NCBI GenBank assembly: GCA_945883565.1
Contig: CAMCXO010000001.1
Span: 62,001 to 126,000 of the forward strand
DNA from: Chryseobacterium gleum
Lineage (GTDB): Bacteria; Bacteroidota; Bacteroidia; Flavobacteriales; Schleiferiaceae
Direction of reading: 5' to 3'
Length of the DNA stretch: 64,000 nt
How positions within the stretch are numbered: the stretch's first letter is position 1; every line of letters begins with the position of its first letter. Below the pieces are notes generated by a model that searched no databases, was not told where the DNA came from, and saw only the letters and a list, made by a program, of their open reading frames with translations. Of this stretch, positions 1 through 64,000 are shown in pieces. The translations under genes were made by a program, and so were the position numbers.

Positions 1-1
1 A

Positions 2-523
2 CCCTTTTTTTTAGTCATTTTCTTGACGATTTTAATGGTTTTAGGGTCTCAGTTGCGTTGGAGCTTTGGTCCGGTACCTATTGTACTCACGACTATTCCT
101 TTGTACTATTCAATTCTTATATTGCCTTATTATTTTTCTGGCATTGTGCCATTGCTATTTTTGACTTTAGGGGCAATTGGATTACCAGTGTTTAGCAAAG
201 GCGGTGGGCTTTTAGAAACGCTTTCTGGTCCAACAGGTGGCTACTTAGTCGGTTTCGTTTTAGTGGGTTGGTTAGCTCCTCTCTCAAGACTATTGCCAAA
301 GCAAACTCGATCAATATGCCCACCTTTGTGGCTGGCCTTTTTGATTCTTCATCCTTCTGGTTTGATTTGGATGTATATTGCGCACAATGATGTTTGGTTT
401 AGTTTATTTCCCAATTATATTTGGCTATTATTGGCAGATTTGATCAAAATAACAATGGTTTGGTTTTTTTATAAGTATGTAAATGCGCCAAATCAAAAGT
501 TGCCAGTTAGTTCTAAACCTTGA
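2..523 (+). CDS. bioY: BioY-type biotin transporter, 5' end cut by window
   Basis: Membrane S-component of the biotin ECF transporter family, which takes up biotin across the inner membrane. Seen: hydrophobic segments throughout and the BioY signature around GGGLLETLSGPTGGYLVGF, preceded by a GPVPI stretch typical of the BioY N-terminus. The frame is open to the first base of the window, so the real start lies just upstream; internal TTG (23) and ATG (34) codons are not convincing starts. About 173 codons are visible, near the usual BioY length of 180-200, so only a few residues are missing. It ends 12 bases before the sugar transporter gene and may share its transcript. Family call is strong; transport mode (alone or with EcfAT) cannot be told. 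Confidence 0.88.
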   Translation, partial: PFFLVIFLTILMVLGSQLRWSFGPVPIVLTTIPLYYSILILPYYFSGIVPLLFLTLGAIGLPVFSKGGGLLETLSGPTGGYLVGFVLVGWLAPLSRLLPKQTRSICPPLWLAFLILHPSGLIWMYIAHNDVWFSLFPNYIWLLLADLIKITMVWFFYKYVNAPNQKLPVSSKP

Positions 524-535
524 ATTAAAACCAAG

Positions 536-2191
536 ATGCCCAATATTTCAGGAAATGCTGTTGAAGTAGACGAACCCAATATGGCTAAAGATACTAATTT
601 AAGTGCCTTAGGCATATTGGTTTTAGTTTTCTTTTTCTGGGGTTTTATTGCTGCCGGTAACGGCATTTTCATTCCTTTTTGTAAACATTTTTTTGAGTTA
701 GATCAATTTCAGTCTCAACTAATTGATTTTGCGTTTTACACGGCCTATTATTTTGGCGCATTAGTTCTTTTTATTGTTACAACTATAACAAAAAAGGATC
801 TTATCGGCATTTGGGGTTACAAAAACAGTATAATTTTTGGTTTACTTTTTTCGGCAATTGGAGCTTTGGTCATGATTCTAGCTGTTCAGAACAAAGAGTT
901 TATAGGCATGCTCACAGGCCTGTTCATGGTGGCTTTAGGGTTCTCACTTCAGCAAACAGCGGCTAATCCGTTTGCAATCCTTTTGGGTAACCCAAAAACA
1001 GGAGCCGATAGGGTTAATTTAGGTGGTGCGGTCAATTCTTTAGGAACCACAATAGGACCATTGGTTATTGCTTTTGCACTTTTCGGATCCACAGAGAGTT
1101 TAAGTGATGATCAAATTGCACACCTCGACTTAAATAAAGTTACTTGGATGTACTCAATTGTTGCACTTCTGTTTGTAGTAGCTGCATTGGTTTTTGTGAG
1201 CTCTAAGAAGGTTCCGTCAGGTAAATATACAGAGGCAATAGTACCGGCAAGTCGCGCACTAATGCTTATGCTATTTATGAGTGGATTTTTAATGATTTGC
1301 TTCGCTTTTGTTTTCGATACATATAAATCAACAACATCTTTGGAGAGTGATCAACTTGAATTTCAAAGAATTTCATGGCTTATTGCGGCCTTGCTTGGAA
1401 TCATTGGAATATTACTTTTCACATTAAAGGCTTCTAAGTCTAACGCACTTAGTTGGGGAGCTATGCAATTTCCTCAACTCATTTTGGGAATGTTAGGTGT
1501 TTTTGTTTATGTCGGTGTTGAGGTATCTATTGGAAGTAATCTGGGTGAATTACTTAAGAATGAGGAATTCGGTGGATTTCAAGCGAGTGAAATTGCACCA
1601 TTTATTAGTATGTATTGGGGGAGTTTGATGATAGGTAGATGGGCAGCGGCAGTTCATGTATTTAAGCTAAAGCCGCTCTTAAAAAAAGTTGCACTTATTA
1701 CTGTTCCACTTTTAGCTTTCATGGTTATAATAGCAGCTAACGTTGTAGCAAAGAAAAATGTCGACCATTTATGGGCTTATATTGTTCTTGTTTTTATTCA
1801 AATTTTAGGGTTTTTGTTTACAGGGAATAATCCAAATAGGGCTTTATTAGTGTTTTCAATATTTGGAATGACGTCGTTATTGGTAGGCTTGAACAGCTCA
1901 GGAATAACTACAGTGTATGCTTTTTTGGCGGGAGGCTTGGCATGCAGCATTATGTGGCCTGCTATTTTTAGTATGTCATTAATGGGATTAGGGAAATATA
2001 CTGCACAAGGAAGTGCATTTTTAATAATGATGATTTTAGGCGGAGGGGTTATACCTCCCATTCAAGGTAAGCTGGCAGATATTGTCGGCATTCATCAATC
2101 CTACTGGCTTGCTTTATTGGCTTTTGGTTATCTTGCGTTTTTCGCCATAAGGGTTCCTGCAATTTTGCGCAAACAATCTATCATTGAATGA
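536..2191 (+). CDS. MFS sugar:H+ symporter (FucP/FHS-like), probably for GlcNAc or hexose
   Basis: Inner-membrane major facilitator protein with about twelve hydrophobic segments. The N-terminal half (LGILVLVFFFWGFIAAGNGIF, then a LQQTAANPFAILLGNP stretch) resembles the fucose/glucose/galactose:H+ symporter family, whose members include GlcNAc transporters of Bacteroidota and Proteobacteria. At 551 residues it is longer than the usual 410-440, with extra length in the central loop region. An alternative start at 581 (MAKDTN) would remove a hydrophilic 15-residue leader. It overlaps the next gene by four bases (ATGA), a GH20 hexosaminidase, followed by a glycosylasparaginase. From that context, import of GlcNAc released outside or in the periplasm is the best guess; substrate is inferred only. 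Confidence 0.8.
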   Translation: MPNISGNAVEVDEPNMAKDTNLSALGILVLVFFFWGFIAAGNGIFIPFCKHFFELDQFQSQLIDFAFYTAYYFGALVLFIVTTITKKDLIGIWGYKNSIIFGLLFSAIGALVMILAVQNKEFIGMLTGLFMVALGFSLQQTAANPFAILLGNPKTGADRVNLGGAVNSLGTTIGPLVIAFALFGSTESLSDDQIAHLDLNKVTWMYSIVALLFVVAALVFVSSKKVPSGKYTEAIVPASRALMLMLFMSGFLMICFAFVFDTYKSTTSLESDQLEFQRISWLIAALLGIIGILLFTLKASKSNALSWGAMQFPQLILGMLGVFVYVGVEVSIGSNLGELLKNEEFGGFQASEIAPFISMYWGSLMIGRWAAAVHVFKLKPLLKKVALITVPLLAFMVIIAANVVAKKNVDHLWAYIVLVFIQILGFLFTGNNPNRALLVFSIFGMTSLLVGLNSSGITTVYAFLAGGLACSIMWPAIFSMSLMGLGKYTAQGSAFLIMMILGGGVIPPIQGKLADIVGIHQSYWLALLAFGYLAFFAIRVPAILRKQSIIE

Positions 2192-3759
2192 GAATAAGTC
2201 TCATCTTTAGCATAACTATGTGGGCAGTTTTAATTGGCGAAGCCAGTTTATTGGCGCAGATTTCTTTAATTCCTAAACCATTAGGCGTTGAATTAAAAGG
2301 CGGTTGGGTTTGTATTGACATCGATGAATTGGAAAAAAGAACAGTTCCTTCAAACCTTTTGTATGTTCAAGATTATCTTGTTAAAAATTTACCAAAGCCA
2401 CCTAAACAATTTAATCCTGTTCGAATTTCTATGCTCATTGAAGGCAGCTTAGAGAGGGAGTCCTATCGAATTGAATGCGACTCAAGTTCTGTTAAGTTAA
2501 TTGGAGGTGATGAAGCGGGATTATTTTATGCTGCTGTGAGTTTAGTTCAATTAGCCGCGCCAGAATATGGCCAAAGGCTTCCAAGCATTGTAGTGAGCGA
2601 TAAGGCTAGATTTAGTTGGAGAGGCATGCACCTAGATTGTAGTCGGCATTTTTTTTCTACAGAAGATATCAAACGCTTCTTAGACTTAATGGCTTTGTAC
2701 AAACTAAATGTTTTTCATTGGCATCTTACTGATGATCAAGGTTGGAGAATAGAAATTAAGAGATATCCAAATCTTACAAAAGCTGGCTCATACAGATCAG
2801 AAACTTTGATAGGAAGACCGTCAAGAAGTATGAGTTTTGATGCATTACCCCATAGTGGATTTTATACCCAAGAAGAGATTAAAGATATTGTTGAGTATGC
2901 CTCAAAACTTTTCATAACGGTTGTACCAGAAATTGAAATGCCCGGTCATAGTTTGGCAGCATTGGCAGCTTATCCAGAATTTTCTTGTACTGGAGGTCCA
3001 TTTGATCCAGCAAGATATTGGGGTGTTTTTGAGGATGTTTATTGTGCAGGAAACGATTCCGTTTTTCAGTTTATCGAAAATATTTTGACTGAAATAATGG
3101 AACTCTTTCCTGGAAAATATATTCACATCGGTGGTGATGAAACACCAATAACTCGTTGGCAGAATTGTGATAAATGTAAGAGTAGAATGAAGGATGAGAA
3201 TTTTGCAGATTTCGTTGAACTTCATGCCTATTTTTTAAAAAGAATAACAAAATTTCTGAAAAAAAATGAACGAGAACCCATTGGATGGGACGAAGTTTTA
3301 GATGGGGGAATAGCAAACAATATTACAGTTATGAGTTGGCGTGGTACCGAAGGAGGAGTTAAAGCCGTTAAGCTAGGAAGTAAGGTGATTATGAGCCCTA
3401 ATAAGCCTTATTACTTCGATCATTACCAAGCTCGACCTACTGCCTATGAGCCTTTAGCAATTGGAGGCTTGAATCAAGTACAGGACGTTTACAATTTTGA
3501 ACCTATGCCCGAAGGGTTAAATGAAAACGAGCAAGCCTTAATATTAGGTGCTCAAGGAAATATTTGGACAGAGTATATATGTACGTTTAATCAATTAACA
3601 TACATGGCTATTCCGCGTATGTTAGCGTTAAGTGAAACTTTATGGAGCTCGGCCGATCAGAAAAATTATGCGGATTTTGTAGACAGGTTTAGAATAAACA
3701 AAGTACTACTTGAAGAAAGGAGAATTCATTTTGCAAAACATGTGCTTAGCAAAAATTAA
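2188..3759 (+). CDS. GH20 beta-N-acetylhexosaminidase, exported
   Basis: Glycoside hydrolase family 20 enzyme that removes terminal GlcNAc/GalNAc by substrate-assisted catalysis. Seen: an N-terminal signal peptide (about residues 1-23, hydrophobic then LAQ), a GH20b-like domain to about residue 125, then the catalytic barrel starting at WRGMHLDCSRHFF, with HWHLTDDQGWR and the catalytic Asp317-Glu318 pair in HIGGDETP. The C-terminal WTEYI and the DHYQ stretch match the substrate pocket. 523 residues is normal for a short bacterial GH20. The start ATG overlaps the stop of the symporter gene, and the glycosylasparaginase gene begins two bases after its stop, so the three are translated together. 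No lipobox is seen, so the protein is probably periplasmic or secreted. Confidence 0.93.
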   Translation: MRISLIFSITMWAVLIGEASLLAQISLIPKPLGVELKGGWVCIDIDELEKRTVPSNLLYVQDYLVKNLPKPPKQFNPVRISMLIEGSLERESYRIECDSSSVKLIGGDEAGLFYAAVSLVQLAAPEYGQRLPSIVVSDKARFSWRGMHLDCSRHFFSTEDIKRFLDLMALYKLNVFHWHLTDDQGWRIEIKRYPNLTKAGSYRSETLIGRPSRSMSFDALPHSGFYTQEEIKDIVEYASKLFITVVPEIEMPGHSLAALAAYPEFSCTGGPFDPARYWGVFEDVYCAGNDSVFQFIENILTEIMELFPGKYIHIGGDETPITRWQNCDKCKSRMKDENFADFVELHAYFLKRITKFLKKNEREPIGWDEVLDGGIANNITVMSWRGTEGGVKAVKLGSKVIMSPNKPYYFDHYQARPTAYEPLAIGGLNQVQDVYNFEPMPEGLNENEQALILGAQGNIWTEYICTFNQLTYMAIPRMLALSETLWSSADQKNYADFVDRFRINKVLLEERRIHFAKHVLSKN

Positions 3760-3761
3760 AT

Positions 3762-4757
3762 ATGCAGAATAGAAGACTTTTCTTATGGAATGCAATTTTA
3801 GGAGGTTTTGGTATTGGACTTTTAAATTCATTTAAGGTTAATGCCAAACCCAATGAAAAAAGAATAACTATAAATAAGCCATTAGTTATTTCCACTTGGC
3901 GTTTTGGACTTGAGGCGAATGCAATTGCATGGAAAATACTTTCAGAAAATGGATGGGCCTTGGATGCTGTAGAATTGGGTGTTAAGCATGTTGAAGACGA
4001 TCCTAAGGAAAGAAGCGTTGGCCTTGGTGGTCGTCCAGATCGCGATGGAAAAGTTACACTCGATGCTTGCATAATGGATGAAAAGTCCAATATAGGTTCG
4101 GTGGCTTGTTTGCAGAACATTAAAAATCCAATTTCGGTTGCTCGAAAAGTTATGGAGAGTACGCCTCATGTAATGCTTTGTGCTGAGGGGGCTCTACAAT
4201 TTGCTTTGGAAATGGGATTTATTGAAGAGAATTTATTAACAAGTGACTCTGAGTTAGAATGGGAAGATTGGAAAAAGCAGAGTCAGTATTTGCCTAAAGT
4301 GAATATTGAAAACCATGACACCATAGGAATGTTGGCGTTAGATAATTCAGGAAGGCTTTCCGGAGCTTGTTCAACAAGCGGTATGGCGTATAAAATGCAT
4401 GGGCGAATAGGCGATTCTCCAATTATTGGGGCTGGTTTATATGTCGATGGAGAAGTTGGGGCTGCAACGGCATCTGGTCATGGTGAAGAAATAATTCGAA
4501 TCACAGGCTCTCATTTGGTGGTTGAACTGATGAGAAATGGATTAAGCCCTAAAGAGGCCTGCAAAGAAGCAGTACTTAGAATTTCTAATAAATTCAAATT
4601 AAGAGCTTTTGATAAAACACACACACAAATTGGGTTTTTAGCTGTTGACCGCTTTGGGAATTTTGGTGCATTTGCTCTAAAGCCCGGCTTTAATTATGCG
4701 GTTTACGAAGTTTCAGGACCAAAATTATTGAACGCCGAATATTTGGAGGCTTGGTAA
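3762..4757 (+). CDS. Glycosylasparaginase (N4-GlcNAc-asparaginase), Ntn hydrolase
   Basis: Cleaves the GlcNAc-Asn bond left after an N-glycan has been trimmed, giving aspartate and aminoglucose. Seen: the autoprocessing site and nucleophile in NHDTIG, with Thr187 predicted to become the N-terminal residue of the beta chain, followed by GRIGDSPIIGAGLY and the ATASGHGEE segment that line the active site in characterised Flavobacterium/Elizabethkingia enzymes. The N-terminus carries a twin-arginine-like signal (NRRLFLW, then a hydrophobic stretch), suggesting export in the folded state, although Ntn precursors also fold before processing. 331 residues is the expected length. Third gene of the symporter-hexosaminidase operon; context supports N-glycan salvage. 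The following 145 bases lead to the tetR promoter. Confidence 0.92.
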   Translation: MQNRRLFLWNAILGGFGIGLLNSFKVNAKPNEKRITINKPLVISTWRFGLEANAIAWKILSENGWALDAVELGVKHVEDDPKERSVGLGGRPDRDGKVTLDACIMDEKSNIGSVACLQNIKNPISVARKVMESTPHVMLCAEGALQFALEMGFIEENLLTSDSELEWEDWKKQSQYLPKVNIENHDTIGMLALDNSGRLSGACSTSGMAYKMHGRIGDSPIIGAGLYVDGEVGAATASGHGEEIIRITGSHLVVELMRNGLSPKEACKEAVLRISNKFKLRAFDKTHTQIGFLAVDRFGNFGAFALKPGFNYAVYEVSGPKLLNAEYLEAW

Positions 4758-4859
4758 TTATGTCTTTTATAAGGGTTTGATTTATAATTTATTCTTTATA
4801 AAGCTATAATTTTTACTGATAAATTATCTATTTATTAACATTTCTTTTTTGGAAACGCA

Positions 4860-4891
4860 TTGTACGACCAAAGTTTCCTGATATACATTTG
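4860..4891 (+). promoter_or_regulatory. Bacteroidota-type promoter for the tetR-RND operon
   Basis: A -7 box TACATTTG (4884-4891) matches TAnnTTTG exactly; a TTG at 4860-4862 lies 21 bases upstream as a -33 element. The start codon of the TetR gene follows 11 bases after the -7 box, so the leader would be very short. The box match is exact; use in vivo is inferred. Confidence 0.5.
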
Positions 4892-4902
4892 CGGCAATTT
4901 AA

Positions 4903-5535
4903 ATGAGTCTAACTACATCATATTATCCATCGAGTGCTTTGGAAAGCTTGCTTTCAAAAAGCATAGAACTGTTTGTATGCAAGGGTATTAAAGAGATTAC
5001 GATGGATGATATTGCCCAAAATATGGGAATTTCAAAAAAAACGCTTTACCGCTTGGTTCGCACAAAGGAACAGTTGGTTGGGGAGTGCTGCCAATTTTCG
5101 CTAGCAGAAGTTTTTCAAAAAATAAAGTTAGAAAGTGAAAAAGCGGCGAATGCTATAGATGAGCTGCTGCGGATTGATAAACTCATGCGTGACAAAATAG
5201 GCTCTCAATTTCACACCATCGAAAGTGATATTAAACACTTGTATCCGGAGGTTTATGTTATATTATCTGAAAACAGGCGAAGTTTGGTTCTGGATTTACA
5301 AGTAAAAAACCTTAGGAGAGGCATTTTAGAAGGGTTTTATAGAGCAGATATAAATGTTGAAATTTTAGCATACTTATATTACACAAAACTTCATGCTTTA
5401 ATGTCAGAAGGCCTTCAATGTGGCGATGTGAATGGAGTTGCCTTAATATTAAATCAAGCTCTACATTATCATATTAGGGGCATTGCAACACTAAAGGGAT
5501 TGGATTACTTAGAAAACGAAAAAACAGCTAAATAG
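4903..5535 (+). CDS. TetR/AcrR-family transcriptional regulator of the efflux operon
   Basis: One-component repressor. Seen: N-terminal helix-turn-helix (about residues 28-60) with ITMDDIAQNMGISKKTLYR, the typical TetR recognition segment, followed by an all-helical ligand domain of about 140 residues without recognisable sequence motifs. 210 residues is standard. It is the first gene of an operon with tolC-, mfp- and RND-permease genes; only three bases separate its stop from the next start. By family precedent it would repress its own operon and be released by a pump substrate. No clear inverted-repeat operator could be picked out by eye in the 100 bases upstream. Confidence 0.88.
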   Translation: MSLTTSYYPSSALESLLSKSIELFVCKGIKEITMDDIAQNMGISKKTLYRLVRTKEQLVGECCQFSLAEVFQKIKLESEKAANAIDELLRIDKLMRDKIGSQFHTIESDIKHLYPEVYVILSENRRSLVLDLQVKNLRRGILEGFYRADINVEILAYLYYTKLHALMSEGLQCGDVNGVALILNQALHYHIRGIATLKGLDYLENEKTAK

Positions 5536-5538
5536 GAC

Positions 5539-6873
5539 ATGAAAAACAAAGTCTTTTGGTTTGCTCTAATGATAATTACGAATGTGGTTCATGCACAAAC
5601 TACCATGTCATTATCGGAAGCTCAATTATATGCTGCCAATAATAGTTATTTGGTTAAAACTTCTGAGCTTGAAATAGAAAAAGCAAATAAACAATTATGG
5701 GAGATAACGGCTATTGGTTTACCCCAAATTAAAGCCAATGTGGATTATTCCTATAGCCCACAAATTCCGCAACAGCCTATACCAGCTGAATTTTTTGGTG
5801 GCCAACCCGGTGAATTCGTAGCCGTAGCCTTTGGCGTTGAACATAATTCTCAAGCCAGTGTGGCCTTAAATCAATTGATTTTCGACGGTGCTTACTTATT
5901 GGCAAGGAAAGGCTCTGAGTTGTTGAAGAAAATAAGATATAATGAATATGAAAAAACAAAAGTGGATGTAAAAGAAGCTGTATCGCAAGCTTATTTTAAT
6001 GCATCTTTAGCATTTGAAGCGGAAAAGATTATCGAAAATAATCTCGAATTGTTGAATAACAACTTGAAAGAGGTGACAGCCCTTTTTGATGCCGGATTTG
6101 TAGAAGAACAAGATGCGGAACAACTAGAGTATTTGGTTAACAGTTTACAATCTGATTTAGAGAATGTAAGAAGGAGTAAAACACTTTCTCTTGAATTACT
6201 AAAATTCACTATTGGAATGCCTTTAGAAGTAGATTTGGAGTTAAGCGAGAATTTAACAGTGTTAAATGATCAAATTGTGGTTTCCGAATTAATTCAAAGC
6301 GAATCATATGACTTTTCGAATAATGTAAATTTTAAGCTAATCAGCAATCAAGAAATTGGAGCCACTTTAGCCTTGAAACGTGAGAGTTGGAGTTTTGCTC
6401 CTGTTGTAAGTGGATTCATTAGTCACAGCCAAAGTAGTTTTAGTAATGATGGGTTTAATCTTTTTAACTACAATCAGTATTGGATTCCTGCTACTGTAAT
6501 GGGTTTTAATGTTTCTGTGCCTTTGTTCACTAGCGGTCAACGGCTCATGCGCGTTGCTCAAGCCAAAATTGAATTGAAAGAAGTACAATTAGCCAAATTC
6601 CAAATTAGCGAGTCGTTAAAACTAGAATTCAATAAAGCCAAAAGTGACTATCTATATGCTTTGGAAAAGCTAAAAAATGAAGAGCGAAATAAAAACATTA
6701 GTAACAGCATTTTAAAGAAAACTTTAGTGAAGTATTCGGAAGGCTTGTCAAGCAGTTTAGATGTTACTCAAGTTCAAAACCAATATTTAGCAACTGAAAA
6801 TTCCTATTTGAATTCATTGCTTAATGTATTAATTGCTAAATCAAAATTAGAGAGACTAGCAGGACGAAATTAA
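5539..6873 (+). CDS. TolC-family outer membrane efflux protein
   Basis: Outer-membrane channel of a tripartite efflux pump. Seen: signal peptide ending about VHAQ (residue 20), SLSEAQLYAANNS start typical of the OEP family, two internally similar halves rich in long amphipathic helices (for example AEKIIENNLELLNNNLKEV and the C-terminal LNSLLNVLIAKSKLERL), with short beta-strand stretches between. 444 residues fits. It sits between the tetR and adaptor genes, 25 bases before the latter. Substrate range is not evident. Confidence 0.9.
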   Translation: MKNKVFWFALMIITNVVHAQTTMSLSEAQLYAANNSYLVKTSELEIEKANKQLWEITAIGLPQIKANVDYSYSPQIPQQPIPAEFFGGQPGEFVAVAFGVEHNSQASVALNQLIFDGAYLLARKGSELLKKIRYNEYEKTKVDVKEAVSQAYFNASLAFEAEKIIENNLELLNNNLKEVTALFDAGFVEEQDAEQLEYLVNSLQSDLENVRRSKTLSLELLKFTIGMPLEVDLELSENLTVLNDQIVVSELIQSESYDFSNNVNFKLISNQEIGATLALKRESWSFAPVVSGFISHSQSSFSNDGFNLFNYNQYWIPATVMGFNVSVPLFTSGQRLMRVAQAKIELKEVQLAKFQISESLKLEFNKAKSDYLYALEKLKNEERNKNISNSILKKTLVKYSEGLSSSLDVTQVQNQYLATENSYLNSLLNVLIAKSKLERLAGRN

Positions 6874-6898
6874 ACACAATAAAGCACATTTAGAAACA

Positions 6899-8065
6899 AT
6901 GAAGAACAAAACAACAATCAGTCTAGTAAAGTTAGCTTTATTTAGTACAGCAATATCATTCTTGGTTTTTGCATGTAATTCAACTAAATCCAAAAATGAT
7001 GAACTTTCGGTCATGGTATCAGAAAGAGACTCATTAATTACTTTAAAAGATAAAATAAATTTGCGTTTAGGTGAATTGGAGGAAGGAATAGCCAACCTAG
7101 ATACCAGTAGACGATTGGCATTGGTGACGGTGGTAGAGTCAAAGCAAGATACGTTTGAGCATTTTGTAAATGTACTGGGCGAAGTACAAGCTGAGAAGAA
7201 TGCGGAAATTTTCCCTGAAACACCTGGAACTATTAGAGCCATTTATGTTAAAGTAGGGCAGTACGTGAATAAAAATGACTTGCTCCTTGGATTAGACACA
7301 GAAGTGATTAAAAGGAGTCTTGATGAAGTTAATGTTCAGCTAGATTTAGCTAAAACAGTTTTTGAAAAAAGAAAGCGATTGTGGGACCAAAAAATTGGAT
7401 CAGAAATTGAATATCTACAAGCAAAAAACCAGCTTGAAAGCCTTGAAAGCAGACGATCAACTTTAAGAGCTCAGCTGGCTTTAAGTGAAATTAGAGCGCC
7501 TTTCGCTGGGTTTGTTGACATTGTTAACAGTAAGGTTGGTGAATTGGCTTCGCCTCAAATGCCGGTTATGCGTCTTGTTGCTTTAGATGAAATTTATTTA
7601 GAGGCAGATTTGAGTGAGGTGTATTTGTCAAAAGTGAAAAAAGGAACCCCGGTTCGAATCGAATTTCCCGGCTTAGGAATGGTTGTAGTAGATAAAATTG
7701 ATCAAGTTAGTAATTTTATACGGTCTGAGAATCGAACATTCAGAATAAGAGTTGAATTAGAAAATAGAGATAATATTCTTAAGCCTAATTTAATGGCAAA
7801 TTTACGAATTCAGGATTACCGTGCCGATTCTGCTTTTGTTTTGCCAAACCGTGTTATTCAACAAGCGCCAGACGGCCGGAGTTATGTTTATGTTGTAGAA
7901 TTAAATAAGGACGATGTGGGAATGGTGCGTAAGCAATATGTTGAAACGGGTATGAGTACCGGTGCCATTACAGAAATCATAAGCGGTTTAAAAGGTGGTG
8001 AAAAAGTTATAGATAAAGGCGCCCGTGTTATTAAAGAAAACGAACGAGTGAAAATTAGCGCTTAA
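6899..8065 (+). CDS. RND efflux periplasmic adaptor (membrane fusion) lipoprotein
   Basis: Periplasmic adaptor joining the RND permease to the TolC channel. Seen: signal with a lipobox-like VFACNS (Cys about residue 26), so probably lipid-anchored in the inner membrane; a short coiled coil right after the anchor (about 35-65), then the barrel-sandwich half motif EIFPETPGTIRAIYVKVGQYV, an alpha-hairpin of about 70 residues, the second half SEIRAPFAGFVDIV, and a beta-barrel domain. 388 residues is typical. The extra coiled coil between lipid anchor and lipoyl domain is common in Bacteroidota adaptors. It is followed after 11 bases by the permease gene. Confidence 0.92.
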   Translation: MKNKTTISLVKLALFSTAISFLVFACNSTKSKNDELSVMVSERDSLITLKDKINLRLGELEEGIANLDTSRRLALVTVVESKQDTFEHFVNVLGEVQAEKNAEIFPETPGTIRAIYVKVGQYVNKNDLLLGLDTEVIKRSLDEVNVQLDLAKTVFEKRKRLWDQKIGSEIEYLQAKNQLESLESRRSTLRAQLALSEIRAPFAGFVDIVNSKVGELASPQMPVMRLVALDEIYLEADLSEVYLSKVKKGTPVRIEFPGLGMVVVDKIDQVSNFIRSENRTFRIRVELENRDNILKPNLMANLRIQDYRADSAFVLPNRVIQQAPDGRSYVYVVELNKDDVGMVRKQYVETGMSTGAITEIISGLKGGEKVIDKGARVIKENERVKISA

Positions 8066-8076
8066 GCTGAAAAATT

Positions 8077-11000
8077 ATGCAATTAAATAACGAGCAAAAA
8101 CATAATAAAGAGTTCAAACTTTCAAGTTTGGCTGTAGACAATAAGGCTACTGTTTTTGTAACAACCATCCTTATTTTAATAGCAGGATTGGTTTCTTACA
8201 TTAATATGCCTGCTGAAGCTTTCCCGGAAATTGTGGCACCCGAAATTTATGTCGGCACTCCATACCCTGGAAATAGTCCTTTAGATATAGAGAAATTGAT
8301 AACTAGACCCTTAGAAAAGGAGATAAACGGCATTACCGGAATTGATGAGATAAATTCTACAAGCGTACAAGGATACAGTACGATTCAAGTCAAATTTAAT
8401 TTTGATGTTAGTCCAGATGAAGCCTTAAGAAAAGTTAAGGATAAGGTGGATGTAGCGAAAAGCGATCCCGATTTCCCTACTGATTTGCCAGCTGATCCAA
8501 ACATCTTCGAATTGAATTTTGCCGAATTGGTGCCGATATTAAATATTAATCTCTCTGGCGATTTTACGGCAGATCAACTTAAAGCTTATGCCGAATATTT
8601 AGAAGATGAAATAGAAGCTTTGCCAGAAATTTCTAAAGTTGATATAAGAGGTGTTGACGATAAAGAGGTGAGGGTTTTATTAAATAGCCAAAAAATGCAA
8701 GCTTTGGAACTAAGTTTTGATGACGTAGCCAATGCTATAAGAAGTGAAAACATTGCAATTTCGGGAGGTGATTTATTAATAGATGGTTATAGAAGAAATG
8801 TTCGAATTTCAGGAGAATTTGAGGATTTTTCTGAAATTGGCGAAATCATAGTCAAAAACGAAAATGCATTGGTGGTATATCTAAAAGATATTGCAACCAT
8901 AGAGTTTAACGAAGTAGAGAAAGAAAGCTATGCACGTGAATACACCCAGCCTGTGGTTATGCTGGATGTAATAAAACGTTCTGGTGAAAATTTAATTATA
9001 TCTTCTGAAAAAATAAATAAGATTATTGAAGAGGCCAAGGAAGAACGTTTCCCAGATAATTTGATTATAAGTGTTACAAATGATCAGAGTGATCAAACTC
9101 GAAATCAAATTTCAGAATTAGAAAACAGCATAATTTTCGGGGTGTTACTGGTAGTTTTGGTTTTAATGTTTTTTCTAGGTTTCCGAAATGCTCTTTTTGT
9201 CGGAATTGCAATACCCTTAAGTATGCTGTTGTCATTTGTGATTCTTTCTGCTTTGGGAGTTACCCTAAATACCATTGTATTGTTTTCTTTGGTTTTGGCT
9301 TTGGGAATGTTGGTTGATAACGGCATTGTAACAGTTGAAAATATTTATCGTTTGATGTCAGAAGGCATGGATCCAATTAGCGCAGCTAAACGCGGTGCCG
9401 GTGAAATTGCTATTGCCATTATTGCATCAACAGCAACAACCGTAGCGGCTTTTATACCACTAGCATTTTGGCCTGGTATTTTTGGTGAGTTTATGAAGTA
9501 TTTACCTCTAACTCTTATAATAGTACTGAGTTCATCACTTTTTGTTGCATTGGTAGTAAATCCAATGCTCGCGTCTGTTTACATGAAGGTAAGTGAAGAA
9601 ATCCCGACAAAATCAAAGGTTTATAAAAGAATTTTGATTTTAGTAGGCATAGGTGTTGTTTTTCTTCTTTTAGGATTTACTCAGTTCCCAAAAGTTTTGT
9701 GGTTGGGTAATTTGTTGATTATTGCTGCATTATTGTCTTTAATCCATTTTCATGTTCTAAGCCCAGCCACGACGGTTTTTCAAGAAAAATTCATACCTCG
9801 CTTAGAATCGCTTTATGCTCGTACCCTGGTATTTGCTTTAAAAGGTAGAAATGCCATTTTGTTTTTTGTGGGGTCTGTTTTGATGTTGATAGTGTCATTT
9901 ATGTTGGTAGGGGCGTTTCCACCTAAAACCTTATTTTTCCCTGAAAATCAACCAAACTTAGCAAACGTTTACATTGAGTTGCCTATTGGTACCGACATTG
10001 AAGTGACCAATACTTTAACAAAAGAAATTGAAGCTCAAGTTATCAAAACCCTATCAAAATATGAAGTAGAAGAGGGTGGAGAGCGTAAAAATTTCATGGT
10101 GAAATCAATTATTGCACAAGTTGGTGAGGGTACGAGCGACCCTAATCAAGGTCCTTCCATGGCGCAAACGCCTCATAAAGCAAAAATAGCAGTGTCTTTT
10201 GTAGAATTTAAGTACAGAAGAGGCCTCGAAAGTCAAGATGTATTAAATGAAATAAGGTCAAGCATTGAAAGCTATCCGGGAGTTGTAATTACCGTGGCAA
10301 AAGATGAATCAGGACCTCCCGCTGGGGCACCCATCAATATTGAAATTAAAGGTGTTGATTATGAACAATTATTAGCCGAAGGTGAAAGAATTAAACAGTA
10401 CATTGTAGAAAGTGGTATTGGTGGAATAGAGGAATTAAAGTTAGACGTAGAACAAGGGAAACCTGAAATGCCTATAAACATTGATAGAGCAAAAGCGAGA
10501 ACGTTGGGTATAAGTACTTTCCTAATTGGTGATGCACTGCGCACTGCCTTATTTGGCAGGGAAGTATCGACCTACAAAGAAGGTGAAGACGATTATCCGA
10601 TCAATATTAGATTAGATGTTAATGAACGTTACAATGCAGACGCTTTGTTAAATCAAAGAATTACCTTTAGAGACCAAGCTTCTGGTAAAATAAAGCAAGT
10701 ACCAATTAGTTCTGTTGCAAGTGCGAGCAAAACATCAACTTTTAGTGCAGTGAAGCGCACAGATTTAGACAGGGTTATTACCTTAAGTTCTAATGTTTTG
10801 GATGGCTACAATCCAACTGAAGTAGTAGATCAAATAAAGAAACGTTTAGAAGATTATCCTTTACCGGAAGAAAATTCTATAAATTTCACAGGACAGCAAG
10901 AAGAACAAGCTAAAGAAATGGCCTTTTTATCTGGTGCTTTGATGGTCGCAGTTTTCTTAATTTTCTTAATTATGGTAATGCAGTTCAACTCTTCATCAAC

Positions 11001-11529
11001 ACCTTTTATTATTATGACCGCTGTTGTATTAAGTTTAATGGGGGTATTTTTAGGCCTTGTGATTTTCAGAATGGAGTTCGTTATTATGATGACTATGATT
11101 GGTATTATTTCCCTAGCAGGGATTGTTGTGAATAATGCCATTGTACTTATCGATTATACCAATTTGCTTATAACTCGAAAAAGAGCTGAGTTGGAATTAG
11201 ATATAAATCAAAAGTTATCGATAGATGCCATATATGACTGTATAGTGGAATCAGGTAAAACCCGTTTAAGACCAGTTTTATTAACTGCTATTACAACCGT
11301 CTTAGGACTTGTTCCTTTAGCAATTGGTTTGAATATTGATTTCGTAAGCCTATTAAATGAATATGATCCGAAGATTTATGTTGGTGGTGATAATGTAATT
11401 TTCTGGGGGCCAATGTCATGGACAATTATATTCGGTTTGAGCGTTGCAACATTCTTAACTCTGGTTGTTATTCCCGTAATGTACCTATTGATGAACCGTT
11501 TTAAACTAGCAATAGGCAAAGTAGTGTGA
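8077..11529 (+). CDS. RND efflux permease (AcrB/HAE-like) with extra segment
   Basis: Proton-driven inner-membrane pump. Seen: TM1 near residue 30, the large periplasmic domain (PEAFPEIVAPEIYVGTPYPG at its start), the TM4 segment LALGMLVDNGIVTVEN and the internally repeated second half. The usual Asp-Asp proton-relay pair of AcrB reads Asp-Asn here, a variant common in other RND branches. 1150 residues is about 100 more than AcrB; part of the excess is two additional hydrophobic stretches between TM6 and TM7 (about residues 520-560) and another insertion before the final TM (about 1090-1110). Last gene of the tetR operon. Drugs, bile-like or lipid substrates are all possible. Confidence 0.93.
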   Translation: MQLNNEQKHNKEFKLSSLAVDNKATVFVTTILILIAGLVSYINMPAEAFPEIVAPEIYVGTPYPGNSPLDIEKLITRPLEKEINGITGIDEINSTSVQGYSTIQVKFNFDVSPDEALRKVKDKVDVAKSDPDFPTDLPADPNIFELNFAELVPILNINLSGDFTADQLKAYAEYLEDEIEALPEISKVDIRGVDDKEVRVLLNSQKMQALELSFDDVANAIRSENIAISGGDLLIDGYRRNVRISGEFEDFSEIGEIIVKNENALVVYLKDIATIEFNEVEKESYAREYTQPVVMLDVIKRSGENLIISSEKINKIIEEAKEERFPDNLIISVTNDQSDQTRNQISELENSIIFGVLLVVLVLMFFLGFRNALFVGIAIPLSMLLSFVILSALGVTLNTIVLFSLVLALGMLVDNGIVTVENIYRLMSEGMDPISAAKRGAGEIAIAIIASTATTVAAFIPLAFWPGIFGEFMKYLPLTLIIVLSSSLFVALVVNPMLASVYMKVSEEIPTKSKVYKRILILVGIGVVFLLLGFTQFPKVLWLGNLLIIAALLSLIHFHVLSPATTVFQEKFIPRLESLYARTLVFALKGRNAILFFVGSVLMLIVSFMLVGAFPPKTLFFPENQPNLANVYIELPIGTDIEVTNTLTKEIEAQVIKTLSKYEVEEGGERKNFMVKSIIAQVGEGTSDPNQGPSMAQTPHKAKIAVSFVEFKYRRGLESQDVLNEIRSSIESYPGVVITVAKDESGPPAGAPINIEIKGVDYEQLLAEGERIKQYIVESGIGGIEELKLDVEQGKPEMPINIDRAKARTLGISTFLIGDALRTALFGREVSTYKEGEDDYPINIRLDVNERYNADALLNQRITFRDQASGKIKQVPISSVASASKTSTFSAVKRTDLDRVITLSSNVLDGYNPTEVVDQIKKRLEDYPLPEENSINFTGQQEEQAKEMAFLSGALMVAVFLIFLIMVMQFNSSSTPFIIMTAVVLSLMGVFLGLVIFRMEFVIMMTMIGIISLAGIVVNNAIVLIDYTNLLITRKRAELELDINQKLSIDAIYDCIVESGKTRLRPVLLTAITTVLGLVPLAIGLNIDFVSLLNEYDPKIYVGGDNVIFWGPMSWTIIFGLSVATFLTLVVIPVMYLLMNRFKLAIGKVV

Positions 11530-11638
11530 ACACTTTGATAAGAAAATTTAAATCACCAAGTTTAAGATGGTTATTCTAAAACGGTTTGATTCCTTAACTA
11601 GGAGAAATATTAAGCGACAAAAAAATTAAATTAGCAAG

Positions 11639-12193
11639 GTGAAAGTTATTGAAACTCCAATACCAGGATTGTACGTTTTCGAACCAAAAGTGTTTGAAGA
11701 TTCAAGAGGGTATTTTTTCGAGTCTTTTAGCAAGAAGGTGCTCAAAGAAGCCGGCTACAATGTAGATTTTGTTCAAGACAATGAATCGATGTCGCACAAA
11801 GGCGTAATGCGAGGCCTTCATTTACAACGACCACCGTTTACACAAGGTAAGTTGGTAAGGGTGGTTTCGGGTAGTGTTTTGGATGTGGTTGTTGATCTCC
11901 GAGTGGGTTCTCCCACTTTTGGCAAACACCATAAACAACTCCTCGATACCATCGAAAAAAAAGTAATGTATGTTCCTCATGGCTTTGCGCATGGTTTTGC
12001 TACACTCGAAGATTACACAGTATTTCAATACAAATGCACAAACTACTACAATAAGGAAAGTGAAGATGCTGTGAACTTACTTGATCAGGCGCTTGAAATT
12101 GAATGGCCATTTGATAATCCTATTTTGTCTGAGAAAGATTTAAAGGCCAAGCCGCTGGCTGATTTTATAAGCCCTTTTGAGTATGCCAAATAA
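11639..12193 (+). CDS. rfbC: dTDP-4-dehydrorhamnose 3,5-epimerase
   Basis: Third step of dTDP-L-rhamnose synthesis, in the cytoplasm. Seen: RmlC cupin motifs PKVFEDSRGYFFESF, FVQDNESMSHKGVMRGLH (with the catalytic His), VVDLRVGSPTFGKH and VPHGFAHGF. 184 residues is the usual length. The start is a GTG at 11639; no upstream ATG in frame fits the family N-terminus (MKVIETPIPGLYVFEP). The rest of the rhamnose pathway is not in the window. The 109 bases before it show no clear promoter. It overlaps the next gene by 17 bases. Confidence 0.95.
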   Translation: MKVIETPIPGLYVFEPKVFEDSRGYFFESFSKKVLKEAGYNVDFVQDNESMSHKGVMRGLHLQRPPFTQGKLVRVVSGSVLDVVVDLRVGSPTFGKHHKQLLDTIEKKVMYVPHGFAHGFATLEDYTVFQYKCTNYYNKESEDAVNLLDQALEIEWPFDNPILSEKDLKAKPLADFISPFEYAK

Positions 12194-13184
12194 TTGGCGC
12201 TCTGTCCTTCTAATTACCCTTCTAGCCCTTGGACTAGGTAAGGTTTTTCTTTTTTTCACATTTCATCCTGATGTGGATGATGAAGTGTTTAGAGAATCTT
12301 TTAACAACCATTATGGCGTTTATGCATTAAGTCTGCCAAAACAAGTTGATTTTTCCGGAGAGAAAGTCCCTCTTGATGATCCGGAAGTGTATGAAAGATT
12401 GGATAGAGAATTATTAGTGAACACCTATTGGCAATCTAATAGTTTGCTATTAATTAAGCGGTCGTACCGTTATCTTCCGGTTATTGAAAAAATACTAATA
12501 GAAGAGGGTGTCCCATCTGATTTCAAATATATTGCTGTTGTAGAAAGCAATTTAACGCATGCCGTTTCTCCCGCAGGTGCCACCGGTTTTTGGCAATTGT
12601 TAAAAGAAACTGCTATTCAATATGGTCTAGAAGTCAACGATAATGTAGACGAACGATATCATATAGAGAAAAGCACAAGAGCCGCATGTAAATTTTTAAA
12701 AGAAGCTAAAAATAAATTTGGCAGTTGGACAATGGCCGCAGCTGCTTATAATATGGGAATGGGAGGGTTAAATAAACAAGTAGAAAGGCAAAAGGTGGGT
12801 AATTATTACGACTTGTTGCTCAATCAAGAAACGAGTAGGTACCTGTTTAGAATCTTGGCTGTTAAAGAAATACTAAACCAACCAGACAGATATGGCTTTC
12901 ATTTGAGAAAAAGAGATTTGTATCAAAGGTTTGTAACAAAAAAAGTTGAAGTAAACGGAAGTATAGAGGATTTAGTTAAATTCGCACAAGAGCATGAAAT
13001 TAATTATAAAATTTTAAAATACTATAATCCGTGGTTAAGAGATAATTCTCTTAAAAACGTAGAGAATAAAGTATACTTCATTGACATTCCAGTGAGAAAA
13101 ACTATGATGAATGAAGCGGATGGCACTTTTCCAGAAAGCCATGAAACAGATACCATTGTTTCGTCAGAACCGGTATTGGAATAA
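12177..13184 (+). CDS. Membrane-anchored lytic transglycosylase (SLT/MltD-like)
   Basis: Cleaves peptidoglycan glycan strands in the periplasm. Seen: an N-terminal hydrophobic anchor (about residues 6-24), then the SLT domain with the catalytic Glu in AVVESNL, the AGATGFWQLL motif and AAAAYNMGMGGL; the C-terminal 80 residues (about 250-310, ending in KVYFIDIP) resemble a degenerate LysM-like cell wall domain. 335 residues is normal for this group in Bacteroidota. The start overlaps rfbC; uvrA follows after six bases. No obvious joint pathway with its neighbours. Confidence 0.9.
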   Translation: MSMPNNWRSVLLITLLALGLGKVFLFFTFHPDVDDEVFRESFNNHYGVYALSLPKQVDFSGEKVPLDDPEVYERLDRELLVNTYWQSNSLLLIKRSYRYLPVIEKILIEEGVPSDFKYIAVVESNLTHAVSPAGATGFWQLLKETAIQYGLEVNDNVDERYHIEKSTRAACKFLKEAKNKFGSWTMAAAAYNMGMGGLNKQVERQKVGNYYDLLLNQETSRYLFRILAVKEILNQPDRYGFHLRKRDLYQRFVTKKVEVNGSIEDLVKFAQEHEINYKILKYYNPWLRDNSLKNVENKVYFIDIPVRKTMMNEADGTFPESHETDTIVSSEPVLE

Positions 13185-13190
13185 GCCAAA

Positions 13191-16028
13191 ATGCAAGAAG
13201 CAGAACAGCAATTTATAGAGGTTTGGGGAGCGCGAGAGCACAACCTGAAGAATATAGATGTTAAAATTCCAAGAAATAGTTTAGTTGTTTTAACCGGATT
13301 AAGCGGGAGCGGCAAATCATCTCTAGCTTTTGATACTATTTATGCCGAAGGTCAAAGGCGTTATATGGAGACCTTATCGGCCTATGCACGGCAATTTATT
13401 GGAGATATGGAGCGGCCTGATGTAGATAAAATAGATGGCTTAAGTCCTGTTATTAGCATAGAACAAAAAACAACTAGCCGAAACCCACGATCTACAGTTG
13501 GAACTGTAACCGAAATTTATGATTTTCTTAGACTTCTATTTGCACGAATCGGTGAGGCTTACAGCTATGTAACCGGGCTAAAAATGGTTCAATATTCTGA
13601 TTCACAAGTATTAGATCGCATCTATTCCGAAAACCAAGGCAAACGGGTGCAAATATTAGCGCCAATAGTTAGGTCCAGAAAAGGGCATTATCGCGAAGTA
13701 TTTGAGCAAATAGCCAGGATGGGTTATTTGCGGGTTAGAGTAGATGGAGAATTAAAGGAAATTACCCGGGGAATGAAGCTCGATCGATACAAAAATCACG
13801 ACATAGAGGTGGTTATTGATCGATTGCTGATAGAGGATGGTCAACTTGATCGGTTAAAAAAATCGATCGACTCTGCTATGCAAATGGGCAAGGGGGTAAT
13901 TATGCTTGTTTCGGAAAATGATGAAGAAATGCCAAGGTATTTCAGTCGGCATTTAATGTGTCCTGAAAGTGGTATTTCTTATAACGAGCCTGAGCCCAAT
14001 ACATTCTCATTTAATTCACCAAAGGGCGCATGTGGTCATTGCAATGGTTTAGGGGAAGTATCTCAAGTGGATATGCAAAAAGTTATCCCTAATCCCAAAA
14101 TGAGTATTAAAAAAGGTGGGATTTTGCCTTTAGGCGAATATAAGAAAACATGGATTTTTGGTCAATTAGAAATAATAGCAGACCGTTTTGGCTTTAGTTT
14201 AGATGAAAGCATTGAGGATATTCCATCGGAAGCCTTAGATGTAATTCTGTATGGCACTCAGGAAGTTTTTGAGGTGGAAAACAAAAATTTAGGCATAAGT
14301 CGAAAGGTTAGTATTCAATTTGAAGGAATTGTACAATTTATTGAACAACAAGCTCGTGAAGCAAATACGGCTTCTATAAAACGCTGGGCCGATGACTTTA
14401 TGAATAAAGTAAATTGCCCACATTGTGATGGCAGTCGGCTAAAAAAGGAATCGAGATACTTTAAAATATTGGGTAAGAATATTTCGGAAGTAAGCTGTTT
14501 GCCTATAGATCAATTTTTTCAATGGTTATTAGATGCTCAAAATTCATTGACCGGAAATAAGGCCATTATTGGCCAGGAGATATTTAAGGAGCTTATCGCC
14601 AGAACAGGGTTTTTATTAAATGTAGGATTGGAATATTTAAGCTTAGACAGACCGGCAAAAAGTTTAAGTGGGGGTGAAGCACAACGAATAAGATTAGCCA
14701 CTCAAATTGGCTCTCAATTAACCAATGTTTTATATATTTTAGACGAGCCGAGTATTGGCCTTCATCAAAGAGATAATCACAAACTAATAAGCTCGCTTCA
14801 AGAACTTCGAGACATTGGTAATTCGGTACTGGTTGTTGAACATGATCGTGATATGATGTTGGTTGCCGATCATATAATTGATATTGGTCCAGGAGCTGGG
14901 AAGTACGGTGGGAAAGTGGTGGCAGAGGGTAAGTTCGATGAGATTGTTAAGTCTAACAGCACCACAGCCAATTATTTGAGTGGCCGAGTTGGAATTTCTG
15001 TTCCGGAAGTAAGACGAAAGGGAAATGGCGAGAAGCTCATTTTAAGAGGGGCATCCGGCAATAATTTGAAAAATGTTGATCTTGAAATCCCTTTGGGTTG
15101 CTTGGTTGTAGTTAGTGGTGTATCGGGTAGCGGAAAATCAAGTTTGATTAACGAAACTCTTTATCCTATTCTAAATCATCATTTTTTCAAAGCTGTAAAA
15201 AAACCACTTCCTTATAAAAAGATAGTGGGTTTAGACCATATTGATAAAGTAATAGATATTGACCAGTCGCCTATTGGAAGAACGCCAAGAAGCAATCCGG
15301 CGACTTATACGGGTGTTTTAACAGAAATCCGTGATTTGTTTGCTAACTTAAATGAGTCACTGATTAGAGGGTATAAGCCAGGAAGATTTAGTTTCAATGT
15401 GAAAGGTGGAAGGTGTGAAACATGTCAAGGTGCAGGCTTAAAAGCCATTGAGATGAACTTTCTTCCAGATATTTATGTCCATTGCGAAACTTGTAATGGA
15501 AAGAGATTTAATAGAGAAACATTGGAGGTTCGTTATAAAGGTAAGTCTATTTCAGATGTCTTGGATCTTACTGTTCACGAGGCCGTTGAATTCTTTGCAA
15601 ATATCCCTAGGATACTGCAAAAAATAAAAACACTTCAAGACGTTGGGCTTGGTTATATAAGTTTAGGCCAACAGAGTACAACTTTAAGTGGGGGTGAAGC
15701 CCAACGCGTAAAACTGGCTACAGAATTGTCAAAACGCGATACAGGAAAAACTTTGTATATACTGGATGAACCTACTACAGGATTGCATTTTGAGGATGTT
15801 AAAGTTCTCATGGAAGTGATTGATAAATTAGTAAATAAAGGCAATACTGTGTTAATTATAGAACACAATATGGATGTAATTAAACTTGCCGATTACTTAA
15901 TTGACATTGGTCCTGAAGGGGGAGCTAAAGGGGGCAGAATTGTGGCACAAGGCATTCCGGAAGATGTGGCAAAAAGCACCGTTAGTTATACAGCGCATTA
16001 TCTCAAACAAGAGTTGAGCCTAGATTAG
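13191..16028 (+). CDS. uvrA: UvrABC excinuclease subunit A
   Basis: DNA damage sensor of nucleotide excision repair, a tandem ABC ATPase. Seen: first Walker A GLSGSGKSS (about residue 37), signature LSGGEAQRIRLA, Walker B YILDEPSIGLHQRD; second Walker A GVSGSGKSS (about 640), signature LSGGEAQRVKLA and YILDEPTTGLH; zinc-binding pairs including CGHC, CPHC and CETCQGAG/CETCNGK. 945 residues is full length. It ends the rfbC-transglycosylase-uvrA group; miaB has its own promoter downstream. No LexA-type operator was recognised. Confidence 0.98.
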   Translation: MQEAEQQFIEVWGAREHNLKNIDVKIPRNSLVVLTGLSGSGKSSLAFDTIYAEGQRRYMETLSAYARQFIGDMERPDVDKIDGLSPVISIEQKTTSRNPRSTVGTVTEIYDFLRLLFARIGEAYSYVTGLKMVQYSDSQVLDRIYSENQGKRVQILAPIVRSRKGHYREVFEQIARMGYLRVRVDGELKEITRGMKLDRYKNHDIEVVIDRLLIEDGQLDRLKKSIDSAMQMGKGVIMLVSENDEEMPRYFSRHLMCPESGISYNEPEPNTFSFNSPKGACGHCNGLGEVSQVDMQKVIPNPKMSIKKGGILPLGEYKKTWIFGQLEIIADRFGFSLDESIEDIPSEALDVILYGTQEVFEVENKNLGISRKVSIQFEGIVQFIEQQAREANTASIKRWADDFMNKVNCPHCDGSRLKKESRYFKILGKNISEVSCLPIDQFFQWLLDAQNSLTGNKAIIGQEIFKELIARTGFLLNVGLEYLSLDRPAKSLSGGEAQRIRLATQIGSQLTNVLYILDEPSIGLHQRDNHKLISSLQELRDIGNSVLVVEHDRDMMLVADHIIDIGPGAGKYGGKVVAEGKFDEIVKSNSTTANYLSGRVGISVPEVRRKGNGEKLILRGASGNNLKNVDLEIPLGCLVVVSGVSGSGKSSLINETLYPILNHHFFKAVKKPLPYKKIVGLDHIDKVIDIDQSPIGRTPRSNPATYTGVLTEIRDLFANLNESLIRGYKPGRFSFNVKGGRCETCQGAGLKAIEMNFLPDIYVHCETCNGKRFNRETLEVRYKGKSISDVLDLTVHEAVEFFANIPRILQKIKTLQDVGLGYISLGQQSTTLSGGEAQRVKLATELSKRDTGKTLYILDEPTTGLHFEDVKVLMEVIDKLVNKGNTVLIIEHNMDVIKLADYLIDIGPEGGAKGGRIVAQGIPEDVAKSTVSYTAHYLKQELSLD

Positions 16029-16102
16029 CTTCATAACTTATTAGTTAGCAATTTTATAATCTATTCCATTTGGATTATTTCTGAATTTTAAGATACTGAC
16101 AA

Positions 16103-16131
16103 TTTGTCACGACCTCAATTCCGTATTTTTG
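16103..16131 (+). promoter_or_regulatory. miaB: Bacteroidota-type promoter for miaB
   Basis: TTTG at 16103-16106, a 17-base spacer, then TATTTTTG (16124-16131), an exact TAnnTTTG box. It sits in the 149-base gap between uvrA and miaB and leaves a leader of about 40 bases before the TTG start. Spacer is at the short end of the known range. Confidence 0.6.
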
Positions 16132-16177
16132 CAAAAAACATAACGGTTATTTTCACGAAACAAAAAAAGCAATCAGC

Positions 16178-17593
16178 TTGGAAAACACAATCGAGTCAAA
16201 TAGTATGCTTGAATCTACCCTTAAAAAGGGAATGAAACAACTTTATATTGAAAGCTATGGGTGTCAGATGAATTTTTCTGACAGTGAAATAGTGGCCAGT
16301 ATTTTGGCAACCGAAGGCTATTCAACAACCCGGGAATTGGAAAAAGCCGATTTAATATTGTTGAACACTTGCTCGATACGAGAAAAAGCAGAACAAACTG
16401 TTCGAAATCGGATTCAACATTTTCATCAACTTAAAAAAACTAACCCAGAACTCACAATTGGGGTCTTGGGCTGTATGGCAGAGAGAATGAAAGAAAGGCT
16501 ATTGGATGAAGAAAAACTAGTTGACTTAGTGGTAGGACCCGACGCTTATCGCGATTTGCCGAATTTGTTAAAAGAAGTTGATGGGGGTCGAAAAGCCGTA
16601 AATGTTATTTTAAGCAAAGATGAAACTTACGGCGAACTTCAACCGGTTCGTCTTGGTGGAAATGGGGTAACCGCATTTATTACCATAACAAGAGGCTGCG
16701 ACAATATGTGTTCGTTTTGTGTTGTACCCTTTACCCGTGGTCGTGAAAGAAGTCGCAATCCGGATACAATTGTTCAAGAAGCTCTTCAACTATGGGATTT
16801 GGGCTATAAAGAAATTACTTTATTGGGGCAAAATGTAGACAGTTATTTATGGTATGGAGGTGGTGCAAAAAAAGACTTTGGTAAAGCTTCTGATACGGCT
16901 CAAGCTACTGCCATGCACTTCTCCGGGTTGTTATCAAAAGTAGCAGAAGCGGTTCCCGGTATGCGCATAAGGTTTTCGACCAGCAATCCTCAGGATATGA
17001 AAGATGATGTTCTACACACAATAGCGAGGTATAAGAATATATGCAACTACATACACCTGCCTGTTCAATCAGGGAATAGCAGAATACTCAATTTAATGAA
17101 TCGTGGCCATTCACGAGAAGATTATGTGGCATTAATAGATAGAATAAGAAATATTATTCCGGATTGTGGATTGAGCATGGACATAATTACCGGTTTCCCA
17201 ACTGAAACCGAAGAAGAACACCAAGAAACTCTGAGTTTAATGGATTATGTAAAATACCAATTCGGCTTTATGTTTTTCTATAGTGAGCGTCCAAACACGT
17301 ATGCCGCTCGAAATTTAGTCGATGATGTTCCATTGGAAGTTAAAAAACGACGTTTAAGTGAGATTATAGAACTTCAGCAAAAACATAGTTTGGAAAGAAA
17401 TGAGGCGGAAATTGGAAAAATTCATGAAGTACTTATAGAGGGCGAATCGAAAAGAAGTAAGGAGCATTGGTATGGAAGAAACCAACAAAATACAGTAGTG
17501 GTTTTTAAAAAGAAATTTGAAAATCCCGGTGATTTTATTAATGTTAAAATAGAATCCTGCACAGCGGCTACATTATTAGGTAACAGTATTTAA
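16178..17593 (+). CDS. miaB: tRNA-2-methylthio-N6-dimethylallyladenosine synthase
   Basis: Radical-SAM methylthiotransferase that turns i6A37 into ms2i6A37 in tRNAs reading UNN codons. Seen: the N-terminal UPF0004 domain with the three cluster cysteines in SYGCQMNFSDSE, LNTCSIREKA and LGCMAERMK; the radical-SAM CDNMCSFC; and a C-terminal TRAM domain (about 405-471). 471 residues is standard. The start given is TTG (16178), which places a 30-residue leader before the first domain as in relatives; ATG at 16205 is the alternative. The next partner enzyme, MiaE, is encoded 5.6 kb downstream on the other strand. Begins the miaB / secreted unknown / sigma-54 / lptE / TPR / secG run. Confidence 0.96.
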   Translation: MENTIESNSMLESTLKKGMKQLYIESYGCQMNFSDSEIVASILATEGYSTTRELEKADLILLNTCSIREKAEQTVRNRIQHFHQLKKTNPELTIGVLGCMAERMKERLLDEEKLVDLVVGPDAYRDLPNLLKEVDGGRKAVNVILSKDETYGELQPVRLGGNGVTAFITITRGCDNMCSFCVVPFTRGRERSRNPDTIVQEALQLWDLGYKEITLLGQNVDSYLWYGGGAKKDFGKASDTAQATAMHFSGLLSKVAEAVPGMRIRFSTSNPQDMKDDVLHTIARYKNICNYIHLPVQSGNSRILNLMNRGHSREDYVALIDRIRNIIPDCGLSMDIITGFPTETEEEHQETLSLMDYVKYQFGFMFFYSERPNTYAARNLVDDVPLEVKKRRLSEIIELQQKHSLERNEAEIGKIHEVLIEGESKRSKEHWYGRNQQNTVVVFKKKFENPGDFINVKIESCTAATLLGNSI

Positions 17594-17603
17594 ACATCAT
17601 GCT

Positions 17604-18011
17604 ATGCTAAAGTATGTAAGTATTCTCTTTTTTATTTTCGGAACATCTAACTTAATAAACGCTCAGGAAAGAATAGGGGATAAGATATATGATAATGATT
17701 TGAGCATTGCAATAGTTAAAGAAAATGTTAGAAAAGTGGGATTTGTAGAAATTTGTATTTTCAACAGACGAGATAACCTTTGTGTCGAGAATTTATTTAC
17801 CGCTTTCGAAATAAGGGTCTACGACAAAAGTGGTAAGGAAGTCTGGAATGGATTGTGGATGGGCAGAGATAAAAAGATTAAATTTAAGAAACCCTTGCCA
17901 AATGCCTTTAAAATAATCGTTACGGCCAAAAAGCCTTTTGCCATAAATGCGATTACCGGTACTAAAATATATCAAGACAAACCCATGCAAGTTGAAACCA
18001 TTGTAAAATGA
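17604..18011 (+). CDS. Secreted small protein of unknown function
   Basis: Not recognised. 135 residues with a clear signal peptide (hydrophobic core about residues 5-18, cleavage after INA before QERI). The mature part is mixed charged and beta-rich, with two cysteines (VEICIFNRRDNLCVE) close enough to form a disulfide, and a lysine-rich C-terminal half. It reads like a small single-domain beta protein. It lies 10 bases after miaB, and its stop overlaps the start of the sigma-54 regulator gene (ATGA), so it is probably co-translated with it. Real gene judged from signal peptide and operon packing. Confidence 0.7.
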   Translation: MLKYVSILFFIFGTSNLINAQERIGDKIYDNDLSIAIVKENVRKVGFVEICIFNRRDNLCVENLFTAFEIRVYDKSGKEVWNGLWMGRDKKIKFKKPLPNAFKIIVTAKKPFAINAITGTKIYQDKPMQVETIVK

Positions 18012-19264
18012 GTAATCAAGTTCAAGACATAAAGCAACGCTTTGGGCTCATTGGCCATTCACCATTACTAAACAGGGCCATACTAAAGGCTATACAGGTT
18101 GCCGGAACAGATATTGGCGTTTTGGTTACGGGTGAAAGCGGAGTTGGAAAAGAAAGTATACCGCGAATTATTCATGCCTTATCTGCAAGAAAGCATCATC
18201 CTTATATTGCAGTAAATTGTGGTGCTATTCCTGAGGGCACCATAGACTCAGAACTTTTTGGGCACGAAAAGGGTGCTTTTACCGGTGCTAGTCAGCTTAG
18301 AAAAGGTTATTTTGAAGAGGCACATGGAGGCACCATTTTTTTAGATGAAGTTGGAGAACTACCTTTATCAACTCAGGTTCGATTGCTTCGGGTTCTAGAA
18401 ACCGGAGAGTTTATTAAAGTTGGGTCTTCAAAAATCCAAAAAACCGATGTTCGTATTGTGGCGGCCACCAATGTAAACATGCAGAATGCCATAAAGAATA
18501 ATAAGTTCCGTGAAGATCTGTATTATAGGCTCAATACAGTGGAAATCCATCTGCCGGCATTACGTGAAAGACCCGAGGATGTCTTGCTCTTATTCCGAAA
18601 ATTCGCTGCCGATTTTGCCGAAAAGTATCGATTACCAGGTTTGAAGTTAAGCGAAGACGCCGGTGATATTCTTGGCCGTTATCGTTGGCCCGGAAATATT
18701 AGACAATTGCGCAATTTGGCTGAGCAAATTAGTGTAGTGGAACACGACAGGTATATTAACTCAGAAATTTTGTTGAATTATTTGCCTGAGGCTGAAAAAA
18801 GTGATTTGCCTGTGGCTTTAGGGAGTTTTAAAAATGAAAGCGATTTTGCAAGTGAAAGAGAAATTCTTTATAAAATATTGTTCGACATGCGAAACGATAT
18901 TAACGATTTGAAAAAGTTGACGCTGGAATTAATGAAACACAATGGAAGCGTTGAAGCTTTTCAAGAAACCCATGAAGGATTAATTTCAAAGGTTTATGGT
19001 GAATTCACACCTGTTCCTCAAAACCGTTTTATACCAGTTTCTACGCAAGATAATGGCTCAAATGTTAGCACTGAAATTAAGGAAGATATTTTTAAAGAAG
19101 CCGTTACCATAGATGAAAATGATACCTTGCGTTTGGACGAACGAGAATTGGAGCTTATTAAAAAAGCTCTTGAACGAAACAAAGGAAAGCGTCGAAATTC
19201 AGCAAGGGAATTGGGGATTTCTGAACGCACTCTATACAGAAAAATTAACCAGTATGGCCTTTAA
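18008..19264 (+). CDS. Sigma-54-dependent activator without receiver domain
   Basis: AAA+ enhancer-binding protein that remodels RNA polymerase-sigma54. Seen: the AAA+ domain begins almost at residue 10 (LIGHSPLLNRAI), with Walker A GESGVGKES, the sigma-54 contact loop GAFTGA, Walker B GGTIFLDEVGEL, sensor arginines in RYRWPGNIRQLRN; then a linker of about 100 residues and a C-terminal Fis-type helix-turn-helix (KGKRRNSARELGISERTLYRKI). There is no N-terminal sensory domain, so activity may be set by expression or by a partner. The gene overlaps lptE by 11 bases. The position between miaB and lptE is one I recall as conserved in Bacteroidota. Confidence 0.93.
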   Translation: MSNQVQDIKQRFGLIGHSPLLNRAILKAIQVAGTDIGVLVTGESGVGKESIPRIIHALSARKHHPYIAVNCGAIPEGTIDSELFGHEKGAFTGASQLRKGYFEEAHGGTIFLDEVGELPLSTQVRLLRVLETGEFIKVGSSKIQKTDVRIVAATNVNMQNAIKNNKFREDLYYRLNTVEIHLPALRERPEDVLLLFRKFAADFAEKYRLPGLKLSEDAGDILGRYRWPGNIRQLRNLAEQISVVEHDRYINSEILLNYLPEAEKSDLPVALGSFKNESDFASEREILYKILFDMRNDINDLKKLTLELMKHNGSVEAFQETHEGLISKVYGEFTPVPQNRFIPVSTQDNGSNVSTEIKEDIFKEAVTIDENDTLRLDERELELIKKALERNKGKRRNSARELGISERTLYRKINQYGL

Positions 19265-19754
19265 AATTTTATGGCGATTATCTCTTTCTTTCTTGGTAAT
19301 TGCATGTACAGGTGGATATTCATTTACAGGAGGAGATGTAGGCAATGCGAAAACCATTTCAGTAGCCCAATTCCCAAACTATTCCGAGCTTTTTCAACCA
19401 AATCTTAGCCAAAATTTCACTGAGGCCTTGAGGGATATTTTTGTTCAACAAACCCGTTTAAGTCTCGTACCTCGCGATGGGGATCTACAATTTGAAGGTG
19501 AAATTAGCGACTATAAAATAGATCCAATTAACGCGCAGGCCGATGCAACTGTAGCCCAAAACAGATTAACTGTAGTGGTTAAAGTAAGATTCACTAACTT
19601 GACCGATAATACTAAGAACTTCGATCAATCTTTTAGCCGATTTCGCGATTTTGATGCTTCTTTAAATTTGGCCGATATTGAAGAAGATTTAATTCGGGAA
19701 ATCAACCAAGAGTTAGTAGAGAATATTTTAAATGCAGCAATAGCCAATTGGTAG
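19254..19754 (+). CDS. lptE: LPS assembly lipoprotein LptE
   Basis: Outer-membrane lipoprotein that plugs the LptD pore and helps insert LPS. Seen: signal peptide with lipobox FLVIAC (Cys18), then GGYSFTGGDVGNAKTISVAQFPN, the start typical of Bacteroidota LptE, and the ending in which helix-forming ADIEEDLIREINQELVENILNAA closes the domain. 166 residues is the normal size. The ATG at 19254 is chosen because it gives the signal peptide directly; frames that extend further upstream run antiphase inside the sigma-54 regulator gene. Four bases later the TPR-like gene begins. Confidence 0.88.
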   Translation: MAFKILWRLSLSFLVIACTGGYSFTGGDVGNAKTISVAQFPNYSELFQPNLSQNFTEALRDIFVQQTRLSLVPRDGDLQFEGEISDYKIDPINAQADATVAQNRLTVVVKVRFTNLTDNTKNFDQSFSRFRDFDASLNLADIEEDLIREINQELVENILNAAIANW

Positions 19755-19758
19755 AACA

Positions 19759-20793
19759 ATGAATGGAAATAGCATACTTGCAGCGTTGGAAAATATAGAA
19801 TCCGGTGAATTTTTGGATTCTGAATCCTTATTGTTGAGATTAAACAATGAGCCATATAATGCTGCATTAAGATTGCTATATTTAAAAGCCCTTCAAAAAG
19901 AAAAGGCATTAAAGCTGACATTTGAAATACAAAAAGCTTCCGCGTTTTTACCGTCTAGAAAAATTTTGCATAAACATTTCTATACGCCTTTAGCCCAACC
20001 TATCCCTGTATTAGAAGGCCGAGATGAAATGGCTGTTAACTCAAAGGTAAATTCAGATACTTCAGTAAATCCTGCTTCTATACAATTAGAATCAACCAAA
20101 AATCGAATTAAAGCCATTTTGGAAGCCAATAGAAAAATGCGTTCCGAAATAGATGATGTAAAAATAGAAAACAAAAAAAGTGAAACGACGGAAATTTTAA
20201 ATCCGACTATAATCATTGCTTCAAAAAACACCCAAGAAGTTGGTGAAGAACAATATCGTTTACTTGACAAGGAAATTCTAACGAATGGCGGTATTACGAT
20301 AGAGGGCGATCCTTCGGATTCAAATCATGAAAAATCAGCATCATTAGAATTTAAGGAAGAATTAAAGAATTTAGGTTCAAAAGAACTAGAAGTCGTTTCA
20401 AACATTTATTCTAAGGATGATTCTCAAAAACCTAATCTAGAAACACATAGTATTGTGCAATGGATGCATTTGCTGAACAATCAAAAATCAAACAACCGAA
20501 AAAACAAGGTGGTTGAGCAGCTTGATGCCATCGATGGGTTCTTAGAGGCCTTGCCTAAGCTAAAACCGGATCCTAATAAGCCTCAGCGCAATGATGTTTT
20601 ATTGATTGATAATAAATCAGATAATGAAATGGTTACAGAAACTTTGGCTAAGTTGTACTTAGAACAAGGGTATCTGAAGAAAGCAAGACAGGCTTTTGAA
20701 ATTCTTAGCTTGAGATTTCCGGAGAAAAGCAGTTTCTTTGCGGCCCAAATAAAGCAGATTAAAATTCTGCAAAAAGAGAAAGGTAAAAAATGA
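19759..20793 (+). CDS. TPR-like cytoplasmic protein of unknown function
   Basis: 344 residues, no signal peptide. The N-terminal 75 residues are helical and TPR-like (LEDSESLLLRLNNEPYNAALR-type pairs), the middle (about 80-230) is low-complexity, charged and probably disordered, and the last 60 residues contain a good tetratricopeptide unit (TETLAKLYLEQGYLKKARQAFEIL). Its stop overlaps the secG start (ATGA). Proteins like this sit between lptE and secG in other Bacteroidota as I recall; a link to envelope biogenesis or secretion is inferred from position only. Confidence 0.75.
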   Translation: MNGNSILAALENIESGEFLDSESLLLRLNNEPYNAALRLLYLKALQKEKALKLTFEIQKASAFLPSRKILHKHFYTPLAQPIPVLEGRDEMAVNSKVNSDTSVNPASIQLESTKNRIKAILEANRKMRSEIDDVKIENKKSETTEILNPTIIIASKNTQEVGEEQYRLLDKEILTNGGITIEGDPSDSNHEKSASLEFKEELKNLGSKELEVVSNIYSKDDSQKPNLETHSIVQWMHLLNNQKSNNRKNKVVEQLDAIDGFLEALPKLKPDPNKPQRNDVLLIDNKSDNEMVTETLAKLYLEQGYLKKARQAFEILSLRFPEKSSFFAAQIKQIKILQKEKGKK

Positions 20794-21179
20794 CAACACT
20801 AATTACTGTGCTTATTGTTTTGGTTAGCGTAATGCTAATACTCATTATTATGGTTCAAAATCCCAAAGGTGGAGGATTGTCATCGGCTTTTGGAGGAAGT
20901 GGTGCTCAACTCTTGGGCGGGGTTAAAAAGCAAACCGACTTTTTGGATAGAGGCACTTGGACATTAGCTGTGGCATTGTTGGTATTGGTTTTAAGCTTAA
21001 ACCTATTCTCAGGTAGCAGCAATACCGAAGAAGTTCAAGAAAGTGCCTTACAAGAACAGTTAGATGGCTTTTCTGCACCGGTAGTGCCTCAACAAAATGC
21101 ACCCTCAGGCTCGCCTGAAACCGAAAATACCCAAACTCCTGAAGCAAACCCGGGAGAAATGCCAGAACCCGTAGAATAA
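20790..21179 (+). CDS. secG: Preprotein translocase subunit SecG
   Basis: Small inner-membrane subunit of the SecYEG channel. Seen: first TM (about 3-22), the conserved QNPKGGGLSSAFGG loop, and a second TM (WTLAVALLVLVLSLNLF). The C-terminal 50 residues form a hydrophilic Pro/Glu-rich tail, usual in Bacteroidota SecG. 129 residues. It closes its operon: a strong rho-independent terminator follows 20 bases after the stop. Confidence 0.95.
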   Translation: MTTLITVLIVLVSVMLILIIMVQNPKGGGLSSAFGGSGAQLLGGVKKQTDFLDRGTWTLAVALLVLVLSLNLFSGSSNTEEVQESALQEQLDGFSAPVVPQQNAPSGSPETENTQTPEANPGEMPEPVE

Positions 21180-21200
21180 GTCGATTTTATCTTAATTATA

Positions 21201-21225
21201 GTCCCGCTTAAAGCGGGATTTTTTA
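21201..21225 (+). terminator. Rho-independent terminator after secG
   Basis: A GC-rich hairpin (TCCCGCT / AGCGGGA, 3-base loop) at 21202-21218 is followed by a run of T residues (21219-21224). Placed 20 bases after the secG stop. Confidence 0.85.
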
Positions 21226-21237
21226 TTTGTTTGAATT

Positions 21238-22089
21238 TTGCAAATCAAACTTACAAGCAATGAAAAAACGGCCATAAAACACATGGTCTTTTCAGTAGCT
21301 GGTTTTGCCCTAATGAACTTAATTGTAAAGTTCCTGCAAAGAATTCCACCCACAGAGTTGGTTTTGTTTCGAAGCCTCGTTTCTTTGGTTCTAAGTGCGT
21401 GGTTTATACACCGTCAAAAGCTAAATCCTTGGGGAAATCAGAGGTTAATACTCATTTTACGAGGTCTATTTGGTGCAATAGCTTTAACGTTGTTTTTCTA
21501 TTCTTTACAAAAATTGCCATTAGGGACGGCACTTATTATTCAATATTTATCGCCGATATTCACAAGTTTATTCGCCATTTTTATATTAAAAGAACCCATG
21601 CGGCATGCACAATGGGTTTTCTTTGCCATTTCTCTTTTAGGCGTAGTTATAATAAAAGGTTATAACGCCAATTTATCGCCCTATTTGTTGGGATTAGGGG
21701 TTTTGTCGGCCATATTTAGTGGCTTGGCCTATAATATGGTGAGATTACTCCGAGATACCGAAGCACCAATAGTGGTGGTGTTTTATTTCCCATTGGTGGC
21801 CACCCCCATTATGTTGGTTTTTAGTTTAAGTATTTGGGTAATGCCCTTGGGTTGGGAGTGGGGAGGTTTGCTGCTGATGGGAATACTCACGCAATTTGCT
21901 CAATTACAAATGACCAAAGCCCTTCAGAAAGCCACATTAAACCGAATTGCAGGTTTCAAATATTTGGGCGTTGCCTTCGCGCTTATTTTTGATATAGTCA
22001 TTTTTAATGTACAATACGCCTACACTGCCATTATTGGCATGTGCATGGTTATACTTGGCGTTGTTTTAAACTTAATTTCCAAAAAATAA
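21238..22089 (+). CDS. EamA/DMT-family transporter
   Basis: Inner-membrane drug/metabolite transporter with ten hydrophobic segments in two EamA repeats (first about 15-140, second about 150-280). Motifs: PPTELVLFRSLVSL after TM1 and [26 protein letters not shown] at the end of repeat 1. 283 residues is normal. The start is uncertain: TTG at 21238 gives a 15-residue leader, while the first in-frame ATG is 21283, right at TM1; a GAATTTTG box overlaps the TTG, which would favour the later start if it is the promoter. The stop is eight bases from the converging gcvT stop. Confidence 0.85.
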   Translation: MQIKLTSNEKTAIKHMVFSVAGFALMNLIVKFLQRIPPTELVLFRSLVSLVLSAWFIHRQKLNPWGNQRLILILRGLFGAIALTLFFYSLQKLPLGTALIIQYLSPIFTSLFAIFILKEPMRHAQWVFFAISLLGVVIIKGYNANLSPYLLGLGVLSAIFSGLAYNMVRLLRDTEAPIVVVFYFPLVATPIMLVFSLSIWVMPLGWEWGGLLLMGILTQFAQLQMTKALQKATLNRIAGFKYLGVAFALIFDIVIFNVQYAYTAIIGMCMVILGVVLNLISKK

Positions 22090-22097
22090 GTTTTTGC

Positions 22098-23174
22098 CTA
22101 TAAAAATGGTGTTTTAACAACCATAGCTTTAACAGCTTTATTTCTAATTTCAACAAATATTTCCGAACCAATAGCCGAGTGGTTAATTTCAACATAACCT
22201 AAACCAATGGCCTTATTTAGACTTGGAGATTGGGTGCCTGATGTTACTTCTCCTATTTTTTGCCCCTCTTTATCTAATATTAAATAATGTTGTCTTGGAA
22301 TTCCTCTGTCAATCATTTCGAAACCCACCAATTTCTTGATTAGGCCACTGTCTTTCTGATTTTTCAGTGCTTCGCTGTTTATAAAATCTTTGTTGAATTT
22401 GGTAATCCAGCCAAGACCCGCTTCTAAAGGCGAAGTTTCATCATTTATATCGTTGCCATATAGGCAGAATGCTTTTTCAAGTCTTAAGGTATCGCGGGCT
22501 CCTAATCCGGCAGGCGGAATTTGAAGGTTAGCCATGGCATGCCAAAGTGGTTCTGCGTTCTCGTTTTTTACATACAACTCAAAGCCTCCGGCACCTGTAT
22601 AGCCCGTTGCCGAAATTATGACATTTGGAATTCCGGCAAATTCGGCTATTTCAAAATGGTAGTATGGAATTTCTAGAAGATTAGCCTTTGTAAGCGGCTG
22701 AAGTAAAGAAGCAACTTCTGGTCCTTGAACTGCTAAGAGTGCAAAATCGTTGCTTAAATTCTTTAATTGAACATCCAATCCTTGGGCATTTTGTTGCAGC
22801 CAATCAAAATCCTTTTCCATATTAGAGGCATTAACCACCAACATGTATGAATCTTTTGCCAAATTGTAAACCAACAAATCGTCTACTATACCACCGGTAT
22901 AATTAGGTAGGCAACTGTATTGAACTTTGCCCGGACTTAATTTGGAAACATCGTTGCTTGTGGTTTTTTGAAGCAGTGCCAAAGCATCCGGCCCTTCAAC
23001 AAAAAATTCACCCATATGCGAAACATCAAACATGCCGGCTCTTTTGCGCACTGCCAGATGTTCTTCTATTAAGCCTCCGTACTGTACCGGCATCAAATAA
23101 CCAGCAAAAGGCACCATTTTGGCCCCAAGCATTTTATGAATTTCGGTAAAAGGTGTGGTTTTTAAACTATCCAT
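22098..23174 (-). CDS. gcvT: Aminomethyltransferase, T protein of glycine cleavage
   Basis: Transfers the methylene group of glycine to tetrahydrofolate in the glycine cleavage system. Seen: [26 protein letters not shown] at the N-terminus, [13 protein letters not shown], the folate-site residues around [17 protein letters not shown], and a C-terminal [21 protein letters not shown]. 358 residues from the ATG at 23174; seven codons of upstream open frame (to 23195) are less like the family. The start overlaps the end of miaE by eight bases, so the two are co-transcribed. GcvH and GcvP are not in the window. Confidence 0.95.
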
Positions 23175-23748
23175 GTATATGTTCTTTTTGACCAAGATTG
23201 GCCATTACAGAGGCTTCAAATTTCAGTAAGTTGTTCCAAAGTTCATCAACTATTTCGCGATTTGCATATTTACGCGCAAATCCGAGAAACATGGTGTAAT
23301 GACCGGCTTCGCTAGCCATTAAATTTTTATAAAAACGCGATAATTCGGGATCCTTTATGTTTTCGCTTAAAACCTTGAATCGTTCACAACTTCTGGCTTC
23401 TATAAGGGCAGCAACCAAAAGGCGGTGAATTAAGCGCAAATTGCGGTCGCCGGTTTTAGGGAAGTAAGATGAAATGGAATTTACATAGGCATCTTTTCTT
23501 TCGCGGCCCAAATGCCATCCTCTTTCGAGAATTTTCTTGTGAACCATTTCAAAATGGCTCATTTCTTCCCGGGCCAATGCAGTCATTTCCTTTACCAAAT
23601 CATCCAATTCAGGATATGTAATCATGATGCTGATGGCTGTGCTGGCTGCTTTTTGCTCGCAATAAGCATGGTCTATCAAAACTTCTTTTATGTTCGATTC
23701 CGCAATGTGGACCCACCGCGGATCGGTAGGCAATTTAAGTCCTAGCAT
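23167..23748 (-). CDS. miaE: tRNA-(ms2io6A)-hydroxylase
   Basis: Non-haem di-iron monooxygenase that hydroxylates ms2i6A37 of tRNA to ms2io6A37. Seen: a ferritin-like helical bundle with iron ligands in CEQKAAS, REEMSHFEMVHK (ExxH), IEARSCERF and EAGHYTMF (ExxH). 193 residues fits the family. It is the first gene of a miaE-gcvT unit and its substrate is made by MiaB, encoded at 16.2 kb in this window. Upstream (23749-23800) only an imperfect -7 box (AAACTTTG) is visible. Confidence 0.92.
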   Translation of the reverse strand: MLGLKLPTDPRWVHIAESNIKEVLIDHAYCEQKAASTAISIMITYPELDDLVKEMTALAREEMSHFEMVHKKILERGWHLGRERKDAYVNSISSYFPKTGDRNLRLIHRLLVAALIEARSCERFKVLSENIKDPELSRFYKNLMASEAGHYTMFLGFARKYANREIVDELWNNLLKFEASVMANLGQKEHIHG

Positions 23749-24102
23749 CTTTTTAAGCTTTCCCGTTGCTAAGGTAAGAGCAAAGTTTTATTTGGGTAAG
23801 GTATTTGGCTATGCTCATGAAGTTCAAGTATCTTTTGTGGAGACCAAATAAATGCCTGCGATTTACTGTTGTTTAATTGTTCTTATGTGAACGCATTAAA
23901 AAATGATAAAAACTGATTATACGGGAGCTGCATAAGCCGAAGAGATTGACAAAATTCAATTCCTGAAAGCCAATGAACAGTCATTTAATCCTTCCCAAAA
24001 AAAGGAACTGCATTTTAAATCATCTTTAAACTGATTCAAGAAACAACTTTCCTTACAAAAAATGGTTTAAAAAAATTAAAAATGAAACACTTAGATTAAA
24101 AA
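23749..24102. other. Intergenic stretch before repeat array, no gene seen
   Basis: About 350 AT-rich bases. One short frame at 23936-24034 (32 codons, opening after a stop and without a start codon) has a protein-like composition and may be a gene relic; nothing else is recognisable. No promoter with a full TTTG/TAnnTTTG pair was found. Confidence 0.4.
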
Positions 24103-24570
24103 ACATCAAGGCCCATTTTCAAAAGCACCAAACCCACTTCAAAAGCGTTTAGAGCCATTTAAACGGCATCCATGCCCATTTAAGAAAGCATCTATACCCA
24201 TTTACAATGCGTACATGGCCACTTAAAGCCAGTACATGCCCATTTACAATGTGTACAAGGCCACATAAAGAGTATCCATGCCCATTTACAATGCGGACAT
24301 GGCCACATAAAGAGCATCCATGCCCATTTATAAAGCATCTATACCCATTTACAATGCGTACATGGCCACATAAAGAGCATCCATGCCCATTTAATAAAGC
24401 ATCTATACCCATTTACAAAACGTAAATGGCCACTTTAAAGGCATCCATGCCCATTTAATAAAGCATCTATACCCATTTACAATGCGTACATGGCCACTTA
24501 AAGGGCATTCATATCCATTTACAAAATGTACATGGCCACTAAAGGGGAATACATGCCTATTGACAGCGCG
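24103..24570. repeat. Tandem array of ~21-bp units with ~63-bp higher-order order
   Basis: About 22 units of 20-22 bases. Three variants recur: A (CATCCATGCCCATTTA plus AT filler), B (CATCTATACCCATTTACAA) and C (GTACATGGCCACTTAAAG). Between about 24316 and 24505 they follow the fixed order A-B-C three times, giving a 63-64 base period; the flanks are more degenerate. Because the period is a multiple of three, long open frames cross it on both strands, but the translations are monotonous and unlike protein. No spacers of unique sequence, so not CRISPR. Confidence 0.85.
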
Positions 24571-24678
24571 TTTAAAGCCAATAAAGTTTGGATTTACGAC
24601 AGGCAGGCAGACGGCTACACCTTAGACGATAAGCCAAACAAATTACAGAAAGCGATTTACCCGACATTGTTGGAAAAT
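24565..24678 (+). pseudogene. Relic of a type I restriction-modification HsdM gene
   Basis: A 38-codon stretch in one frame contains KVWIYDRQADGYTLDDK, which closely matches the C-terminal region of type I DNA methyltransferase subunits (consensus like VWFY..ADGYSLDDKR). No other part of hsdM, and no hsdS or hsdR, is present around it; the array of 21-bp units abuts one side and the 72-bp repeat the other. Read as a fragment left from loss of a restriction-modification locus. Identification rests on one motif. Confidence 0.5.
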
Positions 24679-24681
24679 ATC

Positions 24682-24945
24682 GTCTGCGAACATCTGCGGA
24701 ATCTGTGGGACATTAGTATTGACCGCTGATTGCGCAGATATACGCAGAAACACATCAGCAAAAATCAGAGGTACCTGCGAGGGGATTTTAGTTCCCGCTG
24801 ATTGCGCAGATGTACGCAGAAACACATCAGCGAAAATCAGAGGTACCTGCAAGGGAATTTTAGTTCCCGCTGATTGCGCAGATATACGCAGAAACACATC
24901 AGTGAAAATCAGCGAGGTCTGCGGGAGATTAGTATTGCCCGCGGT
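24682..24945. repeat. 72-bp tandem repeat, three copies
   Basis: Units begin with CCGCTGATTGCGCAGAT at 24723, 24795 and 24867, exactly 72 bases apart, and differ at a few positions. They contain several variants of a CGCAGA / TCAGCG / CTGCGGGA word. The junctions read GGGANATTAGTATTG at the outer ends and GGGANTTTAGTTC inside. The left flank (24682-24709) carries related words in the opposite sense. Both strands stay open because 72 is divisible by three, but no coding signal is seen. Similar CTGCG/CAGAT-rich repeats are, from memory, scattered in Bacteroidota intergenic DNA. Confidence 0.8.
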
Positions 24946-25021
24946 TTGCACAGAACCCAATTTGCCCAAATGGTAGAAAAAACTGAAGCCCTCAAATGTC
25001 CTTCAAAACCCCAAACTGAGC

Positions 25022-26761
25022 TTAAGGAAGTACATTAACTAAAATACCTTGTAATTTCGAAATTGTTAATGGTTTTTCTATATGTTCTATTATCATTGGC
25101 TCATTAAGAGCGCGTTCCATCTCTGTTTTGTTAATGGAAGATGACATGGTTATAATTTTAATGTTTTTTGGGTTTGAGGATTGACTTTTAATCTGGTCCA
25201 AAACAAACCAACTGTTGGGTTCAGACATGTCAATGTCCAAAAACAATAAGAACTCATTGTTCCAGAAATTCTTGGTATTTAAGTGATTAATAAACTGTTG
25301 TCCGTTTGTGAAAGAATTTATTTCGCCTCTACATCCCAATGCCAGTAATAGCTTTTTACTGTTGTTGCTTAACGATTGGTCTTCATGTAAAAAATAAATA
25401 AGCTTGAAGCCAAACGGGCACTTCGAAAATTCGGTTTCTTGGTTTTCCATTATTTCAATTCGGCTTACAATTTGTCTTACTTTTTGGTCCAATTCCTGTG
25501 CGGAACTGCCAATTGCATTAAATAGTACTTCTTCTTGTATGCCATTATCGAAAGCGTTTACGATACTTAAAATTCGTGAAATAGGAGCCCTTACCTCGTG
25601 AGATTGTTGCCAAGCTAAATCTCTTAGTTTTTGATTCTGTAGAATGAGGATTGCATTTCTTTTTTGCAATTCATCTACATTCTTGAAAGTCACCAAAACT
25701 TCTGAACTGTTTTCTTCTACACTTTTAAAGAAAACCTGAGCCCAGAAAGTTTCGTGAGTGCCGTCTTGCTTCAATTCCACCAAACAACTTTCTTCTATTT
25801 CGTTCAAGCTAAGCAATTGTCGTTTTAACTTAAAATTCCCCCTGCCGCTTGAAATAAACCGATCTGCAAATTCTTCTAAAGTGATTTTGTTTCTTGATGT
25901 ATTTAACATGGCCGCCAACGAAGGCGATATCTCTATTTCATTATTTTGCCTGTTGAGCATTAAAAACCCCATTTTCCCCATTTTTAATGCATTGGAAAGT
26001 TGTTTAGAAACCAATTCATAATTGCTCCTAAGCTCCTGAACATCTGTAAGATCATTAACAACACCAAAAAACAGTGTTCTGTCGCTTGATGGTAAGGAAG
26101 ACTGCCTGGCTGCGAAGTGCAAATACTTTCGGTCTCCATTTTTTGACTCGAAAAGGAAGGTGCCTTCTTGGCTCTTTCTTTTGAAAATTTCAGGCAATGT
26201 TTCCGATAATTTATGCCAATTGCCATGCAAGAACACCTTGCCTTCTATATCAGAAAGTTTAGAAAATTTATGCCCCGGATATTGCAATATACTCGCAAAT
26301 TCTGAATTGTGCTGAATTTCATCGTTTTTGAGATTGTACGACCATAATCCCAAATTCAGATTGTCGACAACGGCATTTACAAAACTGTTTCGATAGTTTT
26401 CGTCCGAAATGTCATCCACATATCCAAGTATAAAAGTAGATTTTTTATATTCTATTCGCTTGGCCTTTTCTTGAACTTGACGAATACCCTCTTGGGATAA
26501 GATGGTATAATTTTCTTGCCAAACATCAATCTCTCCTAGCAGTAGCCATTTATAGCTTTCTTCTAACCACTCTCCATTGGCTTCTACAATAAAAGTAGAG
26601 CGCCAACTTTCGAAATTATGTTTTGTTAAATCCGCATCAAATATATCAATCATTTTATTCGAATAAAAAGCCGTATTATTATTTATATGATAAATGTAAC
26701 AAGGTTTGCTGTTCCATGGCATAGTTTTCTTAATAAAATCAATAAGCTTTCCCTTTTCCAT
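25022..26761 (-). CDS. PAS-PAS-PAS-DHp-receiver protein lacking the kinase ATPase domain
   Basis: Signalling protein of 579 residues, soluble by sequence (no TM). Seen: three PAS-like regions (about 20-120, 130-245, 255-365), then a dimerisation/phosphoacceptor helix with His388 in SHEVRAPISRIL, and directly after it (from about 435) a receiver domain with Glu/Asp near HEDQS, phosphoacceptor Asp509 or Asp511 in LFLDIDM, and the lysine in EKPLT. There is no N, G1 or G2 box, so it has no ATP-binding domain. It is the last gene of a phosphorelay operon and could act as phosphotransfer protein or as target of the neighbouring kinase. Role inferred. Confidence 0.82.
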   Translation of the reverse strand: MEKGKLIDFIKKTMPWNSKPCYIYHINNNTAFYSNKMIDIFDADLTKHNFESWRSTFIVEANGEWLEESYKWLLLGEIDVWQENYTILSQEGIRQVQEKAKRIEYKKSTFILGYVDDISDENYRNSFVNAVVDNLNLGLWSYNLKNDEIQHNSEFASILQYPGHKFSKLSDIEGKVFLHGNWHKLSETLPEIFKRKSQEGTFLFESKNGDRKYLHFAARQSSLPSSDRTLFFGVVNDLTDVQELRSNYELVSKQLSNALKMGKMGFLMLNRQNNEIEISPSLAAMLNTSRNKITLEEFADRFISSGRGNFKLKRQLLSLNEIEESCLVELKQDGTHETFWAQVFFKSVEENSSEVLVTFKNVDELQKRNAILILQNQKLRDLAWQQSHEVRAPISRILSIVNAFDNGIQEEVLFNAIGSSAQELDQKVRQIVSRIEIMENQETEFSKCPFGFKLIYFLHEDQSLSNNSKKLLLALGCRGEINSFTNGQQFINHLNTKNFWNNEFLLFLDIDMSEPNSWFVLDQIKSQSSNPKNIKIITMSSSINKTEMERALNEPMIIEHIEKPLTISKLQGILVNVLP

Positions 26762-26830
26762 TTAGTTCATTTAATATGATAATAAAGGTCTAATAAAAGT
26801 TTAGTTTATTTAATTGCTTATTAAACAATA

Positions 26831-27220
26831 TTATTGATAATTAATCAAATTAATATACTTTTTAACAATCAATTTTATTTCTTCTATTTTGAAAGGCTTT
26901 CCTATAAAATCGTCGAATCCAGACTGAAGCGCTTTATCAATTGTTTCTTTGTCTACAAAAGCGCTTATGGCCACGATGGGTATTTTTCTATTGGTTGGCC
27001 TCTTGTAAATATATTCTGCCAATGAAATGCCATTTCCGTCGGGCAGCATTAAATCGCTTAAAACGATATCAGGATTTTCGATTAGAATACTCTCACGGGC
27101 TTGTTTTAAATTATATGCCAAAGAAAGCTGTAATTCAAATTCTTTGAGTATTTCTGAAATAATTTCAGAAATATAACGGTCGTCTTCTACAACTAAAACT
27201 TTGAACTTTCGGGTAAGCAT
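26831..27220 (-). CDS. Single-domain response regulator (CheY/Spo0F-like)
   Basis: 129-residue receiver with no output domain. Seen: acidic pair in VLVVEDDR, phosphoacceptor Asp56 in VLSDLMLP, Ser in AISAF, and Lys108 in IGKPF. The ATG at 27220 is chosen (MLTRKF); an upstream ATG at 27250 would add ten residues absent from the family. It overlaps the 3' end of the kinase gene by 28 bases, so it is translationally coupled to it. Probably shuttles phosphate between the kinase and the DHp-REC protein downstream, inferred from context. Confidence 0.88.
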   Translation of the reverse strand: MLTRKFKVLVVEDDRYISEIISEILKEFELQLSLAYNLKQARESILIENPDIVLSDLMLPDGNGISLAEYIYKRPTNRKIPIVAISAFVDKETIDKALQSGFDDFIGKPFKIEEIKLIVKKYINLINYQ

Positions 27221-29526
27221 GTTAACGGAATTCTTATGGTGAACATACAACCATTAGAACCATCAGATTGTGCGAATATTTCGCCATTAAACAATTCAAT
27301 TATTTGTTTGGCAATGGGTAAACCTAAACCAGTTCCTTCAATGCTTTGGGTGTTTGGTGCACGATAGAAAGATTCGAAAATAGAAATTAAACTATTTACT
27401 GGAATTCCAATGCCGTAATCTTTAACTTTTAATATACCGTATTCATTTGATTTTTCAACAATTACTTCTATAGGTATATTTGATTTTCCGTATTTAAATG
27501 CATTATCGAAAAGGTTGTAAACCACATGGCTGAACAGAAGCTTGTCAATTAAAACCTGGATATTCTGCTGTTTTCGTATAAAAATGAAGGAAGATGAATC
27601 AATTTCTATGTTTCGTTCATTGAATTCAACAACAAGACCTTCTACAAAATTTGCCAAGTCGACTTCTTCCGGCTTATAATCTTGTTTTTTAGATGATAAT
27701 TTGCCCAGCAAAAGAATGTCGTTCATTAAATTAGTAACCCTATCTATTTCCGTGGTTATTCGATTTAAATGGGTGTCAAAATCCGTTAGGTTTTTTTTCT
27801 GTAATTTGTATTGAATTAATTCTGTATTTCCACGTATTATGGTAAGTGGAGTTCTAAACTGGTGTGAGGCCATGCTTACGAAGCTTGTACGCTCGTCGGC
27901 GAGCTTTTGTAAAGCGCTGTTAATTTTTTCTTTTTCTAATTCTAAGCGTTTGCTTTCGGTATTGTCTCTGATGAAAGCCAAATAGGTTGAATTAGAAGTT
28001 GAGGGGGTTTTTAGAAGTTTGAATAAAGCTTCCAGGAAAAACTCTTTATTGTTGTACTTACGCAGAAATGTAAATTTTAAGTATTCGCCTTTTTTTAGTT
28101 TTTTAATTGATTCTATATGTACATTTCTAACTTCGTTTTCAAGTAAGTCGAAAAAAGGGGTTCCCGTAATTCTAGAAGCTGCTATACCCAATACTGTTTT
28201 TGATGATTGACTGGAATTTAATACCTTAAAGCTCGAATCTAGAATAAGAATTAAATCAACAGCCTCTTCTTGAATGGTTTGCAAAGTTATAAGAGATTCT
28301 TCCAGTGCGATGCGGTTGTTAACATTTTCGTGATCAGGTATTAAAGAGCCAAAAATCTTCTTTTTATCGCTTACGCTTTTCGATAAATAGAATTTAAACC
28401 ATTTTGGGCCTTTATGGGTGTTTAGTTGTAACTCGAGGAAAAGATGTACTGAATTGGAATTTAAAAACTCGGCTATTGTATCGAGATGTTTTCGATCGTC
28501 TGTGTGTATAAGGTTATTGAAGTCAATTTGATTATTAAAGACGATTGGTATGAGTTTATCGTGGTTTTTGTTTAGAATATTAAATGTAAATGAATGGTTG
28601 AATTCTAGAAAGTAAAAAGGCAGTGATTGAAGTATACTTTCTTGATACCGTAAATTTTCTTCAATTTTGTTGTTTCGTTCCTCCAGTTCGGTAATGTCAG
28701 TAGATAATCCAAGAACATATTTCTCTCCATGAAAAGTCATGGGCGACTTTATGGTTTGAAAAAGTCTTACATCGCCATTAAATTTTGTGAAAGGTTCAAT
28801 AAGTGTTACCGATTTGTTTTCTAAAAGAACAATATTATCTATTCTATCGAAGTTTTGCACTTCTTCATTATGACCATGAACTTCTGCATTAGGTTTGAAC
28901 TCCAGATCTTCTAATGGTAAATTAAAAAGCGCTCCTACAGCCTTATTTACTTTAATGAAATTACCGTACTTATCTTTTATAAAAATAAGGTGAGGGCTTG
29001 CATTAAAGATGGTGTCGAGTAGGGTGTTTTTTTGCTCGAGTTCTATGGCATTGATATGTTCTTTGTTTATGTCTCTTATGGTGCCAATAAGTCTAATGCC
29101 TTTTCCTTCGGAATTCTTTAGCAGTTTTGCTTTGTGTTCTGTATAAATGTATTGACCTGATTTGGTTCGCATTCGCTGAATGCTTTTACCCCAATACTCA
29201 CCATCAGACAAGAGAAACGCCTGAACTTTTTCTTTGGCAGTATGCAAATCATCTTGATGCACCAAGTCCTCCCAGGTTGAGAATTTGTGTGGCAATTCAT
29301 TTGGTAAATAGCCTAGAATTTGAAACCATTGAGAGCTAAAATGAACAACATCTGTTTCCAATTCCCAATCCCAAACGCCCTCTTTAGTTCCTTCGAGAGC
29401 CAACAGATTTCGCGCGCTTTCAACATTAACGTAATGTTCTAGAAACAGAGCATTTAGTTCGGGCTTGGCTTCAATTTGGTTGAGGATTTCTTGAAATTCT
29501 TTGGAGAACATATAGGAAAGACTCAA
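27193..29526 (-). CDS. Multi-PAS hybrid-less sensor histidine kinase
   Basis: 777-residue kinase without obvious membrane segments, so cytoplasmic. Seen: PAS domains at roughly 35-155 (with GTKEGVWDWE), 165-285 (FNASPHLIFIKDKYGNFIKVN), 300-400 and 415-530; then HisKA with His555 in SHQFRTPLT, N box NLFDNAFKYGKS, G1 KDYGIGIP and G2 GTGLGLPIAK. The PAS-rich front suggests sensing of a cytoplasmic ligand, redox state or light/energy signal, but no haem or flavin motif was recognised. Two bases separate it from the upstream AraC-type regulator gene. Confidence 0.92.
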   Translation of the reverse strand: MSLSYMFSKEFQEILNQIEAKPELNALFLEHYVNVESARNLLALEGTKEGVWDWELETDVVHFSSQWFQILGYLPNELPHKFSTWEDLVHQDDLHTAKEKVQAFLLSDGEYWGKSIQRMRTKSGQYIYTEHKAKLLKNSEGKGIRLIGTIRDINKEHINAIELEQKNTLLDTIFNASPHLIFIKDKYGNFIKVNKAVGALFNLPLEDLEFKPNAEVHGHNEEVQNFDRIDNIVLLENKSVTLIEPFTKFNGDVRLFQTIKSPMTFHGEKYVLGLSTDITELEERNNKIEENLRYQESILQSLPFYFLEFNHSFTFNILNKNHDKLIPIVFNNQIDFNNLIHTDDRKHLDTIAEFLNSNSVHLFLELQLNTHKGPKWFKFYLSKSVSDKKKIFGSLIPDHENVNNRIALEESLITLQTIQEEAVDLILILDSSFKVLNSSQSSKTVLGIAASRITGTPFFDLLENEVRNVHIESIKKLKKGEYLKFTFLRKYNNKEFFLEALFKLLKTPSTSNSTYLAFIRDNTESKRLELEKEKINSALQKLADERTSFVSMASHQFRTPLTIIRGNTELIQYKLQKKNLTDFDTHLNRITTEIDRVTNLMNDILLLGKLSSKKQDYKPEEVDLANFVEGLVVEFNERNIEIDSSSFIFIRKQQNIQVLIDKLLFSHVVYNLFDNAFKYGKSNIPIEVIVEKSNEYGILKVKDYGIGIPVNSLISIFESFYRAPNTQSIEGTGLGLPIAKQIIELFNGEIFAQSDGSNGCMFTIRIPLTCLPESSKF

Positions 29527-29528
29527 AC

Positions 29529-30329
29529 TTAGTTTTGATTGTTTTCTTGTGTTTTTTGAAATCGCAGCGGGCTAATTCCGAATTCTTTTTTAAAGTCGAC
29601 AGAGAAGTAAGTGATATTACTGTAATCTAACATTTGGGCTATTTCGGAAATGTTTCCGGCGTGTTTGGCCAATAAAATTTTGGCCTTATTAAGCCGTTTT
29701 TTTCGGCAATAGTTTTTGCATGTGGTATTGAGGTGATTTCGGAAATGGCGATTTAAGGTATTGGTGCTCATACCCAAAGCTTCGGCCAGTTGTTTGCATG
29801 TTGGAAACTTATCGTTTTCGAAATTATTAATTAACAGCTCTATACGCTGCCTGAATCGATGGGCTTCTGAACTAATTTCGGTGCTTAGTTCGGCTTTAAT
29901 GGCATAGTTGAATTCAATTTCTTTGGTATAATTCATTAAGCGCTTCAAAATGGTAATCAATTCTTCGTTGGCAAAAGGCTTTGATAAGAAATAATTCGCC
30001 CCGGAATTAAGACTCTTAAGCCGATTGCTTAGATCGCTGTAAGCGCTCAACATCAAAATAGGGGTGTTTTCGTAACCTAGTTCTCTTCTAATTCCACCTA
30101 CAATTTCGAAGCCTGTTTCGCCCGGTAGGTCGATGTCGCATATAATAAGGTCGAATTTAATTCTGGAAATGGATTCCAAGGCTTCACTTCCATTCAGTGC
30201 GGTTCCTACTTCGAAGCCTTCAAGTTGTAAAATTTCTTCAAGGAAAAGCAAAATACCAGGGTTGTCGTCGATAATAAGCACCTTGCCTAAGTTGCTTGAA
30301 GAAGATTGATTTTGTGTGTTGCTTTGCAT
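29529..30329 (-). CDS. Response regulator with AraC-type DNA-binding domain
   Basis: 266 residues: receiver domain (about 14-130) with DDN, phosphoacceptor Asp65 in IICDIDLPG and Lys117 in LSKPF; a linker of about 35 residues; then two helix-turn-helix units of AraC type (LAEALGMSTNTLNRHFR and ISEIAQMLDYSNITYFSVDFKKEFG). First gene of the four-gene phosphorelay unit and the only one with a DNA-binding domain, so the output of the locus is transcriptional. The 600 bases upstream hold no other clear gene; imperfect -7 boxes lie within 60 bases of the start. Confidence 0.92.
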   Translation of the reverse strand: MQSNTQNQSSSSNLGKVLIIDDNPGILLFLEEILQLEGFEVGTALNGSEALESISRIKFDLIICDIDLPGETGFEIVGGIRRELGYENTPILMLSAYSDLSNRLKSLNSGANYFLSKPFANEELITILKRLMNYTKEIEFNYAIKAELSTEISSEAHRFRQRIELLINNFENDKFPTCKQLAEALGMSTNTLNRHFRNHLNTTCKNYCRKKRLNKAKILLAKHAGNISEIAQMLDYSNITYFSVDFKKEFGISPLRFQKTQENNQN

Positions 30330-30742
30330 GTTTAAGACTGCTAAATATTAATTAAGCGGCCCAATGAGAAATGCAAAAGCACAAATATTAGGCGGCTTTA
30401 CAAAGCTTCATAAAAAAGGGTGAAAATTGTTTTTACAAATCGCACAAAGATTATCGTAATCGCAACGCTAAAAATATTAAATGAAATAAGATTAATACAT
30501 ATTAATGATGTTTAATTATGTTTTAAATCATTCAAATAGTGTTAAAATATTGATTAATAATAAATACAAAATCAATGCATTATGCTATTTTAAATGAAAA
30601 ATTAAAGTTTTAATTTGGTTGATTTTATGCTTCTAGTGAGGTTGTTTAAGTCAATTTTTACAAATGTGTAGTAATTTAATTAATTTTAATACCCAATATA
30701 CGATTTTATGGTTTTGCGCAATAGCGGTTTAAAATATAAAAA
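30330..30742. other. AT-rich intergenic region upstream of the AraC-type regulator
   Basis: About 410 bases, strongly AT-rich. Reading toward the regulator gene, AATATTTG and TGCTTTTG (each one base off TAnnTTTG) lie 45-60 bases before the start. No terminator or structured RNA could be recognised by eye. Confidence 0.4.
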
Positions 30743-30877
30743 ATGGATTTTATACCAGCATTTAAACATCTGTTTAAAAATTTCTATTTGGAGCTCAAAA
30801 ACCATACAACATCGAATGCTGTGTTCCAGAGATTGCAAAGTAAAGCCCGGAGCCGATTAACAGGAACTAAATGGTAG
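30743..30877 (+). CDS. Candidate 44-residue small ORF, unknown
   Basis: Open frame beginning MDFIPAFKHLFKNF and ending RSRLTGTKW. It is basic and amphipathic, with a plausible residue composition, and is the only frame of this length in the 666-base gap. Upstream sequence is the A-rich type usual before Bacteroidota starts, but no promoter with both boxes was found. Chance occurrence is quite possible. Confidence 0.25.
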   Translation: MDFIPAFKHLFKNFYLELKNHTTSNAVFQRLQSKARSRLTGTKW

Positions 30878-30932
30878 AAGGAATAGTATTTGGCGGCGAG
30901 GGCTTGGAGCGTAAAAGCCCTGTTCAGGCACC

Positions 30933-30970
30933 AAAAAAAGCAAAACCCCTTGCAAAGTGGCAAAGGGTTT
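30933..30970 (-). terminator. Rho-independent terminator of the 35.2-31.0 kb unit
   Basis: Stem of 11 pairs with one mismatch (30943-30953 with 30960-30970, six-base loop), followed on the minus strand by a T-rich tail (complement of the A run at 30933-30939). It lies 26 bases after the stop of the 3-hydroxybutyryl-CoA dehydrogenase gene. Confidence 0.8.
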
Positions 30971-30995
30971 AACTTTGGGATTGGAGTCGGGTTTG

Positions 30996-31883
30996 TTATT
31001 TAAAAGCGACGCTTACCGTTTCGGCTTTGGGGCCGTGGCTGTAATCGTAGAAACCTTCGCCCGATTTTACACCAAGTTTACCCGCCATAACCATATTGAC
31101 CAAGAGGGGAGATGGGGCGTATTTGGGGTTTCCAAAACCTTGATATAAAACGTTCAAAATAGACAGACATACATCGAGGCCAATAAAATCGGCCAGTTGA
31201 AGAGGTCCCATTGGATGTGCCATTCCTAGTTTCATGATGGTATCGATTTCGCTTACGCCGGCCACCCCTTCGTGAAGGCTGATGATGGCTTCATTTATCA
31301 TGGGCATAAGAATACGGTTGGCTACGAAACCGGGGTAATCGTTACAAGGAACAGGGATTTTACCTAGTTTTTGGCTTAAATTGATGATGGTTTCTGTTAC
31401 CTCAGATGCAGTAGCATAGCCATTTATAATTTCTACCAGCTTCATAACCGGTACAGGGTTCATAAAATGCATGCCAATTACCTGACTTGGCCGGTTTGTA
31501 CTTGAAGCTATTTTGGTTATAGAAATACTTGAGGTATTGGTGGCCAGGATAGCGTTTTTCGGTGCGTTTTGATCTATTTCTTTGAAAATACGAAGTTTAA
31601 GTTCGGTGTTTTCGGTAGCAGCTTCTACTATAAGATCGGCATTTTGAACGCCTTGAGCAATACTGGAAGCAGTAGAAATTCTATTAAGAATGTTCGGTTT
31701 TTCGGTTTCTGAAAGACTGCCTTTGGCAATTTGTCGATCGAGGTTTTTTGAAATGGTTTGCAGGGCTTTCTGCAGAGCTGCATCGGAAACATCGATTAGA
31801 GTGGTTTCGTAGCCCGATTGTGCAAAGACATGTGCAATGCCATTGCCCATAGTTCCTGCACCTATAACACTGATTTTGTTCAT
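30996..31883 (-). CDS. hbd: 3-hydroxybutyryl-CoA dehydrogenase
   Basis: NAD(P)-dependent 3-hydroxyacyl-CoA dehydrogenase for short-chain beta-oxidation or butyrate-type metabolism, in the cytoplasm. Seen: Rossmann motif VIGAGTMGNGIAH (residues 5-17), NTSSISITKIA, the catalytic His in IGMHFMNPVPVM, and the C-terminal domain with PGFVANRILMPMINEA and GMAHPMGPLQLADFIGLD. 295 residues is typical of the single-domain bacterial enzyme. Last gene of a unit whose other members are surface-polysaccharide-like; it follows the glycosylphosphotransferase gene after 17 bases and precedes the terminator. Confidence 0.95.
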   Translation of the reverse strand: MNKISVIGAGTMGNGIAHVFAQSGYETTLIDVSDAALQKALQTISKNLDRQIAKGSLSETEKPNILNRISTASSIAQGVQNADLIVEAATENTELKLRIFKEIDQNAPKNAILATNTSSISITKIASSTNRPSQVIGMHFMNPVPVMKLVEIINGYATASEVTETIINLSQKLGKIPVPCNDYPGFVANRILMPMINEAIISLHEGVAGVSEIDTIMKLGMAHPMGPLQLADFIGLDVCLSILNVLYQGFGNPKYAPSPLLVNMVMAGKLGVKSGEGFYDYSHGPKAETVSVAFK

Positions 31884-31900
31884 ATTGGGGGTTATTTGGT

Positions 31901-33325
31901 TTATTTTCCTCTTCCTTGTAAAACTATTAATACGGTGTAAATTAATATCTTTAAATCGTTCAAAAGGTTCATATTTTCAATATAGATAATATCGTACTTT
32001 AACCTTTGTATCATTTCATCCACATTTTCGGCGTAGCCAAATTTAACCATTCCCCAAGAGGTAATACCTGGCTTAACTTTTTGTAGATGAACATAATGGG
32101 GGGCCTTTTCAACTATTTGGTTGATGTAAAACTGACGTTCGGGCCTTGGGCCAACAATAGACATTTCGCCTTTTAAAACATTTACAAACTGAGGCAGCTC
32201 GTCGAGTCGATACATTCGCATGAATCGCCCCCATGGGGTAATGCGCTCATCATTTTCTGAAGAAAGTTGGGGCCCGGTCGCTTCGGCATCTTTGTACATA
32301 GAACGGAATTTTAGAATAAAAAATTTACGTCCATTTAGCCCAATGCGCTCTTGTTTGTAAAGAATTGAGCCAGAAGAAGAGAAGCGCACCATAATGGCGC
32401 AAAAGGCAATAAGAGGAGAAAGAATAACCAAGGTGACCAAAGAAAAAATAAGGTCGAAAAGGCGTTTGCCCATTTTTTGCCAAATAGGCATAAGTTCGCG
32501 GCGAATTTCAACCAATGGAGCGCCATAAGACTCTAGTCGAACTTGCCCCGACAAAATGTCGTACATGTCTGGGACAACATGAATTCGAAGATTTTCGTTG
32601 GCTTCCAGTAAGTTAAGAATTCGTTCGAGTTTATCGTGTTCGCGTGTTTCAATAGCGATAATAACCTCTTCGATTTTATGTTCTTTAATAATTTGGTTGA
32701 TGTGGGTGTATTCTCCTAAATAGTTGAGGTTTTGCTCCATAAGGAAGCGAATGTTGTTGTTGACACTTACAAAGCCCACAAATTGGAAACCGGCAGATTT
32801 TTTCTGGTTTTTTAAGTCGTTATAAAGCTCAACGGCTATGGCATTTGAACCCACCATAAGTGTTGGAAAACCTATGATTCGATTTTTGATTCGATGGGCC
32901 GAGATACTGGTAATTATGGTTCTGTAAAGGGAGGTGAGTCCAAAGTGAAGACCAAAGTAGAGGCTGAAAATAAGATAGTAATCGCGGTAATTGGCCACTA
33001 CATCGTCGAGCATTAAAGCAAAGAAGATAATGACCCCTCCGCCTAAACTTAAACCAAAAGTATTTATTAGGTCTTTGAGCCGCGAGCGCCTAAAGGGATC
33101 TTTGTAGAAAGCGGTAAGGTAGTATAAGGATAACCAAAAAAGAGCCACCCAAAGACTGCCTTGCCAGTAGCGCAAATCGGCATCAAAAGGGAATGTTTCG
33201 GTTAGAGGTAAAGATTCGAGACGCGTTTTGCGGAAAATAAAAAGCCCTGAATATGCCTGCCAAGCACTTAGGGCATCGGCAAGCATGTATAAAATTCGCT
33301 GAATTTGAACGTTTTTAGTTCTCAA
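31901..33325 (-). CDS. Polyprenyl-phosphate glycosylphosphotransferase (WcaJ/WbaP-like)
   Basis: Inner-membrane enzyme that loads the first sugar-1-phosphate of an exopolysaccharide or O-antigen repeat onto undecaprenyl phosphate. Seen: four N-terminal hydrophobic segments (about 10-125), a CoA-binding-like cytoplasmic domain (about 145-260), a further TM (LFDLIFSLVTLVILSPLIAF) and the catalytic domain with KQERIGLNGRKFFILKFRSM, the DELPQF motif and GPRPER. 474 residues matches the family. It overlaps the upstream lipoprotein gene by four bases. No glycosyltransferases or Wzx/Wzy are nearby. Confidence 0.92.
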   Translation of the reverse strand: MRTKNVQIQRILYMLADALSAWQAYSGLFIFRKTRLESLPLTETFPFDADLRYWQGSLWVALFWLSLYYLTAFYKDPFRRSRLKDLINTFGLSLGGGVIIFFALMLDDVVANYRDYYLIFSLYFGLHFGLTSLYRTIITSISAHRIKNRIIGFPTLMVGSNAIAVELYNDLKNQKKSAGFQFVGFVSVNNNIRFLMEQNLNYLGEYTHINQIIKEHKIEEVIIAIETREHDKLERILNLLEANENLRIHVVPDMYDILSGQVRLESYGAPLVEIRRELMPIWQKMGKRLFDLIFSLVTLVILSPLIAFCAIMVRFSSSGSILYKQERIGLNGRKFFILKFRSMYKDAEATGPQLSSENDERITPWGRFMRMYRLDELPQFVNVLKGEMSIVGPRPERQFYINQIVEKAPHYVHLQKVKPGITSWGMVKFGYAENVDEMIQRLKYDIIYIENMNLLNDLKILIYTVLIVLQGRGK

Positions 33326-34215
33326 TATACCAATTTGAGATTGTCGAAAAGAATTTGTTTGGGGCCTTGTCCTTCGGTATTAATGGCGCCCAGAAACACT
33401 TTGTAATCGATTACATTCGGGTAACCATTTACATCTGCAAATAGGTTGATGTAAATTTTATTCCATGAATTGTTTGGGTTGATACGCACAGTAGCAGCTT
33501 GAACGATGCCAACATTTGCTGAATTAATTATTAGGCCAACGGCGATTGGGGCCTCGGTTTTGTAATCGAGTTCTAAGTAAACCGGCTGGTTTCTGGGTAT
33601 TTGGAATCCGGTTTCTGAGTTTACTTCAAAAAGCATATCGGCATCGGCTAAATAGCCAATACCGCTAAAATTATTTGTTTCGCCGGGCCATTGAAACAGA
33701 TGTTCAGGCAGCTGAGAACGGTAAACAATGGTGTCGCTACGGCTGCTTACCTGAAGGTTTAACCCAATGCCTTCAAAATTTTCAACTACCCGCACCTCAC
33801 CAAATTCAGAATAGGTGAAAACCGGATGGTTGCTGTTGGTTGAGGCAATTAAGGTGGTGTCGAGAGGGTTTAGCTCGAATGTTTTTTCAAACGGAGCATA
33901 AAAAGGGTACACAGATCGTGTGCTTTGCATGCCATTCTCGTTGATGCCTGCATCTAGTCTAATTTTAACACTACCAGAAGCCAAAACCGGAATTACAGCC
34001 GGGAGCTCAAAAACGCCTATTGACTTTCCATTGGCTTCTACCCAAACGGTGGTAATTTTATGAGAAGCACTTCCTTGCAAAGTGAAGTTGGTAGAAACAG
34101 AAGCGCTGTCAATTTTCAAATAAGCCGGAATCTCGCTTCTAAGGTCATCTTTATTGCAAGAAATTGTAAATAATGCGCTTAATATCAGCGCGATTAATAG
34201 TAAAGGTTTCATCAA
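33322..34215 (-). CDS. Lipoprotein of unknown function, beta-rich
   Basis: 297 residues with a signal peptide and lipobox LFTISCNKDD (Cys20), so a periplasm-facing or surface lipoprotein. The rest is beta-strand-rich: an N-terminal Ig/carbohydrate-binding-like half (about 30-130) and a C-terminal half (about 145-297) that ends in NSWNKIYINLFADVNG and QILFDNLKLVY, resembling the end of jelly-roll carbohydrate-binding modules. No catalytic motif was recognised. It lies between the Gfo/Idh oxidoreductase gene (five bases away) and the sugar transferase gene (four-base overlap), so a role in cell-surface polysaccharide is plausible. Confidence 0.75.
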   Translation of the reverse strand: MMKPLLLIALILSALFTISCNKDDLRSEIPAYLKIDSASVSTNFTLQGSASHKITTVWVEANGKSIGVFELPAVIPVLASGSVKIRLDAGINENGMQSTRSVYPFYAPFEKTFELNPLDTTLIASTNSNHPVFTYSEFGEVRVVENFEGIGLNLQVSSRSDTIVYRSQLPEHLFQWPGETNNFSGIGYLADADMLFEVNSETGFQIPRNQPVYLELDYKTEAPIAVGLIINSANVGIVQAATVRINPNNSWNKIYINLFADVNGYPNVIDYKVFLGAINTEGQGPKQILFDNLKLVY

Positions 34216-34220
34216 ATAGC

Positions 34221-35195
34221 CTACAGTGATTGCCGATTCATTTCGTTTAAAATGCGGTGAGCCACTACTAAGGCATCAACCCCATCTTGAATGGTAACGA
34301 AGGTGGGTTGCTTTTTATTGATTGAGATGGCTAAAGATTTTAACTCTTCTTTAATGGCGTTGGAGGCCTCTATTTCTGGTCTTTCAAATAAAATTTGTTT
34401 TTGCTTGCCGTTGGGAAGGTCTAAAACCATTGCATACGGGTCGTTGGATTGAGCGTCTTGCATTCGAACAAGTTCGGCTTGTTTTTCGAGGAAGTCAACC
34501 GTTATATAGGCATCGCGCTGAAAAAAACGGGCTTTCCGCATTTTTTTGAGGCTAATTCTGCTTGCGGTTAGGTTGGCTACACAGCCATTCTCGAATTCCA
34601 AGCGTGCATTGGCAATATCGGGTGTATCGCTTACCACCGAAACACCACTGGCATGAAGGTTCTTTAATTTGGATTTTACCGTACTTAATACAATGTCAAT
34701 ATCGTGAATCATTAAGTCGAGTACCACAGGCACATCGGTGCCCCGTGGATTGAATTCGCTTAAACGATGTGCTTCAATAAACATAGGTTGATGAAGGTGC
34801 TGAAGAACTGCCAAAAAAGCCGGATTAAAGCGCTCAACATGACCAACTTGAACACTACAGCCTGAGGATGACGCCGTGTTTAACAATAACTGAGCTTCAT
34901 TTACGGTGTGTGTAATGGGTTTTTCTATAAAAAGGTGTTTACCATGTTTTAGAGCCAGCATGGCGCATTCGAAATGAGATAGAGTAGGGGTAACGATGTC
35001 TACTACATCTACAGCCATTATTAACTCTTCCAAGCTTTGATAGGCTGTTAGTTCCAATTCGGAAGCCGATGCTTCAGCCACCTGCGGATTAGGGTCGTAA
35101 AAGCCTGTTAATTCGAAGTACTCTGGCAACAGCTTGAGGCACTTCAAATGAATTTTACCCAGATGACCAGCACCCAGAACACCAATTTTCAACAT
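34221..35195 (-). CDS. Gfo/Idh/MocA-family NAD(P) oxidoreductase
   Basis: Cytoplasmic sugar (or sugar-like) dehydrogenase. Seen: Rossmann motif KIGVLGAGHLGKIH at the very N-terminus, VDIVTPTLSHFECA, the conserved catalytic Lys in EKPIT, and a C-terminal domain with LDLMIHDIDIVL. 324 residues. The ATG at 35195 is chosen because it gives the family N-terminus and because the promoter (35200-35229) leaves no room for the longer frame that begins at 35228. First gene of the unit; could make an oxidised or amino-sugar precursor for the glycosylphosphotransferase product, but the substrate is unknown. Confidence 0.9.
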   Translation of the reverse strand: MLKIGVLGAGHLGKIHLKCLKLLPEYFELTGFYDPNPQVAEASASELELTAYQSLEELIMAVDVVDIVTPTLSHFECAMLALKHGKHLFIEKPITHTVNEAQLLLNTASSSGCSVQVGHVERFNPAFLAVLQHLHQPMFIEAHRLSEFNPRGTDVPVVLDLMIHDIDIVLSTVKSKLKNLHASGVSVVSDTPDIANARLEFENGCVANLTASRISLKKMRKARFFQRDAYITVDFLEKQAELVRMQDAQSNDPYAMVLDLPNGKQKQILFERPEIEASNAIKEELKSLAISINKKQPTFVTIQDGVDALVVAHRILNEMNRQSL

Positions 35196-35199
35196 GAGG

Positions 35200-35229
35200 C
35201 AAATGTAAAGGAGGGTAGGCACAGACAAA
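35200..35229 (-). promoter_or_regulatory. Strong Bacteroidota-type promoter, four-base leader
   Basis: On the minus strand TTTG (35226-35229), an 18-base spacer, then TACATTTG (35200-35207), an exact TAnnTTTG box. The ATG at 35195 follows just four bases after the box, so the transcript is predicted to be leaderless or nearly so. This also fixes the start of the oxidoreductase gene. Confidence 0.7.
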
Positions 35230-35426
35230 AGGAAGGATTTTGATTTTCAAAATGTACTTCACTCAGTTTTCTGGTATTTGACTCTTCGCTATGTACAAGC
35301 CGAAAAAGTTTGAAGCCTAAAAAAGGCAGTTAGTATGAGAATGGTTAAAAGTGAAGATAATTGGAGGATTTAGAAAATATTATTGAACAATTGAGGGGTT
35401 CATTTGCAAATTGAATTTAAATAAGT
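35230..35426. other. Short intergenic region, no gene seen
   Basis: About 200 bases between the oxidoreductase promoter and a possible small gene. A TTCATTTG (one mismatch from the -7 box) lies near 35400, without a good -33 partner. Confidence 0.4.
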
Positions 35427-35651
35427 ATGAATCCTACAAGTTCAAAACGGGGACAAGCTATCTTTAACAGACACCTTAATAGGTCGTTAATTCCCTTTGT
35501 AGGACTTCATTTTCTTTTAAATCAACTTCCTAAGCGTTACGATTCGCCCTTGAACGCGCCTAAAAAGCATTTAATAAAACAACTATTATTTTTTTATCAG
35601 CTTATAATCATTAGCCTCATACTGCTTGCCTTTATTTTGTTTTTATTATAA
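35427..35651 (+). CDS. Possible small single-span membrane protein
   Basis: Not recognised. 74 residues: a basic hydrophilic first half (SKRGQAIFNRHLNRS) and a hydrophobic C-terminal segment (LLFFYQLIIISLILLAFILFLL) that would be a membrane span. It lies 41 bases before another membrane-protein gene on the same strand. Could be real or a chance frame in AT-rich DNA. Confidence 0.4.
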   Translation: MNPTSSKRGQAIFNRHLNRSLIPFVGLHFLLNQLPKRYDSPLNAPKKHLIKQLLFFYQLIIISLILLAFILFLL

Positions 35652-35692
35652 ATCATTAAAGCTGCAAAGGCTTGAAGTGATACTATGTCTGC

Positions 35693-36349
35693 ATGTTTAT
35701 AAAAACCCTGACTAAAAGCCAAATATTTCTTCTGAATGTTCTGGCTGTTCTATTGTATATAGTTTTGGATGTAATGGCGTCATTCTCATCGGGAAAAATG
35801 CGACATTTCTCTTTTTACTTTCATGCATCTGCCTATCTTGAAGAATTACTTGACAATATACCCATTCAACAGAATTGGTTTGAGTTGCTTTTGCCTCTGC
35901 TTTTAGGCTCGGCATTTTTTTTATTTCTGGTATATAGTTTTTTTAGTTTAATTAAGTTTTGGATTCTGGGGCCTTCATTTTATGACATTCAAGCGAATGC
36001 GGAGGTAATCGAGTTGCACATTTCGCATATTCCTTTGTATTTTAACAAAGGCAAAAAATTATTAATTAAAAGTGAACAACTTATAGATGTTAAGTTTGAT
36101 AGACGGTTGCATTACCGGTATTTACTTTTAACTTTTAGATTGGAAAATGAGGAGAAAGAGACCAGATTCAATATTAGCAGAATACCAAAGTCCAAAGTAA
36201 AATCAATTGTGAAATCAATAAAACAAAAAAGTACAGAACAAAACAGGGCCAATGTGTTTCTAGGGAAAATAGAAACGAAAACGCCCAAACCACCTTTAGT
36301 TATAAATAAAACAGAAGGTGAGGGAAATGATAATTCCAAGTCAGCTTAA
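35693..36349 (+). CDS. Two-span membrane protein of unknown function
   Basis: 218 residues. Two hydrophobic segments (about 12-32 and 64-88), then a cytoplasmic beta-rich region (about 95-165, with IPLYFNKGKKLLIKSEQL, reminiscent of a PH-like domain) and a basic, low-complexity tail rich in Lys/Ser/Asn. No enzyme motif. Its last nine bases overlap the converging metG gene. Real gene likely from its length and membrane pattern. Confidence 0.65.
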   Translation: MFIKTLTKSQIFLLNVLAVLLYIVLDVMASFSSGKMRHFSFYFHASAYLEELLDNIPIQQNWFELLLPLLLGSAFFLFLVYSFFSLIKFWILGPSFYDIQANAEVIELHISHIPLYFNKGKKLLIKSEQLIDVKFDRRLHYRYLLLTFRLENEEKETRFNISRIPKSKVKSIVKSIKQKSTEQNRANVFLGKIETKTPKPPLVINKTEGEGNDNSKSA

Positions 36350-38386
36350 TACGCTACCATCAGGAACAGCAAATTGATTAGCAGGGTTAACGAGCCTTCC
36401 ATCTTCATCTTCAACAAACAGAAGCATACCCTGAGACCAGATGCCTTTTATTTTTTTTGCTTCCAGGTTAGCCAGAACGATGGCTTGTTTTCCAATTAGT
36501 TCTTCAGCTTTAAAAAACTGGGCAATACCACTTACAATGCTTCTTGTTTCAAGGCCTAGGCTTACTTGTAAATGCATGAGTTTATCCGTTTTCTCTACCG
36601 GTTTTGCATCAATAATTTTCCCCATACGGATATCCAATTTGCTAAAGTCATCAAAATTAACATTTGGCTTAAAAGCCGGAATATTCTTTATAACAGAAGT
36701 GGCGTTTGTTACAGGTGTGTTTTTTTCGAGTTTTTCGCGCTGAATGGCGATGGTTTCGTCTTCAATTTTCTCGAATAATAAACCCGGATTTGTGATAGGT
36801 TGGTAGTTTATCCAATTGAAAAAATCTAAATTTATAATATCGTTCCATGGCATTAGCGTTAAGTTAAATGCGGAATTAATTTTTGATGACGTAAACGGAA
36901 GAAAAGGCTCAGCCACTTGCCCGATAAGAGCCGCCATTCGAGCAGCCACACCTAATATAACAGACGAGCGTTCCGGATTAATTTTCTGAACTTTCCAAGG
37001 CTCCAAATCGGCTAAATATTTATTGCCAATACGCGCCATTTGCATAAACTCTTGTAGTGCTTCTCTAAATTTATAATTCTCTATACTGTGTTCAATTTTT
37101 AAACAAGTTTTAAGTATTTCTTCTATGGCGATTTTATCGACAGCTTGGGCATCTGAGATGGGCGGAACTAGGCCGCTGTGGTTTTTCTCGAGAAGAACGA
37201 AAACTCTATTTAAGAAGTTGCCTAAAATGGCCAGCAGTTCGTTGTTATTTCGCGATTGAAAATCGTTCCAAGTAAAATCGTTGTCCTTGGTTTCTGGAGC
37301 AGTGGCACAAAGTGCGTAACGCAAAACATCTTGTTTATCCGGAAAATCGGTTAAGTATTCGTGCAGCCAAACCGCCCAATTTCTCGAAGTGGAAATTTTT
37401 TGACCTTCCAGGTTTAAGAATTCATTAGCGGGTACGGCCTCTGGGAGTTGGTAACCGCCATGAGCCATAAGCATTGCCGGAAAAATAATACAATGAAACA
37501 CAATATTGTCTTTGCCAATAAAATGCACCAAACGGCTGGAAGGGCCTTTCCAATACTCTTCCCAGGTATTGGGAAGAAGTTCTTTAGTGGCAGAAATGTA
37601 GCCAATTGGGGCATCAAACCAAACATACAATACCTTACCTGCCGCTTGATCAAGAGGCACTTTAACCCCCCAATCCATATCGCGTGTCATAGACCTAGGT
37701 TGCAAACCATCTCCCGAATCGAGCCATGATTTGCATTGACCCAAAACATTGGGTTTCCAGTTTTGCCTTGTGTTTAAAAATGCACGAATGTCATCGGCCA
37801 TTTTGTCGAGTGGTAAAAACCAATTTCGGGTATCCTTTAATATTGGTTTGGATCCACTCAGCGTACTTCTAGGATTAAGCAGTTCGCTGGGGCTTAGAGT
37901 TCGCCCGCATTTTTCGCATTGGTCCCCATAGGCATCAGGGTTTGAACAAGTAGGGCAGGTGCCCATAATGTAGCGATCGGCTAAAAACTGCTGGGCTTCT
38001 GTATCGAAATATTGAGCGCTTACCCGGTCTTCAAATACGCCTTTGTTGTGCAAAGTGTTAAAGAAATCCTGAGCTGTTTGGTGATGGATTGGATTTGAAG
38101 TTCGGCTATAGATGTCGAATTGAATACCAAATTCCTGAAATGCATTTTTCATCATTTCATGGTATCTGTCAACAATATTTTGAGGTTGAACACCTTCTTT
38201 ACGAGCCCTCATGGTAATGGCCACACCATGTTCGTCGCTTCCGCAAATGAACTTCACATCTTCGCCTTTGCGTTTGAGGAATCTAACATAAATGTCGGCA
38301 GGTAGATAGCAACCTGCTATATGGCCAATATGAAGCGGGCCGTTTGCGTATGGCAAAGCAGCGGTTACAAGGTGTTTTTTACGCAT
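36341..38386 (-). CDS. metG: Methionyl-tRNA synthetase
   Basis: Charges tRNA-Met. Seen: class I HIGH motif in YANGPLHIGHIAG, zinc-binding CPTC...CEKC insert, KMSKS-equivalent KISTS, anticodon-binding helical domain (about 390-540) and a C-terminal EMAP/OB tRNA-binding domain (FSKLDIRMGKIIDAKPVEKTD). 681 residues is full length for the dimeric type. A -7 box TAAATTTG lies 20 bases before the start on the minus strand (38406-38413). Divergent from the LD-carboxypeptidase gene with 35 bases between starts. Confidence 0.98.
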   Translation of the reverse strand: MRKKHLVTAALPYANGPLHIGHIAGCYLPADIYVRFLKRKGEDVKFICGSDEHGVAITMRARKEGVQPQNIVDRYHEMMKNAFQEFGIQFDIYSRTSNPIHHQTAQDFFNTLHNKGVFEDRVSAQYFDTEAQQFLADRYIMGTCPTCSNPDAYGDQCEKCGRTLSPSELLNPRSTLSGSKPILKDTRNWFLPLDKMADDIRAFLNTRQNWKPNVLGQCKSWLDSGDGLQPRSMTRDMDWGVKVPLDQAAGKVLYVWFDAPIGYISATKELLPNTWEEYWKGPSSRLVHFIGKDNIVFHCIIFPAMLMAHGGYQLPEAVPANEFLNLEGQKISTSRNWAVWLHEYLTDFPDKQDVLRYALCATAPETKDNDFTWNDFQSRNNNELLAILGNFLNRVFVLLEKNHSGLVPPISDAQAVDKIAIEEILKTCLKIEHSIENYKFREALQEFMQMARIGNKYLADLEPWKVQKINPERSSVILGVAARMAALIGQVAEPFLPFTSSKINSAFNLTLMPWNDIINLDFFNWINYQPITNPGLLFEKIEDETIAIQREKLEKNTPVTNATSVIKNIPAFKPNVNFDDFSKLDIRMGKIIDAKPVEKTDKLMHLQVSLGLETRSIVSGIAQFFKAEELIGKQAIVLANLEAKKIKGIWSQGMLLFVEDEDGRLVNPANQFAVPDGSVLS

Positions 38387-38405
38387 TTAAGGAACTTATC
38401 TTCGG

Positions 38406-38413
38406 CAAATTTA
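38406..38413 (-). promoter_or_regulatory. metG: -7 box of the metG promoter
   Basis: Exact TAnnTTTG match (TAAATTTG) on the minus strand, 19 bases before the metG ATG. No TTTG at the right distance was found upstream, so only half of the promoter is recognisable. Confidence 0.45.
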
Positions 38414-38421
38414 ATCACCCC

Positions 38422-39318
38422 ATGTTCGAACCTTTGTTTTTAAATCAAGGAGATTGTATTGGTTTAACCGCTACAGCACGATTCTTGCCTGAAAATGAAT
38501 TAGAAAGAGCCATTAAATATATTGAAAATGCTGGATTTCAAGTTGAGATAAGTGCACATTGTACAATAGCATTTAATCAATTTGGCGGGAATGACAAGGA
38601 ACGCGCACACGATTTTACGGCCATGCTCGAAAACGAAAGAGTTAAAGCTATTTTCGGTGTTCGAGGAGGTTATGGCACAGTAAGAATGCTTGATTTGGTT
38701 GATTGGGAAGTATTTACTAAAAATCCAAAGTGGATTTGTGGCTACAGCGATTTAAGCATTTTGCATGGAAGAATTCAAAATTTAGGGTTTCAGAGTTTGC
38801 ATTGCAGTATGCCCGTTAGTTTTCATGCTTTGGATTTAAAGGCCATGGAGCAAACTTGGGATTGTCTTTTGGGTAAGTTGCCGACTTATAAAGGAAAAAA
38901 GCATTCTTTACAGGTTAATGGAAAGGCAGAAGGGGTTCTTTTAGGAGGCAACTTAAGTGTACTATACAGTGCTTTAGGCAGTAATGCATTTCCTTCGATG
39001 ACCAATGCCATATTGTTTTTAGAGGATGTTGATGAATACCTTTATCACATTGATAGAATGTTATTTGGACTTAAAAGATCGGGTGCACTTAATGGAATAA
39101 AAGGCCTATTGATTGGCGGGTTTAGTGCGATGCGCGATCATGAAATAGGTTTTGGTTTAAACGTAGAAGAGATAATTCATTCGCTTTTTGGCGATTGGCA
39201 AATACCCATAGTTTTTGGCTTTAGTGCCGGGCACATAGCGGCTAATTATCCACTCGTTTTAGGTAGAGAAGTTGATTTGGAATCTGGAGATAATGGTTGG
39301 GAACTTAGGTTTTGTTAG
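38422..39318 (+). CDS. LD-carboxypeptidase (S66 / LdcA-like)
   Basis: Cytoplasmic serine peptidase that removes D-Ala from murein tetrapeptides during wall recycling. Seen: KGD-like GDCIGLTATARFLPENE start, the nucleophile region FGVRGGYGTVRMLDLVDW (GxxGG), ICGYSDLSILH, and GGNLSVLYSALGS; C-terminal FGFSAGHIAANYPL with the catalytic His. 298 residues from ATG 38422, which matches the family N-terminus; the frame extends upstream to 38344 only through the opposite-strand metG. Its stop overlaps the converging sigma-54 regulator gene by four bases. Confidence 0.9.
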   Translation: MFEPLFLNQGDCIGLTATARFLPENELERAIKYIENAGFQVEISAHCTIAFNQFGGNDKERAHDFTAMLENERVKAIFGVRGGYGTVRMLDLVDWEVFTKNPKWICGYSDLSILHGRIQNLGFQSLHCSMPVSFHALDLKAMEQTWDCLLGKLPTYKGKKHSLQVNGKAEGVLLGGNLSVLYSALGSNAFPSMTNAILFLEDVDEYLYHIDRMLFGLKRSGALNGIKGLLIGGFSAMRDHEIGFGLNVEEIIHSLFGDWQIPIVFGFSAGHIAANYPLVLGREVDLESGDNGWELRFC

Positions 39319-40469
39319 GCGAATCGTTTAACATTTTCTGCTGTTATAGTTTCATCGCCTAAAATGAGGAGCCTTTCGACCAAATTCCGAAGCTGTCTTA
39401 TATTTCCACTGTAATCAATGGATTTTAAAGCCTCTAAAGCCCCTTGATCAAATTTACGGAGCGGCATGTTTTCTTGTTCTGAAAGAATTTGAGCAAAATG
39501 TTGAACCAAATCCGGAATATCTTCTTGACGATCGTTTAATGAAGGAACCCTAATGTTAATAACACTTAACCGATGGAACAAATCTTCACGGAATCTTCCA
39601 TTTTGTATTTCCATTGGTAGATTTTTATTGGTCGCAGCCAAAACACGTACGTTTACCGAAATGCTTTTATCGCCTCCTACAGGCGTTATTCGGTTTTCTT
39701 GTAAAGCCCTCAAAACTTTAGCCTGTGCATCGAGGCTCATATCGCCGATTTCATCTAAAAACAAAGTTCCGCCATCGGCTAATTCAAATTTACCCTTCCT
39801 ATCTTTCACAGCCGAGGTAAAAGCCCCTTTGGTATGACCGAAAAGTTCACTTTCGATAAGTTCTGACGGTATTGCAGCGCAGTTTACTTCTATAAATGGC
39901 ATTTTAGAGCGCATACTGCGTTCGTGAATGCTGTGGGCCACCATTTCTTTTCCGGTGCCATTGGCCCCTGTAATGAGCACACGGGCATCGGTTGGCGCAA
40001 CCTTTTCAATAATTTGTCTAACATCTGAAAGAGCAGGGGAGTGGCCTACCATTTCGTAGCGACCTGAAACTTTGTTTTTCAATTGCTTAACCTGTGCAAC
40101 CAATTTTGTTTTATCTAAAGCGTTGCGAACTGTATTAAGCAGTCTATTAAGGTCTGGTGGTTTGCTTATAAAGTCATATGCACCTAAACGCATACAATTA
40201 ACAGCAGATTCTAAATCGGCATGTCCCGAAATCATTACCACGGTAGTTTCAGGGCATTCGGTTTGGAAATGTGTTAGAACTTCAATGCCATCAGCTTTTG
40301 GCATTTTTATATCGCACAACAGCAAATCGAATCCTTGGCTGGCCATGGCCTTAGCCTCTTCGCCATTTTCCGCTTCACTTATTTGCCAATGTTTGTTTTC
40401 GTCGTTGAGGATGTTTTTTAACACCCTCCGAATGGCTTGTTCGTCTTCCGCAATAAGAATTCTAGACAT
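39315..40469 (-). CDS. Sigma-54 response regulator without DNA-binding domain
   Basis: 384 residues: receiver (1-120) with EDE, phosphoacceptor Asp53 in LLCDIKMP and Lys103 in ISKPP, then an AAA+ sigma-54 activation domain with GANGTGKE (Walker A), GAFTSA in place of GAFTGA, GGTLFLDEIGDM (Walker B) and the YSGNIRQLRNLVERL C-terminal part. It stops at KRFA with no Fis-type helix-turn-helix, which NtrC proteins normally carry. No frameshift is evident. It may activate from solution or rely on a partner. Overlaps the Ppx gene by eight bases. Confidence 0.92.
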   Translation of the reverse strand: MSRILIAEDEQAIRRVLKNILNDENKHWQISEAENGEEAKAMASQGFDLLLCDIKMPKADGIEVLTHFQTECPETTVVMISGHADLESAVNCMRLGAYDFISKPPDLNRLLNTVRNALDKTKLVAQVKQLKNKVSGRYEMVGHSPALSDVRQIIEKVAPTDARVLITGANGTGKEMVAHSIHERSMRSKMPFIEVNCAAIPSELIESELFGHTKGAFTSAVKDRKGKFELADGGTLFLDEIGDMSLDAQAKVLRALQENRITPVGGDKSISVNVRVLAATNKNLPMEIQNGRFREDLFHRLSVINIRVPSLNDRQEDIPDLVQHFAQILSEQENMPLRKFDQGALEALKSIDYSGNIRQLRNLVERLLILGDETITAENVKRFA

Positions 40470-41388
40470 TTCCTTTTGATTTTAAACGAAAGTATGCACC
40501 TTCTTTTAGCGCATATTTAGAGAGCCACATGCTTTTAATAGAATACCTTTCTAAAACATACCGAATTAAGATGCAACTTAAAACAATCATGTCGGCACGC
40601 ATGGCAAGCATACCCGGAATTAAGAGTCTTTCTTCGAAAGTTGACTTCAAAATTTCTCTTTCTACCAAGCGGTAAGTGGCTAAATCGAATAAATACGATG
40701 GCGTATTTAGGGGGACTGCCTGAGAATCGGCTTTTAGCATACAAATATCCGCCAAAGTGTCAAAAGAGCCTGAAGATCCAATTAACACAGGGCTAGGCCA
40801 TTTTTGCATGGCGGTATCTAAATCGGAAAGCAGAGTTCCAAAATGCTCATTCAAGCTTAAAACTTCTTCTGTTGAAATAGGGTCTGATGGCCGAAAAAGT
40901 TCCAAAAGCCGAGAAACACCCAGCGGGTAGCTGTTCATCCACTTTACCGTTCCATTTTCGCAAACAATAAATTCTGTACTTCCCCCACCTATATCAATAA
41001 TTAATGAGGGCAAAGCCGGCATTTGCAAAGCGTGCGCAACCCCTTCTGCAATAAGCTCAGCCTCTAAAAGGCCGTTTATGGTTTTAATTTCAATTCCAGT
41101 TTGTTGAAATACCTTTTGAACGAATTCTGGACCATTTTGAGCATCGCGAATGGCTGAGGTTGCCAAGGCCAGGATTTTAGTGGCTTTATATTGATTAATT
41201 GTATTTACATGATTTTGCATGGCGTCAAGTCCGCGTTCAAAGGCTTTTTCGGCAATAAATCCTTTAGATATTCCACCTTCGCCGAGTTTAACTGGGATTT
41301 TGCCATTGAAAACGACTTCATCGTTATTCGAGTCTTTAATCAATAAATTGAAGGTGTTCGTACCCAAATCTAGAATAGCAATACGCAT
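40462..41388 (-). CDS. Ppx/GppA-family phosphatase
   Basis: Exopolyphosphatase or pppGpp phosphatase of the actin-like ATPase superfamily. Seen: ILDLGTNTFNLLI at the N-terminus, ATSAIRDAQNG, DIGGGSTEF (phosphate-binding loop) and GSSGSFDTLAD. 308 residues is the short form without the C-terminal HD domain, as usual in Bacteroidota. Lies between the MscS and sigma-54 regulator genes. Would affect polyphosphate or stringent-response pools; which is not decided by sequence. Confidence 0.9.
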   Translation of the reverse strand: MRIAILDLGTNTFNLLIKDSNNDEVVFNGKIPVKLGEGGISKGFIAEKAFERGLDAMQNHVNTINQYKATKILALATSAIRDAQNGPEFVQKVFQQTGIEIKTINGLLEAELIAEGVAHALQMPALPSLIIDIGGGSTEFIVCENGTVKWMNSYPLGVSRLLELFRPSDPISTEEVLSLNEHFGTLLSDLDTAMQKWPSPVLIGSSGSFDTLADICMLKADSQAVPLNTPSYLFDLATYRLVEREILKSTFEERLLIPGMLAMRADMIVLSCILIRYVLERYSIKSMWLSKYALKEGAYFRLKSKGNV

Positions 41389-41406
41389 ATTGGAAAGATT
41401 GAATTA

Positions 41407-42249
41407 TTATGATGATAGGGCACCAGGATTTCTAATCCATAAATCGCGTTGAGGAAAAGGAATAGAAATGTTGTTGTTTTTAAAAGTTTTGTCGATTTCA
41501 AATCGCAAATCGCTTTTAATTTTTTCAACTCTAAAAAGGTTTTCACTGAAAAACAACAATTTAAAAATAAGTGCATTGTCGCCAAAATCGGCAAACTGTA
41601 CAAAAGGTGAAGGCAATTTCAATACCTCAGAATGTGCATTGGCAATATCGAGTAAAAGTTGCTCAACTAGCCTAGTATCTGAACCATAAGCAACCCCAAC
41701 ATTAACTGAGAATCGGGCGGCTTGTCCGTTTTGACTCCAATTAATAACACTTTCTGCGGTTAATTTTTGATTTGGTACGATTAAACAAATATCGTCTCTG
41801 TTAATTACCGTTGTGGTTCTTAGTCCAATAGATTGCACCTTTCCTACCATTCCGTCTACTTCAAGAATATCACCAACCGCCAAAGATCTTTCAGCCAAAA
41901 TCACAAAACCGGCCACCAAATCTTTAAAAGAATCTTGCAGCCCTAAGCCAAGTCCAACTAAAAGGGCTGTAGATCCGGCTATAAGAACGGTTATTTTTAT
42001 TCCAATTGAGTCGAGACCTAAAGCTATTGCTGTTACATAAATTAAATAGGTGGCAATTTGATAAAGTGTATAACGTCGACCAGCGTCTATTCTATTGGCT
42101 TTAAATTGTCTAGCAAGGAATTTGCCAAAAATGAACAAAATAAATCGGCCAGCGACTAAAACGAAACCAAAGAAAAGAATCTCACCAATGGTGAGATTCT
42201 TTTGACCTAATTTTAGAACAACAATTTCGAGAACTTCATTAAGAGCCAT
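41407..42249 (-). CDS. Small mechanosensitive channel, MscS family
   Basis: Inner-membrane tension-gated channel. Seen: three hydrophobic N-terminal segments, the pore helix and cytoplasmic part with LLVGLGLGLQDSFKDLVAGFVILAE (glycine-rich TM3), GDILEVDGMVGKVQSIGLRTT, and NRDDICLIVPNQKLTAESVINW. 280 residues matches the family. Its start overlaps the end of the ABC permease gene by 11 bases. Confidence 0.93.
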   Translation of the reverse strand: MALNEVLEIVVLKLGQKNLTIGEILFFGFVLVAGRFILFIFGKFLARQFKANRIDAGRRYTLYQIATYLIYVTAIALGLDSIGIKITVLIAGSTALLVGLGLGLQDSFKDLVAGFVILAERSLAVGDILEVDGMVGKVQSIGLRTTTVINRDDICLIVPNQKLTAESVINWSQNGQAARFSVNVGVAYGSDTRLVEQLLLDIANAHSEVLKLPSPFVQFADFGDNALIFKLLFFSENLFRVEKIKSDLRFEIDKTFKNNNISIPFPQRDLWIRNPGALSS

Positions 42250-43564
42250 AACGCATCCACTTCCAAAGTTCGGCCCAGTTCACTTTTTTGCCATACATAA
42301 GAATTCCGACACGGTAAATTCTTGAAGCCACCCAAGTTGTACCGAGAAAACCTAAAATCAGCATCACAGCCGAAAGAGCTAATTGCCAATATGGTACGCC
42401 AAATGGAATTCTTGTTACCATTACAATTGGCGAGGTAAATGGAATGATGCTGAACCAGAAACCCATTGGGCCACTTGGGTCTTGAGCCACTCTTAATGCC
42501 ACTATTATGGAAAGAATTATGGGCATGGTAATGGGAAACATGAAGGGCTGAGCCTCGGTTTGATTTTCTACTGCAGACCCAACTGCTGCAAAAAGGGCGG
42601 CATATAAGAAGAAGCCACCGAGAAAGTAGAAAATAAATCCACCGACTAAAACCGGTATGTTTAGCGAGTTTATAAAAGTTAGAGCATTATTGAATCCACC
42701 TTGGGTTATTTCGGCAGCATCTTGATTTGATTGCGCGGCCAATTGCAATGCCTCCATTTTATCGGCCAAGAATACCCCTGTAAATACATAATAAATGATG
42801 CTGGAGAGTAGCACCCAAATCATAAATTGGGTAAAACCAACTAGGCTTACGCCAATAATTTTACCCATCATAAGCTGAAAAGGTTTAACGGATGATACCA
42901 GAACCTCCACAACGCGATTGCCCTTTTCTTCCATTACGCCCATCATAACCTGACTTCCAAAAATGAAAATGAAGAAATACATGAAGAATGAGAACACCAT
43001 GCCTACCAGCATTTTGCCTTCTACAAGTGACTCTTCCTCTTTTCCGGCTTCGTCTAACACAAAGCTCTTGAAGCTTACATTGGTTCGGGTTTGAGCAATA
43101 ATGGAAGGATCGACGCCTTCCGTCCGCAGTTTTGCATCTTGAATTTTTGATTCAACTAGATTTTCCAGGTAGTTTTTAACTTGAATACCCACTTCTTCTT
43201 TGCCATATATGCCAATATTTTGTGCTATGAAATCCGGATCACCGGTTTCGTCTCCATCGGGTATGTACAGCAGCGCATAATCTTCCGTTTCTTTAAAAAG
43301 CGCTTTTGCCTCTTCCAGAGAATACTGATCGGGAGGCCCTAAATATTTGAGCTGCACCTGGGTAGATCCCTTCTCTTGTTGTAAAAGTTCAGCTTTATCT
43401 ACCACCATTATGGTTCTGTCTGGTTCCGGTAGAGATGCAAAATATGCCGGCAAGATGCCTACAGCAGCAATTAAAATAGGACCCACAATGGTCATGATTA
43501 AAAAGCTCTTCTTTTTAACCCGGCTTAAATATTCTCGTTTTATAACCAATAAAGTTCTATTCAT
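42239..43564 (-). CDS. ABC-2-type permease (NatB-like exporter)
   Basis: Membrane part of an ABC exporter. Seen: N-terminal TM (KKSFLIMTIVGPILIAAVG), a large extracytoplasmic loop (about 45-195), then five to six TM segments in the C-terminal half, with GKMLVGMVFSFFMYFFIFIFG and NRVVEVLVSSVKPFQLMMGKII, typical of NatB/ABC-2 proteins. 441 residues. Its start overlaps the ATPase gene by eight bases. Sodium or lipid-like substrates are known in the family; none can be assigned here. Confidence 0.9.
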   Translation of the reverse strand: MNRTLLVIKREYLSRVKKKSFLIMTIVGPILIAAVGILPAYFASLPEPDRTIMVVDKAELLQQEKGSTQVQLKYLGPPDQYSLEEAKALFKETEDYALLYIPDGDETGDPDFIAQNIGIYGKEEVGIQVKNYLENLVESKIQDAKLRTEGVDPSIIAQTRTNVSFKSFVLDEAGKEEESLVEGKMLVGMVFSFFMYFFIFIFGSQVMMGVMEEKGNRVVEVLVSSVKPFQLMMGKIIGVSLVGFTQFMIWVLLSSIIYYVFTGVFLADKMEALQLAAQSNQDAAEITQGGFNNALTFINSLNIPVLVGGFIFYFLGGFFLYAALFAAVGSAVENQTEAQPFMFPITMPIILSIIVALRVAQDPSGPMGFWFSIIPFTSPIVMVTRIPFGVPYWQLALSAVMLILGFLGTTWVASRIYRVGILMYGKKVNWAELWKWMRYGS

Positions 43565-44471
43565 GGCTTTCTTGTACAGTTTTAATGAAAATTTCGTTTA
43601 CACTTGGAATTTCTTCTTCTAGCCTTTGAATATTACCAATTTCTAAAGCGTTGGTAAGCAATTCTGTGGTGTTAGAATTTGGTAATCGAAGACGAATAAA
43701 CCAATGTTTTTCGTTCTTTTCAAGATTTAATAAAACCGATTTATCAGGTAGTTTAAAGTCAGCACTTTCGGTGAAAGGTTTTATTTCTATTTTGAAAATA
43801 TTATCCCGATACCGATTGCGAATCTCTTCAAGTTCGCCATGAAGCACCAATTTAGATCGATTAATAAGGCCAATGTGCTTACATAATTGTTCAACACTTT
43901 CCATTCTGTGAGTTGAAAAAATGATGGTAGCGCCTTTTTGGTTAAGTTCGAGAATTTCGTTTTTAATTAACTCGGCGTTAATAGGATCAAATCCAGAAAA
44001 AGGTTCATCAAAGATTAGCAAATCGGGCTGATGTAAAACAGTGGTTATAAATTGAATCTTTTGAGCCATTCCCTTAGAAAGCTCTTCCACTTTTTTATGC
44101 CACCATTCTTGAATTTCAAATTTCTCGAACCACATTTTCAATGCTTTACGAGCGTCATTTGAACTTAATCCTTTAAGTTGAGCAAAATACATGCTTTGCT
44201 CACCAACTTCCATTTTTCTATATAAACCACGTTCTTCAGGTAGATAGCCAATACGCTCTACATCTTTTGGCGAAATAGGTTTGTTGTTAAAAAACACCTT
44301 TCCTTCATCGGGCCCGGTTATTTGATTTAATATTCGAATAAGGGAGGTCTTACCTGCACCATTTGGCCCTAACAGTCCAAAAATGCTTCCCGAAGGCACA
44401 ATAGCGCTTACTTCTTGAAGCGCTTGGTGGTTGCCATAGCGCTTACTTACCGATTCGATTTTTATTTCCAT
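43557..44471 (-). CDS. ABC transporter ATP-binding protein (NatA-like)
   Basis: Cytoplasmic ATPase subunit of the exporter. Seen: Walker A GPNGAGKTS, signature ELSKGMAQKIQF, Walker B LLIFDEPFSGFDP, and a 90-residue C-terminal regulatory domain (about 210-300). 304 residues. Starts 34 bases after the dnaJ stop and overlaps the permease gene, so it may be read from the grpE promoter. Confidence 0.95.
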   Translation of the reverse strand: MEIKIESVSKRYGNHQALQEVSAIVPSGSIFGLLGPNGAGKTSLIRILNQITGPDEGKVFFNNKPISPKDVERIGYLPEERGLYRKMEVGEQSMYFAQLKGLSSNDARKALKMWFEKFEIQEWWHKKVEELSKGMAQKIQFITTVLHQPDLLIFDEPFSGFDPINAELIKNEILELNQKGATIIFSTHRMESVEQLCKHIGLINRSKLVLHGELEEIRNRYRDNIFKIEIKPFTESADFKLPDKSVLLNLEKNEKHWFIRLRLPNSNTTELLTNALEIGNIQRLEEEIPSVNEIFIKTVQESHE

Positions 44472-44505
44472 ACCTACAAATAACCCAAAAAACTTGTGAA
44501 GTAAC

Positions 44506-45615
44506 TCAAGATTGGAACATTTCTTTTACGCGCTCAAAGAAGCTTTTTTCCTTTCGTCCCGGCTCAGGGTTGAAATTAGGAAGTGCACGCCATTTTTCCA
44601 TGATTTTCTTTTGCTCAGAATCTAATGACTTAGGAGTGTACACATTAATGTGCACCAGCAAATCGCCTCTTCCATATTGATTAACTGCAGGCAAGCCCTT
44701 GTTTTTTAAACGTAAAATTTGACCACTTTGGGTTCCTGCCTCGATTTGGATTTTCGCTTTACCGCCAACTATAGGTACTTCAACAGATGAACCTAAAGCA
44801 GCATCTGGGAACGAAATGTATAAATCATAATGTAAATTTTGATTTTCACGTTTTAAATCATTGTGTTCGATTTCTTCAACTAATACGATTAAATCGCCGG
44901 ATTGACCTCCAAATGGACCGGAGTTGCCTTGTCCAGACATTTTTAACTGCATACCATCTATAACGCCAGCTGGAATTTGAATACTCACAACATCATCCTT
45001 CTCAACAAGCCCATCCATTTGAACGCCGGCAGGTTTGTGGTCTATTACTTTTCCGGAGCCTTGACAAGTTGGGCAGGTACGCGCTGTTTGCATTCTGCCA
45101 AAAACCGTATTGGCCATTTGCACCACCTGACCTTGACCACGGCAGGTTCCACAGGTTTTAAATGTAACCCCTTCTGCGGGAACTAAGCGTTTGATTTTAA
45201 GTTTTTTCTCCACTCCATTTGCAATTTCATCTAGAGTGAGTTTCACTTTTATTCGAAGGTTACTTCCTCTATTTTGGCTTCTCCCTCCGCCAAAACCGCC
45301 AAATGCACCGCCGAAAGTGTCGCCAAAAATGTCGCCAAACTGTGAGAAGATGTCGTCCATGCTCATGCCGCCGCCAAATCCACCCCCATTGCCCATTCCT
45401 GAATGGCCATATTGGTCGTAGCGTTGTTTTTTCTCGGAATTGCTTAATACCTCATAAGCTTCGGCAGCTTCTTTAAATTTCTCTTCTGCTTTAGGATCGT
45501 TGGGATTTTTATCAGGGTGAAATTGTATAGCCAGTTTGCGATAAGCTTTTTTAATTTCATCGGCCGAAGCATTTCGGTTTAGTCCTAGAACTTCGTAATA
45601 GTCTCTTTTTGCCAT
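44506..45615 (-). CDS. dnaJ: Chaperone DnaJ, with only two zinc-finger repeats
   Basis: Hsp40 co-chaperone stimulating DnaK. Seen: J domain (1-70) with HPD at 33-35, a Gly/Phe-rich linker (72-112), a cysteine region with only two CxxCxGxG repeats (Cys155-Cys158 and Cys181-Cys184), and the two C-terminal substrate-binding domains. Canonical DnaJ has four such repeats; the first and last are missing, so at most one zinc site can form. 369 residues. Follows grpE after two bases; dnaK is not in the window. Confidence 0.96.
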
Positions 45616-45617
45616 TT

Positions 45618-46214
45618 TTATTCTCCGATTACAACTCTGGCAAAGCGAATAATTTTATCGCCTAACCTATACCCTTGTTCTATAACGTCCACTACTTTGC
45701 CTTTTAAATCATTGTTAGGGGCCATTATTTTGGTGATGGCTTCCATTCTATCTACATCGAAAAGGTCTCCAGTTTGTATCTCAAGCGATTTCAAGCCTTT
45801 AGAAATCAAAGTGCTTTTAAATTTGTCGCGTATAAGGTCAAAACCTTGAACAAATGCGCTGTTTTCCAATTCGACTGGAAGGCTTTTACCGGCACGATCA
45901 AAATCATCTAAAACCGGCAAAAGAGCCGTCATAAGCTCTTGGTTCGCAGAAGCAAATAATTCAATGCGTTCTCGCGCAGTTCGTTTCCTAAAGTTTTCAA
46001 AGTCGGCAAACAATCGAAGATAGCGGTCTTGAAAATCATCGGATTTCTCTGTGTTTGTTTGAGATGTACCAGCTTCAACTACAGGTTCTTGTGTTTTATT
46101 CTCATTTAACTCTGAATCAGTTAAAGTTTCGTTCCCTATGGCTTCTCTGGTGCTATTCGAAGTTTCTTTCTCTTGCAATGGCACATCGCTTTCCATCTTT
46201 TTGTCTTTGCTCAT
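45618..46214 (-). CDS. grpE: Nucleotide exchange factor GrpE
   Basis: Exchanges ADP for ATP on DnaK. Seen: acidic low-complexity N-terminus (about 1-65), long helix with [20 protein letters not shown], then the beta domain with [41 protein letters not shown]. 198 residues is typical. The promoter region upstream contains a palindrome and a sigma-54-like element (46253-46294). First gene of a chain that runs to 39.3 kb. Confidence 0.96.
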
Positions 46215-46252
46215 AATTTGCTTTTTCTAAGTTTCATATCGTTATTAAAAAA

Positions 46253-46294
46253 TACAAAGCCCTTGCCACAATTCAATTCCTGCCACCTTGGCAG
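46253..46294 (-). promoter_or_regulatory. grpE: Palindrome and sigma-54-like promoter upstream of grpE
   Basis: On the minus strand, a perfect 6+6 palindrome with 3-base centre (CTGCCA-N3-TGGCAG, 46280-46294) is followed by TGGCAAGGGCTTTGTA (46253-46268), which fits the sigma-54 consensus TGGCAC-N5-TTGCA with the GG conserved and GC reading GT. The predicted start point lies about 30 bases before the grpE ATG. No TAnnTTTG box is seen in this gap. Confidence 0.5.
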
Positions 46295-46324
46295 ACTTCT
46301 TTTCAAATTAGCTACAAAAAATGA

Positions 46325-47965
46325 TTAGCGTGGCAATTTATAAGTGTGTTTTAATTGAAGAGAATTAATAGCATTTGGTTCAAGATTTTTCCATCCTTTT
46401 TGATAAAATCTATAAACTTTATCATAATACAAAGGAACTATTGGCGCGTTATAAACAACTAAAGAATCAAGATTTTTATAAAAACCAAAGCGAATACTAT
46501 CATTTTGGATACCTAATGTTTTATTATATATCGAATCAAATGCATCAGAACTATAAAATGTGTAATTCGGCCCATTTGGGGCAGCATTTTTTGAATAAAA
46601 AAGCGATAAGTAGTTTTGAGCATCCGGGTAGTCAGCAATCCAGGAGCCTCTGAATGTCGATAACTTGCCATTGGCCATTCCTTGGCGCAGAGCGCTGGCC
46701 GGCAATAATTCTATTCGTATTGGAATGTTAAATCGGCTTAAAGATGCTTGAATATATTCGCATAAATCCTGATAGGGTGCCGTTGTAAAAAGCTTTAACT
46801 CCGTCAATCCTGTTCCATTTGGATAACCCGCGCGATTCAGCAAAGCAATTACAGAATCGGGTGAATAGGTATACATTTTTTTTAGGTAAGCACCAGGCAA
46901 AGCCGGAGGGATAAATCCCGATTGGGCGGGGAAAGCTGCATTCCTTCTTAAATATTTTACCATTTCTGTTCTATCGAAAGCATAGTTTATGGCCCTTCTA
47001 ACAAGCGGATTCAAATAAGGGCTTTTATCACCATCGGGGTAAGCTTCCGGTTTCAGTGCAAATCCTAAGTACTCAGTATTAAGATAATAAGATTCGCTCA
47101 ACTCTAAAAAGCCTGAATATTCGACACTTAATTTGCCTTCTTCGGTTAAAACCTGGTTTACATAAGATGGATCCAGACCCGATATAAAGTCGATTTTACC
47201 TTTAATTAACTCAAGAAAAGCCGATTGTTTATCGGGTAGAAAGCGGATAGAAATGGCATCAAGATAGGGCAGAGCATGGCCATTGTGGTCTGTTTCAAAA
47301 TAATTCGAGTTTCTCCGTAACACCAACTTTTCATTAAGGAGCCATTTTTTAAAAATGAAGGGACCGGTTCCGATAGGACTATAAGCCCATTGAGAACCTA
47401 GGCATTCTACAACCTCTTTTGGCACAACGCTGCAATATGCCATACTCAGCATACCGGTAAAGGCTGGAAATTTTTCTTTAAGGAGAAATACAAGAACCGA
47501 GTCATTTTCGGCATAAACCGAATCGACCATTTGCATTATCCAACTGCCAGGAGAAGCAAGTTTCGGATCAACCAGTCTATTAAAGGAATAGACCCAGTCA
47601 TTCGCTTCCACAAAACGCGTACTGTCTTTTCCAAAACACGGATGTTTGTGAAAATAAATATTTGTTTTTAATTCGAAACGATAAATCAGTCCATCATTTA
47701 AAGTTTCCCATTTTTTACAAGCCAATGGCTTTGGAAGTAAATTGCTATTATTTAATTCCACTAAGCAAGAAAAAACTTGGGTTACAGGCCAAATAGCACT
47801 TTGAACTCTAGCAAACGCGGGATCTAGAGATGATATTCCAGACGATTCGTTGTATTTAAAAATGAGAAATTCCTTTGATTTCTTAGAATCAGAATCACAA
47901 GCTGATATAATCAATATGAGAACTAAAACTTGATATAAAATATAGAAAGATTTATTCTTGCCCAT
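46325..47965 (-). CDS. Peptide-type ABC solute-binding lipoprotein (family 5)
   Basis: Extracytoplasmic receptor of the OppA/DppA type. Seen: signal peptide with lipobox LIISACDSD (Cys23), SSGISSLDPAFARV near the start, the ligand pocket segment SPIGTGPFIFKKW and NPLVRRAINYAFDR, and GSWIADYPDAQNYLSLFYS. 546 residues is typical. No ABC permease or ATPase partner of this import type is nearby. It overlaps the DinB-like gene by 14 bases and is last in the BatA operon. Confidence 0.9.
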   Translation of the reverse strand: MGKNKSFYILYQVLVLILIISACDSDSKKSKEFLIFKYNESSGISSLDPAFARVQSAIWPVTQVFSCLVELNNSNLLPKPLACKKWETLNDGLIYRFELKTNIYFHKHPCFGKDSTRFVEANDWVYSFNRLVDPKLASPGSWIMQMVDSVYAENDSVLVFLLKEKFPAFTGMLSMAYCSVVPKEVVECLGSQWAYSPIGTGPFIFKKWLLNEKLVLRRNSNYFETDHNGHALPYLDAISIRFLPDKQSAFLELIKGKIDFISGLDPSYVNQVLTEEGKLSVEYSGFLELSESYYLNTEYLGFALKPEAYPDGDKSPYLNPLVRRAINYAFDRTEMVKYLRRNAAFPAQSGFIPPALPGAYLKKMYTYSPDSVIALLNRAGYPNGTGLTELKLFTTAPYQDLCEYIQASLSRFNIPIRIELLPASALRQGMANGKLSTFRGSWIADYPDAQNYLSLFYSKNAAPNGPNYTFYSSDAFDSIYNKTLGIQNDSIRFGFYKNLDSLVVYNAPIVPLYYDKVYRFYQKGWKNLEPNAINSLQLKHTYKLPR

Positions 47966-48485
47966 ATCGGGTTTGTAGGACTTGTAAATGGTGTAAAAAA
48001 TGACCCGAATTAATAAAAATCAACGCCCGGACACTTATATCATGACCATTTGCGTTGATCTTATTGTTTATATTTTCGGCATTAACCTGATTTGAAAGTA
48101 CTTCAAAAATGGAAATAGTATTTTCCATATAGGTCCAGATTTGGCTACTTGGTAAACTTTCGGCATTTGCTTGATTGGCAAATTGGTTTTCATCAAAACC
48201 GGGCATTGCATTTGTGCCTTGTCTTAAGGCCCATAGCAGTCTATTTGCAAAAATTAAGGTTGAATCGGCCAAGTGCACATAGACTGATTTTGGCGACCAT
48301 TTTTGAGGAGCATAAGGCTCGTTTTTCCAGGCTTCACTTGTAGATTGCCAAATGTCAAATAGTTTTAATTTGGATGATTGCAATAATTCCTGAGGATTTG
48401 ATTCACCTGTTAGTTCGATATAATGTTGGTACCAAGAGTCGAATTCGTCAACTGTTGGTTTGTTGAAATGGGAATTCACTTTCAT
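47952..48485 (-). CDS. DinB-like superfamily protein
   Basis: 177-residue protein with the DinB four-helix bundle pattern: KWSPKSVYVHLADSTLIFANRLLWALRQG and the C-terminal ALIFINSGHFLHHLQVLQ, in which His residues could bind a metal as in other DinB-type thiol transferases. The ATG at 48485 is chosen since it forms an ATGA overlap with the upstream gene; four upstream codons are also open. Substrate unknown. Confidence 0.75.
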   Translation of the reverse strand: MKVNSHFNKPTVDEFDSWYQHYIELTGESNPQELLQSSKLKLFDIWQSTSEAWKNEPYAPQKWSPKSVYVHLADSTLIFANRLLWALRQGTNAMPGFDENQFANQANAESLPSSQIWTYMENTISIFEVLSNQVNAENINNKINANGHDISVRALIFINSGHFLHHLQVLQTRYGQE

Positions 48486-49726
48486 TCGCCGAAACAAGTA
48501 TACACTTTTCCTTTAAGCGCTTTTTGAAACCATGGGAAGTTTTTTGACTTGCTTAACCAGTTTTCTTTGGTAAAAACAGAATTGTCGGTCATACTAAAAA
48601 CAGTTGCATTAATAGGATGCCCCACCTGCCAGTTAGGTAATTCTATATTCAGTATTTTTCTTGGCGAAATGCTTAGCCTCATGGCTACATCATCTGCTTT
48701 TAAATTTGCATCGCTCGTGCACCACATACTAAAAGTGGCTTCAATACAAGAAATGCCAGGCAATGCGTGTTTGAATTCGCAAATCTTACTTTCAGGATTT
48801 ACGGGTTCATGCCCGCTGGCCAAATGATCAATTAAACCTGATTTTAACGCATTTAGCAGCTCTGACTTAGTAATTGAATTGGGTAGAGGAGGTTGATGTT
48901 TATACAAACTGTCATAGGTGTGAATAAGTTGCTCATCTAAAGCAATATGCGCTACTTGTACGTCGCAACTAATTTTCAAACCCGATTTTTTAAGCTTTTC
49001 AATGGCCCTTAAACCACCGCTTGTGCTAATTGAAGTGAAATGCACTTTACAATTGGAATATTCTATTAGATGCCCCAAACGCTCAATGGCCATTTCTTCT
49101 GAGAAGCTTGGCCTACCGGGAATTCCAGCCAAAGTGGCCTCAACACCTTCCCAAAGTTCTCCTGAATCAACAAGGTATGGATCATCGGGCCTAATCATTA
49201 CAACCGCATTTACAGAGGCTGCATATTCTAAAGCCACTTTAAGGAAAAGCGTGTTTGATATGGGTTTACCCCCATCGCTAAATGCCAAACTTCCATTGGA
49301 TACCAAATCGAACAGTTCGGCCAAATTTATATTTTCTAAATTTTGACTTAAAGCTGCAATAGGCAGGATTTTAGTTTTGAAATTTCTACTTTCTCGTTTC
49401 CAATATGCTATGGTCGATTTGTTATCGGCAATAGGCTGTGTTCTGGGTGAGATAGCTACATGTGTATATCCACCTTTTTCTGCCGCATTTAATCCGCTCG
49501 AAAGGGTTTCTTTTTGGGAATCTCCAGGATCGCAAAAATTAGCTCCAATATCTATCCAACCCGGGCTAATATTTAACCCTTCAGGCAATACAACATCGTG
49601 TTCATTTGGCTCAGCAACATTCTCACAAACAGCTAATACACCATCAACTATTCGCATATCGAAACGCTTGCCATTGTTTGTATGCCCAGGATATACCCAA
49701 AGTGCTTGCGGTAGAAAAAACTTCAT
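48482..49726 (-). CDS. Dihydroorotase-like protein with degraded metal site
   Basis: Amidohydrolase-fold protein of the PyrC type, 414 residues. Seen: PGWIDIGANFCDPGDSQKE where an active dihydroorotase has PGxxDxHxHxREPG, so both His ligands are replaced (Gly61, Asn63); the later HPH-type region reads SGHEPVNPESK. The overall layout, including ISPRTQPIADN and PNWQVGHP at the end, still matches. It may be inactive, structural (a PyrX-like partner for aspartate transcarbamoylase), or may use other ligands. Four-base overlap with the upstream BatA gene, ATGA with the next. Confidence 0.8.
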   Translation of the reverse strand: MKFFLPQALWVYPGHTNNGKRFDMRIVDGVLAVCENVAEPNEHDVVLPEGLNISPGWIDIGANFCDPGDSQKETLSSGLNAAEKGGYTHVAISPRTQPIADNKSTIAYWKRESRNFKTKILPIAALSQNLENINLAELFDLVSNGSLAFSDGGKPISNTLFLKVALEYAASVNAVVMIRPDDPYLVDSGELWEGVEATLAGIPGRPSFSEEMAIERLGHLIEYSNCKVHFTSISTSGGLRAIEKLKKSGLKISCDVQVAHIALDEQLIHTYDSLYKHQPPLPNSITKSELLNALKSGLIDHLASGHEPVNPESKICEFKHALPGISCIEATFSMWCTSDANLKADDVAMRLSISPRKILNIELPNWQVGHPINATVFSMTDNSVFTKENWLSKSKNFPWFQKALKGKVYTCFGE

Positions 49727-51681
49727 GCTTTAGTTGTTTTAGTTCGAATTATCGACCAACGACTGATTATACTTTCTAACAACAAAAACAATAAAGCAAG
49801 CCAGGCAAAAAGTTTCCAAAACCGGCTTGATTCTTCGTTTTTAAAATGATTCAACCATTTATCTGTAACAAAAGGCGATGATTTTGAATCGCTAAAAGTT
49901 TTATCAGAAATATAAAGCAGTTTGGACTCAGATTTTGGGATATTTATAGATACTTGACCAACAGTATCGCCATTTAGATGCAGTTTATAATTTCCTGGTT
50001 CAGCAAATTCTGGACTGTAATAAATCTTTGTAAAAACACCATTTTTTGATTGTAAAGGAATAAATGTAGCGCCACTCTTAGTTGCCTTTAACACGGCATC
50101 GCCTTGAACTTTGTAAGGTACATTAATAGATGCCCCAGGTTTGCCTTGCATGTTTAGGTTGCTTATTCCTCTGGACATTAATGCCGAGTTTATAATTAAA
50201 GGAACCATAAGCGGTTGTGTTTTCCAATTGCTCCAATCTTCATCAAAAGAAGAATTAAGAACGATTAAGTTTCCCTTTCCGTATGGTTTTGTGGCCAAAG
50301 CGGGAATGTCATCTTCATATTGAAGAATAGTTTTAAAATCTAATTTATTTAATTTAAAGCGCTTGTAAACAACTGGCAAAAGTGGGTTCTGGGGAATATC
50401 CAGTAAAGCACCTGCAAACAATTCAAGGTAATTATCTGAAAAATTTGTTCTAAAAAAGCCTGAGTCAATTTCATAATTCTCTGGTTCAAAAGGCATTTTG
50501 CCATTCGTTGAAGCCGTGACCAAGGCTGTTGCCCCTTCATTTAACTCCCGCTGTATGCTTTCTATTATTCCATTAGCTTTTGGATCCCAATGGTTTAAGA
50601 TAAAAAGATTAGAGCCGGAAATAGCTTCTGAATTGGTATTGACACGGTTATTTAAACTTATCGACCAGTTGGGCTCATTAAAAAGTTGTTGCCAATAATT
50701 CGAATTATCATCTTCATCCCAAATCCATATTTTGGATTCGTTTATAAACGGTAATGTAAAAAAGATTTGATCATCGAAGAAAGGCCCATTTGCATCCACT
50801 TCTATTCGGCCATTTCCAAATTTGCTTACACTAAAAGGTAGAATTATTTCTTTTGTTGAAAATGGCGATACGGTAAACTGATCAATTGCTTTATTGGTTT
50901 CATCTATGTACAATCTGAAGTTTACCGGCGTTTCAGTTTGGCCGGGGTTTGAGATTAATACATGAAAATTAGCCGCCATATTTTCAACCAAAAATGGAGG
51001 CGAAATCCAAATGGAATCAATCAAAATATTATTTAAATCTTGATTAGGTTGAACCGCTAGATAATGTAGCTTGGAATCATTGTTGGCTTCTATACTTTTA
51101 TCAGCAAATGCCAACTGAAAGTCGCTAACCACAAGACCTGTTTCATCTAATTTCCTTGCAAAAAAAAGTGCTTCCACCTCGCTCAAGAGGTAGGTGGCAG
51201 GACCTGTTTTTTGATTTTGCACCCACTGTTTAGCACTACCCGGACTCAAGTTTTCGATTGGAATTCCAGAATGGGAAAGCAGACTGATGCGATAACTTTC
51301 CGGTAATGATTCGAGCCAATCAAGCAGCTTGGTTTTGGATTTTGAAAACAGATCACTTTCATCAGAATTAACCAGCATACTGTAGCTATTATCTAGAAAA
51401 ATCCAATACTTTTTTTGATTATTCTTATCTTCTTGCTCCTGATTTAATAAAAATGGCCTTGAAAAAGCCAATACCATAGCGGCCAACGCCAAAATTCTAG
51501 AAATAAGTAGCAGCCAATTTTTAATATTTCTTTTTTTCTTGATTTCTATTTTTAGCTGTTTGAGAAACCTGGTGTCGCTGAAGACAATGGTTTTGTACAC
51601 TTTGAATCGAAAAAGATGGATAATGACCGGTATGGCCAATACACCTAAAGCGAAAAGAAAAATAGGAAATGCGAATGCCAT
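49723..51681 (-). CDS. BatA/VWA-domain membrane protein
   Basis: 652 residues. Seen: N-terminal BatA helix pair (FPIFLFALGVLAIPVIIHLF, then ISRILALAAMVLAFSRPF), a von Willebrand A-like domain with metal-site motif Asp97-x-Ser99-x-Ser101 (FLDNSYSM), extracytoplasmic beta-rich middle part and a C-terminal TM (FWKLFAWLALLFLLLESII). Such proteins are widespread in Bacteroidota; aerotolerance or envelope roles have been proposed for relatives. First gene of a four-gene unit. A TAnnTTTG box (TAACTTTG, 51690-51697) lies eight bases before the start. Confidence 0.88.
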   Translation of the reverse strand: MAFAFPIFLFALGVLAIPVIIHLFRFKVYKTIVFSDTRFLKQLKIEIKKKRNIKNWLLLISRILALAAMVLAFSRPFLLNQEQEDKNNQKKYWIFLDNSYSMLVNSDESDLFSKSKTKLLDWLESLPESYRISLLSHSGIPIENLSPGSAKQWVQNQKTGPATYLLSEVEALFFARKLDETGLVVSDFQLAFADKSIEANNDSKLHYLAVQPNQDLNNILIDSIWISPPFLVENMAANFHVLISNPGQTETPVNFRLYIDETNKAIDQFTVSPFSTKEIILPFSVSKFGNGRIEVDANGPFFDDQIFFTLPFINESKIWIWDEDDNSNYWQQLFNEPNWSISLNNRVNTNSEAISGSNLFILNHWDPKANGIIESIQRELNEGATALVTASTNGKMPFEPENYEIDSGFFRTNFSDNYLELFAGALLDIPQNPLLPVVYKRFKLNKLDFKTILQYEDDIPALATKPYGKGNLIVLNSSFDEDWSNWKTQPLMVPLIINSALMSRGISNLNMQGKPGASINVPYKVQGDAVLKATKSGATFIPLQSKNGVFTKIYYSPEFAEPGNYKLHLNGDTVGQVSINIPKSESKLLYISDKTFSDSKSSPFVTDKWLNHFKNEESSRFWKLFAWLALLFLLLESIISRWSIIRTKTTKA

Positions 51682-51732
51682 TTGTGCTCCAAAGTTAATG
51701 GCGATTTACACATAGTGTTCATCTTTGTATTC
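51682..51732. promoter_or_regulatory. Divergent promoter region, BatA gene / CoA-binding gene
   Basis: On the minus strand TAACTTTG (51690-51697) ends eight bases before the BatA start; on the plus strand CATCTTTG (51720-51727, one mismatch) ends five bases before the ATG at 51733. Neither has a good -33 TTTG. Both point to very short leaders. Confidence 0.45.
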
Positions 51733-52110
51733 ATGATTAAAAAGAAAACACTGGTGGTTGGAGCCAGTCTTAATTCAGATCGTTATGCCTACCGGGCAAT
51801 AACAAGTTTGAGGCATAACGGACATCCTGTTTTGGCATGGGGACTAAAAAAGGGCATTGTGGCCGACGTTCTTGTAGAAACGGATTTAGAAGATTTACTT
51901 AAACGTGAAACAGCGATAGACACTGTTACAGTTTATTTGGGTGCAAGAAATCAAGAGGTTTTGGGAAAAATACTGGATTATCAAAAGCCTAGCAGATTCA
52001 TATTCAACCCTGGAGCTGAAAATCCGTCATTCATGAACTTAATAGAAAGCCATGGAATTGAAGTGTTGGAAGCTTGTACGTTGGTAATGTTGGCCTCCAA
52101 AACCTATTAA
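51733..52110 (+). CDS. CoA-binding domain protein
   Basis: 125-residue Rossmann-fold protein of the YccU/CoA-binding family. Seen: KKKTLVVGASLNSDRYAYRAI at the N-terminus, HNGHPVLAWGLKKGIV, and the C-terminal FNPGAENPSF and ACTLVML. ATG at 51733 is chosen because the family begins here; the frame opens 51 bases earlier in the BatA promoter. Function of the family is poorly known. Confidence 0.85.
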   Translation: MIKKKTLVVGASLNSDRYAYRAITSLRHNGHPVLAWGLKKGIVADVLVETDLEDLLKRETAIDTVTVYLGARNQEVLGKILDYQKPSRFIFNPGAENPSFMNLIESHGIEVLEACTLVMLASKTY

Positions 52111-52154
52111 AACATCTGTGGTATACATTATTAATAACTTAATCCTTTTATTCT

Positions 52155-52808
52155 ATGTTAGTTGAAATTTGGAGTGATGTGGTTTGTCCTTTTTGCTATA
52201 TCGGCAAACGTGAATTTGAAAAAGCTATGGCTGAACTACAAATTGAAAACACCATTAATATTATTTGGAAAAGTTATGAATTAGCACCAAATATGCCTTT
52301 TAATAATCTTAAAACCAGTTATGAATATTTTATGGAAAAATATCAAGTTGACATGAATAGTGCAAAAAAGGCGCATCAATCTGTTGCTGATCGTGCCAGA
52401 ACATTGGGCCTAATATATAATTTTGAAAAGGTAGTGCCCGCAAATACCAATCGAGCCCATCAAATGTTACAATTTTCAAAAGACCAAGGAAATCAATACA
52501 CTGTTAAAGAGGCACTTATGAAAGCCTATTTTACAGATGGCAAACGGTTAGATAATATTCTGGTTTTACTTAAAATAGGAGAGGAGCAGGGGTTAGACCG
52601 CGAGCATTTACGGTATGTATTGGAACGTGGAATGTATGTAAAGCCCGTTTTGGAAGATAGGGATGAAGCTTTGCAGTATGGTTTTACAGGGGTCCCTACT
52701 TTTTTAATTAACAAAAAATATTTTATCAAAGGGGCCCAAACTGCTGATGTTTTTAAAGATTTTCTAAAAAGAGTCCTTAAGGAGTCTGGGGGTATTTCAG
52801 ATAATTAA
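52155..52808 (+). CDS. DsbA-family oxidoreductase (FrnE-like)
   Basis: Cytoplasmic thioredoxin-fold protein with a CPFC motif (Cys11-Cys14 in DVVCPFCYIGKREFEK), a helical insertion, and FTGVPTFLINKKYFIKGAQ with the cis-Pro. 217 residues matches the FrnE group of 2-hydroxychromene isomerase-like enzymes, proposed to act in redox stress. No signal peptide. No promoter pair recognised in the 44 bases upstream. Confidence 0.92.
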   Translation: MLVEIWSDVVCPFCYIGKREFEKAMAELQIENTINIIWKSYELAPNMPFNNLKTSYEYFMEKYQVDMNSAKKAHQSVADRARTLGLIYNFEKVVPANTNRAHQMLQFSKDQGNQYTVKEALMKAYFTDGKRLDNILVLLKIGEEQGLDREHLRYVLERGMYVKPVLEDRDEALQYGFTGVPTFLINKKYFIKGAQTADVFKDFLKRVLKESGGISDN

Positions 52809-52812
52809 AGTC

Positions 52813-52847
52813 AAAAAAAACTCAGGTCTATTTGCTAGACCTGAGTT
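52813..52847 (-). terminator. Terminator of the tRNA gene
   Basis: A 12-bp perfect stem with a 5-base loop (52819-52830 with 52836-52847) is followed on the minus strand by T residues (complement of the A run at 52813-52820). It begins four bases after the tRNA gene end. It could also halt readthrough from the DsbA-like gene on the plus strand, where the T run is poor. Confidence 0.8.
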
Positions 52848-52851
52848 AATG

Positions 52852-52925
52852 TAGCGAAGGGGGGAATCGAACCCCCGACCTCAGGGTTATGAATCCTGCG
52901 CTCTAACCGTCTGAGCTACCTCGCC
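52852..52925 (-). tRNA. tRNA-Met (anticodon CAU), elongator type
   Basis: 74-nt cloverleaf on the minus strand: acceptor GGCGAGG pairing with CTTCGCT (G1-U72 and one more wobble), D arm with AGCTCAG...GGTTAGAGC, anticodon loop TTCATAA, T arm GGGGG-TTCGATT-CCCCC, discriminator A. CCA is not encoded. Pair 31-39 is A-C. G1-U72 rather than C1-A72 argues against initiator tRNA. A tRNA-Ile2 whose C34 is changed to lysidine has the same CAU anticodon and cannot be excluded. Confidence 0.85.
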
Positions 52926-53117
52926 TTGAAATAGAATATACGGTCTTTTAAAAGGGCTGCAAATATAAATTGAAACAATTGATAATAAAATAAAGTGACT
53001 AAATATTAAATGGTAAATTTTCAAAATAATTTTATTATTCAATTTTACAATTACAAATTAATAAGACACCCTTTTTTTCTATATTGCCGCTCATTCAGGA
53101 AAAGAGTAAAAAGACCT

Positions 53118-53507
53118 ATGGCCGACAAAGTTCAGTTTGAATTGGAATTCCCGGTAAAAGCCTCTCCAAATATGCTTTACCCATTTTTATCAACCCCAAG
53201 TGGATTATCGGAGTGGTTTTGCGATGATGTAAATTCTCGTGGAGAAATGTTCACATTTTTTTGGGAAGGAAGCGAAGAATCCGCCAAACTCATAGCTAAG
53301 AAAAACGACCGATTTATAAGATGGCGGTGGATGGAAGCAGAAGAGGCAGGGGAAAAAACCTATTTTGAATTTAGAATAGAGGTAGATGAACTAACCAATG
53401 ATGCTTCCCTTATTATTACCGACTTTGCTTTTCCTAACGAAATAGATGAGGCTAAACTTCTTTGGAACAGTCAAATAAACAGTCTATTACACGTAATAGG
53501 ATCATAG
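53118..53507 (+). CDS. START-like (SRPBCC/AHSA1-type) domain protein
   Basis: 129 residues forming one helix-grip domain: VQFELEFPVKASPNMLYPFLSTPSGLSEWFCDDVN, then FFWEGSEESAKLIAKKNDRFIRWRW and the long C-terminal helix. ATG at 53118 is chosen because the family starts MADKVQFELEF; 36 extra codons upstream are not protein-like. A weak TATATTGC lies about 30 bases before the start. Overlaps the PAP2 gene by 46 bases. Such domains bind hydrophobic ligands; function unknown. Confidence 0.82.
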   Translation: MADKVQFELEFPVKASPNMLYPFLSTPSGLSEWFCDDVNSRGEMFTFFWEGSEESAKLIAKKNDRFIRWRWMEAEEAGEKTYFEFRIEVDELTNDASLIITDFAFPNEIDEAKLLWNSQINSLLHVIGS

Positions 53508-54133
53508 GGCTAATAGTGCCATTTTGTTTGGTTTTGGTGTCGTTAACTGGTTGTTATTTTTATTTAAGCAGTTTTTTCGATAAGATTGAATTGCATTTAT
53601 TTTTAAATCAGTTCAATAACGCTAAGTTAGACCTACCATTTATTGTTTTAACAAAAATGGGTAGTGGGGTGCTATTTCCCGTGTTTGCCTTGTTCTTTTC
53701 TAATCGTAATTATAGGGCTGGTATATCAATTTTACTTACTGGCTTTGTAATTCTATTGGCGGCAGGCTTACTTAAAAACTTTGTGTTTCCCGATTATTTA
53801 AGACCAAGTGCATTTTTGGAAGACTTTGTTTATAAAAAAGCCGAAGGATTTACCTTGTATACAAACCATAGTTTTCCTTCTGGCCATGCCATGTCGGCCT
53901 TCGGTTTTTGTACTGTTTTGGCTCTTCAACTTAATCGCAGTCTATCAACATGGTTACTTGCCTTATTGGCTGTGCTTATGGCCTATTCGAGGGTCTATCT
54001 GAACCAACATTTTATGGTTGATATAGTAGTTGGTTCATGGATAGGATTCATTTTGGCACTTAGCGTTTACCTGTGGTCGAAAACATGGAAATCAAGTTTT
54101 TGGGAAAGGAAGCTTAATTTGAGTAAAATTTAA
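53462..54133 (+). CDS. PAP2-family membrane phosphatase
   Basis: Lipid phosphatase, possibly undecaprenyl-pyrophosphate phosphatase. Seen: five to six TM segments and the three catalytic motifs KNFVFPDYLRPS (KxxxxxxRP), FPSGHAM and SRVYLNQHFMVD (SRxxxxxHxxxD). 223 residues. The 5' end overlaps the START-like gene by 46 bases; a later GTG at 53516 is possible but would shorten the first TM. Its stop overlaps the converging FAD-enzyme gene by four bases. Confidence 0.9.
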   Translation: MEQSNKQSITRNRIIGLIVPFCLVLVSLTGCYFYLSSFFDKIELHLFLNQFNNAKLDLPFIVLTKMGSGVLFPVFALFFSNRNYRAGISILLTGFVILLAAGLLKNFVFPDYLRPSAFLEDFVYKKAEGFTLYTNHSFPSGHAMSAFGFCTVLALQLNRSLSTWLLALLAVLMAYSRVYLNQHFMVDIVVGSWIGFILALSVYLWSKTWKSSFWERKLNLSKI

Positions 54134-55266
54134 GTTTCTAAAAGCAATTTAGATGTTTTTTGGCCTATTTCGGCCCCGATGGCAATTCCCATTCCACCTA
54201 AACGCACTCCACACACTATATTCCTGCTAATCTGCTTAACCAAGCTACCTTTTTCATTTAGGCTGCCAAAGCCCATGATGCCTGCCCAGCTGTCGTCGAC
54301 TGTGAAAGGTTGATTTGTAAGTATGTATTTTTTTAATATTTTCTCAAGATGCTTTTGAACTTGAGCCGTTGTTTGCATACGATATGTGTGTTCATTTTGT
54401 CGAAATAAATGCCTGCCACCACCAATTAGAACACGATTACCAACATTTCGAAAATAATAATAACCAGCGTTCATGTGAAATATTCCTTTGAACTTGAGAT
54501 TTTTAATTTCGGAAGTAATCAAAACCTGCGCCCGAGCCGGTTCTACATCTTCATTTTTTAATAGTTTTCTCGCAAATCCATTTGTACATATAGCGATTTT
54601 GGAGGCCGAAATATTACCCAAATTTGTATTTATAATGGCTTTGAGTCCAACATCTTCTACACTTCTAACTTCAAGTCCGTTAAGGCATAATACACCCAAT
54701 TCTCTCGCTAATTTCTCTAAATGGTAAATGGTTTTGCCTGTATGAATTTGACCCTCAAATGGCAATGAAATGGATTCAACAATACCGTTAAATCCCCAAT
54801 AGTTATAATTCTCTTTATTAAATATGAAAGGGTCTGAGCCGAAGATTGACTTTAACTCACGGTTAAGATTATGAAGGTGTTTTTTCACCTCTTCTAGAAG
54901 CGGTCTTTCTTCTTCTCTAAACACTTCATGTCCGCCCAAAGATTCATAACCCATTTTCTCTTTGCCCAATAGCGACAGAAGCTTTTGAAACCCTTTAAAT
55001 CTATACTCAACTGTTTGGAGAATGTAATCTAAACCAGAATGGTTCAAATCATCAACTAACTCTGAGGGGCTTCCATAACAAGCAAAACCCGCATTTTTTG
55101 TACTAGCTCCTGTAGGTAAAATACCTCTTTCTACGACCAATACTTTGGCTTTTGGTTCTTGGGTTTTTAAATCAATTGCGGTACAAAGGCCCACAATTCC
55201 CGAACCAACAATTAGATAATCGACTTCCCTAAACCAAATATCTTTCTCCCAATAACTAAGGAGCAT
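54130..55266 (-). CDS. FAD-dependent oxidoreductase (DAO/ThiO-like)
   Basis: Amine or amino-acid oxidase fold, cytoplasmic. Seen: FAD Rossmann motif YLIVGSGIVGLCTAIDL (residues 17-33), TGASTKNAGFACYGSPSEL, and the C-terminal VCGVRLGGMGIAIGAEIGQKTS. 378 residues. Adjacent to the DUF6580 gene with no gap between stop and start. Substrate unknown; sarcosine/glycine oxidase relatives are the nearest known reactions. Confidence 0.88.
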   Translation of the reverse strand: MLLSYWEKDIWFREVDYLIVGSGIVGLCTAIDLKTQEPKAKVLVVERGILPTGASTKNAGFACYGSPSELVDDLNHSGLDYILQTVEYRFKGFQKLLSLLGKEKMGYESLGGHEVFREEERPLLEEVKKHLHNLNRELKSIFGSDPFIFNKENYNYWGFNGIVESISLPFEGQIHTGKTIYHLEKLARELGVLCLNGLEVRSVEDVGLKAIINTNLGNISASKIAICTNGFARKLLKNEDVEPARAQVLITSEIKNLKFKGIFHMNAGYYYFRNVGNRVLIGGGRHLFRQNEHTYRMQTTAQVQKHLEKILKKYILTNQPFTVDDSWAGIMGFGSLNEKGSLVKQISRNIVCGVRLGGMGIAIGAEIGQKTSKLLLET

Positions 55267-55779
55267 TTAAGCCAAAGCCAATTTAGAATGAAGCAGCTTA
55301 AAGAATCCGAATAATACAAGGCTGTAGAACCAAGTACCCAGCATAAAATTTAGCAAAAAAGGAAGGCCAGCCAAATAACATGCGGCAAGCCCAAAAATGT
55401 TTTGTTCATAAAGACCGGAACTAAGCCAAACACCAAAATTGGTAGTGAAGTAGAAAAACAATGAACCTCCTATACCCATTAAACCAATTTTTTGCCAAGA
55501 TGTGGTTTTTAATTGACTACCTATAATTGCGATAAATAAAAAGCTAAGATAGGTTACCCACATTCCTGTGTAAAAGCCTAAAAGCATGTCTGTAATAAGT
55601 AAAATAGTTAAAGTAATTAAAGCCGATAAAGCCCTTGGCTTTATTGCGGCACCACCAAAAATAGCCACAGCTCCCAAGGCGGTAAAATTGGGCCAATGAG
55701 GTATTAAACGGCTGAACAAACCAAGTATAATCAGGACGACAGCCAACACGAAAGTTGGTGTATTATTCTCTTTTTGCAT
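55267..55779 (-). CDS. DUF6580 putative transport membrane protein
   Basis: 170 residues with about five hydrophobic segments, including GLFSRLIPHWPNFTALGAVAIFGGA at the N-terminus, the typical DUF6580 start, and FYFTTNFGVWLSSGLY. The size and layout resemble substrate-binding (S) components of ECF transporters, but that link is inference. A TATTTTTG box (55784-55791) ends four bases before the ATG. Followed directly by the FAD-oxidoreductase gene. Confidence 0.85.
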   Translation of the reverse strand: MQKENNTPTFVLAVVLIILGLFSRLIPHWPNFTALGAVAIFGGAAIKPRALSALITLTILLITDMLLGFYTGMWVTYLSFLFIAIIGSQLKTTSWQKIGLMGIGGSLFFYFTTNFGVWLSSGLYEQNIFGLAACYLAGLPFLLNFMLGTWFYSLVLFGFFKLLHSKLALA

Positions 55780-55783
55780 GCCT

Positions 55784-55791
55784 CAAAAATA
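55784..55791 (-). promoter_or_regulatory. -7 box upstream of the DUF6580 gene
   Basis: Exact TAnnTTTG (TATTTTTG on the minus strand), four bases before the start codon, so another near-leaderless arrangement. No TTTG at 17-21 bases upstream. Confidence 0.4.
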
Positions 55792-55806
55792 CATATGAAC
55801 TCTTAG

Positions 55807-56283
55807 TTATTTGCGCTTTAAGATGCGGAAAGAATCATCTTCATAAATCATTAGTATCTCTTTTGGGTCTAATGCATGAAGAGAACCGCTTTCCTCAGGT
55901 TCAACAGCTTGCTTGTGAATAACATTATGGCTTTTTTTATTCAGTCCTAAATTGGTTGATTCAATTTCAAAAGAAGAGGGCATTGCGCCGGAATCATTAA
56001 GGTTAATAGGGGGTGTATGAGCACTTTGTTTTTCAATTTTCGAAGTGGTTTTCTCCGGACTTTCAGAAATAGTTGAAGGACTTTGGCCGGTTATAAGCCA
56101 ATTCAAGTCAACATTCGGAAACTTCTTTGCAAAGGCTTCGATTATATTTAGACTAACACGGTTCCTACCACTTTCTATATGAGAGAGGGTGGCTTTATTT
56201 AAACCGGTTTCTTCGGCAAAAGCCGACTTACTAATTTGCTTTTCTTCCAAGTAAGCCAAAAGCCTTTTAGAAATCTCATCCAT
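55807..56283 (-). CDS. XRE-family regulator
   Basis: 158 residues: Cro/C1-type helix-turn-helix at the N-terminus (about 5-65) with ISKSAFAEETGLNKATLSHIESGRN, then NLNWLITG, followed by a 90-residue Ser/Glu-rich region of low complexity and a short hydrophobic C-terminus (EILMIYEDDSFRILKRK). No ligand domain. Its gene carries a strong promoter (56288-56317) and lies 27 bases before the DUF6580 gene on the same strand. Confidence 0.88.
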   Translation of the reverse strand: MDEISKRLLAYLEEKQISKSAFAEETGLNKATLSHIESGRNRVSLNIIEAFAKKFPNVDLNWLITGQSPSTISESPEKTTSKIEKQSAHTPPINLNDSGAMPSSFEIESTNLGLNKKSHNVIHKQAVEPEESGSLHALDPKEILMIYEDDSFRILKRK

Positions 56284-56287
56284 ATTA

Positions 56288-56317
56288 CAAATATAAACAA
56301 AAAAGTCTGTTTACAAA
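56288..56317 (-). promoter_or_regulatory. Strong Bacteroidota-type promoter, four-base leader
   Basis: On the minus strand TTTG (56314-56317), an 18-base spacer and TATATTTG (56288-56295), an exact match to both elements, with the ATG of the XRE gene only four bases after the -7 box. Same geometry as at 35200-35229. Confidence 0.7.
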
Positions 56318-56456
56318 GGTTAATTAATGCGATCTACTTCAAAAGTAAAGCTATATATCTTGCGTTTACTAAACATTCTACTAATTATTTAGATTATGTA
56401 ATTTATAAATTTGATTATTAATGCATTAAAACAATGCATAGATTTAAACTATTGGC

Positions 56457-57773
56457 TTATTTTGTAGAATTAATCGTTCTTTCCCATGCTAATTCTCCAT
56501 CTGCACTGTATACCAATATTTGTAAGCGCCTTTCATTTTGGGGGCCCGAAAACCTTAGGATTCCGAAGTTGTTTTCAAAAAAGTTAGTTCCATTTACACG
56601 GTGCATATTTGGTTCATTGCGGTATTTTTCAGGTTTAGTGCCAGAGCTAAGAGGCGAGCAAGTAAAGTCGTAAACTTCTATGCCTTCACCTAAGTCTACT
56701 TTCGACAATTCTGTATGATGACGATCTCCAGTTAAAAACACTATGTTTTTTATTTTTTCTTCTCGAATTCTATTCAATAAGTATTCGCGTTCATTTTCGT
56801 AAACAGACATGTTTTCATAATCTGCATAAGAATTTAGAACTTGCCCCCCAACAGCAACCAGCTTAAATGGACTGTTGCTGTATTTTAGATTTTGAATTAA
56901 CCATTCAATTTGAGGCTTTCCAAGCATACTAGCCTCTTTTCCTGGCTGTTGACGGTATGTTCGGTTATCCAGCATAAACAAATCGATACCATTCAGATCT
57001 ACATAACCCGTTATATCGTGCTCATTTAAAGAACCAATAATAGCGTTAGGCCAAAAAGCTGAAAAAACTTTGTGAGACCATTTCTTGAAAGGGTGGGAGC
57101 CATTTGCGTCGTTTGGGCCGTAATCATGATCATCCCAAATAGCATAATGCGGGCAAGTAGACAAAAATGTTTGAAGATCGGGCTGAGAACGGCTGTGCGT
57201 ATACCTAGAAGCGTAGCCAAACAAGCTATTAAAATCGGCTGGACGCAAGTAGGTGTTATCGCCCAACCAAAGCATGAAATCAGGCTTAAAATTTGCCATG
57301 GTTTGAAATATTTTTGTCGATTGCCCATATGGCTTACCAGGACGGTCATACTTCTCTTCATTAAAGTAAGCGCAACTTCCAGTCATCAAGTCAAAAGCAG
57401 GGGGATCCATCCTGTATGCCCAATCAACATTTGTAACAAATCGTAAGGGGGAGGGGAACGGAATTGCATTATTACTTATGTATACCTTATAATTGTAAAT
57501 CGTATTTGGTTGTAAACTATCAAGTTCAATCAATGCAATGTAAAATGATTCTTTTTTAGTGCATTGGCTTTTTGAACGAATGGTAGTAGAATCCAAATCG
57601 CTAAAAACAACTTTAACTTCAGCCTCACCAAGTGTTTGAAACCAAATCCGAGCTGTTCTCATATCGACATGGGCCAGCATAGGCCCTGAAAGAAGCTTTT
57701 GTGCACTTGCAGTAATGGTTGTTAAACTAGTTAACAAAATTATTTTCAACTTTAGCCTCATTTTAAAACGCAT
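56457..57773 (-). CDS. PhoD-like alkaline phosphatase, exported
   Basis: Metallophosphatase of the PhoD family. Seen: signal peptide (about 1-25, ending ASAQ), a beta-sandwich domain with DMRTARIWFQTLGEAEV (about 35-130), then the catalytic domain with LWLGDNTYLRP, IWDDHDYGPND and FLTGDRHHTELS. 438 residues. Second ATG at 57761 is also a possible start. Metal-dependent phosphodiester or phosphomonoester release outside the cytoplasm. No lipobox. Confidence 0.92.
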   Translation of the reverse strand: MRFKMRLKLKIILLTSLTTITASAQKLLSGPMLAHVDMRTARIWFQTLGEAEVKVVFSDLDSTTIRSKSQCTKKESFYIALIELDSLQPNTIYNYKVYISNNAIPFPSPLRFVTNVDWAYRMDPPAFDLMTGSCAYFNEEKYDRPGKPYGQSTKIFQTMANFKPDFMLWLGDNTYLRPADFNSLFGYASRYTHSRSQPDLQTFLSTCPHYAIWDDHDYGPNDANGSHPFKKWSHKVFSAFWPNAIIGSLNEHDITGYVDLNGIDLFMLDNRTYRQQPGKEASMLGKPQIEWLIQNLKYSNSPFKLVAVGGQVLNSYADYENMSVYENEREYLLNRIREEKIKNIVFLTGDRHHTELSKVDLGEGIEVYDFTCSPLSSGTKPEKYRNEPNMHRVNGTNFFENNFGILRFSGPQNERRLQILVYSADGELAWERTINSTK

Positions 57774-57833
57774 TTAGACGTGAAAATTATAACGTCTTTT
57801 GATTGAGATGGGGCTTTAACTGAAACTTAATAT

Positions 57834-58988
57834 ATGAGTGCATTAAACTTTGATTTAGAGGACTATTACTTAGATAATAAGCAACATTTACCTAGGCATA
57901 TTCGGTCTGTATTTACACAAGTAGACGATTTAACGGCATATTGGTTGAAGCGTGGGGCTACTGAAGTTGGTAAAAGTGCTTTAGGGAGACCTATTTTGGC
58001 TTATTCCTGCGGAAATGGACCAACCCATGTATTGGTTTGGGCTCAAATGCATGGCAATGAAAGCACTGGTCAAAGGGCTTTTACATGGTTCTTACATTTG
58101 CATGAAAAGGAAAGTTGGTTGCTCAGTTCTTTTACCATTGCTTTTATACCTCTTTTAAATCCAGACGGTGCGCTACTTTTTCAGCGACGAAACGCTTTGG
58201 GTATTGATCTTAATCGGGATGCAAGAGCTCAGCAAACCCCGGAAATTAAAGCATTGGTGGCGTTTGCAAGGAGGTTTAACCCCAAATTCGCCTTTAACTT
58301 ACACGACCAACGTAGCATTTTTACAGCAGAAAGCCATAAACGAGGTGCGGCTTTATCGCTAGCAATTCCTAACGTGTTACCAACTATTGAAAATCACAAG
58401 TATATAGAGTCAAACCGGAACTTATTAAGAACAATGGTAGCAAAGGCTGTGGGTTCTTTGTCAAAAGAAACCCAAACGCTTATAACCCAATTTGATGAGT
58501 CATACTACCCAACTGCTTTAGGTGAATACTTTCAAGAACAAGGTATTAGCACATTGCTGATAGAATCCGGTATGTTAGGATTAGATTTCAACAGGAACAT
58601 TTCGACTGCCATCTGTTCTCATTTTTTACATTTGTTATTCAGGCAGACTCTTTCAATTAACTTACTTGAATCAAATACAATTGTAAACATGAATTTGAGC
58701 CCTAGCTTAAGCAATCTGCGTGATGTTTTGTGTAGAAATGTAAAATGTAAACTAGGTGCATCTGTTATCACTTGTGACTTCTCCTTTCAATATTTACCTC
58801 AAAAGGAAAATGGTATTTGTCAACATAGATTGTATTGTGATGACATAGGTGATTTAAGACATTTGAATGGGAGAATTGAGCCGGTTCAACTAGAATTAGA
58901 TATGTCTAATTTTCAGATAGAAATAGGCAAACCAGTTATTAACGACCTTTGCCAATCAGTAAAAGCAGTATGGCCTACAGAAGTATAA
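57834..58988 (+). CDS. M14-family zinc carboxypeptidase
   Basis: 384 residues. Seen: zinc ligands His73 and Glu76 (MHGNEST), NPDGALLFQRRNALGIDLNRD (substrate-binding arginine region), third ligand His157 in FNLHDQR, and the general-base Glu244 in LLIESGM. No signal peptide, so cytoplasmic. Divergent from the PhoD gene with 60 bases between starts; a shared promoter was not resolved. Overlaps the aldehyde dehydrogenase gene by 19 bases. Confidence 0.9.
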   Translation: MSALNFDLEDYYLDNKQHLPRHIRSVFTQVDDLTAYWLKRGATEVGKSALGRPILAYSCGNGPTHVLVWAQMHGNESTGQRAFTWFLHLHEKESWLLSSFTIAFIPLLNPDGALLFQRRNALGIDLNRDARAQQTPEIKALVAFARRFNPKFAFNLHDQRSIFTAESHKRGAALSLAIPNVLPTIENHKYIESNRNLLRTMVAKAVGSLSKETQTLITQFDESYYPTALGEYFQEQGISTLLIESGMLGLDFNRNISTAICSHFLHLLFRQTLSINLLESNTIVNMNLSPSLSNLRDVLCRNVKCKLGASVITCDFSFQYLPQKENGICQHRLYCDDIGDLRHLNGRIEPVQLELDMSNFQIEIGKPVINDLCQSVKAVWPTEV

Positions 58989-60322
58989 ATCCATTCAATG
59001 GAGAAGAAATCGGGGTTTACCCAAACCTTACATTTTCTGACTTACACAAAAAGCTTGAAGTTAGTCAGAGTAGTTATTTGAACTGGAGTAGATTAAGCCT
59101 CGAACAGAGATTGAATCGGGTGGAATCTTTAGCCATTCACCTTGAAAACCAGAGGCAGCATTTGGCAATAAGTGCCACGCGTGAAATGGGTAAGCGCATT
59201 ATAGAGAGTTTGGCTGAAATTGATAAGTGTGCTGAGCTGTGTAAATACTATGTTCGTGAATCTGCTGGTTTTTTAAAACCTAAAAAAGTGAAAGGGCATG
59301 GTTTTCAGGCAGAGGTTCATAAAATGCCTCAAGGTATAATCCTAGGTATAATGCCTTGGAATTTTCCTTTTTGGCAGGTATTCCGCTTTGCAATACCTAA
59401 TTTAATCTTGGGAAATGTTGTGGTTGTAAAACACGCCTCAAACGTTGGGGGTACAGCAAAGTGGATAGAACAATTGTTTTTAAGTGTAGGTTTTCCTAAA
59501 GGGGTATATCAAGATTTAAAGATCGGTGTTAATGATGTAGAGATTGTTATAAAACACAAGTCTATTCGCGGTATTACTCTAACCGGTAGTGAGCAAGCTG
59601 GTAAGAATGTTGCTATTTTAGCGGGTAAATATTTAAAAAAGAGTGTTCTAGAGCTTGGAGGTAACAATGCTTTCGTTGTCTTTGCCGATGCACCTATTAA
59701 AAAAACCATTCAATTAGCTATTGAAGGTAGATTAGTAAACAGTGGTCAAAGCTGTATAGCAGCTAAACGGTTTATTATTGATGAGCGGATACATGATGAT
59801 TTCCTGTCTGGGTTGCTTACAAAACTAAAATCTATTAAGCCTGGTGACCCCATATTAAATACAACACAACTTGGACCTTTAGCCAGAAAAGACTTAGTAA
59901 TCACCTTGACATCACAAATAAAAAACACTTTGAAACAGGGAGCTAATTTGGAATTAGAAGGTCAAGTAAATGGCAATTTGATTTCTCCATTTGTAATAAC
60001 CCGGGTTAAACCATCGCATACAGCATTTAAAGAAGAGTTATTTGGACCGGTATTTAGTTTTTCAACTTTCAAGGAGGAAAAAATGGCTATTCAATTGGCA
60101 AATGATTCTGATTTTGGACTAGGGGTTAGTTTACATTCAAGCGACAAAGACCGCTTAAAAGCTTTAGCACCAAAGTTTGACGAAGGTTCGGTTTACATAA
60201 ATAGAAATGTAAGGTCACAAATTAATTTGCCTTTTGGTGGAGTAAAGTCTTCAGGTTACGGCAGAGAATTAGCAAAAGAGGGAATGCTTGAATTTGCTAA
60301 CATCAAACCAATGGTATATTAA
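58970..60322 (+). CDS. NAD(P)-dependent aldehyde dehydrogenase
   Basis: 450 residues, resembling succinate-semialdehyde dehydrogenases. Seen: GIMPWNFPFWQVFRFAIPNL, the Glu in LELGGNNAF, the catalytic Cys in SGQSCIAAKRF, EELFGPVFSFSTF, and NLPFGGVKSSGYGRELAKEG. ATG at 58970 (MAYRSINPFNGE) is chosen over 58949, whose extra residues lie in the M14 overlap. Three bases separate its stop from the converging DUF2007 gene. Confidence 0.95.
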   Translation: MAYRSINPFNGEEIGVYPNLTFSDLHKKLEVSQSSYLNWSRLSLEQRLNRVESLAIHLENQRQHLAISATREMGKRIIESLAEIDKCAELCKYYVRESAGFLKPKKVKGHGFQAEVHKMPQGIILGIMPWNFPFWQVFRFAIPNLILGNVVVVKHASNVGGTAKWIEQLFLSVGFPKGVYQDLKIGVNDVEIVIKHKSIRGITLTGSEQAGKNVAILAGKYLKKSVLELGGNNAFVVFADAPIKKTIQLAIEGRLVNSGQSCIAAKRFIIDERIHDDFLSGLLTKLKSIKPGDPILNTTQLGPLARKDLVITLTSQIKNTLKQGANLELEGQVNGNLISPFVITRVKPSHTAFKEELFGPVFSFSTFKEEKMAIQLANDSDFGLGVSLHSSDKDRLKALAPKFDEGSVYINRNVRSQINLPFGGVKSSGYGRELAKEGMLEFANIKPMVY

Positions 60323-60325
60323 GTT

Positions 60326-60577
60326 CTAGAGCACAGTAGGCTCTTGGTCGTTGTCGCTCTTATAAGTTTCTAATATTTTTAAAGCAAGGTGAGCATCTTT
60401 TGCATTCACCATTACGCAAACGCCGAAAGGGCTAATACCTTGAAGTGGCATAATGCTCAGGCTTATTGGGTTTTCAATAAAGGCCGATATGCCATTGGAC
60501 TTTAAGTTTGAAAGTGCAATTTCGGCAGTGTTTAAATTTGTAAAATACCCTAATTTAACAAAACTATTTATTTGCAT
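60326..60577 (-). CDS. DUF2007-type putative signal-transducing protein
   Basis: 83 residues matching the DUF2007 pattern: NTAEIALSNLKSNGISAFIENP, then VCVMVNAKDAHLALKILE, a short alpha/beta fold. Function unknown. It is the last gene of the S9 peptidase/GH3 group, eight bases after the propeller-like gene. Confidence 0.75.
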   Translation of the reverse strand: MQINSFVKLGYFTNLNTAEIALSNLKSNGISAFIENPISLSIMPLQGISPFGVCVMVNAKDAHLALKILETYKSDNDQEPTVL

Positions 60578-60585
60578 AAATGATA

Positions 60586-61419
60586 TTATTTTGTTCTTTC
60601 TTCAGATAGTTCTTGTAAATCGCATTCTTTTAATCTATTGTGCCAAAACCAAATAGATTTTTTGTCTGAAGCCCAATAGGAATAAGTTTCCTTACAGCAT
60701 GGTATGTTTATTTCTTCTACCAACTGAGAATTAGGATCGATTTTGTAAAAACGGTTGTTTGATGATGCAATCCAAAAAATACCATGCCAATGCACATCAT
60801 TAAGATTAGAGTGGCTCCAAAAGAAAACGAAGTTACCCAAGTTATCGAAGAAGGCCAAGCCTTTATTTGAGAGTAATACCAAACCATTCGGATGCGCTCT
60901 TAAAAGTGACACCTCTAATTCAAAACCAATAAGCGGGGTTATAGGCTGAGAACTCAATTTAATACTCGCAAATTTTAAATCATAACGATGTAAACAATCA
61001 TCTATTTGATCGTAAAGCCATAAATTGTTTTCATCGGCCAAAGCTACAGATGGCACATCAAATTTTTGAAAATCGAACAAATTAACTACTTCATACTTGG
61101 GATTAAGCTGATTATCGAGAATCCAAACTTGATTAACCTGATTATAGTAAAGCAGAATTCTCATTGGGTCGAAAACGCTAAACTGGGTAATTGCCCCCAA
61201 GTCGGGACGTGCAAAACGGCTCGTTTCTTGTCCGGTTTTATTATATTTTACTAGGGTTGTATTATATAAAAAGTAACTATTCCCTAAATGATCTACATCA
61301 AATCCTGTTAAATCAACTGCGGTATTTCTAGTCACAAGATTCTGGCCAAAAGAATTAATTGACCAAAAACAAAAACCTAAAAGTATGATGCGGGTTGCTG
61401 TTTTAAGCCGATTGTTCAT
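60586..61419 (-). CDS. Exported propeller-like protein of unknown function
   Basis: 277 residues with signal peptide (FCFWSINSFGQ, residues 16-26). The mature part has regular four-strand repeats of about 40 residues (for example VDHLGNSYFLYNTTLVKYNKTGQE and HPNGLVLLSNKGLAFFDNLGN), as in NHL/beta-propeller proteins; about five to six blades. No catalytic motif. Overlaps the GH3 gene by 17 bases, so co-translated with it. Confidence 0.7.
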   Translation of the reverse strand: MNNRLKTATRIILLGFCFWSINSFGQNLVTRNTAVDLTGFDVDHLGNSYFLYNTTLVKYNKTGQETSRFARPDLGAITQFSVFDPMRILLYYNQVNQVWILDNQLNPKYEVVNLFDFQKFDVPSVALADENNLWLYDQIDDCLHRYDLKFASIKLSSQPITPLIGFELEVSLLRAHPNGLVLLSNKGLAFFDNLGNFVFFWSHSNLNDVHWHGIFWIASSNNRFYKIDPNSQLVEEINIPCCKETYSYWASDKKSIWFWHNRLKECDLQELSEERTK

Positions 61420-62935
61420 TGGTATTGCTCAAAAATGGAAGGATTTCAGTGAGGTATTCTCTATGATTGGCTAAACGAGGCACTTTATTTTGCCCTCCTA
61501 GTTTGCCTTTATGCTTCAACCATAGATGAAAAGTTCCTTTTGGAGCAGAATGAATAAGTGGTACATCAAGAGCCATGTTTTTATGGCGCTTGGCCTCATA
61601 ATCGGTGTTAAGTTTTTTTAACTCCTCATCTAATGTGACTGAAAATGAATCAAGATCAACAGGCAATCGATCGAACTCAATAATCCATTCGTGGCGTCCT
61701 TTGCCATTTCTCCCCATGTAAACTGGGCCAGCCGTATAATCAGTAACCGAACAAAAGTGAATTTCACATGCCATTTGTATGGCTTTGTCGGCGTTATCTA
61801 TTATGAGCTCTTCTCCAAAGGCATTGATGAAATGCTTAGTCCTACCAGTAACTTTCACCCTAAAAGGTGTTTTAGATGTAAACATTACAGTATCTCCTAG
61901 TCGATACCGCCACAATCCGCTATTGGTTGAAATAACCATTTCGTAGTGAACTCCTAATTCTATTTCTGTAAGCGGAATGGGTTCTTTTTCAGGGCTGGTT
62001 TGCGGAATAAACTCATAAAAAATACCATAATCAAGCATTAACAACATATCATCAGCATATTTCGAATCTTGGATTCCAAAAAAACCTTCGCTGGCATTGT
62101 ACGTTTGAAAAAAATAGAAATTGTCTTGAGGAATCATTTCTTCAAATTGCTTTCGATAAGGCTCGAAAGAGACCCCTCCATGCAGGTATAATTCAAGATT
62201 TGGCCAAACTTCTTTTAGGTGGTTAGCTCCCGTTATTTCTAATATTCGCTTGGTTAGTACTAACATCCAGCTTGGGACGCCTGCTAAGCTGGTTACATCT
62301 TCTTGAATGGTGCTTCTGGCAATTGCTTCTATTTTACTTTCCCATTCATCCATTAAACTTATTTTATTGCTAGGGGTACTTATCATAGTTACCCAAAATG
62401 GTAAATTTTCAATTATTATAGCTGATAAATCGCCATAAAACGAATCGTTATTGAGGTTATTGATGCTTGTGCTTCCTCCCAATCGCAACCCCTTTCCTGT
62501 AAATATTCTGGTTTCAGGATTGGACATGCAGTATAAAGACAGAAGGTCTTTGCCACCCTTAAAATGGCACTCTTCTAAACTTTCGCGGCTTACCGGTATA
62601 AACTTACTTTTGGTAGATGTAGTGCCCGACGATTTTGCAAACCACTTAATTTCGGAAGGCCATAGTAAATTTTGCTGACCTTGACGCATGCGTTCTACAT
62701 AGGGTAATAAGTCTTCATAATCTTGAGTTGGCACTCTCGATTTGAACTCATTATAACTGTTAATTGAACCAAAATCGAAATGTCTGCCGTATTCGGTTTG
62801 AGCAGCTGTACTTAATAGTTTAGATAGCCACTCATTTTGAACCTCATCGGGGTATTTGATAAACAGTTCTATTTGGTGGAATCGTTTTTTCATCCGCCAT
62901 GCAATGAAACTATTTAGCAAATCGAAGTTTAACAT
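61403..62935 (-). CDS. Bacterial GH3-type (auxin-promoter family) acyl-adenylating protein
   Basis: 510 residues with the ANL-fold layout of plant GH3 acyl-amido synthetases: KWFAKSSGTTSTKSKFIPVS (ATP-binding loop), GVPSWMLVLTKRIL, SEGFFGIQD and YRLGDTVMFTSKTPFRVKVTGRTKHFINAFGEEL (hinge and C-terminal motif). Plant members link amino acids to hormones; Bacteroidota relatives are of unknown substrate. Four bases after the S9 peptidase gene stop. The context gives no acyl acceptor. Confidence 0.88.
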   Translation of the reverse strand: MLNFDLLNSFIAWRMKKRFHQIELFIKYPDEVQNEWLSKLLSTAAQTEYGRHFDFGSINSYNEFKSRVPTQDYEDLLPYVERMRQGQQNLLWPSEIKWFAKSSGTTSTKSKFIPVSRESLEECHFKGGKDLLSLYCMSNPETRIFTGKGLRLGGSTSINNLNNDSFYGDLSAIIIENLPFWVTMISTPSNKISLMDEWESKIEAIARSTIQEDVTSLAGVPSWMLVLTKRILEITGANHLKEVWPNLELYLHGGVSFEPYRKQFEEMIPQDNFYFFQTYNASEGFFGIQDSKYADDMLLMLDYGIFYEFIPQTSPEKEPIPLTEIELGVHYEMVISTNSGLWRYRLGDTVMFTSKTPFRVKVTGRTKHFINAFGEELIIDNADKAIQMACEIHFCSVTDYTAGPVYMGRNGKGRHEWIIEFDRLPVDLDSFSVTLDEELKKLNTDYEAKRHKNMALDVPLIHSAPKGTFHLWLKHKGKLGGQNKVPRLANHREYLTEILPFLSNTNEQSA

Positions 62936-62939
62936 GGGT

Positions 62940-64000
62940 CTAATTTAACCATTTATCTAGCCAATTAAAGAATTCAGAATGCCAAACTAGACCATTCTGA
63001 GGTTGAAGTACCCAATGTCCTTCTTCAGGAAAGTATAGAAATTTTGACGGTATGCCCTGTAATTGAGCTGCTTGAAACGCTTCCATCCCTTGATTTTCAG
63101 GTACTCTAAAATCTTTTCCTCCATGGATTACCAAAATAGGCGTATTCCAATTTTTGACATAATTTTTTGGGTTAAATCTATTGTACGACTCTTGAAAACG
63201 TGAATCCCAATAAGGCCCTCCAATGTCCCAATTTGCAAAGAAGAGTTCCTCTGTACTACCGTACCAGCTTTCCAAGTTAAATAATCCACAATGTGAAATA
63301 AAGCATTTAAAGCGGTTTTTGTGAATTCCGGCCAACATATAAACACTGTACCCTCCATAGCTGGCTCCTACAGCGCCAATTTTTTCAGAATCAACAAAGG
63401 GCTCATTTCGAATATTGTCTATGGCTGAGAGGTAATCTTCCATGGCTTGACCTCCCCAATCGCCTGATATTTTCTCATTCCAATCAATTCCAAAACCGGG
63501 TAAACCACGGCGATTTGGTGCCACAACGATATAACCTTTCGCTGCCATTAACTGGAAGTTCCAACGGAAACTATAAAATTGTGACACTTGGCTTTGAGGT
63601 CCGCCTTGGCAATATAAAAGAGCAGGATATTTTTTATTAGGATCAAAATTTGGAGGGTAAGCCACCCAAACCAACATTTGTTTACCATCGGTGGTAGTTA
63701 CATAACGTTTTTCAATCTTACCGGTATCTAAATCGTTGTATATAAATTGGTTAACATTGGTGATTTGTACTATTTTTCCTTTGTTGTCAATTGAGAACAG
63801 TTCAGTTGCCCGGTTCATATTTTGACGTTCTACGACCAGAATGCCATTCGCGAATGCCATATGGCCATAGTTGTTTCTGTCGTTTCGTACAATGCCGTTA
63901 GATTTTCGATTAAAAACACCCTTTTTTCTGCTGAATTCAGCTTCATGAATTTGTTCTACACCATCTTTTGGTAAACAGTATTTAATTTGGTTATTTGAGG
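62940..64000 (-). CDS. S9-family peptidase (prolyl-oligopeptidase fold), 5' end cut by window
   Basis: Only the C-terminal part lies in the window; the frame is open to base 64000, so an internal ATG at 63860 is not the real start. Seen: end of the beta-propeller (QIKYCLPKDGVEQ... region), then the alpha/beta hydrolase domain with GGPQSQVSQ, GDWGGQAMEDYLSAIDN, nucleophile Ser in GASYGGYS, catalytic Asp in HGGKDFRVP and His in EEGHWVLQP. Full-length family members have 650-900 residues. Likely exported, but the signal lies outside. First gene of the S9-GH3-propeller-DUF2007 run. Confidence 0.92.
   Translation of the reverse strand, partial: SNNQIKYCLPKDGVEQIHEAEFSRKKGVFNRKSNGIVRNDRNNYGHMAFANGILVVERQNMNRATELFSIDNKGKIVQITNVNQFIYNDLDTGKIEKRYVTTTDGKQMLVWVAYPPNFDPNKKYPALLYCQGGPQSQVSQFYSFRWNFQLMAAKGYIVVAPNRRGLPGFGIDWNEKISGDWGGQAMEDYLSAIDNIRNEPFVDSEKIGAVGASYGGYSVYMLAGIHKNRFKCFISHCGLFNLESWYGSTEELFFANWDIGGPYWDSRFQESYNRFNPKNYVKNWNTPILVIHGGKDFRVPENQGMEAFQAAQLQGIPSKFLYFPEEGHWVLQPQNGLVWHSEFFNWLDKWLN

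What the first reader, a model, noticed from the sequence alone, without database searches (positions are those of the whole stretch)
25022..30329. Four-gene phosphorelay with a PAS-DHp-receiver protein that lacks an ATPase domain
Seen: AraC-type response regulator, multi-PAS histidine kinase (His555 with N, G1, G2 boxes), a lone receiver (Asp56) and a fourth protein with three PAS regions, a DHp helix with His388 in SHEVRAP, and a receiver right behind it, without N/G1/G2 boxes. The genes are packed head-to-tail with 2-69 bp gaps or overlap. From established knowledge of Spo0F/Spo0B-type relays, a DHp without ATPase can move phosphate between receivers. Inference: kinase -> lone receiver -> DHp-REC -> AraC-type regulator, or the DHp-REC as a decoy or sensor that tunes the kinase. 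A PAS-bearing phosphotransfer protein would let a second signal enter mid-relay.
Basis: partly seen in the sequence, partly recalled or inferred. Interest (0 to 1): 0.62.

Follow-up and report, generated by a model that had tools for sequence, protein, structure and literature searches.

The report
Sensor phosphotransfer protein without kinase domain
A bacterial signalling protein that looks like a histidine kinase but has no ATP-burning domain proves to belong to a large family across the Bacteroidota that probably passes phosphate on instead of making it, often in operons next to a true kinase.

Summary
The 25022-26761(-) product is three PAS folds, a two-helix DHp hairpin with His388 and a C-terminal receiver (Asp509), with no ATPase domain. 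Pfam HisKA misses it, but a leave-one-out family profile finds it at 70 bits. It is not a one-off. It belongs to a Bacteroidota-wide clade of DHp domains ('IAWxQSHxVRAPLAR'), of which no member scoring 70 bits or more (121, plus 22 in a second sample) carries an ATPase. One loss explains the clade on a tree. The clade has also lost the acidic residue after His needed for kinase activity (111/119) and the Thr/Asn at H+4 needed for phosphatase activity (119/119), while keeping His. Elsewhere these proteins often sit in kinase - lone receiver - DHp - receiver operons; a similar operon lies in this same genome. This supports the phosphotransfer idea for the family. The twist here: the protein's own receiver is of the family's partner type but has His-Glu instead of Asp-Asp at the Mg site, a pseudo-receiver by published definition, so the drawn relay order is doubtful. 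HisKA-without-ATPase proteins are already described in archaea; the Bacteroidota clade, its residue losses and its operon appear undescribed in the papers I could search.

The parts
25022..26761 (-). P1: PAS-PAS-PAS-DHp-REC protein, 579 aa, no ATPase domain; the finding itself
25439..25675 (-). DHp hairpin of P1 (residues 363-441), phospho-acceptor His388 in QSHEVRAP; H+1 Glu, H+4 Ala
   Evidence: leave-one-out profile; AlphaFold helices 363-404 / 410-441; invariant H, R+3, P+5 in the clade
25031..25402 (-). C-terminal receiver of P1 (residues 454-577): Asp509, Ser540, Lys563 kept, acidic pair replaced by His459-Glu460
25679..26701 (-). three PAS folds of P1 (about residues 21-117, 138-237, 264-361)
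   Evidence: AlphaFold secondary structure; Pfam PAS_9 only for the third, below cut-off; Foldseek hits are PAS tandem sensors
26831..27220 (-). lone receiver (Asp56, ATG start), generic REC type, overlaps the kinase gene by 28 bases
27193..29526 (-). PAS-rich histidine kinase with HisKA (His555, SHQFRTPL) and complete HATPase
29529..30329 (-). AraC-type response regulator (REC Asp65 - HTH_18)

Best explanation
P1 is a PAS-sensing histidine phosphotransfer protein of a Bacteroidota DHp clade that lost its ATPase domain once and since then works downstream of true kinases. Shown by sequence: the architecture, absence of the ATPase across the clade, loss of the kinase and phosphatase residues with His kept, the partner receiver type, and frequent kinase-receiver-DHp-receiver operons. 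Inferred: the neighbouring PAS kinase phosphorylates the lone receiver (and perhaps the AraC regulator), His388 exchanges phosphate with that receiver, and the PAS domains gate this exchange. P1's own receiver, altered at the metal site, most likely acts as a weak acceptor or as an intramolecular plug on the DHp rather than as a normal relay step.
For: No ATPase in P1, in 121 clade members of 70 bits or more, or in 22 members of a second sample chosen by DHp alone. HATPase presence changes once on the DHp tree, SH-aLRT 96. H+1 is acidic in only 8 of 119 members against 33 of 37 neighbouring complete kinases; H+4 is Ala, Gly or Ser in 119/119; His, R+3 and P+5 are invariant among those 119. The acid is needed for kinase activity and Thr/Asn for phosphatase activity (PMC3510030). 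39 of 78 distinct DHp genes in the named loci have a complete kinase in the same-strand gene run just upstream, commonly as kinase-REC-[REC-PAS-DHp]-REC with overlapping genes; the same genome carries kinase-REC-[REC-PAS-DHp] on another contig. P1's REC is of the partner type, +31.7 bits. Precedent: the Pak-SdrG-PhyT-PhyR relay (PMC5898713).
Against: No phosphotransfer was measured. DHp-receiver coevolution was not detectable with 97 pairs. P1's receiver is a pseudo-receiver by definition, and P1 itself keeps Glu at H+1. P1 and the AraC regulator have no orthologue in the sampled genus and family, so this exact operon is not conserved. Many clade members, sampled by DHp alone, have no receiver or kinase next door.
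Confidence: 0.6

Rival explanations
1. P1 is a non-catalytic sensor or decoy: its DHp binds the kinase (as a heterodimer) or the lone receiver and its pseudo-receiver blocks or titrates them, so PAS signals tune the neighbouring kinase without phosphate passing through His388.
For: P1's receiver has His-Glu at the metal site, while all 96 other aligned partner-type receivers have acidic residues at both sites and 95 keep the Asp acceptor; a pseudo-receiver that binds and inhibits HisKA exists in ShkA (PMC12632262).
Against: His388 and its surroundings are tightly conserved across the clade (H, R+3, P+5), which a mere docking helix would not need; P1's receiver keeps Asp509, Ser540 and Lys563.
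Confidence: 0.25
2. The clade are dedicated phosphatases of receivers, as suggested for archaeal HisKA-only proteins.
For: HisKA phosphatase activity can reside in the DHp, and a phosphatase function was proposed for the archaeal cases (PMC5847659).
Against: The Thr/Asn at H+4 needed for phosphatase activity in HisKA proteins (PMC3510030) is Ala/Gly/Ser in 119 of 119 members.
Confidence: 0.1
3. P1 is a decaying hybrid kinase (lost ATPase, degenerating receiver) without function.
For: Altered metal site in the receiver; no orthologue in the genus.
Against: Intact 579-codon frame; the ATPase loss is old and shared by the whole clade; its DHp still fits the clade profile at 70 bits in leave-one-out.
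Confidence: 0.05

Closest known systems
Archaeal nonenzymatic HK-like proteins ('HisKA, no HATPase'; REC-PAS/GAF-HisKA such as AF_1472), Galperin et al. 2018, PMC5847659
   Same: PAS sensors plus HisKA-like DHp with His, no HATPase; some with a receiver
   Different: Archaea (Archaeoglobi, Methanomicrobia), none studied experimentally; kinase/phosphatase residues, partner receivers and operons were not reported in the passages read
PhyT (Sphingomonas) in the Pak-SdrG-PhyT-PhyR relay, PMC5898713
   Different: PhyT is membrane-bound and, from general knowledge, HisKA2-like with a degenerate ATPase; here the ATPase is absent altogether and the sensors are PAS
Spo0B and ChpT
   Same: dimeric DHp used for phosphotransfer between receivers
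   Different: both keep a degenerate ATPase-like domain (ChpT: PMC9981736; Spo0B from general knowledge) and carry no PAS sensors or receiver
Complete Bacteroidota kinases with SHNLRAPLSNL DHp followed by a partner-type receiver (for example L153, L162-L164)
   Same: among the nearest complete-kinase DHp relatives, with the same receiver type next door
   Different: they have the HATPase; the CA-less clade is set apart by one loss

Membership tests
Histidine kinase (HisKA type) | HATPase_c domain behind the DHp | tested here: not met
   no match in Pfam or with a local model
Histidine kinase (HisKA type) | HisKA DHp hairpin with phospho-acceptor His | tested here: met
   family profile leave-one-out 70 bits and predicted hairpin; Pfam HisKA itself does not hit P1 and hits three paralogues below cut-off
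'HisKA, no HATPase' nonenzymatic HK-like protein (Galperin 2018) | sensor domains plus HisKA-like DHp with His and no HATPase | tested here: met
P2CS phosphotransfer protein class | HisKA or HPT but neither HATPase nor receiver in the protein | tested here: not met
   P1 carries a C-terminal REC (definition); most clade relatives with the receiver in the next gene and no N-terminal REC would meet it
Spo0B/PhyT-like phosphotransferase | phosphate moves from one receiver to another via His | not testable with these tools
   needs in vitro transfer
Canonical receiver domain (P1 C-terminal) | five residues DD, D, T/S, K | tested here: not met
   DD1 is His459, DD2 is Glu460; Asp509, Ser540, Lys563 present; pseudo-receiver by the definition in PMC12632262
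Hpt domain (PF01627) | match to the Hpt model | tested here: not met
   Pfam scan of P1 shows none; the genome has two Hpt matches elsewhere

The most novel reading that the evidence does not exclude
Bacteroidota carry a widespread, once-evolved clade of sensor-bearing DHp domains specialised as histidine phosphotransferases (kinase and phosphatase residues both lost), running His-Asp-His-Asp relays from recurrent four-gene operons and letting a second signal enter in mid-relay. P1 is a fused version with an autoinhibitory pseudo-receiver.
Probability: 0.45. Interest if true: 0.75.

Novelty: new variant of a known kind. Interest (0 to 1): 0.55.

Why it matters
Such proteins are easily annotated as histidine kinases or plain PAS proteins. 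If the reading is right, many Bacteroidota signalling networks contain a hidden layer of signal-gated phosphotransferases, and wiring predicted from kinase-regulator pairs alone is incomplete. The loss of both catalytic residues makes a sharp, testable prediction: transfer without kinase or phosphatase activity. In this genome four such proteins stand beside one stand-alone Hpt and one Hpt in a large protein.

Tried and rejected
(1) Coiled-coil linker instead of DHp: rejected, because the second helix and its ELD motif are conserved and the family profile matches in leave-one-out. (2) ATPase hidden in a separate or frameshifted neighbour: clade members end 0-31 residues after the hairpin, in many genera, or run straight into a receiver; the next gene is often a receiver. 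(3) DHp-receiver coevolution by mutual information on 97 pairs: inconclusive, top signal no stronger than mispaired controls. (4) Orthologues of P1 or the AraC regulator to test conservation of this operon: none found. (5) Empty-site synteny in the genus: flanking genes lie on different contigs there, no answer. (7) The high share of receivers next door is partly selection, since the query held DHp plus REC; in a DHp-only sample only about 3 of 22 had one directly behind. (8) Paper searches for this Bacteroidota family found no description; the library holds open-licence papers only.

Full report
What is there. Four genes on the minus strand, 30329 down to 25022, encode REC-AraC, a PAS-rich kinase, a lone receiver and P1. 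Pfam finds HisKA (51 bits) and HATPase_c (80 bits) in the kinase, good receivers in the lone REC and the AraC regulator, and in P1 only a weak receiver (25.1 bits, cut-off 30.2) and a weak PAS_9. AlphaFold gives P1 a mean pLDDT of 84.5 with three PAS folds, a helical hairpin 363-404/410-441 carrying His388 and a full (beta-alpha)5 receiver 454-577; pTM is 0.45, so domain packing is not resolved. Foldseek against the PDB returns PAS tandem sensors first.

Is the His388 region a DHp? Pfam HisKA does not hit P1. Three paralogues in the same genome hit HisKA below the cut-off (19.0-23.7 bits) and align with P1 over the whole hairpin. A profile of 17 relatives without P1 finds P1 at 70 bits, E 7.6e-24, residues 367-440. 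No HATPase match appears even with filters off.

How common is it? The DHp profile matches 159 of 296 Bacteroidota genomes at E<=1e-6, with up to 18 matches per genome, some of them complete kinases. One motif gave 438 relatives in the GTDB collection; the best 80 are all Bacteroidota. Of 121 members at 70 bits or more none has an HATPase; 15 have a fused C-terminal receiver and 82 a receiver in the next, often overlapping, gene. That share is inflated, because the query held DHp plus receiver. In a sample chosen by DHp alone, 22 of 22 members at 70 bits or more lack the ATPase, but only about 3 have a receiver directly behind. Between 35 and 70 bits, 15 of 20 are complete kinases, and nine of the 20 have a partner-type receiver next door. 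On a DHp tree, HATPase presence changes once (SH-aLRT 96; 79 columns, so forks inside the clade are weak). The clade thus looks like one old loss from a kinase-receiver pair.

Residues. In the HisKA motif H-E/D-x-x-T/N the acid is needed for kinase activity and the Thr/Asn for phosphatase activity (PMC3510030). In 119 CA-less members with a readable motif, H+1 is acidic in only 8 (P1 is one of them), H+4 is Ala 114, Gly 4, Ser 1, and His, R+3 and P+5 are invariant; of the two members outside the 119, L030 has Tyr in place of His. In 37 neighbouring complete kinases whose box could be read, H+1 is Asp or Glu in 33. A phosphotransfer site needs neither residue. The H-(hydrophobic)2-R-A/G pattern recalls Hpt domains (H-x-x-K-G), which is from general knowledge and an inference.

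Operons. Among the named loci, 39 of 78 distinct DHp genes have a complete kinase in the same-strand gene run just upstream, most often kinase - lone REC - [REC-PAS-DHp] - REC or kinase - [REC-PAS-DHp] - REC, in Gillisia, Salegentibacter, Cellulophaga, Flavobacterium, Confluentibacter, Belliella, Mongoliibacter, Algoriphagus, Marivirga and others. Seven of these kinases were checked in Pfam and all have HisKA and HATPase_c. The window's own genome has kinase (1737 aa) - REC - [REC-PAS-DHp] with overlapping genes on contig C41, and an orphan partner-type receiver on C20. The window operon follows the same plan with other parts: its kinase H box is SHQFRTPL rather than SHDLQEPL, and its lone REC is generic.

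P1's own receiver. Profiles of partner receivers and of other receivers separate well: all 41 held-out partner receivers score higher on the partner model, and 59 of 71 held-out others score higher on the other. P1's receiver belongs to the partner type (+31.7 bits); the lone REC and AraC REC do not (-59.7, -58.6). All 96 other aligned partner-type receivers have acidic residues at both metal positions and 95 have the Asp acceptor; P1 has His459-Glu460, with spacing to the next landmarks that leaves no room for a shifted alignment. By the definition in PMC12632262 (any of five residues missing) it is a pseudo-receiver. Asp509, Ser540 and Lys563 remain, so weak phosphorylation is not excluded. 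A pseudo-receiver that binds and inhibits HisKA is known in ShkA.

What is known. P2CS files HisKA proteins without HATPase or receiver as phosphotransfer proteins. Galperin et al. describe archaeal PAS/GAF-HisKA proteins without HATPase, some with receivers, and suggest acceptor, transfer or phosphatase roles, none tested. PhyT is a proven phosphotransferase between a single-domain receiver and an output regulator. ChpT keeps a degenerate ATPase domain. I found no paper on the Bacteroidota clade in an open-licence library; absence there is not proof of novelty.

Limits. No biochemistry. Coevolution of DHp and partner receiver was not detectable with 97 pairs. P1 and the AraC regulator have no orthologues in the sampled relatives, so this operon's own order cannot be tested by conservation. 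Which receiver talks to His388, and in which direction, is inference.

Noticed in passing
window 24096-24526 and 24703-24954: Two tandem repeat arrays just downstream of P1 (period 21/64 and period 72); nature unknown.
   Followed up: no
L147:1818-8492 (own genome contig C41): Kinase (1737 aa, many PAS domains) - REC - REC-PAS-DHp operon without its final receiver; an orphan partner-type receiver sits alone on contig C20 (L005:1441-1908).
   Followed up: partly
L153, L154, L162-L164, L167, L170, L171: Complete kinases with SHNLRAPLSNL-type DHp are followed by the same partner-type receiver, suggesting the pair from which the CA-less clade arose.
   Followed up: partly
L045/L151 (G150): DHp gene and receiver gene lie in one frame with a single TAA between them; loss of that stop would give a P1-like fusion.
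   Followed up: no
L085:5092-6654; L030; L126: L085 is a fused DHp-receiver whose receiver has lost its Asp acceptor (Asn); L030 has Tyr in place of the phospho-acceptor His; L126 has Tyr in place of the Ser before it.
   Followed up: no
G118, G204: Genomes with 12-16 DHp-profile matches, many on large multi-PAS proteins without ATPase and with no receiver or kinase nearby; source of phosphate unknown.
   Followed up: no

Follow-up and report, generated by a model that had tools for sequence, protein, structure and literature searches.

Introduction

The genes grpE, dnaJ, dnaK, groESL, htpG, and the Clp genes are targets of sigma-32 (RpoH) and of HrcA/CIRCE, and, from the viewpoint of Escherichia coli or Bacillus, the control of chaperones by sigma-54 is unusual. 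We know of no textbook answer as to what drives the heat-shock genes of bacteria without HrcA (and, to our knowledge, without sigma-32), which include abundant gut and marine Bacteroidota.

The closest described system is that of Flavobacterium psychrophilum, for which the accessible parts of the report describe mapped 5' ends with the -24/-12 motif of sigma-54 (SM4) at groESL, lon, dnaK, grpE-dnaJ, htpG, clpB, and skp, together with a reporter mutagenesis that covers the gliding operon and, in those parts, not the chaperones (PMC9723704). An in-silico survey, of which a portion was available, found the predicted sigma-54 genes of Bacteroidota and Planctomycetota to be enriched for GroEL, GroES, IbpA, GrpE, DnaJ, and DnaK, and states that grpE depends on sigma-54 in both Bacteroides thetaiotaomicron and F. 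psychrophilum, and that groES does so in the former (PMC12316311). The polymerase bearing sigma-54 requires an AAA+ enhancer-binding protein (PMC7057263, from an extract of the text). The insect symbionts Walczuchella, Uzinura, and Blattabacterium retain RpoN, which the available part of one account calls unusual, suggesting a role in nitrogen use (PMC3971599); Sulcia is not among the symbionts that it names as retaining the gene.

The present analysis concerns a window of 64,000 nucleotides, and in particular the region preceding grpE-dnaJ. This region very probably combines the sigma-54 promoter of these genes with a site for an activator encoded at 18008-19264 of the same window, the binding and the activation both being inferred from the sequence. 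A relative is already known to have sigma-54 at grpE; the palindromic site (dyad), its phasing, the proposed autorepression, and the proposed identity of the activator are new to the extent that this could be established. No description of these four was met in the open full-text literature searched, the string "palindrom" does not occur in the main text of PMC9723704, and neither it nor "upstream activating" occurs in PMC12316311.

The region upstream of grpE-dnaJ

The features discussed here are listed in Table 1. A gap of 110 nt separates the stop of the solute-binding protein gene from grpE, with both genes on the minus strand, and grpE and dnaJ probably form one transcription unit. The identities originally assigned to these two genes from the reading frames alone were borne out by Pfam.

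Table 1. Coordinates of the features under discussion, numbered from the first letter of the window.
Feature	Position	Strand	Remarks
Dyad TGACAATTTGTCA before the miaB-activator operon	16097..16109	strandless	Proposed autorepression site
TATTTTTG (TAnnTTTG), -7 box of the sigma-A type before miaB-activator	16124..16131	+	Downstream of the dyad
miaB	16178..17593	+	PF00919, PF04055, PF01938; listed start TTG; upstream gene of the activator operon
Receiver-less sigma-54 activator (candidate)	18008..19264	+	418 aa; Sigma54_activat 14-181 with GAFTGA, AAA lid, Fis-type HTH
secG	20790..21179	+	PF03840
Receiver-type PF00158 protein	39315-40469		Response_reg and Sigma54_activat; loop GAFTSA, not GAFTGA
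dnaJ	44506..45615	-	Next gene after grpE; PF00226 and PF01556
grpE	45618..46214	-	PF01025
Predicted grpE transcription start	46240..46244, about 46242	-	Sigma-54 geometry, unmapped
Sigma-54 -24/-12 element TGGCAAGGGCTTTGTA	46253..46268	-	GG-N10-GT
Dyad CTGCCACCTTGGCAG	46280..46294	strandless	Perfect; core TGNCA-N3-TGNCA at 46281-46293; proposed enhancer-binding protein site, without binding data
Solute-binding protein gene	46325-47965	-	PF00496; neighbour upstream of grpE

Within this gap, the original prediction had placed a perfect palindrome and, 11 bp downstream, a sigma-54-like element with GG-N10-GT in place of GG-N10-GC, and had seen no TAnnTTTG box. Each of these statements holds: the palindrome is CTGCCACCTTGGCAG, 11 nt separate it from TGGCAAGGGCTTTGTA on the transcribed strand, the variant ending is present, and no TAnnTTTG exists on either strand of 46215-46324. 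When the second G of the GG pair is taken as -24, the transcription start would lie at about 46242 and the centre of the dyad at about -45, an inference from sigma-54 geometry alone, given that the start is unmapped.

The region fits the pattern of a sigma-54 promoter (GG-N10-GC, in full TGGCAC-N5-TTGC), but imperfectly, as the -12 element reads TTTGTA, with a T where GG-N10-GC has its final C, which is a minority form. Of 64 aligned sites, 31 have C at this position, 26 have A, six have T, and one has G. A second criterion, that the genome encodes both sigma-54 and an enhancer-binding protein, is also satisfied, with rpoN at G000:C10:11593 and three PF00158 proteins.

The palindrome family CTGNCANNNTGNCAG occurs only once in the 2.86-Mb genome from which the window was taken. 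Scans of a single element are powerless on their own: at a tolerance of two mismatches, the window contains the palindrome about as often as chance predicts (2 matches versus 1.62 expected), and the sigma-54 half is not above chance (32 matches versus 34.9 expected). The dyad and the sigma-54 element as a pair, at the given spacing, are above chance, since they constitute the sole strict-composite match in this genome and a reversed-pattern control returned no match in 99 genomes of the order, on either strand. A chance origin of the composite was ruled out by this genome count, the reversed control, and the shuffles described below. An Rfam scan of the window recovered only a single tRNA. Elsewhere in the window, positions 24149-24976 contain repetitive reading frames on both strands, with repeated peptides that include HVRIVNG and SAQSAGTKIP, which is perhaps a repeat array.

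Conservation of the composite before grpE

The composite, TGNCA-N3-TGNCA followed after a gap of approximately 12 nt by TGGCA-N6-TTG, was scored over 16 fixed positions, with gaps of 10-14 nt allowed. A GrpE match was found in 93 of the 99 order genomes and 85 of the 88 family genomes (166 genomes in all, 12 being shared), and 112 were read, comprising the returned loci and 60 chosen regions, with L001 and L002 left out as duplicates of L003. A score of at least 14/16 was observed before grpE in 105 of the 112, whereas none of 2240 single-base shuffles of these upstream regions reached 14, and 0.31% reached 13. The gap is 12 nt in 64 loci, 13 in 33, 11 in seven, and 10 in one, with ties broken towards 12. 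The 64 sites whose gap is 12 show little or no variation in the G and C of either half, in the GG, or in the TTG. An alignment of grpE composite sites (A2) has 57 rows.

The seven misses of the order (L019, L037, L038, L064, and L111 at 10-11/16; L094 and L105 at 13/16) were kept in the denominator, although a wrong start or a cut contig is involved in several of the 10-11/16 loci. In a sample of the phylum (32 named genomes, 31 with GrpE, and 30 loci read, G178 being left out), 22 of the 30 upstream regions reached 14/17, compared with two of 600 shuffles. The composite extends to, among others, Hymenobacter, Rufibacter, Dyadobacter, Chitinophaga, Pedobacter, Prevotella, and several Saprospiraceae, and is less clean in the Bacteroidales. 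The eight misses are Phocaeicola, Mediterranea, Bacteroidales UBA1410, Paludibacter, Bacteroidia SKW180, Alistipes, Gracilimonas, and a Balneolales genome; within this sample of 30, then, the composite was not found before grpE in Gracilimonas or the Balneolales genome. Only some of the sub-threshold upstream regions (7/112 in the order and 8/30 in the phylum) can be put down to misplaced starts or truncated contigs. Because every test presented here compares genomes that are related to one another, the p values are stronger than the evidence warrants.

Conservation of the palindrome and the sigma-54 element in related grpE upstream regions had been suggested as a check of the original prediction, with its absence as a refutation. 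The pair does recur in both samples, at a near-fixed spacing through the order, and the prediction is thus not refuted on this count. The accompanying remark that sigma-54 control of chaperones would be unusual stands in relation to E. coli and Bacillus, and fails for the Bacteroidota, where such control looks like the rule. The sigma-54 reading of the grpE promoter is itself supported by this conservation, by the presence of rpoN, and by the sigma-54 motif mapped in F. psychrophilum, as far as that report was available (PMC9723704).

The gene rpoN was found in 92 of the 99 order genomes, including one of 345 kb, and was not found (PF04552) in six of the 88 family genomes. Three of these six whose grpE upstream regions were read (G104, G161, and G163) nevertheless keep the grpE composite (L068, L071, and L052, respectively), and one of them, G161, is rated 100% complete. 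Gaps in the draft assemblies are the likely explanation of the missing rpoN in these composite-bearing family genomes, which remains unproven. No match to HrcA was found in any of the 99 order genomes, in a search whose control was positive in seven of 14 known genomes, and HrcA/CIRCE control was rejected on the basis of this absence.

Other chaperone genes with the element

A search of the 99 order genomes with the strict pattern, without mismatches, recovered 52 sites in 43 genomes, of which 51 precede chaperone genes: grpE (37 sites), htpG (eight), dnaK (three), and groESL (three). The remaining site lies inside an unrelated reading frame, a chance match. The grpE sites were assigned by their coordinates, which place them no more than about 260 nt before a match to GrpE, and the other 15 were read singly; the 14 target genes other than grpE were confirmed by Pfam (HSP90, HSP70, and Cpn60).

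A profile built from the grpE sites only (R1) was run on 20 genomes. In the window's own genome, among the best 150 of 2136 candidates, grpE ranked first (E 0.0026), being part of the training set, and htpG (HSP90; G000:C10:42764) ranked second (E 0.008). In other genomes, R1 also recovers htpG, dnaK, groES, and ClpB/ClpC-type genes. The Clp-type targets of two loci (L294 and L306) carry an AAA lid domain, and the ClpB/ClpC name is partly our assumption. Matches above an E value of about 0.1, where read, looked mostly like chance; two own-genome matches (C1:129582 and C5:107413), for example, lie in other coding sequences. The weak matches also included the upstream regions of groES (L349 and L313), dnaK (L352), and miaB (L351).

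The groES gene of the same genome, on another contig, is preceded by a perfect dyad, TGACACAATGGCA, followed 23 nt on by TTGGCACAGCTTTCGC, which has the GG-N10-GC form. The R1 match at this locus is weak (E 0.8), and spans the dyad region only.

Helical phasing at groES

In 41 groES upstream regions, the best -24/-12 element was chosen regardless of any dyad, and the dyads were listed afterwards. A perfect dyad is present in 29 of these regions and absent from 12, and the gaps that separate it from the promoter element are 11-12 nt (four loci), 23 (two), 32-35 (eight), 42-43 (seven), 53-54 (two), 65 (two), and 73-76 (four). The four loci at 11-12 nt (L184, L185, L190, and L313) were excluded from the phase test, as their searches favoured a gap near 12, which leaves 25 dyads that were not chosen by their spacing.

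The best period for these 25 dyads, over a range of 6-20 bp, is 10.4 bp. At 10.5 bp, R is 0.846 (Rayleigh p about 2e-8, overstated because the loci are related), and none of 20000 uniform sets reached the best R. When only the 14 distinct gap values are considered, p is 9e-5, and with all 29 dyads, R is 0.859 (p 5e-10). The phase at groES is 1.3, close to the 1.5 of the 12-nt gap at grpE. Of a further 20 dyads with one mismatch, 13 lie at a gap of 12-13, and the gaps of three (37, 51, and 82) do not fit the phase. One criterion for an upstream activating sequence, a dyad in helical phase with the promoter, is satisfied at groES. Given the 10.5-bp periodicity, a protein bound to the dyad would have to keep to a single helical face with respect to sigma-54, in the manner of an activator.

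The candidate activator

The original prediction had located sigma-54 activator-type genes at 18.0 and 39.3 kb, and both encoded proteins do match PF00158. The first meets the test for a receiver-less enhancer-binding protein (a GAFTGA loop, a C-terminal Fis HTH, and no N-terminal sensor), with HTH_8 at residues 376-416, a variable linker between the lid and the HTH, and no sensor domain found. The genome has three PF00158 proteins with E below 1e-60, which are those encoded at 18008-19264 and 39315-40469, and one on another contig.

A relative of the 18008-19264 protein, at 428 bits or more, was observed in 93 of the 99 order genomes (G032 was left out, its match being to the AAA+ part only). 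In 82 of these 93, the alignment runs as far as residue 417 or 418, and in the other 11 it ends at 305-344. Of 20 genomes examined, 14, among them all ten with a size of 0.3-0.6 Mb, encode one strong PF00158 protein and no more. In each case it is the relative of the 18008-19264 protein, with 54-60% identity that begins close to the start and continues through residue 418. As a sigma-54 promoter needs such a protein, the single one present is the candidate for the composite promoters. Two other sequences, L139 (own genome) and L123, match the protein over its AAA+ part only.

The operon of the candidate activator and its promoter

Among 80 named activator loci, a match to miaB was found in 43, and the sequence upstream of it was usable in 40. 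A perfect dyad was observed before miaB in 36 of these 40, compared with five of 2000 shuffles. The sequence that follows the dyad differs from that at grpE. TAnnTTTG occurs within 47 nt after the dyad in 32 of the 36 perfect-dyad loci (228 of 7200 shuffles), and TGGC-N7-TTG does not occur within 100 nt after it in any of the 36. The distance from the dyad to TAnnTTTG is 16-20 nt in 27 of the 32 loci, and 14 nt in the window. At the usual distance, the dyad covers the -33 region of the miaB operon, which suggests that the activator represses the sigma-A promoter of its own operon, the repression itself being an inference from these positions. One site placed to block at the regulator's own operon and to activate at the target genes is the arrangement of activators that repress themselves, for example PspF, which has a Fis-type HTH and represses its own promoter, and NtrC.

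In a number of relatives, groES-groEL follow secG, which is not the case in the window. Here, secG is followed by a transporter-like gene at 21179-22089, presumably of the EamA type, and groESL lies on contig C32 (L349). In the 345-kb genome (L304) and in three genomes of 0.62 Mb (L301-L303), the order is miaB, activator, secG, groES, and groEL, with one extra small gene before secG in the latter three; the genes were named by eye, and groES also by tblastn. The three 0.62-Mb genomes, which are of the symbiont type, carry the dyad before miaB-activator, grpE, and groES, and no dyad was present in the 80 nt read before miaB in the 345-kb genome.

In the window, miaB and the activator are separated by a 135-aa frame (17604-18011), whose N-terminus resembles a signal sequence and for which Pfam gave no match. 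A similar frame occupies the corresponding place in a congeneric genome (L351), and none is listed there in L301-L304. Two loci from outside the phylum by name, L201 (titled Rhizobium) and L252 (Caulobacteraceae), have a Bacteroidota-type activator and a dyad before miaB, and are probably misassigned contigs in metagenome bins.

Alternative explanations

The alternative that survives best, and which we still regard as unlikely, accepts the sigma-54 promoter and has the dyad bound by some other regulator, either a repressor or a second activator. There are no binding data for the dyad, and the genome has two further PF00158 proteins that could be considered, at 39315-40469 and on the other contig, but the dyad is kept in genomes with a single strong enhancer-binding protein, and it occurs at the operon of the 18008-19264-type protein itself in 36 of 40 loci. 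The 10.5-bp phase, over gaps of 23-76 nt, fits an activator that touches the polymerase, rather than a blocking repressor. The 39.3-kb protein was rejected as the chaperone activator because it has a receiver, no C-terminal HTH found by Pfam, and GAFTSA for GAFTGA; conceivably, sigma-54 is not its target.

A second alternative, which appears very improbable, is that of an ordinary Bacteroidota sigma-A promoter (-33 TTG and -7 TAnnTTTG) with an operator of which TGGCA would be a part. The Flavobacteriaceae-type sequences TACTTTTG and TACATTTG can also be read as TAnnTTTG, with a TTG some 21 nt upstream by hand count, but the region before grpE fails the sigma-A promoter test for want of this box, and over the 64 aligned sites, the TA columns of TAnnTTTG hold only 0.22 and 0.11 bits, versus 1.9-2.0 for those of GG and TTG. 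The F. psychrophilum counterparts, moreover, were assigned to -24/-12 rather than sigma-A motifs in the parts of the report at hand (PMC9723704).

The least credible alternative, an RNA hairpin (a terminator or thermometer) in place of a DNA site, draws on a terminator scan that flags 46280-46294 on the plus strand, with a T-rich tail, but both flanking genes are on the minus strand, the palindrome lies upstream of the predicted start, and the middle bases of its halves are complementary in 42 of 105 cases versus 37.2 expected, varying nearly independently, which indicates that it is no RNA stem.

Proposed mechanism and its significance

A sigma-54 promoter served by the receiver-less protein of 18008-19264 is thus the reading retained here, and it would work as follows. 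The protein would bind the dyad TGNCA-N3-TGNCA, which keeps to a single helical face with respect to the -24 element at a distance of one to several turns upstream. From there it would remodel the RNA polymerase-sigma-54 complex at the promoters of grpE-dnaJ, htpG, and groESL. In relatives, the targets would also include dnaK and ClpB/ClpC-type genes; dnaK was not located in the window's own genome. The same protein would probably sit on the -33 region of its own sigma-A promoter and repress it. The signal is inferred from the target genes to be proteotoxic or heat stress, and how it might reach a protein without a sensor is a matter of guesswork: a partner may exert negative control, in the style of PspA and PspF, or free chaperone may titrate the protein. 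There are no binding, transcript, or mutant data for the organism of the window. The predicted position of the grpE dyad, at about -45, counts against the proposal, being closer than the 100-150 bp that the consulted part of one source gives as the usual distance (PMC7057263).

On a broader scale, we incline, with some reserve, to the view that one sensor-less, receiver-less sigma-54 activator is the master regulator of the cytoplasmic chaperones across the Bacteroidota, where it would replace sigma-32 and HrcA (RpoH was not searched for), would repress itself, and would act from sites at whole helical turns. The chaperone targets would also be the reason why some flavobacterial insect symbionts of 0.3-0.6 Mb keep rpoN. 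For bacteria that lack HrcA, the proposal supplies a definite gene, a putative binding site, and a list of targets. If it is true, the heat-shock response of these bacteria runs on the energy-dependent sigma-54 machine, which would explain the retention of that machine by near-minimal symbionts.

Comparison with known systems

F. psychrophilum has three PF00158 proteins, as does the genome studied here at E below 1e-60, and the available parts of the study leave the activators of SM4 promoters unassigned (PMC9723704), whereas a candidate is proposed here. The SM4 set of that species also covers gliding and other genes (PMC9723704, same parts), so other activators must share its sigma-54. The in-silico survey, in the portion at hand, likewise names no activator for the chaperone promoters (PMC12316311).

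The PspF protein of the phage-shock response of E. coli is, like the candidate, a receiver-less enhancer-binding protein, and is controlled in trans by PspA, according to the extract consulted (PMC7057263). The 18008-19264 protein is not its equivalog, scoring 261.8 bits against a cut-off of 443.55 in NCBIfam TIGR02974. The two have different targets, and the neighbours of the 18008-19264 protein are miaB, secG, and often groESL. Heat-shock control by sigma-32 and HrcA/CIRCE, finally, has a target set that overlaps with that of the system of dyad and sigma-54, and the two differ in the type of promoter and in their logic.
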